Assembly: GCA_001899145.1 (NCBI GenBank)
Contig: MKVF01000027.1
Span: forward strand, 1 to 64,000
Reading direction: 5' to 3'
Length of the DNA stretch: 64,000 nucleotides
DNA from: Flavobacteriia bacterium 40-80
Lineage (GTDB): Bacteria > Bacteroidota > Bacteroidia > Flavobacteriales_D > Crocinitomicaceae
The notes under the pieces were generated by a model. It was given only the letters and a program-made list of their open reading frames with translations, searched no databases and was not told the DNA's origin. Positions 1 through 64,000 of this stretch are shown in pieces (position 1 is the stretch's first letter; each line of letters starts with the position of its first letter). A program made the position numbers and the translations under genes.

Positions 1-462
1 GCCACAAACGGGACAGGAACGACCATTACAAATACTTCTGCGCCTACTGTTACTGTCGGAACGATCACTCCGGCATCTTGCGGAAGCAACAACGGAAGCA
101 TCAACATTTCTGTTTCAGGAGGAACGGCGCCTTACACTTATTCATGGTCAAACGGCGCCACTTCACAAAACTTGTCAGGTGCACCGGCAGGAAATTATAC
201 CGTGACAGTAACAGATAATAACGGATGTACAGCCACAAACGGGACAGGAACAATCATTACCAACACCTCCACTCCTACAATTACAGTAGGTACAGTCACA
301 AATGCTTCATGCGGAAGTAACAACGGGAGCGTTAATATCTCCGTTTCAGGAGGAACAGCACCTTATACCTACTCGTGGTCAAACGGATCAACTTCACAGA
401 ATCTGTCCGGTATGCCGGCAGGAACATACATAGTAACCGTAACAGATGTGAACGGTTGTACA
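1..462 (+). repeat. Two tandem 231-bp coding repeats
   Basis: The string gccacaaacgggacaggaac occurs at 1 and again at 232, and the ASCGSNN codons recur at 73 and 304, giving a period of 231 bp (77 codons). The copies are nearly identical at the DNA level apart from scattered third-position changes. The array is cut by the window start, so more copies may lie upstream. Confidence 0.9.
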
Positions 463-1278
463 AAAAACGGAGCAGCAACTATTTCATATGAGGACACGCT
501 TCATCTGGCCATTGTTGCAGATACAACAAAAGGATGTTCTCCTTTAGTTGTAAAATTTTCAAGCTCAATAACTAATGCGGATTCTTATTCATGGAACTTC
601 GGAGATGGTACGATTTCCGGCTCAAGTAATCCTGTTCATACATTTATCGGAGACACCTGCTTTAATGTTTCTTTGTCTGTAGCTGTGGGCGGATGTACCA
701 CTACTGTAAAAATGGATAGTGCTATCTGTGCTTTTCCTACACCGGAAGCAGCATTTATAGCTTCTACCTATGAGATTACAAACGTTTACAATGAAGTCTA
801 TTTCACCAACCAATCTCAGAACGCGACTTCTTATGACTGGTATTTCGGCGATGAAACAGGACACAGCACAAAAGAGCATCCTAAATATGTTTATGACCCG
901 GAAATTTTCAGAAATTACACTGTTATCTTAGTTGCTAAAAATGATAAAGGCTGTACGGATACTACCCGTGTAGTAATTAAAATGAGCGAGGATATTATAT
1001 TTTACGTTCCTAATACATTTACTCCTGACGGAGATGAGTTTAATAACATCTTTAAGCCTGTGATCGCGGAAGGTTATGATAATTTTGATTATGAAATGCT
1101 GGTATTCGACCGCTGGGGTGAAATTATCTTCGAGACACATAATACTAAAGTAGGCTGGGACGGCACATACTTAGGAAAAAAATGCCCGGAAGGAACTTAT
1201 GTATGGAAAATTATTGTCAAAAAACGGGAAGCTGTTGAAAAAATTCAAAAAATAGGACACGTAACATTATTGCGGTAA
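1..1278 (+). CDS. SprB-repeat/PKD surface protein with type B (gliding motility-associated) C-terminal sorting domain, 5' truncated
   Basis: The frame is open from base 1, so the gene starts outside the window; TTG at 172 lies inside a repeat and is not the start. In order it holds two SprB-type repeats of about 77 residues (SCGSNNGS, GGTAPYTYSWSNG, PAGxYxVTVTD), a PKD-like fold (SYSWNFGDG), a second PKD-like stretch (SYDWYFGDE), and a terminal domain beginning near FYVPNTFTPDGDEFNN with FDRWGE, GWDGTY and a final VTLLR. That end is characteristic of the family exported by the type IX system and called gliding motility-associated or type B CTD. The protein is therefore probably secreted and attached or released at the cell surface as an adhesin-like repeat protein. 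The binding target is unknown. Stop TAA is at 1276-1278. Confidence 0.9.
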   Translation, partial: ATNGTGTTITNTSAPTVTVGTITPASCGSNNGSINISVSGGTAPYTYSWSNGATSQNLSGAPAGNYTVTVTDNNGCTATNGTGTIITNTSTPTITVGTVTNASCGSNNGSVNISVSGGTAPYTYSWSNGSTSQNLSGMPAGTYIVTVTDVNGCTKNGAATISYEDTLHLAIVADTTKGCSPLVVKFSSSITNADSYSWNFGDGTISGSSNPVHTFIGDTCFNVSLSVAVGGCTTTVKMDSAICAFPTPEAAFIASTYEITNVYNEVYFTNQSQNATSYDWYFGDETGHSTKEHPKYVYDPEIFRNYTVILVAKNDKGCTDTTRVVIKMSEDIIFYVPNTFTPDGDEFNNIFKPVIAEGYDNFDYEMLVFDRWGEIIFETHNTKVGWDGTYLGKKCPEGTYVWKIIVKKREAVEKIQKIGHVTLLR

Positions 1279-1294
1279 ATCCAAAAATTATTCT

Positions 1295-1326
1295 GCTACC
1301 CCGCTGACATATTTGTACGGGGTAGC
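1295..1326 (+). terminator. Hairpin after the surface-protein gene
   Basis: The perfect 9-bp inverted repeat gctaccccg (1295-1303) / cggggtagc (1318-1326) with a 14-nt loop lies 17 nt after the stop codon. The run that follows is only moderately T-rich (cattatcctttctttt), so it is a plausible but not classical intrinsic terminator. Confidence 0.5.
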
Positions 1327-1554
1327 GAAACATTATCCTTTCTTTTCTTTTTCCGGCAATTTGCTGTTTAGCTTCTCTGTTCCGGTATCCTGCTAAAACA
1401 GTAATTATTATTAAAAATCTCCTAATTAACACTTTGGACTACTTTAAAGTTTTAGAATGGTTGATGCTGATATAGCAGATGTTGAGAGCAATAAAGGCAA
1501 AAGCTGGCCTCGGACTAATGCAGAAATGTAATCGGTATTACGTTTAAATTGTTG

Positions 1555-1562
1555 TAAATTTG
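1555..1562 (+). promoter_or_regulatory. Probable -7 element of uvrA
   Basis: TAAATTTG matches the Bacteroidota -7 consensus TAnnTTTG and sits 43 nt before the uvrA ATG. No clear TTTG -33 element was found at the right spacing. Confidence 0.4.
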
Positions 1563-1605
1563 CTCCCCGGATAATCTCCGGAAATATCGCAAAAAAGCAA
1601 CCCGC

Positions 1606-4425
1606 ATGAAAGAGGCTATTGAGAACGAGCAACAATACATTGAAGTTTACGGCGCACGTGAGCATAATCTGAAAAATGTCGATCTGAAAATACCCAGAAA
1701 TAAGCTGGTGGTATTTACAGGTCTGTCCGGTTCAGGAAAATCCTCGCTTGCTTTTGATACGATTTTTGCGGAAGGTCAGCGGCGTTATATCGAAACTTTT
1801 TCGGCGTATGCACGCCAGTTTTTAGGAGGTCTGGAGCGCCCGGACGTCGATAAAATCGAAGGACTAAGCCCGGTAATTTCCATTGAACAGAAAACAGTTT
1901 CCCGCTCTCCGAGATCAACAGTCGGGACAATTACGGAAATTTATGACTTTCTCCGCCTGCTATATGCGCGCGTGGGCACCGCTTATTCCTCCGAAACGGG
2001 CGAAGCGATGGTAAAATATTCAGATGAGCAGATCGTTCAGCTGATCCTGGAGAAGTATAAAGACAAACGTATCGTCCTGCTTGCTCCCAAAGTAAAAGGC
2101 CGGAAAGGGCATTACCGTGAATTGTTCGAGCAGATCCGCAAATCCGGATTTGCGAAAGTGCGGGTGGACGGAGAAATGCGGGACATTGAACCGGGAATGA
2201 AATTAGACCGTTATAAAATTCACGATATTGATATTGTCATTGATCGCCTTGTAGCGAACGAAGACTCCGGAAAAAGGCTGTATGAAGGCATTTTAACTTC
2301 CATGAAGCACGGGCAGAAAACCATGATGGTCATGGATTATGAAACGAATGAAGTGAGCTATTTTTCTCGCTTGCTGATGTGTCCAACGACAGGAATCAGT
2401 TATCCGGAACCGGAACCGTTCTTATTTTCTTTTAATTCTCCTTATGGTGCCTGTCCGAGATGCAACGGCTTGGGACAAGTAAGTGAAGTTTCAATGGAAA
2501 AAATAATCCCGGATCCGCAAAAAAGCATCAAATCCGGCGGAATTATACCTATCGGCGAATATAAGCGCACATGGATCTTTGAAAAAATCGACGAGTTTCT
2601 GAATTATCATGGTTATAAGCTGACAACTCCTATTAAAGATATTGATGAAGAGGTACTGAAAGTTCTGATCGACGGGAATGAAGGTCTGGAAAACAGCAAT
2701 AATAAAGAATTTACTTTCGAAGGAATCATCAGCTTTTTAATGCGCCATGCGGACGACGGCCCTGCAGCGATCCAGCGCTGGGCACAATCGTTTATGAATG
2801 TGGTTACCTGCCCGGATTGCAAAGGCTATCGTTTGAAAAAAGAAGCGCTCTATTTTAAAATAAATGATAAGCACATCGGGCAGCTTGCCGAAATGGATAC
2901 CGTCGATCTGAGAGACTGGTTTGAAAATGTTGAACAGCATCTTTCAGAAAGTCAACTGGCGATCGGAAAAGAAATTCTGAAAGAAATTAAAAGCCGGATC
3001 AATTTCATTGTAAATGTCGGCTTGGATTATCTGAGCCTGAACCGCTCTGCAAAAACACTTTCCGGTGGTGAAGCGCAGCGGATCCGCCTCGCGACGCAAA
3101 TCGGCACTGAGCTTATGAACGTGTTGTATATCCTGGATGAACCCAGCATCGGCCTTCACCAACGCGACAATACAAAACTGATAAAATCACTCCAGAACCT
3201 CAGAGATACCGGAAATTCCGTGATCGTTGTGGAACATGACAAAGAAATGATCGAGATCGCTGATTTCGTGGTAGATATAGGACCAAAAGCAGGCGTTCAC
3301 GGCGGAAGAATTGTCAATGCGGGAACTGTTGACCAATTAGATACGGAAGATTCATTTACTACAAAATATCTGAAAGGGGAACTGAAAATAGCAGTTCCGG
3401 AAACCAGAAGAAAAGGGAATGGAAAACAATTAAAATTAACGGGTGCAAGCGGTCACAACCTGAAAAATGTAAATCTGGAAATCCCGCTGGGAACTTTTAC
3501 CTGTATTTCAGGAGTTTCCGGAAGCGGTAAATCTTCACTGATCAATCAAACCCTGTATCCGATCCTGAATGCACATTTCTATAACGGAGTCAAAAAACCG
3601 CTTCCTTATAAGAAAATAGAAGGGTTGGAACACCTAGATAAGGTGATAGAAATTGACCAGGCCCCTATCGGAAGAACTCCCCGTTCAAATCCGGCAACCT
3701 ATACCAAAGTATTTGACGAAATCCGGAACTTGTATGCAAATCTTTCCGAATCCCAGATCCGTGGCTATAAACCGGGAAGATTTTCCTTCAATGTAGCAGG
3801 AGGACGCTGTGAGACCTGCGGTGGTGCAGGCGTAAAAGTCATCGAAATGAACTTTTTGCCGGATGTTCATGTGGACTGTGATACCTGTAACGGGAAACGT
3901 TACAACCGTGAAACGCTTGAGATCCGGTACAAAGGAAAATCTATCGGTGATGTGCTGGACATGCCGATCGAGGAAGCTGCTAAATTTTTCGAAAATATTC
4001 CGAAGATCAACCGTATTGTACAAACATTGGATTCTGTCGGATTGGGTTATGTAAAACTCGGACAGCCGAGCACAACGCTTTCCGGAGGCGAAGCACAACG
4101 TATCAAGCTGGCAACGGAGCTTTCGAAAAAAAGCACCGGAAAAACAATCTATATTCTGGATGAACCATCAACAGGACTCCATTTTGAAGATATCCGCATT
4201 TTGCTGGATGTTCTGCAGCGACTGGTTGAAGAAGGAAATACGATTCTGGTGATAGAGCACAACCTGGATATCATCAAAGTAGCCGATTATATTGTGGACG
4301 TAGGACCGGAAGGAGGAAGTAAAGGAGGAAATATCCTGTTCTCAGGTACACCGGAAGTATTTGTCAAAAGCAAGGTAAAATCTTACACCAAAGATTATTT
4401 AAAAACAGAGCTGAAAAACGATTAG
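1606..4425 (+). CDS. uvrA: Excinuclease ABC subunit UvrA
   Basis: UvrA is the damage-recognising ATPase of nucleotide excision repair, acting in the cytoplasm with UvrB and UvrC. The 939-residue length is typical. The first Walker A (GLSGSGKSS) is at residues 39-47, the first zinc-module cysteines are at C259, C283 and C286, and an ABC signature LSGGEAQR is at 485-492. The second half has Walker [10 protein letters not shown] from 636, the CETCGGAG ... CDTCNGKR zinc module, and a second LSGGEAQR at 825-832. Both ILDEPS Walker B motifs are visible. The ATG at 1606 gives the usual short leader before [14 protein letters not shown]. It appears monocistronic, with the next gene convergent. Nothing is missing. 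Confidence 0.98.
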
Positions 4426-4651
4426 ATAACGGATAACAGAAAAAAGGCACCAGATAAAAGACCTTTATCGGGAATGTAGCAATTCAACAAAGATCTGTGT
4501 CGGAAAATAAAGTTAATTTCCTACGATTCGATTTACTTGTCGTTATCAGCACAGCTCTTCTGTCAAAAGAGATCGTTTACCAACAGAAAGTTTACACCTC
4601 TCTTATTTTTAGGTTTAACGCCCTCTTATGTCAATAGACAATATTACAAAT

Positions 4652-6601
4652 TCAGGTTGCGCTGATATGCCTTTTAAGCCACACCAGACATTCGTCAAAC
4701 TTTTTGAAGTTCATCTCTTCCGAAATTAAGTTCGGAATAATTTCTATTCTTCGGATAAGATATTCAGGTTGCTTTTGCAAACAAACCATCATTACTTTTT
4801 TCCCTCGCTTATCCAGATCGCTGATAATATCCTCCAACGTATATAATCCGCTTTGGTCGATGTATGTTACCCGGTCCATTCTCAGAATTATATATTCTGA
4901 ATTATCGGAAATTTGTTGATATAAAATCTGCAAATCGGTCGTGTTTCCAAAAAATAATGGACCTCCTAAATGTTTCACAAAAATCTTTTCGGCGATTTTT
5001 CCATCTATCCCTTTCTCATCATCCCAAGGAAGTTCTTCCGATTTATCCAGACGTGTAATTTCAGCTTTTTGAGCATTTACATCTCCCATTTTCTTCATAA
5101 AAATCAAGGCAGAAATAACCAATCCAACTCCCACAGCAATAACCAAGTCCACAAAAACAGTAAGTAATGTAACTATAATCATTACCAAAACATCTCCTAC
5201 CGGTGTTTTTCTTATAGCTTTAAGTCCTCTGTAATCAAAAATTCCGATACCTACCGTGATTAAAACGCCTGCCAAAACTGATGATGGGATTTTTGATGCA
5301 ATCGGAGCAAAAAATAGTAAAATACTCAGTAAAAGCATTGATGCAATTATTCCTGAAAGACGGGTTTTCCCGCCTGCATTCATATTAACCAATGTCCGTA
5401 CTGTGGCACTCGACCCCGGGATACCACCGAACAATGCCGCCATACTGTTACCTACACCTTGGGAAAACAGCTCCTGACTTGAATTGTGCTGGGTTTTCTC
5501 TTTCGTGTCCACAATGACAGAAGTAAGCAAGGAGTCGATTGAACCCAACAAGGCCAATGAAACAACTGCCATCAACAACGGACGAATCGTATCGAAACTG
5601 AAGCCTGAAAACAATTCAAAATGCAACCCTGGAAAACCTTGCGGAATTTCACTGATAGTATATAAATCGAATTGGAAATAAATGGCTATTGCCGAAACCA
5701 GCACCAGTGCAATCAAGGTAGTTGGAGTGGATGAGGCAATTTTTTTCAATCCGTCGAAAAAGCGAATTCTTCCGGGCAAAAGTTTAAGCAACTCTTTAAA
5801 TCCGTAAATAACAAGGACGGTAAAAATAACAAATGTAAATTCCAGCCAATTAATATTTTTCAACCCCCTGTTGAGGTTTTTTATAATTCCTGCAGCAGAT
5901 TTTACCTGTGCATCACTAATCGCTTTTGATTCTTCCAAAATTTCATCTTGAGAAACTTGTCTGGCGATGACTATCTTTTTTTCTATCAGAGCTAGATCTT
6001 CCAGACTGAGCTGACTTTCTGATTTAATTTCCTGAAAAATTTTAGTCATTATTTTAGTTTCAGCCAACGATTTATTCTTCTCGACAAGCTCCACATCTTT
6101 TGAGGCAACATATCCAAGTAACGGAAAAATCTGCCCCATAATAATGATAATGGCAATTCCGTTCATAAAACCAGATATGACGGGGTAAGGAATGTATTTG
6201 ATGTATTTTCCGACACCAATCAAGCCCAAAATAATCTGGACGATTCCTGCCAAAAAGAAAACCATCAAAATAGAAGGTATCGCTTCATTCAGATTTCCGT
6301 CAAAACTTTGAACAACCTGCGAAATTACGACCATACTCACTGCTGTCATCGGTGCAGTTGGTCCGCTTATCTGCTGTTGTGTGGAACAAAACAAAGATGC
6401 GAAAAAACCAATAGCTATCGCTCCGAATAATCCCGCAGCCGCACCTAATCCCGACTGTTCTCCAAATGCCATCGCCAATGGCAGGGCAACAATTCCCGAA
6501 GTAATACCTCCAAAAAAGTCTCCTCTAAAGTTTTTAAAACTGATATAATCTCTAAACATCTTCTCCTGATTTTTATTAAATCTTTTTAATATGCTAAACA
6601 T
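4652..6601 (-). CDS. SulP-family anion permease with STAS domain
   Basis: This is an inner-membrane secondary transporter of the SLC26/SulP family (sulfate, bicarbonate or other anions). The family motif SGPTAPMT is at residues 79-86, with many hydrophobic helices between about 30 and 520, and a C-terminal STAS domain from about 540 containing TYIDQSGLYTLEDII. An extra hydrophilic, Lys/Glu-rich, probably helical segment of about 85 residues (roughly 166-250) interrupts the membrane domain after the helix ending GQIFPLLGYV. The substrate cannot be read from the sequence. The gene lies 126 bp downstream of a Na+/H+ antiporter on the same strand, which fits a Na+-coupled bicarbonate transporter, but that is inference. 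A second in-frame ATG at residue 15 (MFRDYIS) is an alternative start. Confidence 0.9.
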   Translation of the reverse strand: MFSILKRFNKNQEKMFRDYISFKNFRGDFFGGITSGIVALPLAMAFGEQSGLGAAAGLFGAIAIGFFASLFCSTQQQISGPTAPMTAVSMVVISQVVQSFDGNLNEAIPSILMVFFLAGIVQIILGLIGVGKYIKYIPYPVISGFMNGIAIIIIMGQIFPLLGYVASKDVELVEKNKSLAETKIMTKIFQEIKSESQLSLEDLALIEKKIVIARQVSQDEILEESKAISDAQVKSAAGIIKNLNRGLKNINWLEFTFVIFTVLVIYGFKELLKLLPGRIRFFDGLKKIASSTPTTLIALVLVSAIAIYFQFDLYTISEIPQGFPGLHFELFSGFSFDTIRPLLMAVVSLALLGSIDSLLTSVIVDTKEKTQHNSSQELFSQGVGNSMAALFGGIPGSSATVRTLVNMNAGGKTRLSGIIASMLLLSILLFFAPIASKIPSSVLAGVLITVGIGIFDYRGLKAIRKTPVGDVLVMIIVTLLTVFVDLVIAVGVGLVISALIFMKKMGDVNAQKAEITRLDKSEELPWDDEKGIDGKIAEKIFVKHLGGPLFFGNTTDLQILYQQISDNSEYIILRMDRVTYIDQSGLYTLEDIISDLDKRGKKVMMVCLQKQPEYLIRRIEIIPNLISEEMNFKKFDECLVWLKRHISAT

Positions 6602-6727
6602 AATTTTCTCATGTTGCTCTGTTTATTGCAATTTAAATCTGTGAATATCAAATAGCTGATATACAAAAAGTAATATTATTGTTGTTGAAATGATTCCCGA
6701 AACCAGAATTATCTGATAAGCAATTCC

Positions 6728-8047
6728 CTAAAACTCTTGATTCGTTTCCGATATTTCTTTCTGGTTGTTTGCGATTACATTTGTAGGTCGAGGGATTTTA
6801 ATTTTCGTGTTTTTATCAGCAACAGTACCAATTGTAAGACCCTGAACAATAATAGAAAATACAACAACAAAATACGTAATGGCAACGATAGCTTCTTTGT
6901 GCTCAACACTATCCGGAATAGACAAGGCAAGAGCAATTGACACTCCACCTCTGATTCCTCCCCATGTAAGTACTTTTATAGTATGATTATCAATTTTCTT
7001 TTTAAATCGTATCAGTTTGGCAGGAAGCAAAATTGATAAAAAACGGGAAATTAAAACTACAATAATGGCTACGGCACCAGCTTTCCAATATTGCTGTAAA
7101 TCAGAGATTACAATTACCTGTAAACCAATAAATAAGAAAAGTACCGCATTAAAGATCTCGTCTGTAACTTCCCAGAATTTATGGAGATAATCTTTTAATT
7201 CTTCCGCGACTTCTGTTTTGGAAAATCTCATATTTCCGATATACAAACCGGCAGCGACCATTGCTAAAGGAGCAGAAACGTGCAGCTCATGGCACAGCAT
7301 ATAGCCGCCCATTACAATGGACAATGTCGCCATAACCGCAATTTTATAATCCTTGGTTTTTTTAATCAGCTTTTCGGTTATAATTCCCAGAACAAGCCCT
7401 ACGATCAATCCGCCGAAAAATTCCTGCATAAAGAACCACGTGATATTACCAAAGGTAACCTCACTTCTCTCTCCTGTCGCAATTTGAAGCACAACAGCGA
7501 ATAAAACGATGGCTGTTCCGTCATTGAACAAAGATTCACCGGCAACTTTCGTCTGTAACGATTTGGAAACATTAGCTTCCTTTAAAACTCCGAGAACTGC
7601 TATCGGGTCTGTCGGAGCAATTAATGCACCAAAAAGCAGACAATTGATAAAAGGAATCTGGCTTCCAAACCATTCTGTTAAGAAATAAAGCGAAAAAGCA
7701 ACCAAAAAAGCCGTTATTACTACACTGAAAGTAGCGAAAATGCCAATCGCGCCGCGATGCTCTCTCAAATCTGACATTTTAATGTGAATCCCTCCGGCGA
7801 ACAACAGGAAATTCAGCAATGCTCCCATTAATATTTCATTGAAATCTACACTCTTAGGTAAATCTCTCATAGAATTCAATAATTCTTCACTAAGAATCCT
7901 ATCTCCAAAGCTTACTAAGAGGACAGAAAAGAAAATGGCAATAACCATAATTCCGATAGTGGAAGGGAGTTTTAACCATTGTTTATTTAAAAAAGAGAAA
8001 AGGGTTGCTACGACAATAAGTAAAGAGAACGAGTAATAAATTTCCAT
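6728..8047 (-). CDS. CPA1-family Na+/H+ antiporter (NhaP-like)
   Basis: A polytopic inner-membrane cation:proton antiporter of about 439 residues. Recognisable family segments are LPSTIGIMVIA near the N terminus, the ALIAPTDPIAVLGVL helix with its ion-binding aspartate, GESLFNDGTAIVLF (the ND pair), and TWGGIRGGVSIALALS. Together these place it in the NhaP/CPA1 group rather than NhaA. I chose the ATG at 8047 (MEIYYSFSLLIVV) because it starts directly at the first membrane helix; an in-frame ATG at 8113 would add 22 residues without obvious function. It is transcribed toward the SulP gene and divergently from the LOG-family gene. Its likely role is Na+ extrusion or pH balance. Confidence 0.9.
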   Translation of the reverse strand: MEIYYSFSLLIVVATLFSFLNKQWLKLPSTIGIMVIAIFFSVLLVSFGDRILSEELLNSMRDLPKSVDFNEILMGALLNFLLFAGGIHIKMSDLREHRGAIGIFATFSVVITAFLVAFSLYFLTEWFGSQIPFINCLLFGALIAPTDPIAVLGVLKEANVSKSLQTKVAGESLFNDGTAIVLFAVVLQIATGERSEVTFGNITWFFMQEFFGGLIVGLVLGIITEKLIKKTKDYKIAVMATLSIVMGGYMLCHELHVSAPLAMVAAGLYIGNMRFSKTEVAEELKDYLHKFWEVTDEIFNAVLFLFIGLQVIVISDLQQYWKAGAVAIIVVLISRFLSILLPAKLIRFKKKIDNHTIKVLTWGGIRGGVSIALALSIPDSVEHKEAIVAITYFVVVFSIIVQGLTIGTVADKNTKIKIPRPTNVIANNQKEISETNQEF

Positions 8048-8180
8048 TGTAAAATTTGTGAAACTTTGTTTATCAAAATCTAAAAATACTATTTTCTCGC
8101 TTATTTTTTCCATTTTTGACGGCCATATACACCCTATACGTGCACAATAAATGAATTTTTAACATTTAATTCAAAATAGA

Positions 8181-8864
8181 ATGAAAGCCATTAAAAAGGA
8201 TTGGAATGCGATAAAAGTAAACGACAGCTGGGCTATTTTCAAGATCATGTCTGAGTTTGTGGACTCTTACGACCGGTTAGCCCAGGTAGGTCCCTGTCTG
8301 TCTATTTTCGGATCAGCAAGGACACAACCGGACAACAAATACTATCAATTAGCGCAGGAAGTGGCAAAAGAATGCGCCGCAAATGGTTTCGGAGTAATTA
8401 CCGGAGGAGGGCCCGGAATTATGGAGGCAGCGAATAAAGGTGCGCAGGAAGGCAAGGGAACATCTGTAGGATTAAATATTAATCTGCCATTTGAGCAATC
8501 TCACAATCAATATATTGATCTGGAGCATATTTTTGATTACCGTTACTTTTTCGTACGTAAAGTAATGTTCGTGAAATATGCACAGGGATTTATAATTCTT
8601 CCCGGCGGCCTGGGAACGCTGGACGAATTGTTTGAAGCCTTAACGCTGGTTCAGACAAAAAAAATAAAACGAAAACCAATTGTCCTGATGGGCAGCGAAT
8701 ATTGGGAAGGATTAATGGACTGGATCAAGGAAGTGATGCTGAATAAAGAAAATAATATTTCAGAAAAAGACCTGGATCTGTTTAAGATTGTTGACTCTCC
8801 TAAGGAAGCATTGAAATATATTGATGAGTTCTATCAAACACATGACCTGACTCCGAATTTTTAA
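8181..8864 (+). CDS. LOG-family nucleotide 5'-monophosphate phosphoribohydrolase (TIGR00730-type)
   Basis: A 227-residue Rossmann-like cytoplasmic protein of the LOG/YgdH family, which hydrolyses (cytokinin) nucleoside 5'-monophosphates to base plus ribose phosphate. The signature GGGPGIMEAANKGA runs from about residue 75 and the catalytic PGGLGTLDE is at 141-149. The N-terminal extension (residues 1-35) before the SIFGSAR strand is typical of Bacteroidota members. Family annotations as lysine decarboxylase are historical and not supported. It is followed by a strong bidirectional terminator. Confidence 0.93.
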   Translation: MKAIKKDWNAIKVNDSWAIFKIMSEFVDSYDRLAQVGPCLSIFGSARTQPDNKYYQLAQEVAKECAANGFGVITGGGPGIMEAANKGAQEGKGTSVGLNINLPFEQSHNQYIDLEHIFDYRYFFVRKVMFVKYAQGFIILPGGLGTLDELFEALTLVQTKKIKRKPIVLMGSEYWEGLMDWIKEVMLNKENNISEKDLDLFKIVDSPKEALKYIDEFYQTHDLTPNF

Positions 8865-8888
8865 ATTCATTTTATAAATCCCGGATAA

Positions 8889-8928
8889 AAAAATAAAGGC
8901 GGTTCATTAATGAACCGCCTTTATTTTT
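8889..8928. terminator. Bidirectional terminator (40-bp perfect palindrome)
   Basis: Bases 8889-8928 form a perfect palindrome centred on attaat with the GC block ggcggttc/gaaccgcc and A- and T-runs on both sides. It serves the plus-strand LOG gene and the minus-strand RND pump gene, whose stop codon lies at its right edge. Confidence 0.92.
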
Positions 8929-11900
8929 ATGCTTCAATTGCTTTTCTTCGTTTTCTTCTTCTTTTAAAGAAGCTTTTGATGTTATCGAACATATAATAAA
9001 CACCCGGGACAAGGAAGACTGTCAAAACCATAGAAGATGTCAGACCTCCGATAATTACCCAAGCCATCCCGTTCTTCACTTCGGCACCATCACCTGTTGC
9101 CATAGCGATCGGCAACATACCGAAAACCATTGCCAGCGTGGTCATCATGATCGGGCGAAGACGCTCCTTCCCTGCTTCAACCAACGCTTCATATACTGTC
9201 TTTCCTTCAGCTACCTGATGGTTCGCAAAATCGACGATCAAAATAGCATTCTTGGCAACCAGACCGAGGAGCATGATCAGACCGAGCATCGCGAAAATTG
9301 ACAGCTGATTCATTGTAAGTGCCAATGCAAGAAATGCTCCAACAAATGACACCGGAATGGAAAACAAGACAATGAACGGCGATAATACACTTTCATAAAG
9401 TGCCACCATGATAAAATAAATCAGAAGAATTCCCAGTCCTAATGACATCACCAAACTCTTCATGGAATCTTCCATATTTTCCGCAGCACCGATAAATTTT
9501 ATTTCTGTTCCTGCCGGAAATTCGGTTTTCGAAATCTTTGCCTTGATTTCATTAACGATATCTCCTAAGGAACGATTAACCGTTGCAGCAAATATTTTAA
9601 CAGAAGCCATACGATCCAGTCGTTCACGTACGGACTGTCCATCCACCTCATAGATCGAAGCGACATCCTGCAGACGAACGATACTTCCCCGCTGATTCTG
9701 AATCGTTAGGTTCCTTACGTCATTAATGGAATACTTATCTGCTTTATCCAGCATAATATTGATATCGTATTCCTCTCCTTTATCTTTAAAACGCGTATCG
9801 TCATTCCCCTGATATGCCAGCTGAACAGCTGCACCGATCTCTGCAACGGATAAGCCATACATTGCGGTTTTCTCTCTGTCAATATCAATAGCAATGTCTT
9901 TTTTAGGTGTTTTTGTCGAATATCTTACGAAATCCGTCCCGGGAACACTGTTGATGATGTCAAACAGCATCGCTGCTCCTTTTCTCACGCTATCTAATTC
10001 CGTTCCCTTCACTGCCACCTGAATCGGAACATCGTTCCCCATCAGACCTACAGGAGTAACAATTAATTTTATTCCGGGATATTTCTCCAGCGAGTCACGA
10101 ACGCGCTGACCGAATTCATCGGTTGAATAATCCCGTTCTTTTTTATCGACCAGCTGAACAGTGATCTCTGCAAGGTTACTGTTTGCTGCTGAATTGGAAG
10201 AAACCTCTCCTGATTGTGTACCTACATTCGAGAATACTTTTGTAACATCCGGATCCCGCAGCAGCATTTTTTCAATTTCACCTACCACCTGATTCGTCTG
10301 TGACAACGTATTTTCAGGAGATAAATCTATTAACAAGCTTAGCTCGGCTCTGTCAGCAGGCTGCATGAAAGTACCGCTGATAAATCCTTTGACAGGAAGC
10401 AAAATTACTGTAGAGACAAAAAGTGTCGTAATAATCGCTGCTGTGATCAGCTTGTGATTTAATGTCCATTTTAAAACTGAAACATAAATATCTCTTATTG
10501 CGTCAAGAATCCCTTCAAACCATAAGTTTGCTCTGCCCCACAGATTATCTTTTGTCAGATGCTCCAACTTACCCCAGCGGGAAGCCAGCATAGGTGTCAG
10601 TGTAAAAGCCACTACTAACGACATCAGCGTGGAGAACACGATTACCAGGGAGAATTCACGGAGAATATTACCTATCAATCCTGTGGAAAGTGCCAGCGGA
10701 AGGAATACCACGACGTCCACCAAGGTAATAGAAAGTGCCGTAAACCCGATTTCATTACGTCCTTCTAATGCCGCTATTCGCTTGTGTTTTCCCATTTCCA
10801 TGTGGCGGTAAATATTTTCCAGAACCACAATACTGTCATCCACAAGAATACCAACCACCAGGGACAATGCCATCAAGGTCATCAGGTTCAGCGAGAAGCC
10901 GAATACCCACATTAAAATGAAAGTCGGAATCATTGCCGACGGAATGGCGATCAATACAAACATGGATGATCTCAGCGAGTGCAGGAAGAATACCATTACA
11001 GCCGCTACAATAATGATTGCCAGGTATAAATCGTGCATTACCGCATCAGCTGAAGCCAGCGTATAGACTGACTGATCCGACGCGATCATATAATCAAAGT
11101 TGATATCCTTGTATCTTTCTTTTACATCAGCCAGCTTCTTCTGAATGCCCTGTGCTACTGATACGGTATTCGCATCTGTCTGCTTTAAAACCTGGATACC
11201 GATTCCCGGTTTCCCGTTGATCCGGTTCAGCGTCGTAGGTTCTGCCTGTCCGTCCGTTACAGTTGCAATATCCCGCAAAAGTATTCTGGATCCACCTGCA
11301 TCCTGCTTGATGATCAGGTCTTTCAGAACTTCTATATCTGTAATTTTTGCATCCAGCCGTAAAGAGAACCTGGAATCGTCATTCTGAACATTTCCCGCCG
11401 GAAAAGACATACCGCCTCTTGCAATCATCGCCTGGACATTTGCAGGACTGATATTATAGGCGGATAATTTATCATTATCCAGCTTCACTTCGATCTGGCG
11501 TTCAACTCCTCCGATCAGGTTGATCTGCGCCACACCCGGAACGTTCGTTAAAAGCGGCTTGATCTTCAGATCGACCAGGTCGTACATTTCCGTAGATGAC
11601 AAATTAGAAGTTGCTGTCAGCTTCACGATCGGCAAGTCATCCAGCGAGAAACGGGATACAACCGGCTCGTCCACTCCGTCCGGAAGCAGTGACAAGATCT
11701 GTGAGATCTTACGTTCGGCATCCTGCTGAGCTTTTACCGCATCTTCTCCCTGATTCAGCTCTATTGTAATAACAGAGATGCTTTCCCGGGAAGAAGAGCT
11801 GACAGATTTAAGCCCTTCTAAAGAAGAAACAGCCTCTTCAATGTGTTTTGTAATACTGTTCTCGACCTCATCGGAAGATGCTCCCGGATAAATAGTCTGA

Positions 11901-12043
11901 ACTAATACAACTGGTATATCGAACTTTGGCAATAAGTTATAGTTCAGTGTCCTGTAACTTATAAAACCAAAGAGCACCAGACAAACGAAAACTACTGTTA
12001 TCAGTAATGGTCGTTTTATCGCTATCTCGGTAATTGAAGCCAT
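8927..12043 (-). CDS. RND-family efflux pump, inner-membrane permease (AcrB/HAE1-like)
   Basis: The proton-driven pump of a tripartite efflux system, 1038 residues, the normal size for the hydrophobe/amphiphile efflux group. It opens with the usual ITEIAIKRPLLITVV first helix. The proton-relay pair D402-D403 lies in GILVDDSIVVLENI of TM4. The two large periplasmic porter loops and the second-half helix block (MLGLIMLLGLVAKNAILIVDFAN) are present. It is the last gene of the operon, 2 bp after the adaptor, downstream of a TolC-like gene and a GbsR/MarR-type regulator. Substrates cannot be predicted, but the regulator suggests induction by a small toxic molecule. Confidence 0.96.
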   Translation of the reverse strand: MASITEIAIKRPLLITVVFVCLVLFGFISYRTLNYNLLPKFDIPVVLVQTIYPGASSDEVENSITKHIEEAVSSLEGLKSVSSSSRESISVITIELNQGEDAVKAQQDAERKISQILSLLPDGVDEPVVSRFSLDDLPIVKLTATSNLSSTEMYDLVDLKIKPLLTNVPGVAQINLIGGVERQIEVKLDNDKLSAYNISPANVQAMIARGGMSFPAGNVQNDDSRFSLRLDAKITDIEVLKDLIIKQDAGGSRILLRDIATVTDGQAEPTTLNRINGKPGIGIQVLKQTDANTVSVAQGIQKKLADVKERYKDINFDYMIASDQSVYTLASADAVMHDLYLAIIIVAAVMVFFLHSLRSSMFVLIAIPSAMIPTFILMWVFGFSLNLMTLMALSLVVGILVDDSIVVLENIYRHMEMGKHKRIAALEGRNEIGFTALSITLVDVVVFLPLALSTGLIGNILREFSLVIVFSTLMSLVVAFTLTPMLASRWGKLEHLTKDNLWGRANLWFEGILDAIRDIYVSVLKWTLNHKLITAAIITTLFVSTVILLPVKGFISGTFMQPADRAELSLLIDLSPENTLSQTNQVVGEIEKMLLRDPDVTKVFSNVGTQSGEVSSNSAANSNLAEITVQLVDKKERDYSTDEFGQRVRDSLEKYPGIKLIVTPVGLMGNDVPIQVAVKGTELDSVRKGAAMLFDIINSVPGTDFVRYSTKTPKKDIAIDIDREKTAMYGLSVAEIGAAVQLAYQGNDDTRFKDKGEEYDINIMLDKADKYSINDVRNLTIQNQRGSIVRLQDVASIYEVDGQSVRERLDRMASVKIFAATVNRSLGDIVNEIKAKISKTEFPAGTEIKFIGAAENMEDSMKSLVMSLGLGILLIYFIMVALYESVLSPFIVLFSIPVSFVGAFLALALTMNQLSIFAMLGLIMLLGLVAKNAILIVDFANHQVAEGKTVYEALVEAGKERLRPIMMTTLAMVFGMLPIAMATGDGAEVKNGMAWVIIGGLTSSMVLTVFLVPGVYYMFDNIKSFFKRRRKRRKAIEA

Positions 12044-12045
12044 GA

Positions 12046-13113
12046 TTATTTACTTTCTTTTGCTTGAATTAAACTTTTATCTACAATATTGATCTGACCG
12101 TCGATTACAACTTTTTCATTTTCTTTAAGCCCTTCAACAACCTCAATATATTCACCATTTTCACGTCCGACACGGATAGTTCTTCTTTCTGCCCTGTCTC
12201 CGTTCTGAACATATACATACGCATTTTTCACTCCTTCTACCAATGCTTTTTTAGGAACCTGAAGTACGTCTTCTTTTCTGTCCATCTCGAATTTTACATT
12301 CACATAAGTACCTGCTTTTAACTCAGGATTTTCTTTTACACGAACCTGAACTTCGATTTTGTAGTTATAATTATTGTCTGCGCTCGGCGCGATGTAGGTT
12401 ACTTTTCCTTTGAATGACTTATCCGGGAAAACAGAAGCGGAAATATGTGCTTCCTGGTTCATTTTAATAAACCTTACTTCGCTTTGATTGACATAGACAT
12501 AAATTTTAAGCACATCTACATCTACTACCGTAGCAACCGGAGAACCTGCACTCACAAACTCGCCCGCAACGTACTTTTTATCGATAATTGTTCCTGCAAC
12601 AGGAGATTTAATGTACGAATCACTGAGCTGCTGCTTTAGCTGCTCCAGCTCCAGCAATCTTGATTCATATGCATATTTGGAATCCAGGTATTGCGTCTCG
12701 GAAAGTGCTTTCCCTTCAAACAATTCTTTATTTCTGTCTAAATCGGTTTTCAATTTATCAGCTGTCAGCTGAAGGTTTTTCAGCTGAACGTTCAGCGTCT
12801 TCGTATCAATTTTACCGATCGTCTGATCTTTTCCGACTTTTGATCCCAACTGAATGGATAACGATTCCAGCTTACCGGACATGCTTGGTGCGATGGTTGC
12901 TTTTTCATTCGGTTCCACAATTGACGGACGGATAATTGCTCCTGACAATTCCAGCATTTTCACCGATTCAACATTTACAGCTACCGGGATATGTGACCGG
13001 TCAATCACTTCTTTTCCTTTTTCAATTACTTTTTTATTTGCTGATAATTTCACCACAGCAAATACAACACACACCGCAATAATAATGACAGCGATTATTC
13101 CTTTCTTTTTCAT
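12046..13113 (-). CDS. RND efflux periplasmic adaptor (HlyD/MFP family)
   Basis: Membrane-fusion protein linking the RND pump to the outer-membrane channel, 355 residues. It has an N-terminal membrane anchor (GIIAVIIIAVCVVFAVV), split lipoyl halves (APSMSGKLESLSIQLGSKV and SPVAGTIIDKKYVAGEFVSAG) around a long alpha-hairpin (about residues 105-165), then beta-barrel and membrane-proximal domains (KAGTYVNVKFEM, VPKKALVEG). There is no lipobox, so it is anchored by the N-terminal helix. The start overlaps the last base of the TolC-like stop, showing tight operon organisation. Confidence 0.94.
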   Translation of the reverse strand: MKKKGIIAVIIIAVCVVFAVVKLSANKKVIEKGKEVIDRSHIPVAVNVESVKMLELSGAIIRPSIVEPNEKATIAPSMSGKLESLSIQLGSKVGKDQTIGKIDTKTLNVQLKNLQLTADKLKTDLDRNKELFEGKALSETQYLDSKYAYESRLLELEQLKQQLSDSYIKSPVAGTIIDKKYVAGEFVSAGSPVATVVDVDVLKIYVYVNQSEVRFIKMNQEAHISASVFPDKSFKGKVTYIAPSADNNYNYKIEVQVRVKENPELKAGTYVNVKFEMDRKEDVLQVPKKALVEGVKNAYVYVQNGDRAERRTIRVGRENGEYIEVVEGLKENEKVVIDGQINIVDKSLIQAKESK

Positions 13114-14441
13114 TATTTATTATTTAAATAGTTAGATAAATTACCTTTTGATTTTTCGAAATCTAAACGGGAAGACAGCATATTGACAAGTGATGTCAGG
13201 TAATTTGTCTGTGCTTCCTTATAGCTATAATCCGCGTTTAAAAAGTCAGATAAAGAAGATGCTCCTTTCTGGTAAGAAAGATTTGTTACTTCATATACTT
13301 CTTTTGCTAAATTAAGGTTCTCTAAATTTGTCGTATAGCTTGTATGCGCTTCGATCAGCTTCGTTCTGGAATTCAGGTATTCCACCTTATAATTTTCTTC
13401 CATAATAGTAGATTGCGCTTTTAGGTTTTCCAGTTGAATACGTTGTTTATTATAATTCGTATTTACTTTCAATCCGTTGAAGATCGGAACGTTTAGCTTC
13501 AATCCGATGGAAGCAAAGTCATAAAAATTATTCCAGGAATCTTTAAACGTCTGAGCATAGGAATTGGCTCCGTATCTCGCGTATCCGCTCAGCGTTGGTA
13601 AAAAGGAATATTTTGTCACTCTTGTATTTAATTCCTGCAATTTTATATTCATCTGGTTGATTTTATAATCCAGCCGCTCCGATACATTTATCTGTGCTTC
13701 TCCGGGCAAAGCAGTATCCTCCAGCTCTTTCTGATCTTCATTGATCTGTAGATCACTGTCAATCGGTAAGCCGATCACTACTTTCAAACGGTTGATTGCA
13801 ACATTTTTAGATGTTTGAACCAGGCTTAATTGTGAAATGATATTGTTATAGGCCACTTTAATCCGGTCATGATCCACTTTCTTCACCACTCCTTTTGCCA
13901 ATTGTAATTCCATGATTCTGACAAGCTCTGTATATTGATCTCTGCTGTCCTCCAGTAATTTAATCTGCTGGCTGACGATAAGCACCTGGTAATAAGACAT
14001 TGCAACGTTGTAGATCAGGTCTTCTATTGTCTTTTCTGAATTCAGGTTAGAAAGCTCTTCGTAATCTTTCATTCCTTTCATTCCGATTATTGCTGCCTGA
14101 TCGTAAATTTTCTGCTCCAGCTGGATAGTGGCAGAGTTTGCATTCGGAGAACCCATTTTTATACGGAGCTCTTCCGGTGAAAAACCTCCTGCCGGAATTA
14201 CCGTTACCGGTAGCTTCGCATTGTAATCAAGGCTTCCGCTTGCATTAAGTGAAGGCAGATAAGGAGCGTATAAGTCCCGCTTATTGTATTTAAACATTTC
14301 CAATTCGTTTTTGGAAAGTGTTACGTAGGGTGAGTGTTCTAATCCATAATTCAAACACTGGCTTAAATCCATCACATTTGATTGAGCTTTTAACTGACTC
14401 CCCGTCACCAGAAGCACCAATAGTAATTTAATTTTAGACAT
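13113..14441 (-). CDS. TolC-family outer-membrane efflux channel
   Basis: Outer-membrane factor of the tripartite pump. The ATG at 14441 gives MSKIKLLLVLLVTGSQLKAQ, a clean signal peptide, and leaves a 2-bp gap to the upstream regulator; an in-frame TTG/ATG further up would overlap the regulator and spoil the signal peptide. The mature part is two Gln/Asn/Leu-rich alpha-helical halves of the OEP type (e.g. YNVAMSYYQVLIVSQQIKLL and TNLSYQKGASSLSDFLNADY). The length of about 442 residues is normal. It is cotranscribed with the adaptor and pump. Confidence 0.94.
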   Translation of the reverse strand: MSKIKLLLVLLVTGSQLKAQSNVMDLSQCLNYGLEHSPYVTLSKNELEMFKYNKRDLYAPYLPSLNASGSLDYNAKLPVTVIPAGGFSPEELRIKMGSPNANSATIQLEQKIYDQAAIIGMKGMKDYEELSNLNSEKTIEDLIYNVAMSYYQVLIVSQQIKLLEDSRDQYTELVRIMELQLAKGVVKKVDHDRIKVAYNNIISQLSLVQTSKNVAINRLKVVIGLPIDSDLQINEDQKELEDTALPGEAQINVSERLDYKINQMNIKLQELNTRVTKYSFLPTLSGYARYGANSYAQTFKDSWNNFYDFASIGLKLNVPIFNGLKVNTNYNKQRIQLENLKAQSTIMEENYKVEYLNSRTKLIEAHTSYTTNLENLNLAKEVYEVTNLSYQKGASSLSDFLNADYSYKEAQTNYLTSLVNMLSSRLDFEKSKGNLSNYLNNK

Positions 14442-14443
14442 AG

Positions 14444-14941
14444 TTATTTTGTTGTTCTTATTGTTTTTGTTTCCCATTTTTCATAGATCCCCGATAATTC
14501 TGTTATTACATATTGAATAAAACTGGACAGGTCGTCTATCGAATTATTAAAATCAACTGTTTTATCCGTTCTTACTTTCCGGATTTCATTCAATAAATTA
14601 GTAAAGCTTACCAAATGATTAAATTCCTCTGTAAAAGACTTTTTCCAGGTCTCAATATTTGACCGGAAATAACGCTTTCTGTCTCCGGTTTTCGTAACAT
14701 ATTCAATTCTTTTCGCCACTAACAGAAAATTGATCCCGTTACTCGTTGCGCTTTTGCTCAGGTTAAGTGTCTCTCTGATTTCATCAAAGGTCAGCTCTAT
14801 TTTATCTGAAACAAGCAGCAACGCAGAAATTCTGGCAGAAGCAGGTTGTAATCCATGCTCACAGCCAAAAACCCCGACTCTTTCAATAAGCTCCAATTGC
14901 TTGTCAGAAAGAGGAACAATATTGTTTCTACAAATTTTCAT
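14444..14941 (-). CDS. GbsR/MarR-type transcriptional regulator of the efflux operon
   Basis: A 165-residue winged-helix protein. Residues about 35-90 form the HTH (LTFDEIRETLNLSKSATSNGINFLLVAKRIEYV, followed by the GDRKRYFR wing) and the C terminus is a helical dimerisation segment. This architecture matches the GbsR branch of MarR-like regulators common ahead of RND operons in Bacteroidota. It is the first gene of the operon and ends 2 bp before the TolC-like gene, so autoregulation is likely. A candidate operator overlaps its promoter just upstream. The ligand is unknown. Confidence 0.88.
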   Translation of the reverse strand: MKICRNNIVPLSDKQLELIERVGVFGCEHGLQPASARISALLLVSDKIELTFDEIRETLNLSKSATSNGINFLLVAKRIEYVTKTGDRKRYFRSNIETWKKSFTEEFNHLVSFTNLLNEIRKVRTDKTVDFNNSIDDLSSFIQYVITELSGIYEKWETKTIRTTK

Positions 14942-14945
14942 GGGG

Positions 14946-14988
14946 CAAAGATATAGGAAAAAAAGAATTAGTTCTTTTATTTAAGAAC
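14946..14988 (-). promoter_or_regulatory. Efflux-operon promoter with overlapping inverted-repeat operator
   Basis: On the minus strand TATCTTTG (14953-14946) matches TAnnTTTG and ends only 4 nt before the regulator ATG. Immediately upstream are three related half-sites: AAGAA (14963-14967), GTTCTT (14971-14976) and AAGAAC (14983-14988). The first two, and the last two, each form an inverted pair (AAGAA-N4-TTCTT and GTTCTT-N6-AAGAAC). This is where an autorepressor would bind. Confidence 0.5.
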
Positions 14989-15158
14989 CAAAAAAACTTA
15001 AATCTGCATTTTTAGTAGTCTGTTAACAAATGAGAGGGTGAATATCATCTTGCTGCATTTGTCATTCACGGATCTGAAACATCCGTGCAAAGACATTTAA
15101 GTACTGATAATCATGGGCTAATGTTTTAATTCCTGCAGGAGCAGGCGCTGAAAGCCGC

Positions 15159-15701
15159 TTATCTTACTTTCATTCCTTTCACCACCTTAGTACGGCCGTA
15201 CGATTTGTTCAGCTTTTTAACGGAAACCATCAAAAAGGCATTACCGCTTTCACTATTGATGTAATATGTTTTATCATTATAAGCAACTTTACCCTTTGTG
15301 CCGCCGGAATAATCCGCTACCAGATAGTACCTGCCATTACTGTCATTTTTACGGACTGCAAATTTCAGAAAATTATTTTTCCCTTGTTCAAAGCGGATAT
15401 ATACATTACCGTTCTCGTCGTTTTTTTCAAAAACACACTTTGTCTGCGGTTGAATCACAATCCGGTAGTTTTTATTATTTTGAGAAACTACGATTTTTCC
15501 ATCTTCCACACGTTGTGCTTCCGAGGAATTGCTTGCTTCCAGGACAATGTACTGTGAAGTAAAAAACTGCACTTGTTTCATTGTAATGTCCGTAAGGTCG
15601 TATTTTTCGATTACAGCTTTTGTAAACGGTACTTTTGTAGCACAAGCTGTTGTAAGAACAGTAACTGTCAATAATCCAAATACAAGTTTAAACATACCCA
15701 T
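15159..15701 (-). CDS. Putative lipoprotein of unknown function
   Basis: A 180-residue protein with an N-terminal signal and lipobox (LLTVTVLTTAC), so it is predicted to be a lipid-anchored envelope protein. The mature part is rich in beta-strand-like segments (YIVLEAS, GKIVVSQNNKNYRIVIQ, YYLVADYSGGTKGKVAYNDKTYYI) and ends in a basic tail (GRTKVVKGMKVR). I do not recognise a family. It stands alone between the efflux operon and a divergent MBL hydrolase. A TAnnTTTG-like TATTTTTG on the minus strand (15725-15718) may be its promoter. M3 is an alternative start. Confidence 0.75.
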   Translation of the reverse strand: MGMFKLVFGLLTVTVLTTACATKVPFTKAVIEKYDLTDITMKQVQFFTSQYIVLEASNSSEAQRVEDGKIVVSQNNKNYRIVIQPQTKCVFEKNDENGNVYIRFEQGKNNFLKFAVRKNDSNGRYYLVADYSGGTKGKVAYNDKTYYINSESGNAFLMVSVKKLNKSYGRTKVVKGMKVR

Positions 15702-15758
15702 AGTTCCAGATTTTAATCAAAAATAAGTAATTTGCAGCGCAAAAATAATATTAAACGC

Positions 15759-16406
15759 ATGAGTATTCATATTCGTACCTATACTTTCAATCCTTTTCAG
15801 GAAAACACTTACCTGATTCATGATGATCAAAATAATGCTGTCATCGTTGATCCGGGCTGTTATACAGCACAGGAACGTGAAGTACTGGATGAATTCATAC
15901 AAAATAATGATCTCAAAATTCACGCCATTTTAAATACACACTGCCATATTGATCATGTCCTGGGAAATGCTCATTTAGCGCGGACTTACAGTGTGGATAT
16001 TATCGCCCATGAAGGAGAGCTGAGCACTCTGAGCATGGTAGGCCCTTCCGCGCAGCTGTATGGTTTTACAGGATATGAGCCATCTCCACTGCCAACCATT
16101 TTTGTGGAAGAAGGTGATGAGCTGACATTCGGAGAGATCAGGTTCAAAGTGATTTTCGCTCCCGGGCACAGCATTGCTCATATTGCTTTTTACAACGAAG
16201 AAAACGCTGTTCTTATGGGAGGAGATATTCTGTTCAAAGGAAGCTTCGGGCGCTATGACCTTCCAGGAGGAAGCCTTGAAACATTGAAAAATTCCATCCG
16301 GACGAAGATCTTCACTTTACCCGAAAATACGGTCGTTTATCCGGGGCATGGCCCTGAAACAACAATAGGATCAGAGAAAAGCTCCAATCCTATTCTGCAT
16401 TATTAA
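15759..16406 (+). CDS. MBL-fold metallo-hydrolase (glyoxalase II-like)
   Basis: A 215-residue cytoplasmic metallo-beta-lactamase-fold hydrolase. The metal motif HCHIDH covers H61, H63, D65 and H66. Further ligands fall in FAPGHSIAHI, MGGDILF and VYPGHGPETTIG, which together define the hydroxyacylglutathione hydrolase-like (GloB/YcbL) subgroup. I start at the ATG at 15759 (MSIHIRTYTFNPFQENTYLI), the usual N terminus of the family, and not at an in-frame TTG 27 nt upstream. It converges with the biotin-carrier gene with only 6 bp between stop codons. The exact thioester substrate is not known. Confidence 0.9.
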   Translation: MSIHIRTYTFNPFQENTYLIHDDQNNAVIVDPGCYTAQEREVLDEFIQNNDLKIHAILNTHCHIDHVLGNAHLARTYSVDIIAHEGELSTLSMVGPSAQLYGFTGYEPSPLPTIFVEEGDELTFGEIRFKVIFAPGHSIAHIAFYNEENAVLMGGDILFKGSFGRYDLPGGSLETLKNSIRTKIFTLPENTVVYPGHGPETTIGSEKSSNPILHY

Positions 16407-16412
16407 AATTTA

Positions 16413-16880
16413 TTATTCAAAAGAAATAAGCACGGCGCCTTTGTCCACAACGGCGTCCGGTGCGACTTCAACCGACTTCACGATTCCCACACCTTCGGAT
16501 TTCAGGACATTCTCCATCTTCATTGCTTCCAATGTCAGCAGCGCCTCTCCTACTCCGACTTCCTGCCCCGCAACCACACCGATGGATACTACGCGTCCCG
16601 GCATCGGAGCTTTCAGCACCTGAAGCTTCCGGACTTTCGGTTTATTCAGGCCAAGCTCTTCGATCAGCTGATCCAGAGGACCTTCTTTGTAGATCGTAAA
16701 TTCCCGGTGATTGATTTTCACTTTCAGGGTGCGCTCTTCCAGTCTTTCTTCCAGAATTTCGCCAAAAAAATCCTTCCCTTGATGATGAATTTTAAAAAAA
16801 GTGTCGTTTTCCCACTCGATCGCTGCGCCGGAATTTAAAGTAGCTGATTTACCGTCTATCTTCCAATTATTGTTTTTCAT
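16413..16880 (-). CDS. Biotin carboxyl carrier protein subunit of a biotin-dependent carboxylase
   Basis: A 155-residue protein with a C-terminal biotinyl domain. The motif EAMKMEN places the biotin-accepting lysine at K121, and the hairpin APMPGRVVSIGVVAGQEV and a closing VVDKGAVLISFE complete the fold. The N-terminal half (residues 1-80) is the region found in Bacteroidota carriers annotated as acetyl-CoA or propionyl-CoA carboxylase biotin subunits. The carboxylase and transferase partners are not adjacent, so the acyl substrate is unresolved. The ATG at 16880 was used; a TTG at 16913 would add 11 residues. Confidence 0.88.
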   Translation of the reverse strand: MKNNNWKIDGKSATLNSGAAIEWENDTFFKIHHQGKDFFGEILEERLEERTLKVKINHREFTIYKEGPLDQLIEELGLNKPKVRKLQVLKAPMPGRVVSIGVVAGQEVGVGEALLTLEAMKMENVLKSEGVGIVKSVEVAPDAVVDKGAVLISFE

Positions 16881-16934
16881 CAAGTAAAATTTATCTTTTA
16901 CAATATTACGCAATAAATGTCTTAAATAGAATAC

Positions 16935-16942
16935 TATCTTTG
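16935..16942 (+). promoter_or_regulatory. Probable -7 element of the M1 aminopeptidase gene
   Basis: TATCTTTG matches TAnnTTTG and lies 23 nt before the ATG at 16966, in the short gap between two divergent genes. Confidence 0.45.
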
Positions 16943-16965
16943 AATAAAAACTTTATTTCTAAGGG

Positions 16966-19575
16966 ATGAGAAAAGCCGGTTTATTGTTCTCTGTATTATT
17001 GGGATTATCTGTAATAACCTCGTGTGCAAACAGTTCTAAAACAAAGGATCATATTTCTGATTCATCGGGTTATAAAAATGAACTGGCAGCGGATTCTGCT
17101 ACCGAACCACGGGACTACAAAGCTTCCAGAACCATCTACACCGATTTGATTACTACGAAGCTGGAGCTTCGTCCGGAATGGGAAAATGCGTATTTAAAAG
17201 GTCGTGCGACGATCACGGCAAAGCCTCATTTCTATCCTTCCGACAGCTTAATTTTAGATGCTAAGGGAATGACCATCAATTCCGTTGCTATCGATGGAAA
17301 GCTGCTTCAATATACGTATAAGGAAGATGTTCTGAAAATTAAATTGGATAAAACTTACATACGTAACGAATCTTACATTATCCAGATTGATTACATTGCA
17401 AAGCCAAACGAACGTGTAACCAGCGGAAGCAGCGCGATCAAAAGTGACAAAGGCTTATATTTCATCAATCCCGCCAATCAAAAAGACGGCTTCATGCCTC
17501 AGATCTGGACGCAAGGTGAAACAGAGGCTAATTCTGTCTGGTTCCCGACGATCGATTCTCCCAATTCAAAATCAGCACAGGAAATCAGCCTGATCGTTGC
17601 TGACAAATACAAAACACTTTCTAACGGAAAATTAGTTTCGTCCACAAAAAACACGGATGGTACACGGACCGATGTCTGGAAGCAAGATCTAAAACATCCT
17701 GTATATCTGTTTATGATCGCAATTGGTGAATTTGAAGTCATTGAAGATACATTTACCAGGAAAGACGGCAGCCGGATGGCTGTAAACTATTATGTGGAAC
17801 CGGAATGGAAAGGACAGGCAAAGGCGATTTTCGGAAAAACGCCTCAGATGATCCGTTTCTTTTCCGATTTACTGGGTGTAGAATATCCATGGGACAAATA
17901 CCATCAGATTGTTGTAAGGGAATATGTTTCAGGTGCGATGGAAAATACCGGCGCTGTTGTCTTCGGAGATTTTGTTTACCGGAATGACCGTGAACTGGCG
18001 GATAAAAACGATGAATCGATCGTTGCTCACGAACTATTTCATCATTGGTTCGGAGATCTTGTCACTTGCGAATCATGGTCTAACTTACCATTGAACGAGT
18101 CTTTTGCCAACTATTCCCAGTATCTGTGGGACGAGCACGCATACGGAAAAGATGTGGCGCAGTACAATATGGAAGAAGAGATCATGGGGTATTACAATGC
18201 GGGAACGCATCACAATATGATCTGGTTCGATTATAATGACAAGGAAGACATGTTTGACGCGCATTCATACAACAAAGGTGGCGCTATTCTTCACCAGCTC
18301 AGAGCTTATCTGGGAGACGAAGCGTTCTTCACAGGGCTGAACAATTATCTTACAAAACATGCTTACAAAACAGCCGAAATTCACGATTTAAGGCTCGCGT
18401 TTGAAGAAATTTGCGGAGAAGATCTTAACTGGTACTTCAACCAGTGGTTCCTGGATAAAGGCCATCCGGAAACAGAAGCTTCTTTTTCTTATAATTACGA
18501 AAAAACAAAATTCAACCTTACTTTTGTCCAGCAACAACCCGATAATTTTCCGACTTACACCATCCCGATGGTGGTTACCTACATTGACGATGCGGGAACG
18601 CACACCGAAAAATTCAAGATCACACAGCGTAATCAAACCGTTTCTTTCGGTATAAAAGGAAAGCTGCAAACGATCATTATCGATCCGGAAAAAACACTTC
18701 TTGGCAATTACGTTTTTAAGTCCACTCCGGATTTCTGGCTAAAGCAATTCGAAGCGGCAACTAATTACCTTACCAAGAAAGAAGCAATCCACGGTTATAT
18801 GACTGCTGTTAACGACAAGGCAAAATTAAAGGCTTTTACAACCGCTGTATTGAATGATACCTTTTTCGGGACGCAGATAACTGTTTTAGATGAGCTGATC
18901 AATCGTACGGGAACAGCTGATCTTGCAGAAATTACAGATATTCAGAAAATCAAGTCTCTGACAACTATAGGAAAACAATACGAAGTACGCTCTAAAGCGA
19001 TTGATTTGTACATGAGCTCAGCCGCTTCCAAAGAGGAAAAGATCAAGCTGTTAGACCTGATTGCTGACAAAGAATTGTCCTATAATGTCCTGTCAAAAGT
19101 GCTGGAACACTACATTGAGCTGAATCCGGACCGTGCGAATGAGCTGATTGAAACATTTTCCAAGAAGCATTCTTCTTCTGAAATTGATTTCCAGATTGCC
19201 GGATATTATCTTCAGCAAAGAGTTCCCGGGAAAATAGATTTCTATCAAAATCTTTACAAAAAAGCTCCTCTCAGAGACAAAGGAAACGCATTAATTTATT
19301 TGGGTTATTATTCGTTCTCCAGCAGCATTCAGGATATGAAAAACTTTATCGGGACAGTGGACAGCGTTTACAGTGACCTTGGGTATTTCAAGCCTTATGT
19401 GTCAGGAATGATCGTGGAAGCTACAGCCGAACTAAAGAAACAAGATGAAATACTGACAAAGAAAAGCAAAGAAGCAAAAGCAAATCCCGATCTGGCAATT
19501 GTTCTAAAGCAGCTTCAGGAAACAAGAGTGTTGTACGAAGCTTTTCTGAAAAAACACAGTATTAAAGCGGAATAG
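16966..19575 (+). CDS. M1-family zinc aminopeptidase, lipoprotein
   Basis: An 869-residue gluzincin aminopeptidase releasing N-terminal residues from peptides. The exopeptidase motif GAMEN is at 323-327, the zinc motif HELFHH starts at H355 (H355, E356, H359) and the third ligand E378 is in NLPLNES. The start gives a signal peptide ending in the lipobox SVITSCANSS, so it is predicted to be lipid-anchored in the envelope. An N-terminal beta-domain (residues about 55-250) precedes the catalytic domain, and a helical C-terminal domain follows from about 590. It is monocistronic with its own promoter element and terminator. Confidence 0.95.
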   Translation: MRKAGLLFSVLLGLSVITSCANSSKTKDHISDSSGYKNELAADSATEPRDYKASRTIYTDLITTKLELRPEWENAYLKGRATITAKPHFYPSDSLILDAKGMTINSVAIDGKLLQYTYKEDVLKIKLDKTYIRNESYIIQIDYIAKPNERVTSGSSAIKSDKGLYFINPANQKDGFMPQIWTQGETEANSVWFPTIDSPNSKSAQEISLIVADKYKTLSNGKLVSSTKNTDGTRTDVWKQDLKHPVYLFMIAIGEFEVIEDTFTRKDGSRMAVNYYVEPEWKGQAKAIFGKTPQMIRFFSDLLGVEYPWDKYHQIVVREYVSGAMENTGAVVFGDFVYRNDRELADKNDESIVAHELFHHWFGDLVTCESWSNLPLNESFANYSQYLWDEHAYGKDVAQYNMEEEIMGYYNAGTHHNMIWFDYNDKEDMFDAHSYNKGGAILHQLRAYLGDEAFFTGLNNYLTKHAYKTAEIHDLRLAFEEICGEDLNWYFNQWFLDKGHPETEASFSYNYEKTKFNLTFVQQQPDNFPTYTIPMVVTYIDDAGTHTEKFKITQRNQTVSFGIKGKLQTIIIDPEKTLLGNYVFKSTPDFWLKQFEAATNYLTKKEAIHGYMTAVNDKAKLKAFTTAVLNDTFFGTQITVLDELINRTGTADLAEITDIQKIKSLTTIGKQYEVRSKAIDLYMSSAASKEEKIKLLDLIADKELSYNVLSKVLEHYIELNPDRANELIETFSKKHSSSEIDFQIAGYYLQQRVPGKIDFYQNLYKKAPLRDKGNALIYLGYYSFSSSIQDMKNFIGTVDSVYSDLGYFKPYVSGMIVEATAELKKQDEILTKKSKEAKANPDLAIVLKQLQETRVLYEAFLKKHSIKAE

Positions 19576-19594
19576 TTTCTTATTAAATAAAGAA

Positions 19595-19630
19595 GATAAA
19601 AGGCGGAAATTTTGTTTTCCGCCTTTTATC
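19595..19630. terminator. Bidirectional terminator
   Basis: The 15-bp perfect stem gataaaaggcggaaa (19595-19609) / tttccgccttttatc (19616-19630) with a 6-nt loop has A/T-rich flanks on both sides. It lies between the convergent aminopeptidase and acetyltransferase genes. Confidence 0.9.
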
Positions 19631-19631
19631 T

Positions 19632-20210
19632 TTATTCTTCCGGAGCGGCCTCTTCCTTTATTTCCCTGATGATTCTGCACGGATTTCCTGCGGCAAACAC
19701 ATTCGCAGGAAGGTTTTTAGTAACCACACTTCCGGAACCGATCACTGTATTATCACCAATGCTTACGCCTTGGTTGATCACAGCATTTCCTCCGATCCAA
19801 ACATTATTTCCGATAGTAATGGGCAATGCTCTTTCCAGGTTTCTCGCCCTCTCTTCCGCATTAATCGGGTGAACAATTGTAAATATGGATACGTTCGGAC
19901 CGATTTTCACATGATCACCAAATGTAACCTTAGCGCCATCCAGGATCGTCAAATGATAATTGGCAAAAAAATCTTCACCAAAAACAATATTCTCCCCATA
20001 ATCACAGAAAAAAGGAGCTTCGATCCAAAAACGCTTTTGCGTGGTTTGAAATAATTGCTGAAACAATTGTTTTTGTTTCTTATGCTCATCCGGAGAAAGC
20101 AGGTTGATCTCGTGAATCAGCTTTTTTATAAGATATCTCTTTTTAGATAATTCCGCATCAAGAGGTAAATACCATTCACCGGAAAGCATTTTTTCCCATT
20201 CTGTTTTCAT
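19632..20210 (-). CDS. Maltose/galactoside O-acetyltransferase-like (LbH hexapeptide) protein
   Basis: A 192-residue acetyl-CoA-dependent O-acetyltransferase of the Maa/LacA/NodL group. It has the N-terminal helical Mac domain (MKTEWEKMLSGEWYLPLDAELSKKR), the catalytic-histidine region FTIVHPINAEERA and the left-handed beta-helix repeats (IGNNVWIGGNAVINQGVSIGDNTVIGSGSVVTKNLP). The ATG at 20210 matches the family start; the longer frame adds only MFFYIYT. The acceptor sugar is unknown. It is followed by a bidirectional terminator. Confidence 0.93.
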   Translation of the reverse strand: MKTEWEKMLSGEWYLPLDAELSKKRYLIKKLIHEINLLSPDEHKKQKQLFQQLFQTTQKRFWIEAPFFCDYGENIVFGEDFFANYHLTILDGAKVTFGDHVKIGPNVSIFTIVHPINAEERARNLERALPITIGNNVWIGGNAVINQGVSIGDNTVIGSGSVVTKNLPANVFAAGNPCRIIREIKEEAAPEE

Positions 20211-20232
20211 GGTATAAATATAGAAAAACAAA

Positions 20233-20254
20233 AACCCTCCTTTTCCGGAGGGTT
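20233..20254 (-). terminator. Terminator of the fatty-acid hydroxylase gene
   Basis: On the minus strand the 8-bp stem aaccctcc/ggagggtt with a 6-nt loop is followed by TTTGTTTTTC. It lies just after the stop codon at 20261. Confidence 0.85.
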
Positions 20255-20260
20255 CGCAAT

Positions 20261-20953
20261 TTATTTCGAATGTTTTTTCAGGAATTCTTCTCCCGGCTTT
20301 GCAACTTCAATATCTACCGTTCTTCTGTTTTTTTCAGGTAATGTCCTAAAAACAAAGTCCCAGAAGGGATTCGTCACACCAAAAGCCCTGTCATGCTGCT
20401 GGTAATGGTGAATATTGTGGTAGTTCCACCACCAGTTGAATCTTTTTGGAGGTGGCACTTTATGAATTGTATAATGAACTGTCATATATGCACAATAGCC
20501 GATCATGAAACCGGGACCAAATGTAAAGGCATATCTACCAATGATCAGGTAAAAGATCCCAAAAAATAAGGCCGCTATCCCCAATGAAGGAACCGGAGGG
20601 AGCACTGTTCTGGAATCATCGTCCGGGAAATAATGGTGAATTCCATGGAACAAGTATTGAACACCCGTATCGTAGGTAGCGTCATCCAGGCGATGATACA
20701 AAAAGCGGTGCATTAAGTATTCTCCTAATGTCCAGCTGAAAAACCCGAAAAAGAACTGAAACGTTATAGCTCCGATATTCTGATCGTAATGATTGTAATA
20801 ATAGCTTATCAGGAAATAGGCTATTATGGCATACATTATGTCAATAATAAGTGGATGTGATTTGGTTAAGAGCTCCAGAAATTTGTTTTTAAACAATCTT
20901 GGAGACTTTTGATTGGTGTATATCTTAACCTTAGTAAGCTTATCTTTTGCCAT
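20261..20953 (-). CDS. Fatty acid hydroxylase / sterol desaturase-superfamily membrane protein
   Basis: A 230-residue di-iron membrane hydroxylase. The histidine boxes are visible in order: GEYLMHRFLYHRLDD, GIHHYFPDD, HYTIHK and HNIHHYQQHD. Hydrophobic helices alternate with these boxes, as in the fatty-acid 2-hydroxylase/FA_hydroxylase family; the substrate in this phylum is probably a (sphingo)lipid acyl chain, by family analogy. I start at the ATG at 20953 (MAKDKLTKVK). The upstream in-frame TTG at 20986 falls within the predicted promoter. Single gene with its own promoter and terminator. Confidence 0.88.
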   Translation of the reverse strand: MAKDKLTKVKIYTNQKSPRLFKNKFLELLTKSHPLIIDIMYAIIAYFLISYYYNHYDQNIGAITFQFFFGFFSWTLGEYLMHRFLYHRLDDATYDTGVQYLFHGIHHYFPDDDSRTVLPPVPSLGIAALFFGIFYLIIGRYAFTFGPGFMIGYCAYMTVHYTIHKVPPPKRFNWWWNYHNIHHYQQHDRAFGVTNPFWDFVFRTLPEKNRRTVDIEVAKPGEEFLKKHSK

Positions 20954-20983
20954 ACCTTTGTACTTTGTAATAGAATTACAAGG

Positions 20984-20991
20984 CAAATTTA
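20984..20991 (-). promoter_or_regulatory. Probable -7 element of the hydroxylase gene
   Basis: TAAATTTG on the minus strand matches TAnnTTTG and lies about 30 nt before the ATG at 20953. It rules against a start at 20986. Confidence 0.45.
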
Positions 20992-21009
20992 ACGTACTTT
21001 TTTAACGAA

Positions 21010-21039
21010 AAAAAGGGTATTCCGGAAAATACCCTTTTT
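21010..21039 (-). terminator. Terminator of the lamin-tail surface-protein gene
   Basis: The 12-bp stem aaaaagggtatt (21010-21021) / aatacccttttt (21028-21039) with a 6-nt loop ends in a T-run on the minus strand, 19 nt after the stop codon. The stem is A/T-flanked, so it may also stop transcription from the other side. Confidence 0.85.
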
Positions 21040-21057
21040 ATTGGATTTATTAACGTT

Positions 21058-23568
21058 TTATTTAGATACGATAGTTATGAATCCATAACACATCGGTTTG
21101 TACTCGTCTGAATCACAGTCAAAATCATCTGAAACAATTTTGTAGAAGTAAACACCGTCCGAAAGCGAATGTCCGTTCATATCCTTTCCTGCAAAAACAG
21201 GATTAGCTTGAGTCGCCTCATATACCAGATTTCCCCAACGATTTAAAATCAATACTTTATATACGATACAATCGTTGTCCATCATCGGCATCGTAATAAA
21301 ATCATTTTTATTGTCATTGTTCGGGGTCAGTACATTTGGTATTACGAAGTTTTCCGGCTTCACTCCTTCATTTACAAAGATTTGTTCCGAATAATAGGCT
21401 TTACATCCATAAACGTTTGTAGCCTCAAGGGAATAGGTGTATTCTCCCGGGGTTTCCACATGACTTCCGTAGGCAGATCCTGAGCCTAAAGATGTCGTTC
21501 CCTGATACCATCTGTAATCCGCAAAAGTTCCTACCACCGGTTTTGCCGTTAGTGTCACATTCTGGAAGCAGTCCTGGGAAAAAGTAAATGCAACCGCCAC
21601 TTCCGGCCCGACAGTAAAGTTATGTGTGTAGGAGCTGGAGCAGCCGTCAGACGTAGTATAATCATAAGTAAATGAATAATTTCCCGGTTGTGCCGTGGAA
21701 ATAGTCAGTTCATTCCCGGAAACCAGTGTTCCTGAAAGCTGTCCGCCCGCGGGCTGAATATCAATCGGCTGATTCGGGGAATGGAAACAGAAATATTTCG
21801 GAACATTTGCAGTAATGGTTACACCATCCACCACTTTGATCGTATCGGTCGCCTGTGCCATACATTGCGGATTGGAAGGATCTGAGATCGTATAGGCAAT
21901 AATGTGTTGTCCCAAGCCGTAAACCGAAGGGTTAAACTGGGTAATTGTCTGACCGTTAATCGTAAATGTACCTCCTGCCGGCGTTCCTGAAAGCGGAATA
22001 GGCGCGGCGTTTAAGCAGATTTCATCCTGAATCGTAAATGTCGGAGGAGTGGATCCGGAAATAGTAACCGTGATCTGGGTGGAATCAGAACAACCTGCAG
22101 CAGTTGTTACCACATATTTTATGGTATGATTTCCTACTCCGGCCGCAAGGACACTAAAAGTACCGTTAGAAACTCCGGGGCCTGACAAAACACCTCCTGC
22201 AGGAGTCAAGGTCGGAGTAACTATTACATTAGATAAACAATAAGTCGGTGCGATTCCTGAAATTACCGGCTGCGGCTTCGGGTGAACATTAATAGTATCT
22301 TTTGCGAAATTCGTACATCCGTTTTCATCCGTGAACGTATAGGTAAGCGGAAACTGGCCGTTACCTGAAGCTGCAACATTAAATGAAGTGCCGCTGATCC
22401 CCGTTCCCGTAAAAGCTCCTGTCTGACCGGATGCCGGAACGGGAGAATAAGTTGTTATCGGAATTGTTTGTCCTTCGTTACAAACATTTTCTATAATCGT
22501 AAAAGAAACTGCCGGAACATGATTTTCAATCATTACCTGGAAGTATTGAACTGCTCCCGTATTATCGGTAACCCTAACCTGATAAGAACCTGCACATAAT
22601 CCTGTCGCCGTCTGTGTTAGCTGTGCCTGGGAATCATTCCACAGATAAGTGTATGGAGCGGTTCCTCCAGTTACGTTAACTGTTGCTGTTCCGTCACAGG
22701 AAGAAGAACCTACCGTTGCACACGTACCATTACAATTTCCGGGAGTCGGAGTACCGACATATGAGCTTGTATTAGGCACTGCTTCCCAGCTCCCTCCGTC
22801 AGGAACACGTTTAAAGCTTTTTCCCCATCCGTCAGGAATAGCACTATTGAGAATTTGTGTTTTTCTGTTGGCTGGTATCCCGGCAAAATCGGAAAGAGAA
22901 GTCACTGAATTATTACATCCCGTTCTTGTAGGAACGCATGGCTGGCCCGTAATGGTTCCGCTGCCCCAATAAACGCAATCCTGAGGCACACCATTCCGGT
23001 CATAAAAAGCAAACCATCCTCCTGATGCATTTGGAAACCAAAACCTCGTAGGTGTTGATGGGATTACTCCTCCCCCACTCTGAACACACATACCATCACC
23101 ATTTATCGCTCCGGGCATGACAATCTCTACCACATTTCCTCCGTTCTGCACCAATCTATTACTTGGTACTGCAGGTGCATTCTCTCCTCTGATCAGGCAA
23201 AATCCACCGGGAGGAACTACTGTTCCCGAGGGAATTAAAAATGCTTCCCGATCCGAACTGAAGGTACCCGGAGTTGTTGCTCCGAGGTAATAGCAGGATA
23301 TATCGATCGGTTGACACAAATCCGGATTATACAACTCTATCCACTCTCCTTTACATTGCCCTGATCCTCCTGTCCCGGACAAACATCCGTCATTATTTGT
23401 AGGAGAAGCCATAATTTCATTAATCAAAATGCTTGGTCCGGAGTAATCACAATCGGCTCCGTTACATTTTGTATTAATGGTTTTTGTAAATGTTGCCTGC
23501 ATTTGGGAATAGGACATTCCTGTCATTACGCAAGATATCAGCAACGAGAAAATATACCTGTTAAGCAT
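21058..23568 (-). CDS. Large secreted protein with lamin-tail domain, SprB-like repeats and type B sorting domain
   Basis: An 836-residue protein with a signal peptide (MLNRYIFSLLISCVMTGMSYSQ). Residues about 45-200 look like a lamin-tail (LTD) domain: ILINEIMASPTNNDG, GEWIELYNP and YYLGATTPG are typical. Then comes a SprB-type repeat (GGTAPYTYLWNDSQA, CAGSYQVRVTDNTG), several Ig/PKD-like modules each with a GGxLSGxGVS- or GGTFTING-like motif, and a C-terminal type B sorting domain (FVIPNVLTPNNDNKND, LNRWGNLVYEA, SDGVYFYKI). Export by the type IX system to the cell surface follows from that tail. Paired cysteines are frequent, as in other secreted members. The ligand is unknown. Confidence 0.92.
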   Translation of the reverse strand: MLNRYIFSLLISCVMTGMSYSQMQATFTKTINTKCNGADCDYSGPSILINEIMASPTNNDGCLSGTGGSGQCKGEWIELYNPDLCQPIDISCYYLGATTPGTFSSDREAFLIPSGTVVPPGGFCLIRGENAPAVPSNRLVQNGGNVVEIVMPGAINGDGMCVQSGGGVIPSTPTRFWFPNASGGWFAFYDRNGVPQDCVYWGSGTITGQPCVPTRTGCNNSVTSLSDFAGIPANRKTQILNSAIPDGWGKSFKRVPDGGSWEAVPNTSSYVGTPTPGNCNGTCATVGSSSCDGTATVNVTGGTAPYTYLWNDSQAQLTQTATGLCAGSYQVRVTDNTGAVQYFQVMIENHVPAVSFTIIENVCNEGQTIPITTYSPVPASGQTGAFTGTGISGTSFNVAASGNGQFPLTYTFTDENGCTNFAKDTINVHPKPQPVISGIAPTYCLSNVIVTPTLTPAGGVLSGPGVSNGTFSVLAAGVGNHTIKYVVTTAAGCSDSTQITVTISGSTPPTFTIQDEICLNAAPIPLSGTPAGGTFTINGQTITQFNPSVYGLGQHIIAYTISDPSNPQCMAQATDTIKVVDGVTITANVPKYFCFHSPNQPIDIQPAGGQLSGTLVSGNELTISTAQPGNYSFTYDYTTSDGCSSSYTHNFTVGPEVAVAFTFSQDCFQNVTLTAKPVVGTFADYRWYQGTTSLGSGSAYGSHVETPGEYTYSLEATNVYGCKAYYSEQIFVNEGVKPENFVIPNVLTPNNDNKNDFITMPMMDNDCIVYKVLILNRWGNLVYEATQANPVFAGKDMNGHSLSDGVYFYKIVSDDFDCDSDEYKPMCYGFITIVSK

Positions 23569-23594
23569 GGATGAGTTTTTTTGGTGTATAAAAA

Positions 23595-23629
23595 TATAAA
23601 AACCGTCTTGATCTAAGACGGTTTTTATA
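23595..23629 (-). terminator. Terminator of the 60-residue gene
   Basis: The 15-bp perfect stem at 23595-23609 / 23615-23629 (core ccgtctt-gatct-aagacgg) is flanked by A and T runs. It follows the stop codon of the small gene at 23645. Confidence 0.9.
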
Positions 23630-23644
23630 ACAAAAAAGTTACAT

Positions 23645-23827
23645 TTATGCGAAAACTTCTTTTAAAATAGAGGAATAGCTCTTTCCAAAATTATGAGTAC
23701 ACCATTCCTTTAACATTCCGACTTCGTCTTTACTCTCCAGCCATTTAATAGCTTTCAGCAGCTCTTTCTTAAAAAGAGAGGGATCAAAACTTACTTTCTG
23801 TAAGATGTTTTTTGCTAACTCCAACAT
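23645..23827 (-). CDS. Small helical protein of unknown function (60 aa)
   Basis: The 60-residue product (MLELAKNILQKVSFDPSLF... to ...ILKEVFA) looks alpha-helical and amphipathic, with no signal peptide or membrane segment. A separate strong terminator directly follows and an ATG starts the frame, supporting a real independent gene. Short proteins of this kind seem familiar from Flavobacteriia, but I cannot assign a function. Confidence 0.7.
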   Translation of the reverse strand: MLELAKNILQKVSFDPSLFKKELLKAIKWLESKDEVGMLKEWCTHNFGKSYSSILKEVFA

Positions 23828-23919
23828 AGAACGTAATTTTTAATATTCATTATTTAATAACGCAAACTACTAAAAAAATTACAACTATAAAAGTTAAATT
23901 TTTATATCAGATATAAAGG

Positions 23920-24834
23920 TTATTGGCCCTGAAGGAACTGCTCGTTCATTTTTCGCTGCTCTTCATCTCCCGTCCAGCAGGCATGTTTCGGTTTTTTAGC
24001 CGGGAACAGATGAATATATTTAATACGCGCCATAAATGGATAATAGCTGCTCGAAAACCAGTTGAAGCTCGGATTTCCCATCGGTTTATCCAAAAATTCC
24101 ACAAATGGTGCCTGTACACCAACGACAATGTATTTTCCTTTGGCAACACGAATGCCAAGGCCAACATCATAATGCAGCATCAGAGAAGGTTTACCTGAAT
24201 ATTGTTGCGGAAAAACACCTGATAATACAGAGTGCTCGCTTTTTTCCAGAACCCTGTAATCAAAATTAATTCCCAGAGAATGATCGATAAAGAAATTCTT
24301 TTTGGTGGTCAGATATTGTAATTTATGAACTCCAACCCGCAGATTCAGATTTCCGATCTGAAAACGGTTTAATCCGCTTATATTCATCTGGTTACCCATA
24401 ATGTCAATTTTTTCGTCACCATGAAAAAGCTTGAACCCGATACCGTAATCGACATAATCAATAATTCGTTGCCTCGCCGCTGATTTGGAACGGACATTCA
24501 TATGAACAAAGCCTATTTCAGCATAAATTCCCGGGCGTGTTAACGGATTGATCTCATAGCTTTCGCCTGTCGGTGTGATTACACCGGTCTTATTCTTCGG
24601 ATCCGGATTGACCAGCGTCATTGTTGCTCCTAATTGGGCCTGAAAACCAAAAGGGCGAACTTTATCCGAACGGTTTTTCATCATTTTTTTAGGTGCGCTC
24701 CGTTCTCCGAAATAGTCACTTTTAGACTTCCCGCGAACGTACATTCCGCTTCCGGTATTATTTTTCTTTTGTGCCATAGCCGGAACAGCAAAAGCTATCA
24801 GGAGCGCTATAATAATCAGATTTAAAAACCTCAT
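23920..24834 (-). CDS. Exported, probably outer-membrane beta-barrel protein coupled to kmo
   Basis: A 304-residue protein. The ATG at 24834 gives a clear signal peptide (MRFLNLIIIALLIAFAVPAMAQ) and overlaps the kmo stop codon in ATGA, so translation is probably coupled. After a basic linker (residues about 23-55) it has alternating strand-like segments (FGFQAQLGATMTLV, RPGIYAEIGFVHMN, HSLGINFDYRVLE, LMLHYDVGLGIRV, YIVVGVQAPFVEF) suggesting an outer-membrane barrel, although the last residues (EQFLQGQ) are not the classical terminal aromatic. I do not recognise the family. The genomic coupling to kynurenine metabolism is unexplained. Confidence 0.8.
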   Translation of the reverse strand: MRFLNLIIIALLIAFAVPAMAQKKNNTGSGMYVRGKSKSDYFGERSAPKKMMKNRSDKVRPFGFQAQLGATMTLVNPDPKNKTGVITPTGESYEINPLTRPGIYAEIGFVHMNVRSKSAARQRIIDYVDYGIGFKLFHGDEKIDIMGNQMNISGLNRFQIGNLNLRVGVHKLQYLTTKKNFFIDHSLGINFDYRVLEKSEHSVLSGVFPQQYSGKPSLMLHYDVGLGIRVAKGKYIVVGVQAPFVEFLDKPMGNPSFNWFSSSYYPFMARIKYIHLFPAKKPKHACWTGDEEQRKMNEQFLQGQ

Positions 24835-26168
24835 TTTACCAGTTTTAATAATTCTTCCATCACAAAATCTTCGTCCCAGCATTCGTGGATATTTTCAATC
24901 TCCAGGATTTTTTTCATTATCGCGTCCTGACGTTTTCCATTCGCATACGCTTCACTGTAACGCGTATTGCTGAAAGTCACCTGAGAATATAACGGTGTCC
25001 AGAGATTTGGGTACAGCTTGCTGAATTTCGCTTCTATTTTCTTTTGCAGCAAAAAATCAGGATCTCCGGTTTTTTCGCGCATTTCAATATAATTATCCAA
25101 TGCCAGGTCAATAATTGCCTCACCGTCCGGCTGGCGAAATCCGGAAAAATCACTCATTATATTTTCCCAGCTGTCACCCGCTTTTTCCAACATTTCGTAA
25201 AAAACAGTACAGTCTTCAAATCCACAGTTCATTCCCTGACCGTAGAATGGCACCATCGCATGGGCAGCATCTCCTAAAAGCACTACCTGATCCTTATAAT
25301 TCCAGGGATGGCAGCGCACCATCATTAACGTTGATGTCGGATTTCTCATATACACCTCTGCCAGATCGGGCATCAATTCCAATGCATCCGGGAAGGTCTT
25401 CCGGAAAAAAGCGGTCACTTTTTCCGTCGTATCAATTGTTTCAAATGATTCTTCTCCGTGCATTGGGAAAAACAACGTACATGTAAAACTTCCATCCAGG
25501 TTTGCCAGTGCGATCAGCATGAACTTGCCTCTCGGCCAGATATGCAGGTAATTTTTTTCCAGCTTATGAGAGCCATCCGGATTAGCATTAATAACCAGTT
25601 CCTTATATCCGTGTTCCAGGTATTTCTGTGAATAATCAAACATCATGCTTTTCTGCATTCGTACCCGTACAGCAGAATAAGCTCCGTCTGTGGCAAAAAT
25701 GCGTGATAACGTATGTTCTTCCTGTTTTTTTGTCTGACTGTCCGTAAAAATCAATGCGTTCGTTTCCAGATTCAGATCGTCACATTTTTTATGAAAATGC
25801 AGCTGAACATTTGGAAAAGCCCCTGCCAGATTTAAGAGCTGACGGTTCAATTCTCCCCTGGAAACAGAATAAATCGCCTGATCTTCTTTTCCATAAGGCT
25901 GATATGTCAATGTCCCGTCCAGCGCGTGCATGCAACGGCCATACATCGGAATGGCAATTTTTTCGATTTCTTCCTTTATTCCTGCTAACTGCAATGCTTT
26001 CCAGCCTCTGTCAGAAAGTGCCAGGTTAATTGAACGCCCTTCAATCACCGGGGCAGTTCTCAGATCTTCTCGGCGTTCGAAGACATGAACCTCATATCCT
26101 TTTTTTGCCATCAAGATAGCTTGCAAGCTTCCCACCAATCCGGCACCTACAATTCCTATTTTTTCCAT
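24831..26168 (-). CDS. kmo: Kynurenine 3-monooxygenase
   Basis: FAD- and NADPH-dependent hydroxylase converting L-kynurenine to 3-hydroxykynurenine. The 445-residue length is typical. The FAD-binding GxGxxG is at residues 8-13 (GAGLVGS), followed by the family segment EGRSINLALSDRGWKAL. The second FAD site appears in VVLLGDAAHAMVPFYGQGMNCGFEDC. It is 2 bp after kynU on the same strand. In bacteria the pathway feeds tryptophan catabolism or de novo quinolinate/NAD synthesis; the dioxygenase steps are not in the window. Confidence 0.96.
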   Translation of the reverse strand: MEKIGIVGAGLVGSLQAILMAKKGYEVHVFERREDLRTAPVIEGRSINLALSDRGWKALQLAGIKEEIEKIAIPMYGRCMHALDGTLTYQPYGKEDQAIYSVSRGELNRQLLNLAGAFPNVQLHFHKKCDDLNLETNALIFTDSQTKKQEEHTLSRIFATDGAYSAVRVRMQKSMMFDYSQKYLEHGYKELVINANPDGSHKLEKNYLHIWPRGKFMLIALANLDGSFTCTLFFPMHGEESFETIDTTEKVTAFFRKTFPDALELMPDLAEVYMRNPTSTLMMVRCHPWNYKDQVVLLGDAAHAMVPFYGQGMNCGFEDCTVFYEMLEKAGDSWENIMSDFSGFRQPDGEAIIDLALDNYIEMREKTGDPDFLLQKKIEAKFSKLYPNLWTPLYSQVTFSNTRYSEAYANGKRQDAIMKKILEIENIHECWDEDFVMEELLKLVK

Positions 26169-26170
26169 TC

Positions 26171-27445
26171 TTATAATGCTTTTGATAAGATTTGACCAAA
26201 GTAATAAACGTCCTCGAATGAATTGTACAAAGGAGCTGGTGCCATCCGGATCACATTTGGCTCACGCCAGTCGGCGATTACTCCTTCTTCCGTCAGAAAA
26301 TCAAATAATTTTCTCGCTTCACCGTGTACCAGCATTGATAATTGTGCTCCTCTTTTGGTCTTATCTCTCGGAGTAATGATCTCAAAGCTGCATTTTTCAC
26401 CATACAGTTTAGAAACCTCATCAATTATAAATTCCAGGTAGGCTGTCAGCACATCTCTTTTAGCACACAGCTTCTCCATTCCGGCCTCATCAAAAATATC
26501 AAGGGATGCCAGGTGCGCCGCCATTCCGAGAACAGGAGCATTGCTTAGCTGCCATGCTTCCGCTGTTTCCATCGGGCGAAATCCTTTTTCCATCAGAAAA
26601 CGAACGGATTTATCGTGTCCCCACCAGCCGCCGAAACGATTCATGGATTTATCTTTCAGATGCTTCTCGTGGACAAATAAACCTGAAACTCCTCCCGGAG
26701 AAGAGTTTAAATACTTGTAGGAGCACCATGCAGCAAAATCAACTTTCCATTCGTGCAATTTCAACAGAATGTTTCCCGCAGCATGCGCAAGGTCAAAGCC
26801 GACTATCGCTCCGACAGCATGCCCTTTTTCGGTGATGGTTTTCATATCAAACAGCTGTCCGCTGTAATAATTGACTCCTCCGATCATGACTAAAGCCAGC
26901 TCATCGCCCAACTCTTCAATTTTGGCATAAATATCTTCTTCGTTTATCAGATGTTCCCCTGCTCTCGGAGCAATTTCCACAATGGTTGCTTCAGGATCCA
27001 GCCCGTGAAACCGGACCTGCGTTTCCAGGATGTACTGATCACTCGGAAAGGCTTTCGCTTCACACAGGATTTTTGTTCTTTTTCCCTGAGGTTTGTAAAA
27101 AGAAACCATCAGCAGGTGAATATTTGTGGATAACGAATGTGTTACCACGACTTCTTTTTCCAGAGCGCCCACAATTTTAGCCGCTTTAGCAGACAAAAAT
27201 TCATGATAGGAAAACCAGGGCTTTTCTGCTAAAAAATGACCTTCAACACCGTATTGTGCCCAGGCATCCAGTTCTTTCTGAATATAATCCTTAGTTGATC
27301 TGGGTTGTAATCCGAGGGAATTTCCTGTAAAATAAATTATTGGCTTAGCAAGGAAGTTGGGAAATAAGAAGCGTTCTCTGTATGCTTTTAACGGATCATT
27401 TTCATCCATTTTCTGAGCAAAAGCAAGGGTATTTTCAAATTGCAT
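26171..27445 (-). CDS. kynU: Kynureninase
   Basis: PLP-dependent hydrolase cleaving (3-hydroxy)kynurenine to (3-hydroxy)anthranilate and alanine. About 424 residues from ATG 27445 ([19 protein letters not shown]). Family landmarks are [13 protein letters not shown], the PLP region [11 protein letters not shown], and [15 protein letters not shown] with the Schiff-base lysine at about K244. A longer in-frame start at 27526 would run into the upstream glycosyltransferase and through the predicted promoter. It is the first gene of the kynU-kmo-envelope protein operon. Confidence 0.95.
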
Positions 27446-27466
27446 TTGGATAAATTTTCTGAGTTT

Positions 27467-27474
27467 CAAATATA
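27467..27474 (-). promoter_or_regulatory. Probable -7 element of the kynU operon
   Basis: TATATTTG on the minus strand matches TAnnTTTG and lies 21 nt before the kynU ATG, in the gap after the glycosyltransferase stop codon. Confidence 0.45.
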
Positions 27475-27522
27475 AACAAAATGCAGGACGAAAGATGTCA
27501 TTTTCGGTTTTGCATTCAAAAA

Positions 27523-28644
27523 TCAATCCTTCTTAGGGTAAAAATCTGCAATCGCTTCTACCTCTTTATCCCAGTTCTCCAATAGCCTTGCCTGAAGACA
27601 ATTTGCTTTCAGCTCAGCCAGTAATTCCGGCTGGTCAGAGAGTTTCTTTATCGTTTCAGCGATAGCTTCCGGCTCGTGCGACGGGATCAATACACCAACT
27701 TTATATTTTTGCACTATTCCGGCCACTTCGGGAAGGTCTGAAGCAACAATCGCCGTTCCGGCATGGATGTAATCAAACACTTTATTAGGCAGGGAGAACA
27801 GATAATTTTCATTGGTCGGCTTATCCAGCGTCAGCCCGATATCTGCGTGATAAGTGTAGTACATCATCTTTTCATAGGGCTGCCGCCCGAAAAACAATAC
27901 CCTTTCACCTATATTTAATTCCTTAACACGCTGCTTCAGCTGCTCCAGCACGTCTCCGCTCCCGACAATCAAAAGAACGCAGGCAGGCAGGAATCGCATT
28001 GCCTCAATAAGCTCCTCTCCTCCACGATCTACATTAATTCCCGAACCTTGCAGAATAAGGATGGTTTTATCTTCTGGAATCGACAGCTCTTTTTTGGACG
28101 GGACGTCTCTGAACTCAAATAAAGGAGAAACATTCCGGACCACCCGCAGGTTTTTTCCATATTTCTGCTCATATTTTTTTGCAATCGAATGATTTACGGT
28201 AATAATCTTATCTAATCTGGGAAAGCAACAGGCTTCGATCTTTTCCCAGATACATTGTACTTTCGGACGGTGAACCAATTCCGGCACTTCTGTAAAATAC
28301 TCATGAGAATCATAAACCAGCGGTGTTCCTTTCAGCCGGTGAATCAATGTATTTGCAAGCAGCGTGTCCAGGTCATTTGACACCAGTATATCGGCACGAT
28401 GAAACAGCAAAAAGAAAAATAAACGCAAGTTGTAAGCAGCATAAAATAACGCTCCTGTTCTGAAAAGAAGCCGGAATCTTTTTGTTGCGTATGTTCTGTT
28501 TAATGGTTCTTTATTATCAAGCAAACGTCCGACAAGCATCACTTCGTATCCCTGGTTTTGCATGAAAAGGCACATTTTATGTACTCTCTGATCAGTGTAC
28601 AAATCATTGGTAACGGAAACGATTATTTTTTTCTTTTCGGACAT
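27523..28644 (-). CDS. Glycosyltransferase, GT-B fold (GT4/GT1-like)
   Basis: A 373-residue cytoplasmic or membrane-associated sugar transferase. The N-terminal half has [17 protein letters not shown] and a donor-side [22 protein letters not shown]; the C-terminal half has [43 protein letters not shown] and [11 protein letters not shown], the E-rich nucleotide-sugar binding region of GT4-type enzymes. Acceptor and sugar are unknown. The ATG at 28644 is preferred over an in-frame TTG at 28653 because a TAnnTTTG element ends 6 nt upstream of it. Upstream lies a long AT-rich non-coding region. Confidence 0.87.
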
Positions 28645-28650
28645 TCCATG

Positions 28651-28658
28651 CAAACTTA
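28651..28658 (-). promoter_or_regulatory. Probable -7 element of the GT4 glycosyltransferase gene
   Basis: TAAGTTTG on the minus strand matches TAnnTTTG. Its last base is 6 nt from the ATG at 28644, which predicts a leaderless or nearly leaderless mRNA. Confidence 0.45.
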
Positions 28659-29085
28659 GCGCATATCTTTTAATTCTGAAGATATTATATACGAATTAAA
28701 AACTCATTATCGGGTTAACTGTAATTGTGTTGATTGTTTAATTCCATAGTACACAGATAATGTTGATGGAGCTGATAAGCGCTGATCTTTGATAATTGCT
28801 AATGATGCTGTTTTGTATCTGTGGAAATTCTAACCGTTTTGGGAGATCATTAAAAAATAATGTGATTTAAGCATAATGTAAAATATAATATAATAAATAT
28901 TATGATTTAATATATTGTTTTATAACACTTTAATTTAAATTTAAAAATATGTGATTTAAGCATATTTATTTTGTAAATATTTGTCTTTTCAGGAGAAATC
29001 CGTATTCTATCCGTCACTTCTCTCCTCTTTCTCATTAATAATTACTTAACCCAAAATCACGTTAATTAAAAATCTTAATTATTCC

Positions 29086-29093
29086 TATATTTG
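29086..29093 (+). promoter_or_regulatory. Probable -7 element of metF
   Basis: TATATTTG matches TAnnTTTG and lies 25 nt before the metF ATG at 29119. Confidence 0.45.
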
Positions 29094-29118
29094 CGCTTTA
29101 TTTGTTCAGACTAACGAA

Positions 29119-30069
29119 ATGAAAGTCATAGATCACCTTAGAGAAGCGAAAGACACACTGTTTTCATTTGAGATTTTACCTCCCTTGAAAGGAAAGAGCA
29201 TTCAGTCAATATACCAAGGCATTGACCCATTGATGGACTTCAAACCAAAGTTTATTAATGTCACCTATCACCGGGAAGAGTATGTTTATAAAGAAAGGGA
29301 AAACGGCCTGCTTCAGAAGATGTCTGTGCGCAAGCGTCCGGGAACAGTCGGAATTTGTGCGGCAATTATGAACAAATACCATGTGGATGCTGTTCCTCAC
29401 CTGATCTGTGGAGGCTTCAACAGAGAAGAAACAGAAAACGCCCTGATAGATTTACAGTTCCTTGGAATTGATAATGTTTTAGCGTTGAGAGGTGATTCTA
29501 TAAAAACAGAATCAACATTTTCTCCTCAGCCCGGAGGACATGAACATGCGGTAGATCTGGTAAAGCAGATCGAGGAAATGAACCAGGGAAACCTGATGGT
29601 AGAGGAAACAACCATGGATCCGACGGATTTTTGCATCGGTGTTGCGGGATATCCTGAAAAACATTTTGAAGCAATGAATTTTTCAACGGATTTGCACTAC
29701 CTGAAACAAAAAGTAGATGCGGGAGCTTCTTACATTGTGACACAAATGTTTTTTGATAACAAAAAATACTTTGATTTTGTGGATGCCTGCCGGGCAGCCG
29801 GTATTACCGTTCCGATTATTCCGGGATTGAAACCTGTAAAAGTATTGAACCATATATCGTTTTTACCTAAATTTTTCCATATTGATTTCCCGGAGGAACT
29901 ATCAAAGGAGCTTTTAAAATGCAGATCCAACGAGGATGTTACAAACGTCGGGATCGAATGGGGGATCAATCAGTCGAAAGAATTGAAGAAAGCAGGTGTT
30001 CCCTGCATTCACTATTATACGATGTCCAACTCTTCTTCCGTTAAAGCAATAGCATCCGAAATTTTTTAA
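29119..30069 (+). CDS. metF: Methylenetetrahydrofolate reductase
   Basis: FAD-dependent reductase forming 5-methyltetrahydrofolate for methionine synthesis, cytoplasmic TIM barrel. The 316-residue length is slightly above E. coli MetF. Family motifs are FSFEILPPLKGKS, FINVTYHREEYV, PHLICGGFNREETENALIDL, NVLALRGDS, IGVAGYPEKHFEA, DAGASYIVTQMFFDN and PIIPGLKPV. The C terminus (GIEWGINQSKELKKAGVPCIHYYTM) is intact. A 3-bp gap to the next gene suggests cotranscription. Confidence 0.97.
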   Translation: MKVIDHLREAKDTLFSFEILPPLKGKSIQSIYQGIDPLMDFKPKFINVTYHREEYVYKERENGLLQKMSVRKRPGTVGICAAIMNKYHVDAVPHLICGGFNREETENALIDLQFLGIDNVLALRGDSIKTESTFSPQPGGHEHAVDLVKQIEEMNQGNLMVEETTMDPTDFCIGVAGYPEKHFEAMNFSTDLHYLKQKVDAGASYIVTQMFFDNKKYFDFVDACRAAGITVPIIPGLKPVKVLNHISFLPKFFHIDFPEELSKELLKCRSNEDVTNVGIEWGINQSKELKKAGVPCIHYYTMSNSSSVKAIASEIF

Positions 30070-30072
30070 TTT

Positions 30073-30603
30073 ATGAAAAAAATAATTTTTATCGCTTTTA
30101 TCCTGCTGGGATTCCACGTAACAGGAATCGCCCAGAAAGCAAATCTGCAAAATGCAGTTGTCGTGGGGTTATTTGACCGTAAGGACGAGCGCTTTCAAAT
30201 GGAGATCCTGCTTTCCGAATTATTGCTGGAAAACAAGATCAAGGCAAAAGTTTCTCTGAATTTTCTAAAGGAAGGCGCGGATGTGACGGCTTTAGCAAAT
30301 GATTCCGTCCAGCAGCTGATCGCCAAAAGCGGCTTTGATACTTATGTTTTGATGGCCGTAAGAGGTTATGACAAAAAATTCAAGCCTGCGACGCAAAAGC
30401 TTCCGTTAGGAGAAGAATTGAGCCTCGGGCATTTATTTCCTATTTACAGGGAAGAAATTTCCAATGTTACATTTGAGTTCAAGTTCTACAAAGGGAATGA
30501 AATGACCGGCTACAGCATGGTTAAAATACCAGCTTCGTCAAAGGAGTCAATGTTAAAAAAATTCCGCCTGAAAATGGGAAAACAAATTAAAAAGCACTGG
30601 TAA
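30073..30603 (+). CDS. Exported protein of unknown function
   Basis: A 176-residue protein with a signal peptide (MKKIIFIAFILLGFHVTGIAQK). The mature part has VVGLFDRKDERFQMEILLSELLLEN, suggesting an N-terminal alpha/beta fold, then SGFDTYVLMAVRGYDKKFKP and a repeated basic tail. There is no lipobox and no membrane segment after the signal. The frame starts 3 bp after metF, probably in the same transcript. I do not recognise a family; periplasmic location is inferred. Confidence 0.75.
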   Translation: MKKIIFIAFILLGFHVTGIAQKANLQNAVVVGLFDRKDERFQMEILLSELLLENKIKAKVSLNFLKEGADVTALANDSVQQLIAKSGFDTYVLMAVRGYDKKFKPATQKLPLGEELSLGHLFPIYREEISNVTFEFKFYKGNEMTGYSMVKIPASSKESMLKKFRLKMGKQIKKHW

Positions 30604-30690
30604 TGCCGGTAACTGCTTTGAATTAAAAATTATTAAGATCAGCATTGATCCGGACAGACCGGGTTAATTAATATTTATAAATGGTATAAT

Positions 30691-31551
30691 ATGCTATTTT
30701 CCATGACCGGCTACGGGAAAGCAACAGGTTCCGTAGCAGACAAAACAATCAGTATTGAGATAAAAACACTGAACAGCAAATCAGTAGATTTGTACACCAA
30801 GATTCCGAACCAGTACAGAGAGCTGGATCCGGTTATGCGTCAGGTGATCTCGGAAGAATTAAAAAGAGGGAAAATTGATTTCCTGCTAACTATTGAGAGC
30901 ACCGGGACCTCTGCTGCCGTTCAGATCAATAAAGAACTGGCAAAGGCTTATTTTGAAGATTTGAAAGCAGCTAACGAGGCTATCGGACAAAAAGACGTGG
31001 ATTATCTTTCGTTGATTTTGAAAATGCCGGAAATTTTCGTGACAGCCAAAGACGAATTAACGGACGAAATAAAAAGCGAGCTGATCAGCCTTGTGAAAAA
31101 AGCCTGCGGATCAGTAAACGATTTCCGGCGCCAGGAAGGATTGGCACTGGAAAAAGATTTCAATGCGAATATTGAAGGTATCCGCCTGTTATTGAATGAT
31201 GTTGAGCAGTATGAGACAGAGCGCGTAGAAGGTATCCGTCAGAAAATGACAAAAGCGCTGGAAGAAATTGGCTCGTACGATGAAGCCCGTTTTCAGCAGG
31301 AAATGATTTACTATATGGAAAAGCTGGATGTTTCCGAGGAAAAAATGCGGCTTTCCAACCATCTGGACTATTTTCTTTCAACCATCAAAGAAAAGGAGCC
31401 CGGCAAAAAGCTTGGTTTTATCGCCCAGGAAATAGGCCGGGAAATAAATACGCTGGGAAGTAAATGTAACCATGCGGAAATTCAGAAGTTAGTGGTGAAC
31501 ATGAAAGATGCGCTCGAAAAAATTAAAGAACAAGTACTAAACACATTATAA
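30691..31551 (+). CDS. YicC/YloC-family endoribonuclease
   Basis: A 286-residue cytoplasmic protein of the YicC family, described as endoribonucleases that act on small RNAs and mRNA. It has the N-terminal SMTGYGKATG, ELKRGKIDF and the conserved C-terminal KKLGFIAQEIGREINTLGSKCNHAEIQKLVV and MKDALEKIKEQV segments. The start gives MLFSMTGYGKA, matching the family. Its TAA is immediately followed by the gmk ATG, a common gene pairing. Confidence 0.93.
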   Translation: MLFSMTGYGKATGSVADKTISIEIKTLNSKSVDLYTKIPNQYRELDPVMRQVISEELKRGKIDFLLTIESTGTSAAVQINKELAKAYFEDLKAANEAIGQKDVDYLSLILKMPEIFVTAKDELTDEIKSELISLVKKACGSVNDFRRQEGLALEKDFNANIEGIRLLLNDVEQYETERVEGIRQKMTKALEEIGSYDEARFQQEMIYYMEKLDVSEEKMRLSNHLDYFLSTIKEKEPGKKLGFIAQEIGREINTLGSKCNHAEIQKLVVNMKDALEKIKEQVLNTL

Positions 31552-32133
31552 ATGCCGGCAGCTATAAAAAAAGGGAAATGCGTCATTTTTTCAGCTCCTT
31601 CGGGTGCCGGAAAAACGACTATTGTCCGGGCGCTCCTGGAACAGATAGATCTTCTGGAATTTTCCGTTTCTGCCTGCAGCCGCCAACCCCGCCCGAATGA
31701 AAAAAACGGTGTGGATTATTACTTTTTGTCAGCGGAGGAATTCCGGAAAAAAATTGATAATGATGAGTTCCTGGAATGGGAAGAGGTTTATAAAGATCAT
31801 TTTTACGGGACACTTAAAAGCGAGGTGGAGCGAATCTGGAAGGACGGAAAAGCGGTGATTTTCGATGTTGATGTCGTTGGCGGAATCAACCTGAAAAATA
31901 AGCTGGGAGAACAGGCATTGGCAATATTTGTTGCTCCGCCGGCAATCGAAACATTAGAAGAAAGGCTCCGGATCCGCTCCACAGAAACAGAGGATAAGAT
32001 CCGGATCCGCACAGAAAAAGCACGTTATGAAATGTCTTTCGCTGAAAAATTTGATGTCGTTTTAGTAAATGAGCTTTTAGAAAAATCCATCGCGGAAGCA
32101 AAGGAAATAACGGAACGATTCATTCAGTCATGA
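31552..32133 (+). CDS. gmk: Guanylate kinase
   Basis: Essential nucleotide kinase making GDP from GMP with ATP. The 193-residue length is standard. P-loop APSGAGKTT is at about residues 15-23, the GMP site has SACSRQPRPNEKNGVDYYFLSAEEF, with EWEEVYKDHFYGT and the lid RIRTEKARYEM. It starts directly after yicC and overlaps nadD by 4 bp (ATGA). Confidence 0.97.
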   Translation: MPAAIKKGKCVIFSAPSGAGKTTIVRALLEQIDLLEFSVSACSRQPRPNEKNGVDYYFLSAEEFRKKIDNDEFLEWEEVYKDHFYGTLKSEVERIWKDGKAVIFDVDVVGGINLKNKLGEQALAIFVAPPAIETLEERLRIRSTETEDKIRIRTEKARYEMSFAEKFDVVLVNELLEKSIAEAKEITERFIQS

Positions 32134-32714
32134 AAATAGGTTTGTTTTTTGGCTCTTTCAATCCAATCCATGTCGGCCACCTGATTTTAGCGAATCACAT
32201 GGTGGAATACGGCCCGCTGGATCAGGTATGGCTGGTCGTTTCTCCTCACAATCCGCTAAAGAAAAAGAAAACGCTTTTGGCGGATTATCACCGTCTGGCA
32301 ATGGTGGAGCTGGCAATTACGGGGAATGATAAGCTAAGGGCATCCAACATTGAATTCAATTTGCCTCAGCCTAATTACACCGTTGTTACCTTAGCAAAGC
32401 TGAAAGAGAAATACCCGGATTACAACTTTGTGCTGATCATGGGAGAAGATAATTTGCTGACATTGGACAAATGGTACAATTATGAGCAGATCATTGAGAA
32501 CTATGAAGTTATAGTTTATCCCAGAAATACGGGATTTAAGTCTCCTTTTCCGCAGGAAAAATGCCCGAACATTTCCGTTTTGGAAAATGTCCCTTTGATG
32601 AACATCTCGTCAACTTTTATCCGGAGGGCAATAAAAGAGAAGAAAAGCGTTAAATATGTGCTGACGGACGGTGTGCTGGAGTACATAGAAAAGATGAATT
32701 TTTATAAAAAATAA
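32130..32714 (+). CDS. nadD: Nicotinate-nucleotide adenylyltransferase
   Basis: Adenylates nicotinate mononucleotide in NAD synthesis, cytoplasmic. The 194-residue length is typical. The nucleotidyl-transfer motif GSFNPIHVGH has the HxGH histidines at about H14 and H17, and the C-terminal NISSTFIRRAIKEKKSV is the second substrate motif. Translation is coupled to gmk by a 4-bp overlap. With kynU and kmo elsewhere in the window it may serve a kynurenine-to-NAD route, which is only an inference. Confidence 0.95.
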   Translation: MKIGLFFGSFNPIHVGHLILANHMVEYGPLDQVWLVVSPHNPLKKKKTLLADYHRLAMVELAITGNDKLRASNIEFNLPQPNYTVVTLAKLKEKYPDYNFVLIMGEDNLLTLDKWYNYEQIIENYEVIVYPRNTGFKSPFPQEKCPNISVLENVPLMNISSTFIRRAIKEKKSVKYVLTDGVLEYIEKMNFYKK

Positions 32715-32725
32715 TAGAAAGTTAT

Positions 32726-33700
32726 ATGAATGAACAAAGAGACAATCTGATCGTTTTTTTATGGAAGAAAAGAAAGCCAATCAGCATCATCACAGGAATT
32801 GGAGCTGTTATTTCGCTGGTCGTTTCATTTTTGATAACTCCGCTTTTTCTTTCAACCGCTATTATTTTCCCGACAGCAACCAGTACGGTTTCATTTTCCG
32901 AGCAGCGTAACGCCAAAGCCTCAGCGATGGACTTCGGTGAAGAAGAGCAGGCAGAGCAGATGCTTCAGATCCTGCAGTCTTCAAAGATCCGTGAATTAAT
33001 CGTCAACCGGTTTAATCTGTTTGACCACTATGAGATCAAACAGGACGATCCGTACAAAAACTATAAGCTTGGAAAAGCATACAATGAGCACATCCAGTGC
33101 AGCAGAACAAAATACGGTTCTATTCAGATTGACGTGCTGGATAAAGACGCACAATTGGCTGCTGACATTGCCAATAAAATCGTTGATTTATATGACTCTG
33201 TAAAAAATGAAATGATCAAAGAACGTACAATTCCTGCGTTTGAGATCAATATTCGTAAACGCCAGATGATTGAGCAAAGTATCAATGATCTTTCCAAAAA
33301 GCTGGACAGCCTTTCTGAAATCGGTGTGGTTACCTCAGAAGCCCGAGCAAATCTTTTCGAAGCATATAACAGTGCTAAAAGTGCGGAAGATAAAAGTTTT
33401 TTCAAAGATAAAATTGATGTCAACCTGAAATTCGGAGCGGAATATGATGGTTTAGTGATGCTCCGTGATGAAAAGACCGTAAAGCTTTCTGATTTTGAAG
33501 CAATTTATGAACAGGCGGAATCAGATGCTTACGCTGATTTCAACCACAAATTCGTGGTTGAAAAAGCAGTAAAGGCAGACCGGAAAGAGAAGCCGAAAAA
33601 ATCGATTATCATTCTTGTTGCTACGTTTGCGACCTTCTTCTTTGCTATTTTCTACTTCCTGATCGCAGAACGTCTTAAAGAATTAAGAAAAATAGCATAA
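32726..33700 (+). CDS. Wzz/chain-length determinant-like membrane protein
   Basis: A 324-residue inner-membrane polysaccharide co-polymerase-like protein. A first membrane helix (ISIITGIGAVISLVVSFLITPLF) is followed by a large periplasmic domain with coiled-coil-like segments (residues about 55-285) and a second helix near the C terminus (KKSIIILVATFATFFFAIFYF). Helix-loop-helix topology and TATSTVSFSEQRN after the first helix are in line with the Wzz/PCP family, and the next gene encodes an O-antigen ligase-like protein. No cytoplasmic kinase domain is present, so a PCP1 rather than PCP2a type is likely. Confidence 0.82.
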   Translation: MNEQRDNLIVFLWKKRKPISIITGIGAVISLVVSFLITPLFLSTAIIFPTATSTVSFSEQRNAKASAMDFGEEEQAEQMLQILQSSKIRELIVNRFNLFDHYEIKQDDPYKNYKLGKAYNEHIQCSRTKYGSIQIDVLDKDAQLAADIANKIVDLYDSVKNEMIKERTIPAFEINIRKRQMIEQSINDLSKKLDSLSEIGVVTSEARANLFEAYNSAKSAEDKSFFKDKIDVNLKFGAEYDGLVMLRDEKTVKLSDFEAIYEQAESDAYADFNHKFVVEKAVKADRKEKPKKSIIILVATFATFFFAIFYFLIAERLKELRKIA

Positions 33701-33703
33701 TTC

Positions 33704-35128
33704 GTGACAGCGGCAATTAAAAAAATAGGAGAAGCTTTCATCTTCTCATTGTTTTTTGCGGTCATGTCGATACTCATCTACATGGACATGGTACCGTTAT
33801 TAGCCTTTCCGATCGGATTAATTGCCATCTATTTTGCACTTTTCCATGCAGAGTACCTGCTGATCTCGCTGTTCTTTTTTACACCGATATCCGTCAATAT
33901 TGAAGAATGGACAGATGGGTTCGGCCTGTTTATTCCTACCGAACCTCTGCTCTTCGGCCTGATGATCCTGCTTGTCTGGCGAAGCATTCTCACAAAGACA
34001 TTCCCTTCTTATCTGCTGAAAAACCTTATTGTCATTTCATTGATCAGCTATTTAAGCGTAGTATTCCTAACCTCTGTTTTAAGCGTAAGACCGCTTGTCA
34101 GCTTTAAGTTTCTGCTCGCAAAACTTTGGTTCATCATCCCAATAATAGGTTTCGGAACAAAAGTATTTGAAAATAAAAAGAACATCAAAACCGCTCTCTG
34201 GCTGTTTTCGATCGGGATCATCATCTCCATCATTTACACCGTTACGCACCATGCGATGTACCGTTTCGGAGAAAAAGAATCGCATTGGGTAATGTCGCCG
34301 ATTTTCAAAGACCATACTATTTACGGAGCAATGGTAGCTTTTACTCTTCCTATATTAGTGGCTTTGTATTTCTACCGGAAACACAGCTTATTGCTCTCTA
34401 TGATCATTCTGCTGCTCGTAGGAATCAATCTTACCGGATTGTATTTTTCCTATACCCGGGCTGCATGGCTGAGCATTTTCGCGGCGCTTGTTGTCTGGGG
34501 ACTGATTCACTTCAGGATAAAGTTCTCCTATCTGCTCGCTATCGCGCTGATTGGCATAGGAGCTGTTCTATTTAACTGGAATGATATTTCATATGCGATG
34601 TCAAAAAACAAAAAAGAACATACCACTGAAGATTTCGGCGAACGGCTTCAAAGTGCCACCAATGTAACGACAGATGCTTCCAATCTGGAACGGATCAACC
34701 GCTGGAGCTGCGCCATCCAGATGTTTGAAGAAAAACCATGGACAGGTTTTGGTCCCGGGACGTACGCTTTTGAATATGCTCCGTTTCAGCGCCCGGAAAA
34801 CCTGACGATCATCTCTACCAATTTCGGGGACGGAGGAAATGCACACAGCGAATATCTGAGCGCGCTTTCCGAAACGGGAATTTTCGGATTGCTGACCTTT
34901 ATCTTTTTTGTTTCCATGATCTTTTACAAAGGAATCACCCTTTATTACCAACTGGAAGAAAAGGATTCCAAAATCCTGGTGCTGGCATTAATTTTATCAC
35001 TTACTACGTATTTCGTTCATGCGTTCCTGAACAATTACCTTGACACCGACAAAGCTGCTGTTCCTGTCTTTGGAGCTTGTGCCATGTTTATCGCCTTGGA
35101 ACATATGGAAGTCCGGAGCAAAAAGTAG
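33704..35128 (+). CDS. O-antigen ligase/polymerase-like membrane protein (WaaL/Wzy superfamily)
   Basis: A 474-residue polytopic membrane protein with about 10-12 helices. The large periplasmic loop after about residue 300 carries NRWSCAIQMFEEKPWTGFGPGTYAFEY and HSEYLSALSETGIFG, the signature region (W/G-rich and H-S-E-Y) of O-antigen ligases. Translation appears to start at GTG 33704, 3 bp after the Wzz-like gene; the pair would act in surface polysaccharide assembly. Whether it polymerises or ligates cannot be told. Confidence 0.85.
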   Translation: MTAAIKKIGEAFIFSLFFAVMSILIYMDMVPLLAFPIGLIAIYFALFHAEYLLISLFFFTPISVNIEEWTDGFGLFIPTEPLLFGLMILLVWRSILTKTFPSYLLKNLIVISLISYLSVVFLTSVLSVRPLVSFKFLLAKLWFIIPIIGFGTKVFENKKNIKTALWLFSIGIIISIIYTVTHHAMYRFGEKESHWVMSPIFKDHTIYGAMVAFTLPILVALYFYRKHSLLLSMIILLLVGINLTGLYFSYTRAAWLSIFAALVVWGLIHFRIKFSYLLAIALIGIGAVLFNWNDISYAMSKNKKEHTTEDFGERLQSATNVTTDASNLERINRWSCAIQMFEEKPWTGFGPGTYAFEYAPFQRPENLTIISTNFGDGGNAHSEYLSALSETGIFGLLTFIFFVSMIFYKGITLYYQLEEKDSKILVLALILSLTTYFVHAFLNNYLDTDKAAVPVFGACAMFIALEHMEVRSKK

Positions 35129-35171
35129 TTCGCATTCAATCATTAATTCAAATATAGCGGAACAAAAAAAA

Positions 35172-35192
35172 GGAGCCTGATAATCAGACTCC
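35172..35192 (-). terminator. Terminator of the coiled-coil protein gene
   Basis: Read on the minus strand, the stem ggagtctgat/atcaggctcc (one mismatch) is followed by eight T residues (TTTTTTTTG). It lies after the stop codon at 35215. Confidence 0.82.
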
Positions 35193-35214
35193 CTTTGTAA
35201 TAGGTAATTAAAAA

Positions 35215-35877
35215 TTACTTCACTTTTGTATTTTTAATTGACTTAATTTTATCTTCTTGTTTAGAAATCTCTTCTTTTTTCTTAGAAATATTCACTTCGT
35301 TGTCTTTGATTTTTCTCTCGTTTTCGTCGATTTTCTTTTTGTAGTTATCAATTTCTTTTTTGTAAGAAGCATCCTGCTTTTCAAAAGCTTTCAATTCTTT
35401 TTCCTGAGTTTTCAGGATTTTCTCTTCTGCTTTTACGTCAACTGCCAAAGCTTGATTTCCTGCCTGAACAGCAAAAGCATACAGCTTCTCTTTGAATTCA
35501 TTAAATTGAGAAGGATGTTGGTTGCTGGATAAATAAGCACCTCCTAAATCTGTTGCTACCGCAACTTTCACATCCTGACCATCCTGAAATATTCTGGTAT
35601 AGGTGTCAAATGTTTTTCCTTCAAACAATTTTTTGTTAGCAGACTGAAGTGTCGAGTACTCTCCTTTACCTGAAGTCATTTTTCCGCCCCAGGACTTGAG
35701 CTCATTTTTGAGTTCTTTCTCTACCACTTCTTTTTTAGAATCGGGAATTGTGACCACAATCGCATTTTTACTTCCTACAGAAAAATTGTAGTTTTCTTCT
35801 GTGATTTTCACCTCCTTTTTTTGCGCAGCAAGACCAAAGCTCACCGCAACAAACAATACTGAAAAAATGTGTTTCAT
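35215..35877 (-). CDS. Exported coiled-coil protein of unknown function
   Basis: A 220-residue protein. The ATG at 35877 gives the signal peptide MKHIFSVLFVAVSFGLAAQ. Residues about 20-135 form a small globular part (VGSKNAIVVTIPDSKKEVVEKEL, RIFQDGQDVKVAVATDLGGAYLS). Residues about 140-220 are a continuous Lys/Glu-rich coiled coil with heptad-like spacing. There are no cysteines in the mature part. It appears monocistronic with its own terminator and is likely periplasmic or surface-associated. No family recognised. Confidence 0.75.
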   Translation of the reverse strand: MKHIFSVLFVAVSFGLAAQKKEVKITEENYNFSVGSKNAIVVTIPDSKKEVVEKELKNELKSWGGKMTSGKGEYSTLQSANKKLFEGKTFDTYTRIFQDGQDVKVAVATDLGGAYLSSNQHPSQFNEFKEKLYAFAVQAGNQALAVDVKAEEKILKTQEKELKAFEKQDASYKKEIDNYKKKIDENERKIKDNEVNISKKKEEISKQEDKIKSIKNTKVK

Positions 35878-35995
35878 AGTTATAATCAATTTTTTACGAA
35901 ATTAATATAAAAAAATTTATTCATAACCACAATTAAAACTCAAAAGAACTATTATTATGATTAATTTTAGTGTTTCTAAAAAAAGAGTAAAAAAA

Positions 35996-37114
35996 ATGCA
36001 ATTTTCACGGGTTGTTGGTCAGGAAGAACTAAAAAAACAGCTGGTTAAAGACTTTAACAACAATAAAATAAGTCATGCACAACTCATCTTGGGTGATTCC
36101 GGTTACGGAACCTTACCACTGGTGTTAGCTTTTGTACAATACTTATTCTGTGAAAACAAACAGGAACAGGATAGCTGCGGACAGTGTCCCGGATGCAGGA
36201 AAGTAACGGAATTACAGCATCCGGATCTACATTTCAGCTTTCCGGCGGTGCAGGCTATCGCGAAAACCAGCGATGCGTTTCTTTCCGACTGGCGTGAAAT
36301 GGTGAAAAAAAATCCGTATTTCAACCTGAATCAATGGTCGCTATTTATAGATGAAAAAGGAAGAAAACCGATTATCGGAACGGAAGAAAGCCAGGAGATC
36401 ATCAAAAAGCTCAGCTTAAAATCATTTGAAGGCGGCTATAAGATCATGGTCATCTGGATGGCGGAAGAAATGAATGCTACCTGTTCCAATAAATTGCTTA
36501 AAATTCTGGAAGAGCCTCCGGCAAAAACATTGTTTTTCCTGATCTCAAAATCAGCGGATGCCCTGCTTCCGACGATCATTTCCAGAACAAAAGTCCTGAA
36601 AGTGCCGCGTCTTTCCATACATGAGCTGGAATCTTATCTGCAGCAAACGAGACGACTTTCAGCTTCTCACGCTGGCAGCGTAGCCGCTCAGGCAGACGGG
36701 AATTTAATCTCTGCTCTGGAAATGATTTCCGATGCCGATGATAAAGATTACAACAGGGAGCAATTTGTGCAGTTTATGCGGGTCTGCTACAAGAAAAGCG
36801 TTGTTGAGATGATGGATTGGGCGGACGTAATAGCAGGCGCCGGAAAAGAAAAACAAAAGCTGTTCCTGGAATATTCGCTGCACATGTTCCGTCAGAGCAT
36901 GCTGAAAAATTATACGGATAATCAGCTGACAAAGCTGTCTGAAGAAGAAGCGCAATTTTTGAAAAATTTTGCGCGGTTTATTACAGGAAACAATATTTTT
37001 GATTTCATGAAGCACTTCAATGATGCTCACTACTACATTGACAGAAATGCCAATCCGAAGATATTGTTCACCGAACTGTCTTTTAAAGTCATGCGTTACA
37101 TTCACTTTGCTTAA
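35996..37114 (+). CDS. holB: DNA polymerase III subunit delta'
   Basis: Clamp-loader delta' subunit. The ATG at 35996 (MQFSRVVGQEELKKQLVKDF) matches the family start better than the ATG at 35957. The AAA fold is present with a degenerate P-loop (LGDSGYGTLPLVLAFV lacks the GKT lysine, as in true delta'). The zinc module is CENKQEQDSCGQCPGC, followed by RKVTELQHPDLHF, and the sensor region has ILEEPPAKTLFFLISKSADALLPTIISR. Cytoplasmic replisome component; about 372 residues. Confidence 0.92.
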   Translation: MQFSRVVGQEELKKQLVKDFNNNKISHAQLILGDSGYGTLPLVLAFVQYLFCENKQEQDSCGQCPGCRKVTELQHPDLHFSFPAVQAIAKTSDAFLSDWREMVKKNPYFNLNQWSLFIDEKGRKPIIGTEESQEIIKKLSLKSFEGGYKIMVIWMAEEMNATCSNKLLKILEEPPAKTLFFLISKSADALLPTIISRTKVLKVPRLSIHELESYLQQTRRLSASHAGSVAAQADGNLISALEMISDADDKDYNREQFVQFMRVCYKKSVVEMMDWADVIAGAGKEKQKLFLEYSLHMFRQSMLKNYTDNQLTKLSEEEAQFLKNFARFITGNNIFDFMKHFNDAHYYIDRNANPKILFTELSFKVMRYIHFA

Positions 37115-37122
37115 AATTTAAG

Positions 37123-37296
37123 ATGGAAAATAACAATACGGAACAACAGGAACAGGAGCCGAAACAAGGGAAAAAATGGATCGGATACCTTAAAAAGCTG
37201 GGATTCGCCGGTTTTATGTTCTTTTTAATTAAGGGTTTGGTCTGGATTGCCATCTTTGTCTTCGGCGCTAAAGGATGCAGCTCCCTGATGGAGTAA
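37123..37296 (+). CDS. Small membrane protein (57 aa)
   Basis: An ATG 8 bp after the holB stop codon opens a 57-codon frame ending TAA at 37294-37296. The product begins MENNNTEQQEQEPKQGKKWI and has one membrane helix (about residues 27-49: LGFAGFMFFLIKGLVWIAIFVFG), ending AKGCSSLME. An acidic and Gln-rich N-terminal tail, a Lys-rich stretch and a single helix suggest a small inner-membrane protein. It is probably in the holB transcript. Function unknown. Confidence 0.72.
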   Translation: MENNNTEQQEQEPKQGKKWIGYLKKLGFAGFMFFLIKGLVWIAIFVFGAKGCSSLME

Positions 37297-37501
37297 TTTT
37301 CAGCACTTTTTTCTATTCACTCAATAATTAAATCTGTTCGTACTAATTTTCAGGAGCGATAACATCTTTTTCTTAATTTGAATCGTTATGGGTAATAGGA
37401 AGATAACTACCATATAGTCTTTGGGAAATATTGGATGTTGCTGAAGAGAATACGTAAATGATAAAAAGTGATTCTTACAGCGAAGTATTAAAAAATGTAA
37501 T

Positions 37502-37974
37502 ATGTTACAAAAACATCTATTTATCATGCTGATTTTACTGTCATGCTCTCCCCAAAAAGAGCATAATAACAGCACTAATAAACAATATCGAGTTATTGCA
37601 GAAAAAAACGGAAAAATAGCTGGCTTTTATTTTAAGGACAACAACGACACCCTAAGAATAGGCTATCCCAATAATGAAAAAATGATTTTCAAGATATTAT
37701 TATTGATGTCGAAACGAAGAATAAGATAAAAGAGGTATTTTTCTACCATTTTGATATCAATAACTTTGATTCTAAACAAAAAAAAGAAGTAGGACTGGGA
37801 CAAGTTACACTAGAAATATACAGTTCAAACAAATTTACCACACCCTATTTTTCTAATAAAATGACTGTTGATTTTAAAAATATTACTCGAAACAGTGATG
37901 TTTCGAGTAAATATGACGAGTTGATTACTTATCTTAAATCAAGATACAAAAAATTTCAACAATGGCCTGAATAG
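37502..37974 (+). pseudogene. Frameshifted putative lipoprotein gene
   Basis: ATG 37502 begins with a lipoprotein signal (MLQKHLFIMLILLSCSPQK) and reads to a stop at 37729. The continuation lies in a different frame: from the A6 run at 37677-37682 the reading DFQDIIIDVETKNKIKEVFF follows naturally and stays open to TAG at 37974, for about 157 residues in all. Restoring one A to the run joins the two frames. It is therefore a recently broken gene, a sequencing error, or a phase-variable tract. It stands alone between the holB small gene and a convergent membrane-protein gene. No family recognised. Confidence 0.75.
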
Positions 37975-38058
37975 TATTTTTTAAACATTATTCCAAAGAA
38001 GCCACGAAGGAAAAAATGTCAAAACGGAATTTCTCCTGCCGTTCACATTTAAGCTGGA

Positions 38059-39324
38059 TTAATCCTGAATTCCTTTGGAAAGCTCTTTATCCTTACCGAA
38101 TTTCCAGATAACAGCGTCCAGGTAATAGTGATGTAAGATCAGGGCGACAAAAAAGACTGCTATCGTATTTTTCAGCGAGAAATATTCTTCCGGTAAAATA
38201 TAAACGGTTCCGATTCTTCCCAGCTCAAAAACAACAGAAAAAATAATACCTGTGATAAAAAGCATAATTACCCGTTCGCTCCATCTCTTGGCTATTCCGT
38301 GATTTTTTTGAGAAGAGGTGTATTGCTTCTTACTGAAAAACGGCACAAATGCGAGGTATTGAATATTGTGAGGTAAAGTGATCGCAACAACCATAATACT
38401 TTTGTCTCCTTCCACCGGATACAGAAGAATCCCGAAATACAAAATCAGTGTAGTTGCAAAAACAGCCCATTTAGGGAAATTAAAGGACTTTTCTTTTAGC
38501 TGGCAACGAACAGACTGAATGAGGGAAATAGTGAAAATTGCAATTAAAAGCCCCAAAATAACGGTCAATACATCTTTTGCAGAATATTTTAAAATGGAAA
38601 GGATCAGTATTCCTGCTCCTAAGCAATAAAACGCCATATTTCTGGCAGGAAGCTTATACTGAAAGCGTTTGGAAAAAATAGTAATAAGACCGAAAAACAT
38701 CGCAAAAAACAAGCACAGGTATGCCAGCTTGTCCCAATAGTTTAAAATGTATTGTAAATCATTTGCTTCAGGGGCAAATAAATACTTTTCAGAATCAGGA
38801 AACCATAGCGGATCAATCATATTTATAAGCACTAACGGAATAAAGCTGCCACTTAAAAGAGAAAGCTGGTCCCAGTTGATCTTTGTGATTTTTTCCCCGG
38901 CGTTTCTTTTATAAATCGCCATAAAGCCCCAATTCTGCTTTACCAAATGATAGAATCCCAGAACAAGGACAAATCTTCTGAAAAAAGTAAAAAACAAAAA
39001 ACTGTCTTTCCAGAAATAATCGGAGCTGACAGCCCAGAATGCCAGCATCGGAACAATGGTTATGAATGTAAGGCTGGGGATGATCCAGGTTTTATTCTCC
39101 CGGTAATAGCTTTTATCTAAAAAGACCCGATAATAAGTTGAAAAATAGTGATTCACATCGAATAGCACAGAATATATAATGATCAGTATAAGTATAGAAG
39201 GGAAAGCGGCCAGCTTTAAAACATTAATAAGGAAAAGATAAATTCCCAGCATCAGGAAACCGGAAATAAAAGGTAAAATAATATATGCCCAATCTTTTCT
39301 TTCAGAACCAAGGATACTTTTCAT
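38059..39324 (-). CDS. Polytopic membrane protein of unknown function
   Basis: A 421-residue integral membrane protein with about 10-12 hydrophobic helices. Several short motifs lie at the edges of helices: SVLFDVNHYFSTYYRV near 50-66, LGFYHLVKQNWGFMAIYKR near 125, LPHNIQYLAFVPFF near 320, and LILHHYYLDAVIWKFGKD near the C terminus. The repeated histidines and aromatic residues could bind a cofactor or metal, but no catalytic family is recognisable. It has its own intergenic regions on both sides and precedes (divergently) the HTH duplication. Confidence 0.8.
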   Translation of the reverse strand: MKSILGSERKDWAYIILPFISGFLMLGIYLFLINVLKLAAFPSILILIIIYSVLFDVNHYFSTYYRVFLDKSYYRENKTWIIPSLTFITIVPMLAFWAVSSDYFWKDSFLFFTFFRRFVLVLGFYHLVKQNWGFMAIYKRNAGEKITKINWDQLSLLSGSFIPLVLINMIDPLWFPDSEKYLFAPEANDLQYILNYWDKLAYLCLFFAMFFGLITIFSKRFQYKLPARNMAFYCLGAGILILSILKYSAKDVLTVILGLLIAIFTISLIQSVRCQLKEKSFNFPKWAVFATTLILYFGILLYPVEGDKSIMVVAITLPHNIQYLAFVPFFSKKQYTSSQKNHGIAKRWSERVIMLFITGIIFSVVFELGRIGTVYILPEEYFSLKNTIAVFFVALILHHYYLDAVIWKFGKDKELSKGIQD

Positions 39325-39592
39325 CTGCTTTCTTTTTATCTAATTCTAAAAATAGAATAACACAATAATAGATTTATTCCGGAAGCTTTATTCATAATAC
39401 TTCCTACGCCACGCAAGTTAACAAAACTTTTCTGAGTAAAAACTTTAGTATTTCAAATACTTTTTCCTGAATTAAAACGACCTGTCTTTTGTTGCAAAAA
39501 TGAATTTATGCTCACAATCGTACAAAATATGCTCTTATATGAAACTTTAATGTAAATAATTTTTCTCCGTTCGCTACTCAACTTTGTAAATA

Positions 39593-39925
39593 ATGATACA
39601 TAGAGGAGAAATAGTTGAACAGGCAGTGAGAAAAAGCGGAGTTCCCATTGCCACTATCGCAAAGCGCCTTGGGAAAAGCCGCCGCTGGATGTATTTGATG
39701 TTTGACAACCCGGACGTTCCGATTGAAATGATTGCCCGAATAGGACAGATCATTTATTACGATTTCCATGAGGACCTTCCGGCCTTATTCCCTAAAGGTC
39801 AGATTTTCTCGGAATCAGCCTTTACCTACAAAACTTCTGAAAGCTCCGAATACTGGAAAAACAAATACTTTTCTCTGCTGGAAGAACACAACGCTTTATT
39901 GAAAAAACTGGCGAAACAGATTTAA
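39593..39925 (+). CDS. Small HTH-like DNA-binding protein, copy 1
   Basis: A 110-residue protein. Residues about 5-50 form a likely helix-turn-helix (EIVEQAVRKSGVPIATIAKRLGKSRRWMYLMFDNPD, with GVPIATIAKRLGKS as first-turn part), then FHEDLPALFP and a short C-terminal amphipathic helix EYWKNKYFSLLEEHNALLKKL, probably for dimerisation. The product resembles an XRE/Cro-type regulator but lacks a full family signature. It has two close relatives, at 40229-40558 and 57769-58098. Its upstream element CAACTTTG ends 6 nt before the ATG. Confidence 0.82.
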   Translation: MIHRGEIVEQAVRKSGVPIATIAKRLGKSRRWMYLMFDNPDVPIEMIARIGQIIYYDFHEDLPALFPKGQIFSESAFTYKTSESSEYWKNKYFSLLEEHNALLKKLAKQI

Positions 39926-40228
39926 AATATTTCCTCATCAGCACCAACTATTGATGCGTGATATTATTTAGTATCTGCTTTTGTAAATATTAAAAAAGAA
40001 ATAAGCTTCTTAAATAACCTGTAGTGGTTTTTCAGGCAGACAAGGAGGGAAATAAATAATACTTCTGATATAACCTGAAAAAAGACACCTTGTTGCATGG
40101 CAAACAAGAAAATAACTCTTCTTTATTATCGCAGCGATGAATTTTACTCACAACCGTACAAAATATGCTCTTATGTGGGTTTTTAACGTAAATAATTTTT
40201 CTCTACTTCTTACTCAACTTTGTAAATT
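39926..40228. other. Spacer between the HTH copies
   Basis: No gene was found. The right part (from about 40138) is the duplicated upstream region of copy 2. The left part (39926-40137) has no copy-1 equivalent that I recognised and no clear signal. Confidence 0.6.
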
Positions 40229-40558
40229 ATGACACATAGAGGAGAAATAGTTGAACAGGCGGTGAGAAAAAGCGGGGTTCCCATTGCTACGATCGCGAAG
40301 CGCCTTGGAAAAAGTCGCCGCTGGATGTATCTGATGTTTGATAATCCTGATGTTCCGATCGAAATGATTGCCCGCATAGGACAGATCATTTATTATGATT
40401 TTCATGAGGATCTTCCGGCTCTATTTCCCAAAGGCAATACTTCAGACTCTCCCATCATTTACAAACCTTCTGAAAGTGCGGAATACTGGAAAAACAAATA
40501 CCTTTCCCTGTTGGAAGAGCACAACGCGCTATTGAAAAAGCTTACCTCCGGAACCTGA
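40229..40558 (+). CDS. Small HTH-like DNA-binding protein, copy 2
   Basis: A 109-residue paralogue of the gene at 39593; residues 1-67 differ by a single residue (T2 versus I2) and the tail after FPKG diverges. The C-terminal helix EYWKNKYLSLLEEHNALLKKL is kept. The DNA-binding residues GKSRRWMYLMFDNPDV are unchanged, so both copies should bind the same site. Spacing to copy 1 and the copied upstream elements indicate tandem duplication. Confidence 0.82.
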   Translation: MTHRGEIVEQAVRKSGVPIATIAKRLGKSRRWMYLMFDNPDVPIEMIARIGQIIYYDFHEDLPALFPKGNTSDSPIIYKPSESAEYWKNKYLSLLEEHNALLKKLTSGT

Positions 40559-40618
40559 AAGCTCCGGTTTTAACCTATATAAAACACATCCCTGCTGTTT
40601 TAAGCGTCAGAAATCCGT

Positions 40619-40626
40619 TAACTTTG
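40619..40626 (+). promoter_or_regulatory. Probable -7 element of the 124-residue gene
   Basis: TAACTTTG matches TAnnTTTG and ends 5 nt before the ATG at 40632, predicting a nearly leaderless transcript. Confidence 0.45.
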
Positions 40627-40631
40627 CACTT

Positions 40632-41006
40632 ATGGATTACGCTGTTGATTTAAAATTCCAGAATCTGGTCAGACATCTTGAAAAAGAATTCGGGCCCGGG
40701 CTGGATACACATACTATTCTTTTTATCATCGGAGTTCAGGAACTGGGCCTCGGGTATAAAAAATTCAAAAAGAACGAAAAGACCGATCTGATGCATGTTG
40801 CTTTGTGCACGGTCCTGGAGCCTTACGGCTATTACAAATATATCGGTAATGACAAAGATAACTGGCCGCACTTTGAGCTGGTAAAAGAACTTCCTCATTT
40901 AGGACAAAAAGAACAGCAGTTTCTTATGAAAGAAGCGATCTTGGATTACTTTGTCAAAAACGGCTATGTGGAAGAGGACAACGTTAAATCTTCAGAAATT
41001 ATCTAA
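40632..41006 (+). CDS. Conserved-looking cytoplasmic protein of unknown function (124 aa)
   Basis: A 124-residue protein, no signal or membrane segment. It begins MDYAVDLKFQNLVRHLEKEFG, has an LFIIGVQELGLGYKKFKK helix, MHVALCTVLEPYGYYKY and ends with KEAILDYFVKNGYVEED. It reads like a compact helical protein of Bacteroidota and is directly upstream of rseP. I cannot name a family or function. Confidence 0.75.
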   Translation: MDYAVDLKFQNLVRHLEKEFGPGLDTHTILFIIGVQELGLGYKKFKKNEKTDLMHVALCTVLEPYGYYKYIGNDKDNWPHFELVKELPHLGQKEQQFLMKEAILDYFVKNGYVEEDNVKSSEII

Positions 41007-41011
41007 ATACT

Positions 41012-41019
41012 TATATTTG
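41012..41019 (+). promoter_or_regulatory. Probable -7 element of rseP
   Basis: TATATTTG matches TAnnTTTG and ends 17 nt before the rseP ATG. Confidence 0.45.
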
Positions 41020-41036
41020 CTCATCAATATTAAGAA

Positions 41037-42365
41037 ATGGAAATATTAACACAAGCTGCTCAGCTTATCCTTTCACTGTCTATTTTAGTAACTCTTCATG
41101 AGTTTGGTCACTATATCCCGGCACGGCTTTTTAAAACACGCATTGAAAAATTCTACCTGTTTTTCGATCCGTGGTTTTCACTTTACAAAAAGAAGATCGG
41201 TGATACGGAATGGGGAATTGGCTGGCTTCCGTTAGGCGGTTATGTAAAAATCGCCGGAATGGTGGATGAATCCATGGATACGGAGCAGCTAAAAAAACCT
41301 GCTCAACCCTGGGAATTCCGCTCTAAACCGGCATGGCAGCGCTTGATCATTATGATTGGCGGTGTAACGGTGAATATTGTTGTCGGTTTTTTTATTTACA
41401 TGGGAATCGTGTATTTCTACGGACTGGAAGAACTAAAACCTTCGTCTTTAAAAGAAGGTCTTGCCATTCACCCGGAGCTGGAAAAATACGGACTGGAATC
41501 AGGAGATAATATTATCCGTATTAATGATAAGGATATTCGTACGGTCAATGAAATCAACGCGATAGTGATGCTCCGGAAAGGATACAAGCTGGATGTTGTA
41601 AAAAAAGACGGTACGAAAACAGTGATCACACTTCCTGAAAAAACAGAAATGGAGCTTTTTCAGAAAGGAGCTTTTCCCGCTTTCGGATTGCGCGGATTGC
41701 TGGACACGCTGAAATCTGTGGATTCAACAGGGATTGCATATAAAGCAGGCCTGAAAACAGGCGACCGGATTTTAAAGATTGACGGCAAAGAACTTGTTTA
41801 CTTTGATGATCTGCAAAAGGCGACGTATTCATCAAAAAACAAAGAAGTCGAAGTAGTTTTTATTCATGATCAGGACACTATTTCCAAACAGGTGAAATTT
41901 GATGAGAAAGGACTGTTAGGAGTTGGAGTAAGTCAGAACTTCTTAGATGAGGAAAGCATAATTACCCGTAAATATTCTCTGCCGGAAAGCTTTGGAAAAG
42001 GCTGGGAGCTGGGAACAAATACGCTTTCCGACTACATAAGCCAGTTTAAGTTTGTATTCACCAAAAAAGGAGCGACATCTATCGGAGGCTTCGGGACAAT
42101 GGGGAAAATTTTTCCGACCACATGGAACTGGAAAATTTTCTGGATGAACACCGCATTTATTTCTATTGTGCTGGCGTTTATGAATATCCTTCCGATCCCT
42201 GCGCTGGATGGCGGACATGTTATTTTCCTGCTCTATGAGCTGATCACCGGAAAGGAAGCACCTCAGAAAGTTCTGGAGATAGCTCAGTATATCGGGATCG
42301 TGCTGTTGCTGAGCCTGATGCTTTATGCGAACGGAAACGACATTTACCGTTGGTTGTTTACATAG
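41037..42365 (+). CDS. rseP: Site-2 protease RseP (intramembrane metalloprotease)
   Basis: Zinc metalloprotease of the inner membrane that cuts transmembrane substrates such as anti-sigma factors. The HEFGH motif is at residues 21-25 and the second motif LDGGH has its aspartate at D391. Two PDZ-like regions lie between (residues about 140-200 and 215-295: GLESGDNIIRINDKD and AGLKTGDRILKIDGKE). Four membrane segments are recognisable. Length 442 is typical. It ends 4 bp before the ATG of the next glycosyltransferase. The anti-sigma target is not in the window. Confidence 0.95.
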   Translation: MEILTQAAQLILSLSILVTLHEFGHYIPARLFKTRIEKFYLFFDPWFSLYKKKIGDTEWGIGWLPLGGYVKIAGMVDESMDTEQLKKPAQPWEFRSKPAWQRLIIMIGGVTVNIVVGFFIYMGIVYFYGLEELKPSSLKEGLAIHPELEKYGLESGDNIIRINDKDIRTVNEINAIVMLRKGYKLDVVKKDGTKTVITLPEKTEMELFQKGAFPAFGLRGLLDTLKSVDSTGIAYKAGLKTGDRILKIDGKELVYFDDLQKATYSSKNKEVEVVFIHDQDTISKQVKFDEKGLLGVGVSQNFLDEESIITRKYSLPESFGKGWELGTNTLSDYISQFKFVFTKKGATSIGGFGTMGKIFPTTWNWKIFWMNTAFISIVLAFMNILPIPALDGGHVIFLLYELITGKEAPQKVLEIAQYIGIVLLLSLMLYANGNDIYRWLFT

Positions 42366-42369
42366 AGGA

Positions 42370-43443
42370 ATGCAGAAGATCGCTTTTTTGTGCGGAGCCC
42401 GCCATTGGGAAGATACGGAAGTAAACTTGTTGAACTGTGCGAAGGCTTTCTCTGAAAAAGGTTATGATGTAAACATTTTTTGCCTGCAAAATACTCCGCT
42501 TTACAAGGAGGCAACAGCAGGGAATCTGACTGTTATTCCGATCAAAGAGCACCGGAAATATTTCGATTTATTTGCTGCCCAGCGATTGATCTTTCTTCTG
42601 GAAAAGCAGCAGATAACGCATCTGTTTATCTTCAGGAGCAGCGATATAGGCATCTCCGCAATGGTAAAGTCCTTTTTGAAACGACCGGTTGACATTACTT
42701 TCTTCCTGTCGGCTGAATCCGGATTCATGAAGCGTTTTTTGATGCGTCATTACCATTTCCGACAGCTGGATCATATTATCTGTTCTCTTAATGTTCAGAA
42801 AGAAGAAATCTGTACAACAATAAACAGGAATGATCTGAAAATAAAAGTAATTCCTCCGATGGTTCCCTTTGAAGAAAATCAAACAGTCTGGAAAAAAACA
42901 GAAGCACGAAAAGTGCTGAATCTTCCCGAAAGGAAAAAGATCTTCGGATTTATTGCAACGGAAGGAAATGATAAAGCGCAGCAGTTTCTGTTCTCAGCAT
43001 TAAAGCAATTGAACAGACCGGATCTGCTGATCTGTCTGCTGGATAAAACTGACAAGCAGGTATGCCGGAAACGGGTGAAAACCAACAGCCTTGATGATAA
43101 AATCACCGTGTTGTCCTACAGAAAAGAGGAAGATCTGTTTTTTCACGCAATCGACGTCTTCATCAGTATTCCTTCAAATGGGGCTTTTGAATTTAAGATG
43201 CTGGAAGCCATTTCCTTCGGGAAGCAGGTGCTGACAGACGACGGAGCCGGAAATCAGGAGATACTGGATAACGGAACGTTCGGATTTTTGTATGAACGCA
43301 GAAACGAACAATCTCTGGCAGAAAAAATGGTTTCATCCGGTTGTTCTGAGCTGGCTCAGGAAGTTGTTAAGACATTTTTGAAAGAACACGGAACAACGAC
43401 CTTTTTAAATCAGGCAGAGGCGTTTTTATCCCTTAAAAAGTAG
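42370..43443 (+). CDS. Glycosyltransferase (GT-B fold, GT4-like)
   Basis: A 357-residue protein. The ATG at 42370 gives MQKIAFLCGARHWEDTEVNLLN, a GT-B N-terminal strand-loop; the earlier frame would overlap rseP. The C-terminal donor domain has KKIFGFIATEGNDKAQQFLF, IDVFISIPSNGAFEFKMLEAISFGKQVLTDDGAGNQEI and the E-x7-E region in that stretch, matching GT4-type enzymes. Donor, acceptor and location are unknown. It is probably cotranscribed with rseP. Confidence 0.82.
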   Translation: MQKIAFLCGARHWEDTEVNLLNCAKAFSEKGYDVNIFCLQNTPLYKEATAGNLTVIPIKEHRKYFDLFAAQRLIFLLEKQQITHLFIFRSSDIGISAMVKSFLKRPVDITFFLSAESGFMKRFLMRHYHFRQLDHIICSLNVQKEEICTTINRNDLKIKVIPPMVPFEENQTVWKKTEARKVLNLPERKKIFGFIATEGNDKAQQFLFSALKQLNRPDLLICLLDKTDKQVCRKRVKTNSLDDKITVLSYRKEEDLFFHAIDVFISIPSNGAFEFKMLEAISFGKQVLTDDGAGNQEILDNGTFGFLYERRNEQSLAEKMVSSGCSELAQEVVKTFLKEHGTTTFLNQAEAFLSLKK

Positions 43444-43526
43444 TTTTTCCGGTGGATAGCAAACAATTCTCGTTTATTTAAAATAAATTTGTTGTTCCAA
43501 CGTTTGGAAAACTACATTTAGAATTC

Positions 43527-46223
43527 ATGAAAATTAGACCGTTAGGAATATTTTTATTTGTACTCACAATAATTGTAGCGTGTTCTACAGAAAAAAACAC
43601 GTTTATTAATCGCTTATATCACGGAACGACCGCTAAATACAATGGATTGTACAACGCAAATGAGCTGCTGTACACCTCCATGAAAAGTTACAGAGAAAAT
43701 AAAAAAGAGGATTTTTTCAATCTGTTGCCTGTCAGCCAGGTACCCACAGAAGAAGAGGTGATGGGGCTTTATCCGGCAATTGATACAGCCATCTCAAAAT
43801 GCAAAAAAGTTATTTCACTTCATAGTATGCCTTCTGTTGAAAAGCCTTCTAAGAAAAACGAGGAATTCAACCGCTGGATCGATGAAAATTTCATTGCTAT
43901 CGGCCGGGCGCAATATTACCGCAGGGATTTTGAAGAATCGATTAAAAACTTCGAATTTGTCCGCAAATTTTTCAAAAACGACCCTTCCAATTACCATGCG
44001 ACCTTGTGGATTGCGAGAAATCAGCTGCAGCTGGGAAATGTCGGTGATGCAAAAGTAAACCTGGATAAGCTGGATGTTGCTGCGGAAAAAACCGAATCAA
44101 TGGCGGGAGAATCCAAAAAAGGAAGCGAAGACAAAAAGAAAGTTTCTTCCCGTTTTAAGAAAATTCAGAAGCAGAAAGAGAAAAAGCAAAAAGACAAAGA
44201 AGAAAAGAACGGATTGGTTTTCGTTCCTTTTCCTAAAAATCTCCGCTTCGACCTTAACCTGACGAAAGGAGAATATTTTATCGCTAAAAAGGATTATAAA
44301 GAAGCGATAAACTCCCTGGAGAAATCCCTGGAATATGCTAAAAAGAAAGACAGAGGCCGGATCCATTTCATTATCGGGCAGCTGGCGGAAAAAACCAATG
44401 ATCCGTCTAAAGCAACAGAAAACTATACGGCTGTTTTAAAATATAATACCACGTTTGAGATCAACTTTGCAGCCCGCATGAACAGAGCGATGACAGGGGG
44501 CGACGCGAAGATTAAAAAAGAGCTGAACAAAATGTCCCGCGATGCAAAGAACTTCGAATACCGCGATCAGATCTTTTATGCGCTTGCGGAGATCGAAATG
44601 AGAGAAAGTAACCGGGACGAAGCATTGAAAAACTATAACAGATCGATTTTCTATTCTATCAATAATAACCGTCAGAAAGCAAGAACATACGAACGCCTGG
44701 CAGATATAAATTACAACGATAAAAATTATGTGAAAGCACAGCGTTATTACGATAGCTGCGCAAAATTAGTAGATGATAAATATCCGAACTACGAGGCGAT
44801 TTTAAATAAAGCGACAAAACTTCAGAAACTAGTGCAGTCTATTGAAATCGCAGAATACGAGGACAGTGTACAGCGTATTGCTAAAATGAGCCCTGACGAG
44901 CAGCTGAAATTTGCAGAAAATCTCATCAAAAAGATGAAGGAAGATGAAGAGCTGCAAAAACAGCTGGCATTGCAACGTCAGAAAGAGCTGACAACGACCG
45001 GAGCAATTACGGGAGATATGTCCGGCGGAAAGAATTACTTTACCAATCAGAAGCTGAAGTCACAGGGGTTCAATGATTTCCGTAAACAATGGGGTTATCG
45101 GGAAAATGAAGATAACTGGAGGCGTTCGGATAAGATTTCCATGGCTTCCTTTGATGAGAAGAAAGAAGAAGTAAAAGAAAAAGGCACGGAAGAAAAGGAA
45201 GCACCAAAAGAAACAGGGCCTACGCCGGAACAATTGCTGGCAAATCTTCCCGTGACGGACAGCGCCATGGAAGTGTCCAACAAACGTTATGTGGAAGCGC
45301 GATACGATGCAGGTGTGATTTACAAAGAACAGCTGGGCGAGCCACAGCTGGCTGCAAAAGAATTTCAGCTTGTGCTGGATAAGAATTTTGAGAGCGATTA
45401 CAATCCGATGGCTTCCTTTCAGTTGTATAAGATCTACGAAAACAGTGACCTTTCGATTGCCGAGCTGCAAAAAAATTACATTCTCGGAAATTACCCGGAG
45501 ACGGACTACGCGGCTTACCTGAAAGATCCTAACTTCTTTATCAAACGTAAAGAAATAGAGCAGGTTTATGAACGGGAATACCTGCGTTACCTGGATCGCT
45601 ATAACAGAGGCTTGTATTATGCCGTTATCGGGAAAGCGGAAGAAGTTATTAGCAATGAGCCGGATAACAAATACCGTTCTAAGTATATGCTGATGAAAGC
45701 GATGTCCTTAGGGCAGATGAGCAACGATAAATCCCAGCTGGTTCCGGTGCTGGAACAGGTGAAAGCGGAATATCCGTCTACGCCGGAAGCTGCGAGAGCG
45801 GACGAAATGCTGAACATCATAAAGAACGGCTACTCTAAAAATGAGGCAGTGGACTTTAACAAGCGTGCGGTTTATACGTATTCTGAAAAAGCGGAATTCT
45901 GGTTCATCATCGTTCTGGATGCCGAGCAGGAAAAACAATTGTTCAATATCAAAAACAAGATCTCTGATTTTAACAAGCAGTTCTTCAGTAAAAATCAGTT
46001 AGTTACGGAAACGAAGCTGATCGGGGATAAAAATGTAATTACAGTTAAATCAACGGATCTAAAGACTGCCAAAACCTATATTAACAAATTTCATTCATCA
46101 TCCGGTTCACTTGGGAAAGTAAGCCAGTCAACTATTTTCTTCATTTCTAAAGAAAATTTGATTAAATTGTTCGAAAATAAGAGTATTGATAAATACCTGG
46201 ATTTCTTTTACGAGAAATATTAA
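43527..46223 (+). CDS. SprE/PorW-like TPR lipoprotein of the type IX secretion/gliding machinery
   Basis: An 898-residue protein with a lipoprotein signal (FLFVLTIIVACSTEKN). The first 80 residues (NTFINRLYHGTTAKYNGLYNANE) match the beginning of SprE/PorW, the outer-membrane-associated lipoprotein needed for type IX secretion and gliding. TPR-like helices fill residues about 85-430 (YRRDFEESIKNFEFVRKFF, KKDYKEAINSLEKSLEYAKKK, DKNYVKAQRYYDSCA), broken by a highly charged Lys/Glu linker (residues about 190-230). A second TPR block follows (about 590-760), then a small C-terminal domain. Its presence fits the type B sorted proteins in this window. Confidence 0.85.
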   Translation: MKIRPLGIFLFVLTIIVACSTEKNTFINRLYHGTTAKYNGLYNANELLYTSMKSYRENKKEDFFNLLPVSQVPTEEEVMGLYPAIDTAISKCKKVISLHSMPSVEKPSKKNEEFNRWIDENFIAIGRAQYYRRDFEESIKNFEFVRKFFKNDPSNYHATLWIARNQLQLGNVGDAKVNLDKLDVAAEKTESMAGESKKGSEDKKKVSSRFKKIQKQKEKKQKDKEEKNGLVFVPFPKNLRFDLNLTKGEYFIAKKDYKEAINSLEKSLEYAKKKDRGRIHFIIGQLAEKTNDPSKATENYTAVLKYNTTFEINFAARMNRAMTGGDAKIKKELNKMSRDAKNFEYRDQIFYALAEIEMRESNRDEALKNYNRSIFYSINNNRQKARTYERLADINYNDKNYVKAQRYYDSCAKLVDDKYPNYEAILNKATKLQKLVQSIEIAEYEDSVQRIAKMSPDEQLKFAENLIKKMKEDEELQKQLALQRQKELTTTGAITGDMSGGKNYFTNQKLKSQGFNDFRKQWGYRENEDNWRRSDKISMASFDEKKEEVKEKGTEEKEAPKETGPTPEQLLANLPVTDSAMEVSNKRYVEARYDAGVIYKEQLGEPQLAAKEFQLVLDKNFESDYNPMASFQLYKIYENSDLSIAELQKNYILGNYPETDYAAYLKDPNFFIKRKEIEQVYEREYLRYLDRYNRGLYYAVIGKAEEVISNEPDNKYRSKYMLMKAMSLGQMSNDKSQLVPVLEQVKAEYPSTPEAARADEMLNIIKNGYSKNEAVDFNKRAVYTYSEKAEFWFIIVLDAEQEKQLFNIKNKISDFNKQFFSKNQLVTETKLIGDKNVITVKSTDLKTAKTYINKFHSSSGSLGKVSQSTIFFISKENLIKLFENKSIDKYLDFFYEKY

Positions 46224-46231
46224 TCGTCGAT

Positions 46232-46444
46232 ATGGCTAAAAAAAAGAACAATTTTCTGCGTTTCAGCGGGATGGGTGTCCAGATGGGATTCATCATCGGA
46301 ATCTTCACCTGGCTGGGCAACTTTATAGATAAAAAACAGCAAAATACAACTCCCGGATGGACAATAGGGCTTTCGCTTCTTGGAGTTATCGGCTCAATGT
46401 ATATTATGATCAAGGAAATAAGCAAGCTGAACGATGAACAGTAA
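46232..46444 (+). CDS. AtpZ/AtpI-family small membrane protein
   Basis: A 70-residue protein with two membrane helices (GMGVQMGFIIGIFTWLGNFID and IGLSLLGVIGSMYIMIKEI), matching AtpZ/AtpI proteins that precede F-type ATP synthase genes and may be involved in c-ring assembly or magnesium transport. The next frame starts within its last codons (11-bp overlap). The rest of an ATP synthase operon does not follow in this window. Confidence 0.8.
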   Translation: MAKKKNNFLRFSGMGVQMGFIIGIFTWLGNFIDKKQQNTTPGWTIGLSLLGVIGSMYIMIKEISKLNDEQ

Positions 46445-46808
46445 GGGAACAATTACTTTTGGCTTATTTGCTTTCCTGGTCGTTTTCGGGCATTTGCTGC
46501 TGATTGATCAGGGAATTCTTTACGGAGAGCTGAAACGGGCGCTTATAATTGATCTGATCCTTTTATTTATGGCGCTTTTGGGACTTTTAGTCCTTTATAC
46601 GAACAACGGCAATAAATCCAGCTTTACATTCCGCTTTTTAGGGCTGACCGTATTCCAGTTCATCGGATTTTTAAGCATTGTTGCCGCGATGATCTACAAA
46701 CAGGTTCCCGATGCGAAATATTGGGTAATATCAGCCTTGATTATTTTCTTTCTATTCCTCTTCGTCCAGACGCTTCTCCTCGTTCGTTCCATGAAAACGA
46801 ATCCCTGA
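46434..46808 (+). CDS. Small polytopic membrane protein
   Basis: A 124-residue protein with four hydrophobic helices (ITFGLFAFLVVFGHLLLID, ALIIDLILLFMALLGLLVLY, FRFLGLTVFQFIGFLSIVAAMIY and WVISALIIFFLFLFVQTLLLV). Starting inside the AtpZ gene, it occupies the position of the unnamed membrane gene that lies between AtpZ and AtpB in Flavobacteriia. Its stop lies 57 bp inside the end of the convergent ligase-like gene. Function unknown, possibly ATP synthase-related. Confidence 0.75.
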   Translation: MNSKGTITFGLFAFLVVFGHLLLIDQGILYGELKRALIIDLILLFMALLGLLVLYTNNGNKSSFTFRFLGLTVFQFIGFLSIVAAMIYKQVPDAKYWVISALIIFFLFLFVQTLLLVRSMKTNP

Positions 46809-48317
46809 AAACAGCCCGAAGAAAAAAGCAACCAGCGTTGCACCTGCCTGGGTTTCCAGCGTATCCTCATTTAAAAAAGAGCAGATAAGGATGGTCAGTA
46901 TCGCAAACATCATTTTGCTGTTGGGTATCGTTTTATAAGAAGACCACAGAAACATACCAAAAACAAACAATCCGATCATGCCGAAGCTGACACCTACAGA
47001 CAGGAACTGCTGATGGGATTTTCTCCTGTTTTCCTTGGAAAGCCTGGAACCGGTCTTATCGTAATACTCATTATATGCGGATTTCACATCACCCACTCCG
47101 ACACCTGCCCAGAAATGTTCTTTAAAAATGGCATATCCTGCTTTCCAGTAGTTAATGCGCTGTAACAAAGTATAACCATTTGGATTGACATCTATATTGG
47201 TGATTTCATCTTTCATCTTTAAAATACGCATCCGGAGCCCTTTTTCGGTATCTAAAACAGAAACGTAGCCATCTTCAATGTTCTCAATGTCCTGTTTTGT
47301 GAGTGCCTCAACTCCTTCCGCGTCTTTTGTCAGACCTTTGGAGGTTAAATAACGAATAAGGTTCCATTCGTAGCTCATCCCGTTTTTGGAAATGCTGTCC
47401 AGAGGAAGATTAGAGATCTTTCTCCAGGATTCGTTGAGCTCCTGAAACTGGATGTTGACGCTTATGGGATAGCCGTTGTCGAACATGATCGCGGCAGTAT
47501 CGTGCCAGTACAGATTGCCTTTTTTTGATTTTTCCAGCAGGATAACAGTCGGTTTTTCGCTGATCTGCTTCAAAAATACAATAGCTCCTGAAGCAATGAT
47601 TAAACAAATTATCAGCGATAAGTTCCGTACTGCTTTTCGGTTTTTAAAATGCTTTTGAACAAAGTAAAAAAGCAGGAAAATAACTGCGATAATAAGTGAG
47701 ACGAAACCACTTAACACTTCGGAAAAAAAAGTATAATAAAGTAAAAAGAAGGAGTTGAGCAGAAAAAGCCATTTCCGGCGAATGTCGGTTTTAATGAAGA
47801 AATAAAAGCTCAGAACCATGGCGATGACCACCATCAGCGCAAAGCGGATATGAGAAACGAAAAAGCTCAGGTCCCTCATTTCGCAATTGATACCGTAGCA
47901 GTTCTTTGAAAATATTAATAAGTTGCAGGCCGCCGTAGCAGATACTGTCCAGAGAAAGATTTTTAAAACCAGATTCAGGTGCTGTCTGCTGGAAACGGGA
48001 TGCAGCAGCAGGGAATAAAAAACAATAAAGAAAGGAAGAATTAAATTGATGAACTTCAAGCCTTCCTGTTTGTTTCCCGACCATATAAGGCTGAGCACCA
48101 TCCAGCTAAAGAACAATGACAGCCAGACCATGTTTCTCTTTTGAAAAAAAGTATGCTTCAGCAACGGAAAAGGAGTGCAGCTGATGGTAAAAAGAACAAG
48201 CAGCAAAGTGGTCAGAGAAAGGCCTACCTTGTTTAGCGGAAGAAATACGGCTAATAAAATATACAAAAAGAGATAAATCCGGTTTAAAAGCTTATCTCCT
48301 ATTATTTTGTTCAGCAT
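46752..48317 (-). CDS. O-antigen ligase/polymerase-like membrane protein
   Basis: A 521-residue polytopic inner-membrane protein of the O-antigen ligase (Wzy_C-like) group. About ten helices precede a large soluble loop (residues about 250-420) with RINYWKAGYAIFKEHFWAGVGVGDVKSAYNEYYDK and RKSHQQFLSVGVSFGMIG, the W/G and H-x-x-F signature. It is distinct from the shorter homologue at 33704. A 57-bp tail overlaps the convergent small membrane-protein gene. Upstream (minus) is an S41 protease gene 5 bp away. Confidence 0.83.
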   Translation of the reverse strand: MLNKIIGDKLLNRIYLFLYILLAVFLPLNKVGLSLTTLLLVLFTISCTPFPLLKHTFFQKRNMVWLSLFFSWMVLSLIWSGNKQEGLKFINLILPFFIVFYSLLLHPVSSRQHLNLVLKIFLWTVSATAACNLLIFSKNCYGINCEMRDLSFFVSHIRFALMVVIAMVLSFYFFIKTDIRRKWLFLLNSFFLLYYTFFSEVLSGFVSLIIAVIFLLFYFVQKHFKNRKAVRNLSLIICLIIASGAIVFLKQISEKPTVILLEKSKKGNLYWHDTAAIMFDNGYPISVNIQFQELNESWRKISNLPLDSISKNGMSYEWNLIRYLTSKGLTKDAEGVEALTKQDIENIEDGYVSVLDTEKGLRMRILKMKDEITNIDVNPNGYTLLQRINYWKAGYAIFKEHFWAGVGVGDVKSAYNEYYDKTGSRLSKENRRKSHQQFLSVGVSFGMIGLFVFGMFLWSSYKTIPNSKMMFAILTILICSFLNEDTLETQAGATLVAFFFGLFSGIRFHGTNEEKRLDEEE

Positions 48318-48322
48318 TCGCG

Positions 48323-49966
48323 TTATTTATTTCCAAGAATCTTATTATACGATGCTTTGTCTTTTAAAATTTCCTTTGCTTTCAGAATGTCTTCATTTCC
48401 ATTCAGATTATAAACAGTTCTTCCTTTTTGGAAATAGTATCTGGAAACGATCTCGTCTTCCAGCAATTTCAGAATTTCCTCTTTAAACTTATCCAGGTCA
48501 CGTTCTTTTGAAGGTGTCAGATGAGGAAGCATTTTATCGTATAAATCTTTGACTTCGTTGAAATATCCTTCTTTCTCAGCCGTATTTTTCAGCTCCAGCA
48601 GAATGTCTTCAGAGATGGTTTTATACTCAAATGTATCTTTAAGGACCATTTGTCTGAAAGTATTGTACTCTTCGTCTGTCAGATGGAACTGATCTGCAGG
48701 AGCGATGCTCGGGTGCTTGTAATAATAATCGTTGGCAAATTTGAACACCAGATTATTCACCATGATCATATAGGTCAGGTTGGACATGTCTTTCAGCTCG
48801 GTCTTTACGTCCGGCTCAATGCCTCGTCCATCAATCACTGTGCGGCCGTTTTTAGTATAAAACGTTTTGATCAGGGAATCAGGAACTGCTGCCGCTTTTT
48901 TACCGAATTCCTTGTTGTAGTAATCCAGCTTTTGGACACATCTTCCCGAATTAGTATAATATTTGGCAACGGTCAGCTTTAATTTCGAGCCGTATTTCAG
49001 GTCGTATGTCCGCTGTACCAGTCCTTTGCCATAAGAAGTCTGCCCGATGATCACAGCTCTGTCCAGATCCTGTAATGTCCCTGCGAAAATTTCACTTGCA
49101 GAAGCGGAGTTTTCGTCAATTAACACTACCAGTGGAATTTCCTTGTAAAGCGGCTTGGTCTGCGTCTTATAGTTGAATATTTCGCTTTCAATGCGCCCTT
49201 TTGTGCTGACAACAGTGATCCCTTCATCCACAAACAAGTTTACCAATGAAACTGCCTGGTTCAGAAAACCTCCTCCGTTTCCTCTTAAATCCATGATCAG
49301 CTCTTTCATTCCCTGTTCTTTCAGGCTTTTGATCGCTTTTGCAACTTCATCCGTCACTGTTTGTTTCATGAACGTGCTCAGGCTGATATATCCGATGGAT
49401 CCGTCCAGCATTCCGTAATAAGGAACAATGGGAACTTCGATCTCATCACGTGTAAAATTGAAGGTTTTGATTTCGTTGTTTCTTTCCACTTTTATTTCAA
49501 TAGCAGAACCTTTTGACCCTTTTAAGCTGGTGGAAACTTCGTCACTTGCCTTTCCTTTCATCGAGCGGCCGTCTATTTCAAGAATTTTATCTCCGGCTCT
49601 TAACCCTGCATTGAAAGCCGGTTTTCCTTCGTACGGCTCAATGATATAGGTAAATTCATCCATTTTACGAATGACAGAGCCGATCCCTCCATAATGACCG
49701 GTGGTCATCAGCAAATAATCTTCCATGTTAGATTCGTGATAATATACCGTGTAAGGGTCTAATTCACGGAGCATGGCATCAATAGCTGTTTTGGATAAAT
49801 TGCCGTATTTCGGCTCATCCACATAATACTGATCCAGATACATATAGATATTCTCCATCAGATCAATGCCCTTGATGACCTCAAAACCATTTGACTGCGC
49901 GTTTAAAAATGCCAGATTACAAAAGGTGAGGCTGATAATTGTAATTTTCTTAAAAAGATGCTTCAT
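48323..49966 (-). CDS. S41-family C-terminal processing protease (CtpA/Prc-like)
   Basis: A 547-residue exported peptidase with a signal peptide (MKHLFKKITIISLTFCNLAFLNAQ). A PDZ domain (residues about 95-170: GLRAGDKILEIDGRSMKG) precedes the catalytic core: DLRGNGGGFLNQAVSL, the serine motif ENSASASEIFAGTLQD and the lysine in TSYGKGLVQR. About 150 helical residues follow. It overlaps rnpA by 4 bp (ATGA). It presumably cuts envelope proteins near their C termini; the substrates are unknown. Confidence 0.93.
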   Translation of the reverse strand: MKHLFKKITIISLTFCNLAFLNAQSNGFEVIKGIDLMENIYMYLDQYYVDEPKYGNLSKTAIDAMLRELDPYTVYYHESNMEDYLLMTTGHYGGIGSVIRKMDEFTYIIEPYEGKPAFNAGLRAGDKILEIDGRSMKGKASDEVSTSLKGSKGSAIEIKVERNNEIKTFNFTRDEIEVPIVPYYGMLDGSIGYISLSTFMKQTVTDEVAKAIKSLKEQGMKELIMDLRGNGGGFLNQAVSLVNLFVDEGITVVSTKGRIESEIFNYKTQTKPLYKEIPLVVLIDENSASASEIFAGTLQDLDRAVIIGQTSYGKGLVQRTYDLKYGSKLKLTVAKYYTNSGRCVQKLDYYNKEFGKKAAAVPDSLIKTFYTKNGRTVIDGRGIEPDVKTELKDMSNLTYMIMVNNLVFKFANDYYYKHPSIAPADQFHLTDEEYNTFRQMVLKDTFEYKTISEDILLELKNTAEKEGYFNEVKDLYDKMLPHLTPSKERDLDKFKEEILKLLEDEIVSRYYFQKGRTVYNLNGNEDILKAKEILKDKASYNKILGNK

Positions 49967-50343
49967 TTCAAATTATCTATTAAACTGTGTATCAATTTTC
50001 TGAATTTCTCGCTCAGGATTCCCTGGTCTAATTCTTCTGATGAAGTATAAACCAGAAAAAGGGATAAATATTTTCCTTCCTGCGCTAAAAAGTTTTCTAA
50101 TATATGCTTTTCATGCCGGAATACCTCTCTCATAACCCGTTTTATGCGATTTCGTTTCACGGCATTTCTGAAAATTCGTTTCGGAGCGGAAAATACGACC
50201 TGAAAATGTTTTTCCAGCGGCTCTTCTGTTAAACGGTAATGCATCAGAAACGGGAATTTCTTGACCGACGTCGTATCGGTGAAAATCTCATCAATCAATT
50301 TCTTACGGCAAAGTTTGTACTCTTTTCCAAAACTGTAATTCAT
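49963..50343 (-). CDS. rnpA: Ribonuclease P protein component
   Basis: Protein subunit of RNase P, which matures tRNA 5' ends with the M1 RNA. The 126-residue product has KLCRKKLIDEIF, HYRL and the RNR motif region NAVKRNRIKRVMREVFR. The ATG at 50343 is 6 nt from a TAnnTTTG element. It overlaps the S41 protease gene by 4 bp. rpmH is not next to it, unlike in many genomes. Confidence 0.93.
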   Translation of the reverse strand: MNYSFGKEYKLCRKKLIDEIFTDTTSVKKFPFLMHYRLTEEPLEKHFQVVFSAPKRIFRNAVKRNRIKRVMREVFRHEKHILENFLAQEGKYLSLFLVYTSSEELDQGILSEKFRKLIHSLIDNLK

Positions 50344-50349
50344 ACTTTA

Positions 50350-50357
50350 CAAAGATA
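50350..50357 (-). promoter_or_regulatory. Probable -7 element of rnpA
   Basis: TATCTTTG on the minus strand matches TAnnTTTG, ending 6 nt before the rnpA ATG. Confidence 0.45.
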
Positions 50358-50436
50358 TACAACCCCATTAAAAAACGGGCAGATTTAAAAATAAGAAAAC
50401 GCTTAATTTACATAAGAAAAAAATATGGAAAATAAC

Positions 50437-50460
50437 AAAAGCCCCTTTTCCGGGGCTTTT
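50437..50460 (-). terminator. Terminator of the DUF779 gene
   Basis: The stem aaaagcccc (50437-50445) / ggggctttt (50452-50460) with a 6-nt loop lies after the DUF779 stop codon, with a TTTTGTTATTTT tail on the minus strand. The T run on the plus side may make it bidirectional. Confidence 0.9.
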
Positions 50461-50478
50461 ATCGAATTGTTGTCTGAA

Positions 50479-50862
50479 TTATTCCATTCTTTTTACAGGT
50501 TCCAGATTACTTAGTTCATCTTCAGTGAATAAACGGTAATGAATTTTGAATGTCTTTCCTAATGGTGTTTCCAGCGAAAAACCACCAGGCCCGAAACCTT
50601 CCAGAACATCCAGTGTAAAGTGCGCATATTTCCAATATTCAAATAAATCCCGGTCGATCCAGAATTCATATCCGTTGATCGTACCAATCATGGCATCATT
50701 CATCCTGGGAAAGAAACCGCCTTTCTCAAAGCACTGAGGCTGAGTACCCTCACAACATCCTCCTGCCTGATAAAACATCAGTGCTCCGTATTTTTCTTCC
50801 AGCTGACGGATGACGTTCAGTGCTTCGTCAGTAACATCCAGTCGTTTTACTTTTGCTTCCAT
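50479..50862 (-). CDS. DUF779-family protein
   Basis: A 127-residue cytoplasmic protein. It has the family cysteine stretch QAGGCCEGTQPQCFEKGGFF and a C-terminal FTLDVLEGFGPGGFSLETP. Members commonly sit next to acetaldehyde dehydrogenases, as here with the ALDH upstream. ATG 50862 (MEAKVKRLDVTDE) is used; a longer in-frame start at 50910 overlaps the hairpin at 50879-50906. Function is unproven; the clustered cysteines hint at metal or redox chemistry. Confidence 0.88.
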   Translation of the reverse strand: MEAKVKRLDVTDEALNVIRQLEEKYGALMFYQAGGCCEGTQPQCFEKGGFFPRMNDAMIGTINGYEFWIDRDLFEYWKYAHFTLDVLEGFGPGGFSLETPLGKTFKIHYRLFTEDELSNLEPVKRME

Positions 50863-50878
50863 TCCACTAAACTTTAAT

Positions 50879-50906
50879 AAAAACCTGGTATTTCTACCAG
50901 GTTTTT
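50879..50906 (-). terminator. Hairpin between the ALDH and DUF779 genes
   Basis: The 12-bp stem aaaaacctggta / taccaggttttt with a 4-nt loop has a T-rich tail on the minus strand (TTTTTATTAAAG). It lies 54 bp after the ALDH stop and 17 bp before the DUF779 ATG, so it may be a terminator or partial attenuator that lowers DUF779 expression. Confidence 0.75.
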
Positions 50907-50960
50907 CCATGAAATGATTATTTGATTAAATAACCTTCTAACAGTTAATTCTGCTATAGA

Positions 50961-52463
50961 TTAAAAGAATCCTAATTTGTTTTTGTTGTATGAAACCAAC
51001 ATGTTTTTAGTCTGGCGGTAATGTCCCAGCATCATTTTATGATTTTCACGACCTATGCCGGATTGCTTGTAACCTCCGAAAGGAGCTCCTGCAGGGTAAG
51101 AATGATATTGGTTTACCCAGACACGTCCTGCCTGAATCGCTCTTGGAATCTGATAAAGCTGATGGGCATCTCTTGTCCATACACCTGCGCCCAAACCATA
51201 AATCGTATCATTTGCAATTGCAATTGCTTCCGCTTCATCTTTGAATGTTGTAACCGCTAATACCGGACCGAAAATTTCTTCCTGAAAGATTCTCATTTTA
51301 TTATGTCCTTTGAACAATGTCGGTTGAATGTAATAACCTCCTTCAAGTCCTTCAATGGTATTAATATCTCCTCCAACCAGCAATTCTGCACCTTCTTCCT
51401 TTCCAAGTTTTAAGTAAGAAGAAATCTTATCTTTCTGAATCTGTGATGCCTGTGCACCCATCATAACTGTAGGGTCCAACGGATTGCCGACTTTGATCGC
51501 TTTTACTCTCTCAATTACGCGCGCAATGAACTTATCATAAATAGATTCCTGAATTAACAAACGTGACGGACAGGTACAAATTTCTCCTTGATTCAAGGCA
51601 AATAATACAGCTCCTTCGATTGCTTTATCCAGAAATTCATCATCAGCATCCATTACGGATTCAAAGAAAACATTTGGGGATTTTCCTCCTAATTCCAGGG
51701 TAACAGGAATAATATTCTCCGTTGCGTACTGCATTACCAGACGACCTGTTGCTGTAGAACCTGTAAATGCCGCTTTTGCCACTTTAGGATTTGTAACCAA
51801 AGCACGGCCTAATTCCGCACCAAAACCATTTACAATATTCACCACACCTGCAGGAAGTAAATCCTGAATCAGCTCAATCAATACCATAATAGATATTGGT
51901 GTTGACTCAGCCGGTTTTAAAACAACAGCATTACCGGCTGCCAGAGCAGGAGCCAGTTTCCATACAGCCATTAAGATCGGGAAATTCCACGGAATGATTT
52001 GTGCCACTACACCAAGCGGCTCATGAACGATAATGGATACAGTATCCTTATCCAGTTCATTGATTGAACCTTCTTCTGCACGGATTACTGAAGCAAAATA
52101 ACGGAAATGATCAATTGCCAAAGGTAAGTCAGCATTTAATGTCTCCCTTACTGCTTTTCCGTTATCTATTGTTTCAACAGCTGCTAAAAGCTCCAGATTC
52201 GCTTCTATTCTGTCCGCTATTTTATTGAGGATGATGCTTCTTTCCGTCGCTGACGTATCTTTCCATGTCCGGAATGCTTTTTCAGCGGCATTGACCGCCC
52301 GTTCCAGATCTTCTTTATTAGAATGCGCCGCTTTTGTAAAAACTTTCCCATCAATAGGAGAAACAACATCAAAATATTGTCCACTTGCCGGAGCAATCCA
52401 TTTTCCATCAATAAAATTGTCGTATTTGTCCTTGAACGCAGGACGATTTATCACTTTAGACAT
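50961..52463 (-). CDS. Aldehyde dehydrogenase (AcoD/ExaC-type acetaldehyde dehydrogenase)
   Basis: A 500-residue NAD(P)+-dependent aldehyde dehydrogenase. The fold motifs are [50 protein letters not shown] (general-base glutamate) and [11 protein letters not shown], in which C296 is the predicted catalytic cysteine and C298 a second one, the arrangement seen in acetaldehyde dehydrogenases AcoD/ExaC. C-terminal [11 protein letters not shown] is intact. DUF779 downstream and a divergent AraC-type regulator support an inducible alcohol/acetaldehyde oxidation unit. Confidence 0.94.
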
Positions 52464-52657
52464 AGTAATGAATTTTAAACGATGTCAAGATATGGCTATC
52501 CGAGCCGAACGAATAGTAAAATAGTACATAAAAACAGCAAAATAATCTATCTTCCGCATCCGCTTTTTTCTGTTGCGAAAAAAAAATCATAAAAAATAAA
52601 ATGCTTTCCCGTTCCATCTCTTTTTTTTGTAAATTGACCCGGCAGAATCATTAGCGT

Positions 52658-53575
52658 ATGAAAGCACTTATAGACAAACCGGCATTATCTTCACCTGAGA
52701 AGATGGATACCTTGGTGGAATTCAAACGAACTTTTAATGCCGATTTTTGTGAGTTGCATATTTTCGAGACGCATCAAACCGCACAAAATATTTCGCTGAA
52801 ATTCAACGACCTTACTTTCACTTCAATGATTCAAGGTAAAAAGCAGGTAAAGCTTGGAAACAGCAGCATTAATTTTACGTATCAGCCCGGAGCTTCCGTT
52901 CTTGTTGCTCCTAACGAAGAAATGCTGATTGATTTCCCCGAAGCGGATGAGCGGCCTTCACAGTGTCTTGCCTTAACCATTGACAGTGACTTTATTTCTT
53001 CCTTTTTAAACCGTCAGAATGAGGAACGTGCAAAAATAAATGATGACAGTACATGGCATATTTCATCCGATGCCTATTATATCAGCAATAGCCTGGGACT
53101 TGCAGGAACGACAAATGAAATCCTTGGAATTATGCTGGACGATAATCCGCAGAAAGAGCAGTTTGCAAAAAAAGCGATCAGTGGTTTACTCATGAATATT
53201 ATGAAATCACAAGGGTATGAATTGCTGGAAGCGGGCAAAGCAAAAGGAAGGTTTGCATTTGTTGTTGAATATATAAATGCTCATCTCCATGAAAAGCTTT
53301 CTGTTGAAACATTAGCTCAATTAGCTTATGTGAGCAAATCCAATTTTTTTAAATTGTTCAAGCAGGAAATAGGGTTGTCGCCAAATGATTATGTGTTGCA
53401 GCAACGGATTAAAATGGCAAAACGGATGCTCTCGGAATGTATGGAAATGAACATCAACGAAGTCGCTTACCAGACGGGGTTTTCAGATGCGAATTATTTC
53501 ACGAAAGCATTCAAAAAGATGGTAGGATTAACCCCCAAAGCCTATCAGTTAAAAGAAAAGAAGTTTCTTTCTTAA
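52658..53575 (+). CDS. AraC-family transcriptional regulator
   Basis: A 305-residue regulator. The C-terminal AraC DNA-binding domain (about residues 205-300) has the two HTHs: LSVETLAQLAYVSKSNFFKLFKQEIGLSP and NINEVAYQTGFSDANYFTKAFKKMVGLTP. The N-terminal half resembles AraC-N-type (ligand or cupin-like) domains, with a GASVLVAPNEEMLIDFPE strand region. It is transcribed divergently from the ALDH gene across a 194-bp gap, and is the likely activator of that gene. Confidence 0.92.
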   Translation: MKALIDKPALSSPEKMDTLVEFKRTFNADFCELHIFETHQTAQNISLKFNDLTFTSMIQGKKQVKLGNSSINFTYQPGASVLVAPNEEMLIDFPEADERPSQCLALTIDSDFISSFLNRQNEERAKINDDSTWHISSDAYYISNSLGLAGTTNEILGIMLDDNPQKEQFAKKAISGLLMNIMKSQGYELLEAGKAKGRFAFVVEYINAHLHEKLSVETLAQLAYVSKSNFFKLFKQEIGLSPNDYVLQQRIKMAKRMLSECMEMNINEVAYQTGFSDANYFTKAFKKMVGLTPKAYQLKEKKFLS

Positions 53576-53622
53576 ATCCTGCCGGGATATACCGATCAAA
53601 CAAAGAAATATAAAATCTGTTT

Positions 53623-54366
53623 TTATTTCCCTTTAATATATTTTCTTGCTCTCTGATGGATCCGGTTCTTACTTATTTTCCTCAGATCGTAAAAGATAAT
53701 GAAAAATAAAGTGATACAGATGAAATAAAATGTTTTAAACTGAACCATCTGGTATAAAAATCCTGCAGCGATTGCTCCGAAAATGTAAGCACAGAAAATA
53801 ACAATAAGTAATTTTGCTTTCGCTACGATTTCTGGTGTTGCAAACTGCTCCCTTTTTGTAAATAATGCGAACAATATCCCCAAATCAGTTGTTGCGCCGG
53901 TCAGGTGGGTTGTTTTTATCTGGAAATTTGAGATACTCGCTGTTAGTCCGTTTTGTAATCCCATGCTTAAAAGCAGCAAGCCGATAAGTATTTCTGTCTC
54001 TTTCAGCGTGTTATTATAGAAATTATCTCCATAAAATCCAACGGAAAGGATACAGATAATTTCAAGGACAAGCGGCAGGGCATGTGCAAGATATGTGTTT
54101 TTCTGGCTGAGATTAATGATAATGAGGTTGGACAGAAAACTGCCGATAAAGAAAAGGAAGATCCATCCGAAAACTACTAATGCCCGAAAGAAATTACCAT
54201 TGATCAATTCGAAAGCGAAAATAGCATAATGACCTGTCACGTTGGAGGTAAATGCAAAAAACAATATTAAAGAGGTGACATTTACCGCTCCGGCAGTGAT
54301 TGCCGTGAAGGCACCCAGCTGCAGGTTGTCTTTTAATGACCTTTGATTATTAAATTTTCTGAGCAT
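53623..54366 (-). CDS. DUF1275 (YoaK-like) membrane protein
   Basis: A 247-residue polytopic membrane protein with about six to seven helices. Family motifs: GAFTAITAGAVNVTSLI at the first helix and SNVTGHYAIFA; later MGLQNGLTASISNFQIKTTHLTGATTDLG, characteristic of DUF1275. A basic C-terminal tail (RKISKNRIHQRARKYIKGK) follows the last helix. It is 2 bp after the lipocalin-like gene, and convergent with the AraC gene. Function unknown. Confidence 0.9.
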   Translation of the reverse strand: MLRKFNNQRSLKDNLQLGAFTAITAGAVNVTSLILFFAFTSNVTGHYAIFAFELINGNFFRALVVFGWIFLFFIGSFLSNLIIINLSQKNTYLAHALPLVLEIICILSVGFYGDNFYNNTLKETEILIGLLLLSMGLQNGLTASISNFQIKTTHLTGATTDLGILFALFTKREQFATPEIVAKAKLLIVIFCAYIFGAIAAGFLYQMVQFKTFYFICITLFFIIFYDLRKISKNRIHQRARKYIKGK

Positions 54367-54368
54367 AA

Positions 54369-54836
54369 TTAATCGTTTGTTCTTTTAAATTTCATTTTTG
54401 CAAGCCCCTGCAGCTGGAGATCAACCTCGAATGAGAGCACTAAAGAATCTTTGCTTAGGTGGACAATTTCATAGGTTTCAGTAATGTTATTATCGGGATT
54501 CATTATTTCTAAAACATTTCCTCTTCCTTTGATATACCATCTGCAGAGATTTTTTTCTTCGTCACTCTTTCTTATATATAATTGATTATTAGCATTAAAA
54601 TTCCAGTTTTCCGCGGTGTGAATCAATAAATGCCTGCCTATTTCCGCTTTTACATCTGCGGATAATGTATCGGCATTATCGTTAATCGTGACATGAGGAT
54701 TTCGATTCTGTTCAAAGGTCCACTCTATCTCTTTCCAAGAACCGATCAGATTTTCTTCTTTTTTATCAAGCGAAATCATAACAAATGTCATAACAACAAG
54801 AAGAATACTGAAAATAAATGCTTTATAAAACTTCAT
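54369..54836 (-). CDS. Putative lipocalin-like exported or membrane-anchored protein
   Basis: A 155-residue protein with an N-terminal hydrophobic segment (FYKAFIFSILLVVMTFVMISL) without a cysteine lipobox. The mature part has the lipocalin-like pattern ENLIGSWKEIEWTFEQ, WNFNANNQLYIRKSD, RWYIKGRGNVLEIMNP and ETYEIVHLSKDSLVLSF, with alternating strands. It is between the Usp-like and DUF1275 genes (11 bp and 2 bp spacings). Ligand and role unknown. Confidence 0.75.
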   Translation of the reverse strand: MKFYKAFIFSILLVVMTFVMISLDKKEENLIGSWKEIEWTFEQNRNPHVTINDNADTLSADVKAEIGRHLLIHTAENWNFNANNQLYIRKSDEEKNLCRWYIKGRGNVLEIMNPDNNITETYEIVHLSKDSLVLSFEVDLQLQGLAKMKFKRTND

Positions 54837-54847
54837 ATAATTTGTTT

Positions 54848-55327
54848 TTAAGAGGTGAATATTCCGGTGATCCCGACTTCAAAAGACGGGGACTTTAAGG
54901 CAATTTTTTGAATATTCAGCAGGGACGGCTGCTTCAGCAGAAATTTTGAAAAATCCATTCCGCTGGATTTGCTGAATTTCATTTCATAATTGTCAATAAT
55001 GTAAGCGCAATCAAATGCTTTTGCTCTGACAAAATTTTTAAACGAGCTATGTGTCAGCCCGGTAAAAACATCGTATTTGATTTGGATCTGCTTATTTGAA
55101 TATTTGTTCAGAACTATTTCCAGCCCCTCTAAAAAGCCCGGATGCATGAATTGCTCCACGATTCTTTTCGGGTCGTAGAATAAAAGACTTGTTATACTAT
55201 CTGATAAATAATGCCCTACAACAAATGTGCACTCCAGCGGTTCATTTTCTCTTTTTTCAGATAAAATCGTTTTTAACATGAACAGAGAGCTCATCTGGAA
55301 ATCTGTAGGAATAAGAATTTTTTGCAT
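54848..55327 (-). CDS. Universal stress protein-like protein
   Basis: A 159-residue protein beginning MQKILIPTDFQMSSLFMLKTIL, the Usp N-terminal strand, with CTFVVGHYL as a second strand. The C-terminal GxxGx9GS nucleotide motif of typical Usps is not seen, so it may be a diverged member. It lies in the minus-strand cluster downstream of a sensor kinase (133-bp gap) and 11 bp before the lipocalin-like gene. Assignment is tentative. Confidence 0.65.
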   Translation of the reverse strand: MQKILIPTDFQMSSLFMLKTILSEKRENEPLECTFVVGHYLSDSITSLLFYDPKRIVEQFMHPGFLEGLEIVLNKYSNKQIQIKYDVFTGLTHSSFKNFVRAKAFDCAYIIDNYEMKFSKSSGMDFSKFLLKQPSLLNIQKIALKSPSFEVGITGIFTS

Positions 55328-55460
55328 ACCGTATAATTTTGATTTGATGCAAAAATCCTCCGCTGTTCTTAGAATGATCTAAAAATGATATTATAATCCG
55401 ATGAAAGTTTTTCTGAAAGGTTAGAATGTAATTAGAAAACGATATTTTAACAATCAGAGA

Positions 55461-56819
55461 TTATATAGATGCTATGGGCAAGGCAATATGTACTGTTGTC
55501 CCTTTATTCTCGACGGAAGTAACATTGATTCTTCCATGGTGCATCTTAATAATATTTCTCGTAAGGGGAAGGCCGATACCGAATCCGTCGTATGTTTTAG
55601 TGTTGGAAGCTCTGAAAAAGGGATCGTAAATAAATTTCAATTCATCTTCCGGGATTCCGATACCTTCATCTTTGATAATGATGGAAACGTATTCATTGCT
55701 GGAACCTATAAAGCAATGCACCTCTCTGTAATCAGAGTATTTGCAGGCATTGGTGATAATATTAAACAAGGCAAGCTGAAGTAGTTGAATGTTCGCGTTA
55801 ACCTTCAGCAAAGCAGGGTTTTCCGGGATCAGTGACAAGTCCACATTCACTTTGTATCGTTTATCGATTTTCCGGATAGTTTCAATGGATTCAAAAACAA
55901 TTTCATCCACGCGACAGATCTTATTTTCCTGTATTTTTCCATTGAACCCGGTCTGAGCCAGAAATAGCAGCGCTTTTGTTTTCTGATCTAATTTTTCGGC
56001 TTCTTCCAGGATAATTTTAATTGTTTCCACATATTCTTCCGGTGTTCTTTTTTTGGTCAATGCCACATCTGACATTCCGATAATAGCTGTCAGAGGAGTT
56101 CTGAGCTCATGAGAGGCATTTGAAATGAAATTATTTTGAATTTCAAAAGATGCTTCAAGCCTGTTGAGCATCTGGTTGAATGTTCTGGAAAGCTCGTGAA
56201 TTTCATCATTTATATTTTTTTCATCTAAACGAAGATGAAGGTTTTCAGAGGTTATATCTTTTACTTTGGAAGTAATACGGGCGATTGGCCGGTAAATACT
56301 TCTTGAAATGAGATACGAGCAAATGACAGAGGCTAAAAATACAATTCCGATAGTGATGAGAATTTTTTGAAAGACATTCGCAAAAAAGTTTTTGAAACCA
56401 ATATTTTCTGCTGCTGCAATGACAACATAACGGTCTTGTGAATTTTCCGGGCTATAGAGAATTCCTTTATAAGTGATCTCATTTTTAGTAAAGTCTGCCG
56501 TTTGGTGAGTATAGATTTTTTTCAGGAACCTCAGATCAATCCCTTTTAACCGGGCCTGCTGTTTTAAATCATTCCAGCCGGTATATTTTATGATATAATC
56601 TTGCTCGTGAAAAAGTGAATTGGAGGCTTCTTTCTGTACACTGTCACTCAGATAATCAATGTGGATATGAGCAATGGCCTGCGCCCGGAGTTCCAGAATA
56701 TTTAAAAAATCCTTGCGGTAATAATTACGTGCGCTCCAATAAATGCTGATCATTACCGACAACATAATTGTCAGTAAAAACATAAACAAGATCCAAAATG
56801 TTTTGTATTTATTTTTCAT
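55461..56819 (-). CDS. HAMP-containing sensor histidine kinase
   Basis: A 452-residue membrane kinase. A first helix (about residues 8-28) leads to a periplasmic sensor region (about 30-150), then a second helix (about 151-172), a HAMP domain (173-225) and the DHp helix FISNASHELRTPLTAI with the phosphorylated histidine at H237. The catalytic domain has NIITNACKYSD (N box), IIKDEGIGIPEDELKFIYDPFFRAS and FGIGLPLTRNIIKMHHGRI. It pairs with the OmpR-type regulator 63 bp upstream. The signal is unknown. Confidence 0.94.
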   Translation of the reverse strand: MKNKYKTFWILFMFLLTIMLSVMISIYWSARNYYRKDFLNILELRAQAIAHIHIDYLSDSVQKEASNSLFHEQDYIIKYTGWNDLKQQARLKGIDLRFLKKIYTHQTADFTKNEITYKGILYSPENSQDRYVVIAAAENIGFKNFFANVFQKILITIGIVFLASVICSYLISRSIYRPIARITSKVKDITSENLHLRLDEKNINDEIHELSRTFNQMLNRLEASFEIQNNFISNASHELRTPLTAIIGMSDVALTKKRTPEEYVETIKIILEEAEKLDQKTKALLFLAQTGFNGKIQENKICRVDEIVFESIETIRKIDKRYKVNVDLSLIPENPALLKVNANIQLLQLALFNIITNACKYSDYREVHCFIGSSNEYVSIIIKDEGIGIPEDELKFIYDPFFRASNTKTYDGFGIGLPLTRNIIKMHHGRINVTSVENKGTTVHIALPIASI

Positions 56820-56882
56820 GTCAACTTTTGTTGTTTAGATTTTAGAAGAGATACGGTAAATAATAAGCTTCCTCAGTTATTA

Positions 56883-57590
56883 TCAGTCCTCTTTTAGAAT
56901 ATATCCCATCCCAACAACGGTGTGAATCAGCTTTTTGCCCGGATTCAGATCTATTTTTTTACGAAGATAATTTACATACACATCTACGACATTTGTCCCA
57001 AGATTAAAATTGATATCCCATACTTTTTCCAGTAAATCGGTACGTGAAAGCACAATGTTCTTATGCTGTAAAAAGCAGTATAATAATTTATATTCTGTTG
57101 TTGTTAAATTTATTTTTTCACCGGAACGGGTTACTTCCTTCTTGTCATCATCCATAATTATGTCGGAGAAGGTCAGTAAATTCCCATTGTTCTTTTTTTC
57201 TTCGGAAACACCGGGAGAAAAATACGTATTTGCTCTTCGCAGCAACGTTTCAATCCGGGCAGTCAGCTCTATGAATTTAAATGGTTTTACCAGGTAATCA
57301 TCAGCTCCGTATTTAAGTCCCATAACCACATTTTCTGTTGTTCCTAATGCGGTAAGGAATAAAATCGGAATTTGTGTATTTTCATTACGGATCAGCTTAC
57401 AAAGCTCAGTACCGCTCATTCCCGGTAACATAATATCTAAAATGATCAGATCAAAAGCGTAATTTTTGAAAAGCTCGTACCCCATGTTTCCATCCATCGC
57501 TACAGAAACATCGTATCCTTCCTCCGTCAGGCCTTTACGGATAAACGAAACAACATGATTTTCATCTTCAACCAGCAGAATCTTTTTCAT
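56883..57590 (-). CDS. OmpR/PhoB-family response regulator
   Basis: A 235-residue regulator. The receiver domain has LVEDE near residue 6, phospho-acceptor D52 (in LIILDIMLPGMSG) and the lysine in DDYLVKPFKFIEL. The C-terminal winged-helix (about 135-235) has LTTTEYKLLYCFLQHKNIVLSRTDLLEKVWDI and VVDVYVNYLRKKIDL. It is the first gene of the kinase/Usp/lipocalin/DUF1275 run on the minus strand, so these may be its regulon, although the HK-Usp gap is 133 bp. Confidence 0.95.
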   Translation of the reverse strand: MKKILLVEDENHVVSFIRKGLTEEGYDVSVAMDGNMGYELFKNYAFDLIILDIMLPGMSGTELCKLIRNENTQIPILFLTALGTTENVVMGLKYGADDYLVKPFKFIELTARIETLLRRANTYFSPGVSEEKKNNGNLLTFSDIIMDDDKKEVTRSGEKINLTTTEYKLLYCFLQHKNIVLSRTDLLEKVWDINFNLGTNVVDVYVNYLRKKIDLNPGKKLIHTVVGMGYILKED

Positions 57591-57768
57591 AGCCTGAAAT
57601 TACAAACTAATTTGACGGATCAGAACTTATATTGCAAATTTTAATCATTTTCTAATGTGCATTGAAAAAACGACCGTTTTCTCTGGTGCCATTGTCATTT
57701 TACCGGATCTTTAGTTATGATTTCCTTCTTCTAAGGAAGGAAAAAGGTTATTCTTGTAAATGATCTTC

Positions 57769-58098
57769 CTACTTTTCTGTGGTGAATTTCTTCAGTAGTG
57801 AATTATACTCTTCCAGCAACGCGAAATACTTGTTTTTCCAGTATTCTTCCCCTTCATGCTTTAAATCATAGGAAACTTGCTCAACTGCCTGAAACTTTTG
57901 AAAGAGAGACGGGAAATCCGAATGAAAATCGTAATAGATGATCTGACCGATCCGGGTGATGATTTCAATCGGAACATCCGGGTTGTCAAACATCAAATAC
58001 ATCCAACGGCGACTTCTCCCAAGCCGTTTTGCGATTGTAGTAATGGGAACTCCACTTCTTCTGACCGCCTGCTCAACTATTTCACCTCTATGTACCAT
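57769..58098 (-). CDS. Small HTH-like DNA-binding protein, copy 3
   Basis: A 109-residue third paralogue of the genes at 39593 and 40229. From ATG 58098 it reads MVHRGEIVEQAVRRSGVPIT and keeps the core TIAKRLGRSRRWMYLMFDNPDVPIE, with ITRIGQIIYYDFHSDFPSLFQ and the C-terminal EYWKNKYFALLEEYNSLLKKF. It differs from the tandem pair at many positions, so it is an older copy. CAACTTTG ends 5 nt before the ATG, as in the other copies. It is on the opposite strand, about 17.5 kb away, next to two sensory systems. Confidence 0.82.
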   Translation of the reverse strand: MVHRGEIVEQAVRRSGVPITTIAKRLGRSRRWMYLMFDNPDVPIEIITRIGQIIYYDFHSDFPSLFQKFQAVEQVSYDLKHEGEEYWKNKYFALLEEYNSLLKKFTTEK

Positions 58099-58493
58099 CC
58101 TTCGCAAAGTTGTTTAATTATTCGGGAATATTTTTTCACCATTAATCCACAAAAACGGGAAAAAATATACATTTATGAGCATTACGATACCCGATTTTAT
58201 CGCAATACTGATTACACAGCTGAACAATGGCTTCACCGGCTTATACTATCAACGTTTTTCGCTCGGTTTATTATCCGGGCAGAAAAGGAGTGAAAGGAGT
58301 CTTTTTCTTATAATAATTACAGTAATTTTTCCTGGCAGAAAAAATAAAATTGATTATCAGCAGCGTACCTGTGAATTTCAAATTACGACTTATTCTGCCT
58401 ATCCATCTTTTAGGCGTATGCCTTGTGGAAGATTAACAAAATAATAGGTTGTTTTTTGGTAATATTGGCATCTAAAATCAATTTTACCTGACC
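58099..58493. other. Intergenic region between HTH copy 3 and the LytS-like gene
   Basis: Besides the promoter-like CAACTTTG (58111-58104, minus strand), these 395 bases hold no supported gene. TAATATTG at 58460-58467 could be a degenerate -7 element for the LytS-like gene. Long open frames here overlap HTH copy 3 or lack family content. Confidence 0.6.
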
Positions 58494-59387
58494 ATGGAGC
58501 CAATGACTATCGCTATTGTCATCTTATTAACCATCATTATTATCTTCTTAATCGGTGTCGTTGTAAACGGAAAAGAAAAGATGAACACTCTTTCAGAAGA
58601 AAAGAACCAAATGAAGCAAAATCAAGAAAGATTTGAATTATTGCTTTATGAAAATAATGATAGAATCAAAAGACTAGAAGAACACAGAAATCACTTAAAA
58701 GAAAAATATAACCAAGTTAGTCAGCAGTTTACGCTGATGGAAGAACGTAAAAATCAATTGGAAGACAACTATAATCAAAGAGGTCAGCAGATCCAGATGC
58801 TGGAAGAAAATAAACGCCTTTTAGAAGCTGAGACTCTCAAGTATCAACTTCAGCCACACACGCTCCGGAACTTATTCGCTCAGATGCAGGCCTTATCCAA
58901 TAAGCTGAACAAAGGATGGGAATCACTTACAACGCTGATGGAATATGTTTTTTACAAAGGAAAAGACCATTTCGTAACAATAGAAGAAGAAATTGATTTC
59001 GTAACAAACTATGTAAAGTTAAATGAAGTTTTTATCAGTGATTTTTCTTCCATTAAAATTAATCTTGATGGAGTGGATGAAAAGGTTAAAAATTCCGGAA
59101 GGCGCCAGATTCCACATCTCATCACTGCTTATCTCCTTGAAAATGCATTTAAGCACGGGAACAAAACGCATACTGAATTTTTACGCATAAAAATAACAGC
59201 CAACTACAGTTTATTTGAAATTCAGGTCATTAATAAGATCCGTCCTGTCTACTCTAAAAATAAAACCGCAGGAATAGGATTAGAAAACATGAGAAAAAGG
59301 TTAGACCTGTTTGCTACCGACCGTTGGGAACACAAAACAAGCTGCAACGAGGAAGAATATCATTCATCATTAAGAATCAAGTTATGA
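58494..59387 (+). CDS. LytS-type sensor histidine kinase-like protein
   Basis: A 297-residue protein. One N-terminal helix (about residues 5-24) anchors it; residues about 29-118 are a long coiled coil with no recognisable sensor domain. The His-kinase (PF06580-like) region starts with YQLQPHTLRNLFAQMQAL, where the expected phospho-histidine is H122; the usual LNPHFLFN is here LQPHTLRN. ATPase features are AYLLENAFKHGNKTHTE (N box) and GIGLENMRKRLDLF. It overlaps the LytTR-type regulator by 4 bp. The input may come through another membrane protein. Confidence 0.85.
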   Translation: MEPMTIAIVILLTIIIIFLIGVVVNGKEKMNTLSEEKNQMKQNQERFELLLYENNDRIKRLEEHRNHLKEKYNQVSQQFTLMEERKNQLEDNYNQRGQQIQMLEENKRLLEAETLKYQLQPHTLRNLFAQMQALSNKLNKGWESLTTLMEYVFYKGKDHFVTIEEEIDFVTNYVKLNEVFISDFSSIKINLDGVDEKVKNSGRRQIPHLITAYLLENAFKHGNKTHTEFLRIKITANYSLFEIQVINKIRPVYSKNKTAGIGLENMRKRLDLFATDRWEHKTSCNEEEYHSSLRIKL

Positions 59388-60157
59388 AGGTTAAAGTCGC
59401 ATTATTGGAAGATGACGGGATACTTCTCGCTGATCACAAAAACAAAATTGAAGAAACCGGTCTGGCAGAAGTCATTGTTTTTTCAGATAACTCTCAGGAT
59501 TTTATCCGGCAGGTAGAAGAAAAAAGTGCCGTTATTAAGGCGCTTGTCTTAGATATTGAACTTGACGGAGACAGTATGTCCGGTCTGGAAGTTGCATCTT
59601 TACTGAAAAAGCCCGTACTTTTCATAAGCGGGAAATTCAAAGACAAAATAGAGTATTTAAACGGTATTGAAGCCATTAATCTCGACAATGAATTTCCGGT
59701 AGAATTCATTTTAAAACCAGCAACCCCCGACCGGCTGAAAAAAATACTGGAAAAACTCTTTGATCAGATTTATTTGATCGAAAAACGCGAACAAGACAAT
59801 TTTATTCTTTTGGATATTAATGGTATAAATACAAAAAAACCTCAAAGCACAATTGCTTTTATTGAGTCTGTACCAGATGGATCCAATAATAAAAACATCT
59901 TTTTCACTGATGAGAAGCCATCAACTCTTTATAATTTCTCCTACACAAAAATGTTTGAAAAGGGATTTGATATAGAGCTATTTATACAACCTCATCAGTC
60001 CTATAGAGTAAACAAAAAATTAATCAAAGGATATGATCAAATTAATCATGAACTTTTGATAGAATATCTGAATGAGGAAAACAAATCAATCGAAAAAAGA
60101 ATTCCTGTTTCAGAAAATTACCGGACTAAAATCAAAAACTATCTGAAAAACAGATAA
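59384..60157 (+). CDS. LytTR-type response regulator
   Basis: A 257-residue regulator. ATG 59384 (MKVKVALLEDDG) overlaps the kinase stop codon in ATGA. The receiver has E9-D10-D11, phospho-acceptor D57 (ALVLDIEL), S82 and K111 (FILKPATP). The C-terminal part (about 140-255) matches a LytTR DNA-binding domain with IQPHQSYRVNKKLIKGYDQ and IPVSENYRTKIKNYLK. Translationally coupled with the LytS-like kinase; the operon target is not known. Confidence 0.86.
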   Translation: MKVKVALLEDDGILLADHKNKIEETGLAEVIVFSDNSQDFIRQVEEKSAVIKALVLDIELDGDSMSGLEVASLLKKPVLFISGKFKDKIEYLNGIEAINLDNEFPVEFILKPATPDRLKKILEKLFDQIYLIEKREQDNFILLDINGINTKKPQSTIAFIESVPDGSNNKNIFFTDEKPSTLYNFSYTKMFEKGFDIELFIQPHQSYRVNKKLIKGYDQINHELLIEYLNEENKSIEKRIPVSENYRTKIKNYLKNR

Positions 60158-60274
60158 TCCTTCCCTCTTATTGTTCCAAAACCGGCAGATATTGCTCCGG
60201 TCTCCTGAATATTACTCAGGATTAGCCTGCTTGTGCTATCCGCTTGATATTTGCTTCATAAATCTTAAAAAATA

Positions 60275-60538
60275 ATGAAGATGAAAATGAAAATTGAAGA
60301 GCAAAATTTAGTGGAACTGAACAAAATTAATTGGTTCAAGTTAACTGTCCGGGAAGAGCAACAAAACAAAGAAATTTGGTTAAACCCGCACAATGTGCAA
60401 AATGTGATTTTTGACTGGAAAGAAAAAACAATTTCTATTGTATTGAACAACTCCGATGTTTATGAAATAGTTTGTAAAAAAGAATTTTTAATCATTAAAT
60501 GTCGTATTGAACAGTATTTGATCTGGAATATTGTTTAA
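60275..60538 (+). CDS. Small protein of unknown function (87 aa)
   Basis: An 87-residue protein starting MKMKMKIEEQNLVELNKINW. It has strand-like stretches (KEIWLNPHNVQNVIFDWKEK, TISIVLNNSDVYEIVCKKE) and no signal peptide or helix. GATATTTG upstream is one base from the -7 consensus. It follows the LytTR gene by 117 bp; the gap carries two small inverted repeats (60181-60201 and 60203-60221). No family recognised. Confidence 0.6.
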   Translation: MKMKMKIEEQNLVELNKINWFKLTVREEQQNKEIWLNPHNVQNVIFDWKEKTISIVLNNSDVYEIVCKKEFLIIKCRIEQYLIWNIV

Positions 60539-60569
60539 TAAATTATTGCTTATCGTAAATTTTAACAAC

Positions 60570-60650
60570 ATGGCAAAAGGAAAAGGAGGTTGGCCGAGTA
60601 CAACCGGAAATGCATCTGGAGGAGGAAGAGATAACAATCCACCAAAGTAA
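60570..60650 (+). CDS. Gly/Pro-rich 26-residue peptide
   Basis: ATG 60570 opens 26 codons to TAA at 60648-60650. The product is MAKGKGGWPSTTGNASGGGR followed by DNNPPK. It is rich in Gly, Lys, Asn and Pro, without a hydrophobic segment. A strong intrinsic terminator starts 6 nt after the stop, which supports a separate small transcription unit. I am not certain it is translated. Confidence 0.5.
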   Translation: MAKGKGGWPSTTGNASGGGRDNNPPK

Positions 60651-60655
60651 AAAAC

Positions 60656-60673
60656 GGAGGGAGAAATCCCTCC
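60656..60673 (+). terminator. Intrinsic terminator after the peptide gene
   Basis: ggaggga (60656-60662) / tccctcc (60667-60673) with a gaaa loop, followed by TGTTTTAAT. Confidence 0.88.
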
Positions 60674-60717
60674 TGTTTTAATCCCGCAAAAATCGCCGAT
60701 AATGTGCGAAAAACGCC

Positions 60718-60748
60718 TTTGTCACCTCAAGTGCGAACAATAACTTTG
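60718..60748 (+). promoter_or_regulatory. Promoter of the XRE/PEGA-like operon
   Basis: TTTG (60718-60721) and TAACTTTG (60741-60748) are separated by 19 bp, matching the Bacteroidota TTTG / TAnnTTTG promoter. The ATG is 13 nt downstream at 60762. This is the best-matching promoter in the window. Confidence 0.65.
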
Positions 60749-60761
60749 TTTTCTGTAAATC

Positions 60762-61052
60762 ATGGAATTACATAATAAAATCAGGTTTCTGAGATTGAGT
60801 AAAAATTTCACTCAAAACTACATGGCGGATGAGCTGGGAATTGATGGTGCCAACTACGGCCGTCTGGAAAGAGGAGAAACAGGTATTTCCGTAGACCGTT
60901 TGAAAAAGGTCGCAAAAATCCTTGGCGTAAAAACCTCTTTTTTGATTGGTGATAAAACCAATGATGAATCAGAAGAAAGCCTGAAGAACGGAGAAATTCT
61001 GAAAGAAATATTAAAAGAAATAAAAACAATCCGAACAAAACTAACCCAATGA
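60762..61052 (+). CDS. XRE-family HTH transcriptional regulator
   Basis: A 96-residue protein with a classical HTH_3 domain (residues about 5-60: IRFLRLSKNFTQNYMADELGIDGANYGRLERGE, with ISVDRLKKVAKILGV). The C-terminal charged tail ([19 protein letters not shown]) is probably helical. It overlaps the next gene by 4 bp (ATGA), so it is likely translated with the PEGA-like lipoprotein gene. Confidence 0.9.
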   Translation: MELHNKIRFLRLSKNFTQNYMADELGIDGANYGRLERGETGISVDRLKKVAKILGVKTSFLIGDKTNDESEESLKNGEILKEILKEIKTIRTKLTQ

Positions 61053-61681
61053 ACATCAAAAAAACAGCTATTGCTCTGATATTAATATTTACTCTGTTCT
61101 TACAGAGCTGTGCACTGATTTTTACCGGAGTAAAAGATAAGGTAACTATTAAAAGCGGATATCCTGCAAATGCGAAAGTATATTACAATGGTTCATTTAT
61201 GGGAAATGCACCCACAAGCATAAAAGTTCCTAAAAAAGCTTTGAAAGAAGGATTATCAACCATTAAAATAGGAGCTGACGGCTATTTAGAGCAGGAAGTA
61301 CCGCTCGCTAGAAAAGTACGTGCCGGAGCATTTATTCTGGATTGCCTTTTCGGCTTTATCTGGCTGATCCCGGATTATGCTACGGGAGCAATCTACAAAG
61401 CAAGTCCTAAAAAAATAAAGTATGACTTATATTTTGATTCAGAGGCTGCCGAAAAGCAAAAAGAACCATCTTTAAAGGTAGGTGATACGGTATATTTTTC
61501 TGATAACAAGCATGTACACAGAAAAGCAGTCGTTAAGATCATCTATCTGAACAAAGCCGTTCTGGTATTCAAGAAAAAGGAGATCATCGGATCTTTATTT
61601 AAAAAAGGAGATGAGATCAAAGAAAAGGAGATCGAAGTAGAAGTTCCTTTTATCAACATCAGCAGAAATGTAACTCAATAA
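61049..61681 (+). CDS. PEGA-like domain lipoprotein
   Basis: A 210-residue protein with a lipobox signal (ALILIFTLFLQSCALIFTG). Residues about 30-75 resemble a PEGA-like beta-sandwich module (VTIKSGYPANAKVYYNGSFMGNAPTSIKVPKKALKEGLSTIKIGADGYLE). A hydrophobic stretch at about 92-115 (GAFILDCLFGFIWLIPDYATGA) may insert into the membrane, followed by a SLKVGDTVYFSDNKHVHRKAVVKI C-terminal region. It is coupled to the XRE regulator. Function unknown. Confidence 0.75.
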   Translation: MNIKKTAIALILIFTLFLQSCALIFTGVKDKVTIKSGYPANAKVYYNGSFMGNAPTSIKVPKKALKEGLSTIKIGADGYLEQEVPLARKVRAGAFILDCLFGFIWLIPDYATGAIYKASPKKIKYDLYFDSEAAEKQKEPSLKVGDTVYFSDNKHVHRKAVVKIIYLNKAVLVFKKKEIIGSLFKKGDEIKEKEIEVEVPFINISRNVTQ

Positions 61682-61693
61682 ACCAAGATAAAA

Positions 61694-62197
61694 ATGAAAA
61701 TTAGCCTTATAAAAAGAAAAGGATTTCTATTAATAGCCCTGATAGGAAGTCTGCTCATCGGATGTTCTAAAGATAAACAACAAGAAAGAAGTTTGTACAG
61801 TAAGGGCGGAGAATGGTTTATCCACCTTTGGAGCGATAAAATAGAAATAGAAGGATCATCAAATACATATACTTATGACTATTATAATGCTGGATGGTTC
61901 ATATTTGAAAAAGATGGAACCGGAATCCTCAAAGCAGTAATGGACGGAGAAAATTATTTACAATCATTCTACTATAAAAAATCAGGAAGCACCTTGTCTA
62001 TTATTTGGGGAGCTGGAAACTTATTCGCAGTAAATGGATTTGATCAATTTGCTATAGAGTGGAATTGGGATACAACGGAAACATTTAAAACCTTCACATT
62101 AATCGGTAATAGTGAGGGACAAGCATATGATGAAAATGACAACACTTTCTCTATATTTCGTACAAGTACGATCTATTGCTCAAAAAAAGAACATTAA
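61694..62197 (+). CDS. Putative lipoprotein, lipocalin-like
   Basis: A 167-residue protein with a lipobox (LLIALIGSLLIGCSKDKQ). The mature part has a strand-rich pattern (GEWFIHLWSDKIEIEGSS, YDYYNAGWFIFEKDGTGI, SFYYKKSGSTLSIIW) with the GTG turn common to lipocalin-like domains. It lies 12 bp after the PEGA-like gene and ends in a bidirectional terminator. Ligand unknown. Confidence 0.7.
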   Translation: MKISLIKRKGFLLIALIGSLLIGCSKDKQQERSLYSKGGEWFIHLWSDKIEIEGSSNTYTYDYYNAGWFIFEKDGTGILKAVMDGENYLQSFYYKKSGSTLSIIWGAGNLFAVNGFDQFAIEWNWDTTETFKTFTLIGNSEGQAYDENDNTFSIFRTSTIYCSKKEH

Positions 62198-62213
62198 AAT
62201 ATTTTATACAACA

Positions 62214-62242
62214 AAAAACCCGGCTTAAAAATCCGGGTTTTT
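62214..62242. terminator. Bidirectional terminator
   Basis: The stem aaaaacccgg (62214-62223) / ccgggttttt (62233-62242) with a 9-nt loop lies between the convergent lipoprotein and exported-protein genes. Confidence 0.88.
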
Positions 62243-62264
62243 ATTTTCACGCTTTTAGCGTTAC

Positions 62265-62870
62265 TTATTTCAGGTTTTTCTTTACGAATTTGACAAATGC
62301 AGCACTGCCTTGCCCGAACGCTTCTGCGATACGGTCATTTGTGTTGGCAATTCCCATAGGGTACATATCTCCGATAGCCCCAGTACAGTTAACAGAAACA
62401 ATCACTTTACTCGGATTTGCTGTTTCTACAAAATCAAATATAACATTCAGCTGGGAAGGTTTCTTTACTGCTCCTCCAAACCATCCCGGATCAACCCATT
62501 GCGGACGAACGACCAATGTATATTTTGCATCACCTTCTGCACTGTATTTATGATCTTTTCCGTTGTGCTTATTAGTAACAGCGACAACTTTGTCTACAAT
62601 CTGAACAGATTTTGTTCTCTCCCAGTCGCTTAACCATTTGTCTGCTTCAGCAGCACCTTTATCAGCCGTAATTTCTTTTTTGCGTTTGTCGATGTACTGC
62701 TTCTCAGTCATGTTTTCTTTATAAAACTTAACCTGAGAGTAATCCATCTGAACATTGAATTCAGTTTCTCCTTTAAGCGGCTCAAAACTTCCGGATAAAA
62801 TTTTAAATTTTTGCCCGAATCCTAAAAGTGGTGATACCACTAATAATGCTAAAATCAGTTTGGTTTTCAT
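62265..62870 (-). CDS. Exported protein of unknown function
   Basis: A 201-residue protein with a signal peptide (MKTKLILALLVVSPLLGFGQ). The mature part starts KFKILSGSFEPLKGETEFNV, has KWLSDWERTKSVQIVDKVVAV and TLVVRPQWVDPGWFGGAVKKPSQLNVIFDFVET, and ends VSVNCTGAIGDMYPMG. Alternating strands suggest a periplasmic beta-rich protein. It is alone between terminators and pth. No family recognised. Confidence 0.75.
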   Translation of the reverse strand: MKTKLILALLVVSPLLGFGQKFKILSGSFEPLKGETEFNVQMDYSQVKFYKENMTEKQYIDKRKKEITADKGAAEADKWLSDWERTKSVQIVDKVVAVTNKHNGKDHKYSAEGDAKYTLVVRPQWVDPGWFGGAVKKPSQLNVIFDFVETANPSKVIVSVNCTGAIGDMYPMGIANTNDRIAEAFGQGSAAFVKFVKKNLK

Positions 62871-62943
62871 AATGATTGATTATTTAAAATTATCTCACGA
62901 AGATAGAATTATATCTTTAAATAAGAATTACTTAAGAAAGTAA

Positions 62944-63507
62944 TTATTTATTATTCCAGTTTGTCATAGTAAGCTGAGGGCCAATTGTTACAAAGCTCTT
63001 CACAAATTCAGCGGCAACATTGATCCGATCTCCCAGGGATATCAGCTCTTCCGAAGTCCATTCTCCCAAAACATAATCCGACTGCTGACCTTTATAAAAA
63101 TCGCTTCCGACACCAAACCGCAAACGGATATATTCCTGCGTTCTCAGCACAGCCTGGATGTCCTTCAGCCCGTTATGTCCGCCGTCACTTCCTTTCAGCT
63201 TCATGCGAAGCTTTCCGAACGGCAATGCAATATCATCTGTAATAACCATTAAATTTTCCAAAGGGATTTTTTCGCTTTGCAGGTAGAACTGTACCGCTTT
63301 TCCGCTTAAATTCATGAATGTTGTCGGCTTGATGAGAATGAGCGTCCTTCCTTTGTGCTTCACAACAGCAACTTCTGCATGTCTGCCTAATGAAAAGCTT
63401 TCTCCTGCTTCTTTTGCTAATGTATCCAGTACTTTAAAGCCTATATTGTGGCGGGTGTTTTCATATTTTAAGCCCGGATTTCCCAATCCCACGATTAAGT
63501 ATTTCAT
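62944..63507 (-). CDS. pth: Aminoacyl-tRNA hydrolase (peptidyl-tRNA hydrolase)
   Basis: Releases peptides from prematurely dissociated peptidyl-tRNA, cytoplasmic. The 187-residue protein has MKYLIVGLGNPGLKYENTRH (catalytic H20), LIKPTTFMNLSGKAV, VITDDIALPFGKLRMKLKGS and GGHNGLKDI. Length and motifs are standard. It is apparently monocistronic, with the remnant gene on the other strand upstream. Confidence 0.96.
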   Translation of the reverse strand: MKYLIVGLGNPGLKYENTRHNIGFKVLDTLAKEAGESFSLGRHAEVAVVKHKGRTLILIKPTTFMNLSGKAVQFYLQSEKIPLENLMVITDDIALPFGKLRMKLKGSDGGHNGLKDIQAVLRTQEYIRLRFGVGSDFYKGQQSDYVLGEWTSEELISLGDRINVAAEFVKSFVTIGPQLTMTNWNNK

Positions 63508-63612
63508 TGATTTTTGTGCTTTTTTCCCAAAAATAACAAACCACTTTGTAAACGCATTGTTACAAAAAGATTATTTTAAAAATCTGATTAAACATGTAAA
63601 ATTCAAAAGTCT

Positions 63613-63802
63613 ATGAAAAAAATTTTTCCTTTCTTCTTTTTTTCTTTCAGGAGCAGTGGGTTTCGGGCAAGCTATCTTCCAGGAAAATTTTAAAAGTTCC
63701 TCCACGCACCGCACTTGACGTGTCCACTTTATCAAAGGAAATTACCTGGTATCTGTGGCAACGAAAGAAGCTTCTTATACAAAGCATTTTGTCGTGGAAT
63801 AA
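63613..63802 (+). pseudogene. Remnant of a type IX-secreted protein gene (signal peptide fused to type A sorting tail)
   Basis: ATG 63613 begins MKKIFPFFFF. Removing one T from the T7 run (about 63639-63645) continues as LSGAVGFGQAIFQENF, an intact signal peptide with mature start. Soon after, a stop and another frame shift lead to VHFIKGNYLVSVATKEASYT, ending KHFVVE and TAA at 63802, which resembles the last strand pair of a type A (Por secretion) sorting domain. The large middle of the gene is missing. It is therefore an internal-deletion pseudogene of a secreted protein. Confidence 0.7.
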
Positions 63803-63822
63803 AATAGTAATAAGCTATAAGC

Positions 63823-63858
63823 AAAGAGGCTGGTTCAAAAAACCAGCCTCTTTTTTTT
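63823..63858 (+). terminator. Intrinsic terminator after the remnant
   Basis: aaagaggctggtt (63823-63835) / aaccagcctcttt (63841-63853), 5-nt loop, followed by a T run to 63858. Confidence 0.92.
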
Positions 63859-63945
63859 GAATTGTTGTTTATATCTGTACTTAGTCCAAACCGATTTGCT
63901 TTTATTCTTCTAAACAACTGCTCTACAAACTGATAACGATATTAC

Positions 63946-64000
63946 TTATGCTTTTACAAACTGAACGTTTCCGACCAGCTTAACATCGTCAGAAACTACC
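63946..64000 (-). CDS. C-terminal end of a probable YceI-family protein (partial)
   Basis: The minus strand at the window end reads VVSDDVKLVGNVQFVKA and stops at TAA (63948-63946). The spacing of charged and hydrophobic residues (V-x-D-x-V-K-L then Q-F-V-K) fits the end of YceI-like proteins (periplasmic or cytoplasmic isoprenoid-binding barrels). Only 18 codons are visible, so the family call is tentative. Confidence 0.45.
   Translation of the reverse strand, partial: VVSDDVKLVGNVQFVKA

Follow-up and report, generated by a model that had tools for sequence, protein, structure and literature searches.

The window, by which we mean the whole stretch of 64,000 nucleotides that was analyzed, contains three copies of a small gene predicted to encode an XRE-type regulator. 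Two of them, A and B, follow each other on the plus strand with their starts 636 bp apart, and the third, C, lies unlinked on the minus strand (Table 1). The start of C is set at the ATG at 58098; the TTG start at 58107 given by the ORF finder falls within the -7 box of the gene. A search of the genome for more copies, as the first-pass annotation had proposed, returns A, B, and C as the only significant matches at the protein level (3.52 Mb, 32 contigs, 99.7% complete), the fourth match having an E-value of 0.3.

Table 1. Genes, putative operators, half-sites, and -7 boxes of the three regulator copies, in window coordinates.
Feature	Position	Strand	Remarks
Putative operator/promoter of A	39530..39586	+	32.9 bits, E 2.3e-7 (whole genome)
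A half-sites, TnCnC	39530-39534, 39563-39567; last, in TnCnC orientation, 39575-39579	+	
A half-sites, GnGnA type	39541-39545 (1 of 3 key bases), 39552-39556 (2 of 3)	+	
A -7 box, CAACTTTG	39579-39586	+	6 nt before ATG
Gene A, XRE-type regulator (predicted)	39593..39925	+	110 codons, 110 aa; HTH about residues 1-66, variable linker, C-terminal helix 85-109
Putative operator/promoter of B	40166..40222	+	30.5 bits, E 1.3e-6 (whole genome)
B half-sites	40166-40170, 40177-40181 (2 of 3), 40188-40192 (2 of 3), 40199-40203, 40211-40215	+	
B -7 box	40215-40222	+	6 nt before ATG
Gene B, tandem paralogue	40229..40558	+	109 codons, 109 aa
Gene C, unlinked paralogue	57769..58098	-	109 aa; about 17 kb from A/B
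Putative operator/promoter of C	58105..58161	-	33.3 bits, E 1.8e-7 (whole genome)
C half-sites, 3 of 3 key bases	58161-58157, 58150-58146, 58139-58135, 58128-58124	-	
C last half-site	58116-58112 (2 of 3)	-	
C -7 box	58112-58105	-	6 nt before ATG

The first 67 codons of A and B differ at 22 of 201 bases, corresponding to 21 silent codons and one amino-acid change, at residue 2 (I/T), which bears out the earlier statement that a single residue differs in this part. Residues 3 to 69 are identical, and the linker after residue 69 has diverged. Since the silent sites are far diverged (dS 0.80, as against a dN of 0.006 and thus a dN/dS of about 0.008), the pair is old and not an assembly artefact, the explanation that the first-pass annotation had named as one that would undo the finding; 22 differences in 201 bases rule it out. 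The substitution pattern is that of a pair duplicated long ago and held by strong purifying selection in its DNA-binding part. Gene C, described earlier as a third and more diverged copy, is real, with 76% DNA identity to the query and, relative to A, a dN of 0.084 and a dS of 0.99 over the first 67 codons.

The upstream regions had also been noted as copied at the 636-bp offset, and this is what we find, over a short distance. Compared in 20-base steps, the upstream DNA of A and B has 4-9 identical bases upstream of 39500, except for 12 at 39300. The count is again 12 at 39500 and stays at 14-19 between 39520 and the start codon, so that the likeness is restricted to the final 75-85 bases or so ahead of the start. 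Two exact copies of the 19-mer GTACAAAATATGCTCTTAT are present in the window, where no other site comes within 3 mismatches (none of 100 shuffles had two occurrences), and genome-wide there are two exact occurrences and one site with 3 mismatches. As the upstream DNA has stayed alike where silent sites have drifted, the noncoding stretch itself would be constrained. It corresponds to a conserved putative operator that is common to relatives, with half-sites at 11-bp steps ending on the -7 box.

The proteins A, B, and C match no Pfam or NCBIfam model at its cut-off. The best Pfam match for A is HTH_23, with 16.2 bits against a cut-off of 24.6; among 42 family members, HTH_23 is found in 37 and HTH_3 in 8 at E<=0.1. 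The invariant residues of the 42-member alignment are H3, G5, S15, G16, S29, R30, W32, Y34, F58, W88, and Y92. For A, the AlphaFold model (mean pLDDT 83.5, pTM 0.53) has four HTH helices at residues 4-15, 19-26, 30-38, and 44-54, with a mean pLDDT per ten residues of 91-94 over residues 11-60, followed by a poorly predicted linker and one helix at 85-109. In the structure comparison, which spans 64-75 residues and whose Z values taken alone are middling, the model aligns with ImmR (Z 8.9), C.Esp1396I (8.4), PrgX (8.4), DdrO (8.1), lambda cI (8.0), and SinR (7.9). The structure matches listed are mostly XRE domains and include C.BclI and C.AhdI; C.Csp231I is not among the 50 listed, which says nothing against kinship. 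Foldseek gives probabilities of about 0.9-1.0 for the SinR, HipB, and lambda entries, with poor E-values (best 0.057), and the search of solved structures for sequence relatives gives none that is convincing (best E 0.11). The proteins are thus predicted to have an XRE (lambda-repressor-like) fold with an added C-terminal helix. We found no published description of this Flavobacteriales regulator family in the literature on Fluviicola, Crocinitomicaceae, and XRE autoregulation in Bacteroidetes.

In a sample of 200 genomes of the family-level group, 77 have a match at E<=1e-5 and 123 have none. The 104 strongest of the 113 listed places, here called the strong set, fall in 73 of these genomes, 47 with one copy, 21 with two, and five with three. 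Copies less than 2 kb apart, always on the same strand, are found in 20 genomes of the genera g1 (the organism's own), g11, g15, and g19; in six more genomes the copies are unlinked or far apart, further pairs occur in genus g19, and genome G048 has a triple. The tandem duplication proposed in the first-pass annotation is correct, but it is old, and tandem copies occur in four of the 24 sampled genera. In an order-level sample, 121 of 399 genomes match the family profile, many of them weakly. Of 186 loci, 80 were retained, and the named relatives among these include Taishania pollutisoli, Fluviicola, and several species of Flavobacterium, besides many MAGs. One sequence, CP034120.1, is labelled Glaciecola amylolytica (Alteromonadaceae) and appears to belong with the Fluviicola genomes (g11); the label looks wrong.

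In the tree, which is built on few columns and leaves 25 of 112 inner branches open, A, B, and C join the copies of Taishania and UBA5422 (100/98), and within g11 the pair members split into a group of five genomes (98/71) and one of six (100/97). Among 19 adjacent pairs compared, the A/B pair has a dS of 0.68 in the first 64 codons; the other 18 have a dS of at least 1.1 or one that is not computable (taken as saturated), with dN values of 0.04-0.40. Because the adjacent pairs show high dS and group in the tree, tandem pairs have probably formed more than once and then been kept, and gene conversion may also have acted in them, in g19 above all. That A and B are adjacent and sisters in the tree (98/70) would fit an explanation in which their promoters and N-termini are alike merely through recent duplication or gene conversion. 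A dS of 0.80 with a dN of 0.006 speaks against a recent duplication, however, and other genera as well as Flavobacterium carry this operator too, so we regard this explanation as highly improbable.

The layout of the putative operator is obtained from 65 of 79 nonredundant upstreams, namely those with TTTG near the start, which were aligned without gaps on this motif; the 14 that lack TTTG there were left out. The information in this alignment peaks at 11-bp steps. Counted from the G of TTTG, the half-sites are h1 (TnCnC, -57), h2 (GnGnA, -46), h3 (GnGnA, -35), and h4 (TnCnC, -24), and at least two of the three key bases are present in 49, 43, 48, and 61 of the 65 upstreams, respectively, compared to 6-7 on average and at most 13-15 in 300 shuffles, the pattern having been read off the same 65 upstreams on which it was counted. 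The half-sites h1 and h2 form an inward pair, TnCnC-N6-GnGnA, centered at -49.5, and h3 and h4 an outward pair, GnGnA-N6-TnCnC, centered at -27.5. The last half-site, h5, is mixed, with GnGnA at -13 in 20 of 65 upstreams, TnCnC at -12 in 34, both forms in 4, and neither in 15; in either form, h5 extends into the -7 box or as far as its edge. The TnCnC form is the one present in A, B, and C (3, 3, and 2 of the 3 key bases, respectively).

With matrices from which the lineage in question was left out, all 13 operators of the Flavobacterium clade exceed every shuffle, as do all three of the organism's own and Taishania type (A, C, and UBA5422), the B and Taishania operators having already been removed as redundant. 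Covariation between the arms is weak: it is suggestive for h1/h2 (best p 0.004) and for h4/h5, and none of the five pairs tested for h3/h4 is significant. The GC autocorrelation of the operators is 0.22 at lag 11, 0.24 at lag 9, and 0.31 at lag 33, with no sharp peak at 11.

In Flavobacterium psychrophilum, the sigma-A -7 box TAnnTTTG occupies -12 to -5, and leaders have a median length of 24, with 5.5% of transcripts leaderless (PMC9723704). The gap between TTTG and the start codon is 4, 5, 6, 7, and 8 nt in 22, 19, 17, 6, and 1 of the 65 upstreams, respectively, the anchoring having admitted short gaps only. Applying the F. psychrophilum box rule to these gaps of 4-8 nt, we infer a leader of 0-4 nt, i.e., a near-leaderless mRNA. 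The first base of the -7 box is T in 2 of the 65 family promoters, as compared to 113 of the 179 xAnnTTTG boxes that precede other ORFs (p 2e-19, kinship ignored), which suggests that at the -7 box the operator has been favored over the consensus promoter. The missing -33 element was considered as a sign of activator dependence and rejected as not distinctive (TTG at -33 in 1 of 65 versus 10 of 118, p 0.10).

To describe where the operator occurs, we use a model, R1, of 40 operators built on sequence only: 39 of the 65 anchored ones plus that of B, with low scorers and part of the rest left out. In the organism's own genome, R1 has three strong matches, the promoters of C, A, and B (33.3, 32.9, and 30.5 bits), these three operators being among its 40 training sequences, and the next-best match has 14.4 bits (E 0.16). 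In the 200 genomes, R1 gives 39 places at E<=1e-5; 38 of them immediately precede a family gene of the same orientation, and the remaining one precedes a decayed family gene. There are 50 places at E<=1e-4, of which 48 are before family genes, the other two being the decayed one in genome G124 and an unexplained one in G004; at E<=1e-3, 55 of 63 places are at family genes. The 123 genomes without a family match have a strong operator in one case at E<=1e-5 (the decayed gene) and in two at E<=1e-4, and they contain 22 operator places at E<=0.01. In 1.26 Mb of locus DNA, which includes overlapping loci so that the counts contain repeats, a matrix scan gives 133 matches above 14 bits, 125 before family genes and 8 not; the two best of these 8 are the opposite strand of family operators, and the reversed-sequence control gives 1 match.

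Three of these places deserve separate mention. In G124 (C125:1870-1928), the operator is followed by a decayed regulator gene, a control site that has outlived its gene. In G004 (C1:1126611-1126670), a one-contig genome without a family match, a 26-bit match is followed, after 123 bp, by an ORF of at least 192 aa with no assigned function. In G161 (C181:3031-3080), a weaker match (E 7e-4) lies 115 nt before a 90-aa XRE-like ORF and may be a second target.

At lower scores the situation is different. At E<=0.01, R1 gives 100 places, 61 at a family gene on the same strand, 2 on the opposite strand, and 37 not at a family gene, compared to about 2 expected from the rough E-values; therefore, either the E-values overstate significance or there are genuine weak sites elsewhere. 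At the same threshold R1 recovers the promoters of 60 of the 104 strong family genes, i.e., it is specific at high score and insensitive. A few of the 44 missed genes sit at contig ends without upstream DNA, and the operators of some family members score very low (down to -18.8 bits, with tandem copies at 2.7 and 7.0).

Most XRE regulators have targets, and the proteins could be regulators of the usual kind that control a larger set of genes, with the full array as their autoregulatory site and other targets carrying fewer or weaker half-sites that the model overlooks. As R1 misses 44 of 104 family genes, weaker target sites would be missed too, and the 37 of 100 places away from family genes, together with the XRE-like ORF in G161 among the 12 operator places inspected, point in the same direction. 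On the other hand, there is no significant nonfamily site in the organism's own genome, and of the 133 matches above 14 bits only 8 are not before family genes, the two best of them belonging to family operators on the other strand. We consider a wider regulon a serious possibility that falls somewhat short of an even chance.

The neighborhood comparison in relatives that had been proposed earlier shows that the flanking genes change between genera and that the operator stays with the gene. Apart from the regulator, every gene cluster is limited to at most 11 of the 41 stretches that were compared, and a conserved partner gene was rejected, since the neighbors differ between genera and the ten downstream genes scanned in relatives are of mixed kinds. 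A shared operator alone does not name its reader, and an unrelated regulator might bind it, with the HTH genes as its targets. Against this, an operator at E<=1e-5 is present in just one of the 123 genomes that lack a family match, where a decayed family gene follows it, and operator and gene stay paired across changing neighborhoods; we consider an unrelated reader unlikely. Because operator and gene stay together and a strong operator is rare without the gene, the family protein itself would be the simplest reader.

A few neighbors were noted along the way. A gene for an NAD-dependent epimerase is found upstream of the regulator in Taishania-type genomes, and in certain other genomes and MAGs it follows the regulator by 15-36 bp in the same orientation (assigned by Pfam for L066 and L122); the loci with this gene beside the regulator are L036/L037, L066, L122, L136, L143, and L151. 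In the window, C lies 178 bp before a same-strand OmpR-type response regulator and histidine kinase (56883-58098, minus strand), where read-through is possible, and B is followed by a gene of 124 aa (40632-41006) with no Pfam match at cut-off (weakly LisH-like) and a -7-like box of its own before the start.

The fold shared with C-proteins, the operator array upstream of the gene itself, and the patchy distribution (73 of 200 genomes in the strong set) would be compatible with an orphan C-protein, antitoxin, or phage-repressor remnant of a mobile element. Protein A, however, has no tblastn match at E<=0.01 in 50,697 phage and 72,556 plasmid records, and the family alignment gives two weak matches among viral contigs, so that a phage, plasmid, or viral origin was rejected. 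None of the 15 other proteins scanned in the window belongs to a restriction-modification family. A codirectional nonfamily ORF lies within 150 bp of 16 of the 113 family genes (crude ORF calls), and the 11 of these 16 close downstream genes that were scanned, on the downstream side only, contain no restriction-modification family, one of them being DUF1016_N. The long purifying selection and the retention across species also argue against a remnant, which we consider quite unlikely.

The closest parallel is with the controller proteins of the C.Csp231I and C.EcoO109I class, described as small XRE-type proteins in which extra C-terminal helices hold the dimer (PMC3115060). In two further reports, C.Csp231I uses two palindromes first to activate and later to repress the promoter of its own gene, apparently with a leaderless mRNA (PMC4824078), and its two 15-bp sites are separated by 18 bp, i.e., their centers are 33 bp apart, the sequence of the spacer being unimportant (PMC4321490). 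A, B, and C resemble this class in being small, predicted XRE-type proteins with a C-terminal helix, a putative operator ahead of each gene, and a predicted near-leaderless mRNA. Where h5 is GnGnA, as in 20 of 65 family members, the outer palindromes are likewise 33 bp between centers. There are also differences. The last half-site of A, B, and C faces the other way, and because h5 has the TnCnC orientation there, the C-protein-like second palindrome is absent from them; a first palindrome and an inverted second pair are present in the operator, with weak arm covariation. Furthermore, the family half-site is TnCnC, whereas that of the C-protein is CTAAG, and a conserved half-site lies within what would be the spacer. 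One C-terminal helix is predicted rather than two, tandem paralogues exist, and, unlike for the controllers of restriction-modification systems, no restriction-modification genes were seen beside the family genes scanned.

Compared to other XRE regulators, such as lambda CI, SinR, ImmR, and HipB, the family has the same predicted HTH fold, but A, B, and C match no curated Pfam HTH model at cut-off. The protein is too short for a peptidase or ligand domain, and strong operator matches are almost confined to the family's own promoters. By analogy, the family would thus consist of autoregulated XRE controllers that work somewhat like C-proteins and, by the neighborhood test, are not C-proteins.

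On this basis we consider it likely that A, B, and C are self- and cross-regulating XRE-type controllers, C-protein-like but without a restriction system, and that they probably control mainly themselves and one another. In the proposed mechanism, each protein controls its own gene. Dimers, probably held by the C-terminal helix, would bind the half-site array, in which the 11-bp spacing, about one helical turn, would place the half-sites on about one face of the DNA. Since the half-sites run into the -7 box, repression is predicted: protein on the last half-sites should block RNA polymerase, giving negative autoregulation; as with C-proteins, the distant pair might serve for activation when the protein is at low concentration. 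The roles of the family proteins as operator binders and the sign of the regulation are inferred from the sequence patterns above.

Paralogous autorepressors that carry the same operator are expected to share one feedback loop. Because the operator is shared and the recognition helix (residues 30-38) is identical, A, B, and C would each be expected to bind all three promoters, forming one cross-regulated loop that holds total protein steady. The earlier suggestion of a family regulated by one another gains in this way from the shared operator, the three promoters as the strong whole-genome matches, and the same DNA-binding domain, and may be kept as an interpretation; the suggestion of dosage control would be compatible with autoregulation. 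The annotation had also offered stable orthologues with separate functions as an outcome that would count against its reading, and this does not hold as stated, the copies kept in relatives having the control site in common. Relative to cross-regulating autorepressors in general, the particular feature here is the tandem copies in four genera of one bacterial family.

A more far-reaching reading, which we put forward only tentatively and consider rather doubtful, is that the family forms a closed loop: chromosomal C-protein-like switches with no restriction system or other strong target, whose main DNA targets would be their own promoters and those of their copies, and whose tandem pairs arose repeatedly and were long kept. 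If true, the protein would act as a self-timed switch, or as a DNA-binding protein that can be titrated and is kept at a set level, rather than as a classical regulator of other genes. The near confinement of the full operator to the family's own copies raises the question of what output such a loop has. The long-kept natural pairs with known operators would also make the evolution of cross-regulating paralogues testable in bacteria that can be cultured, namely Fluviicola, Taishania, and Flavobacterium.
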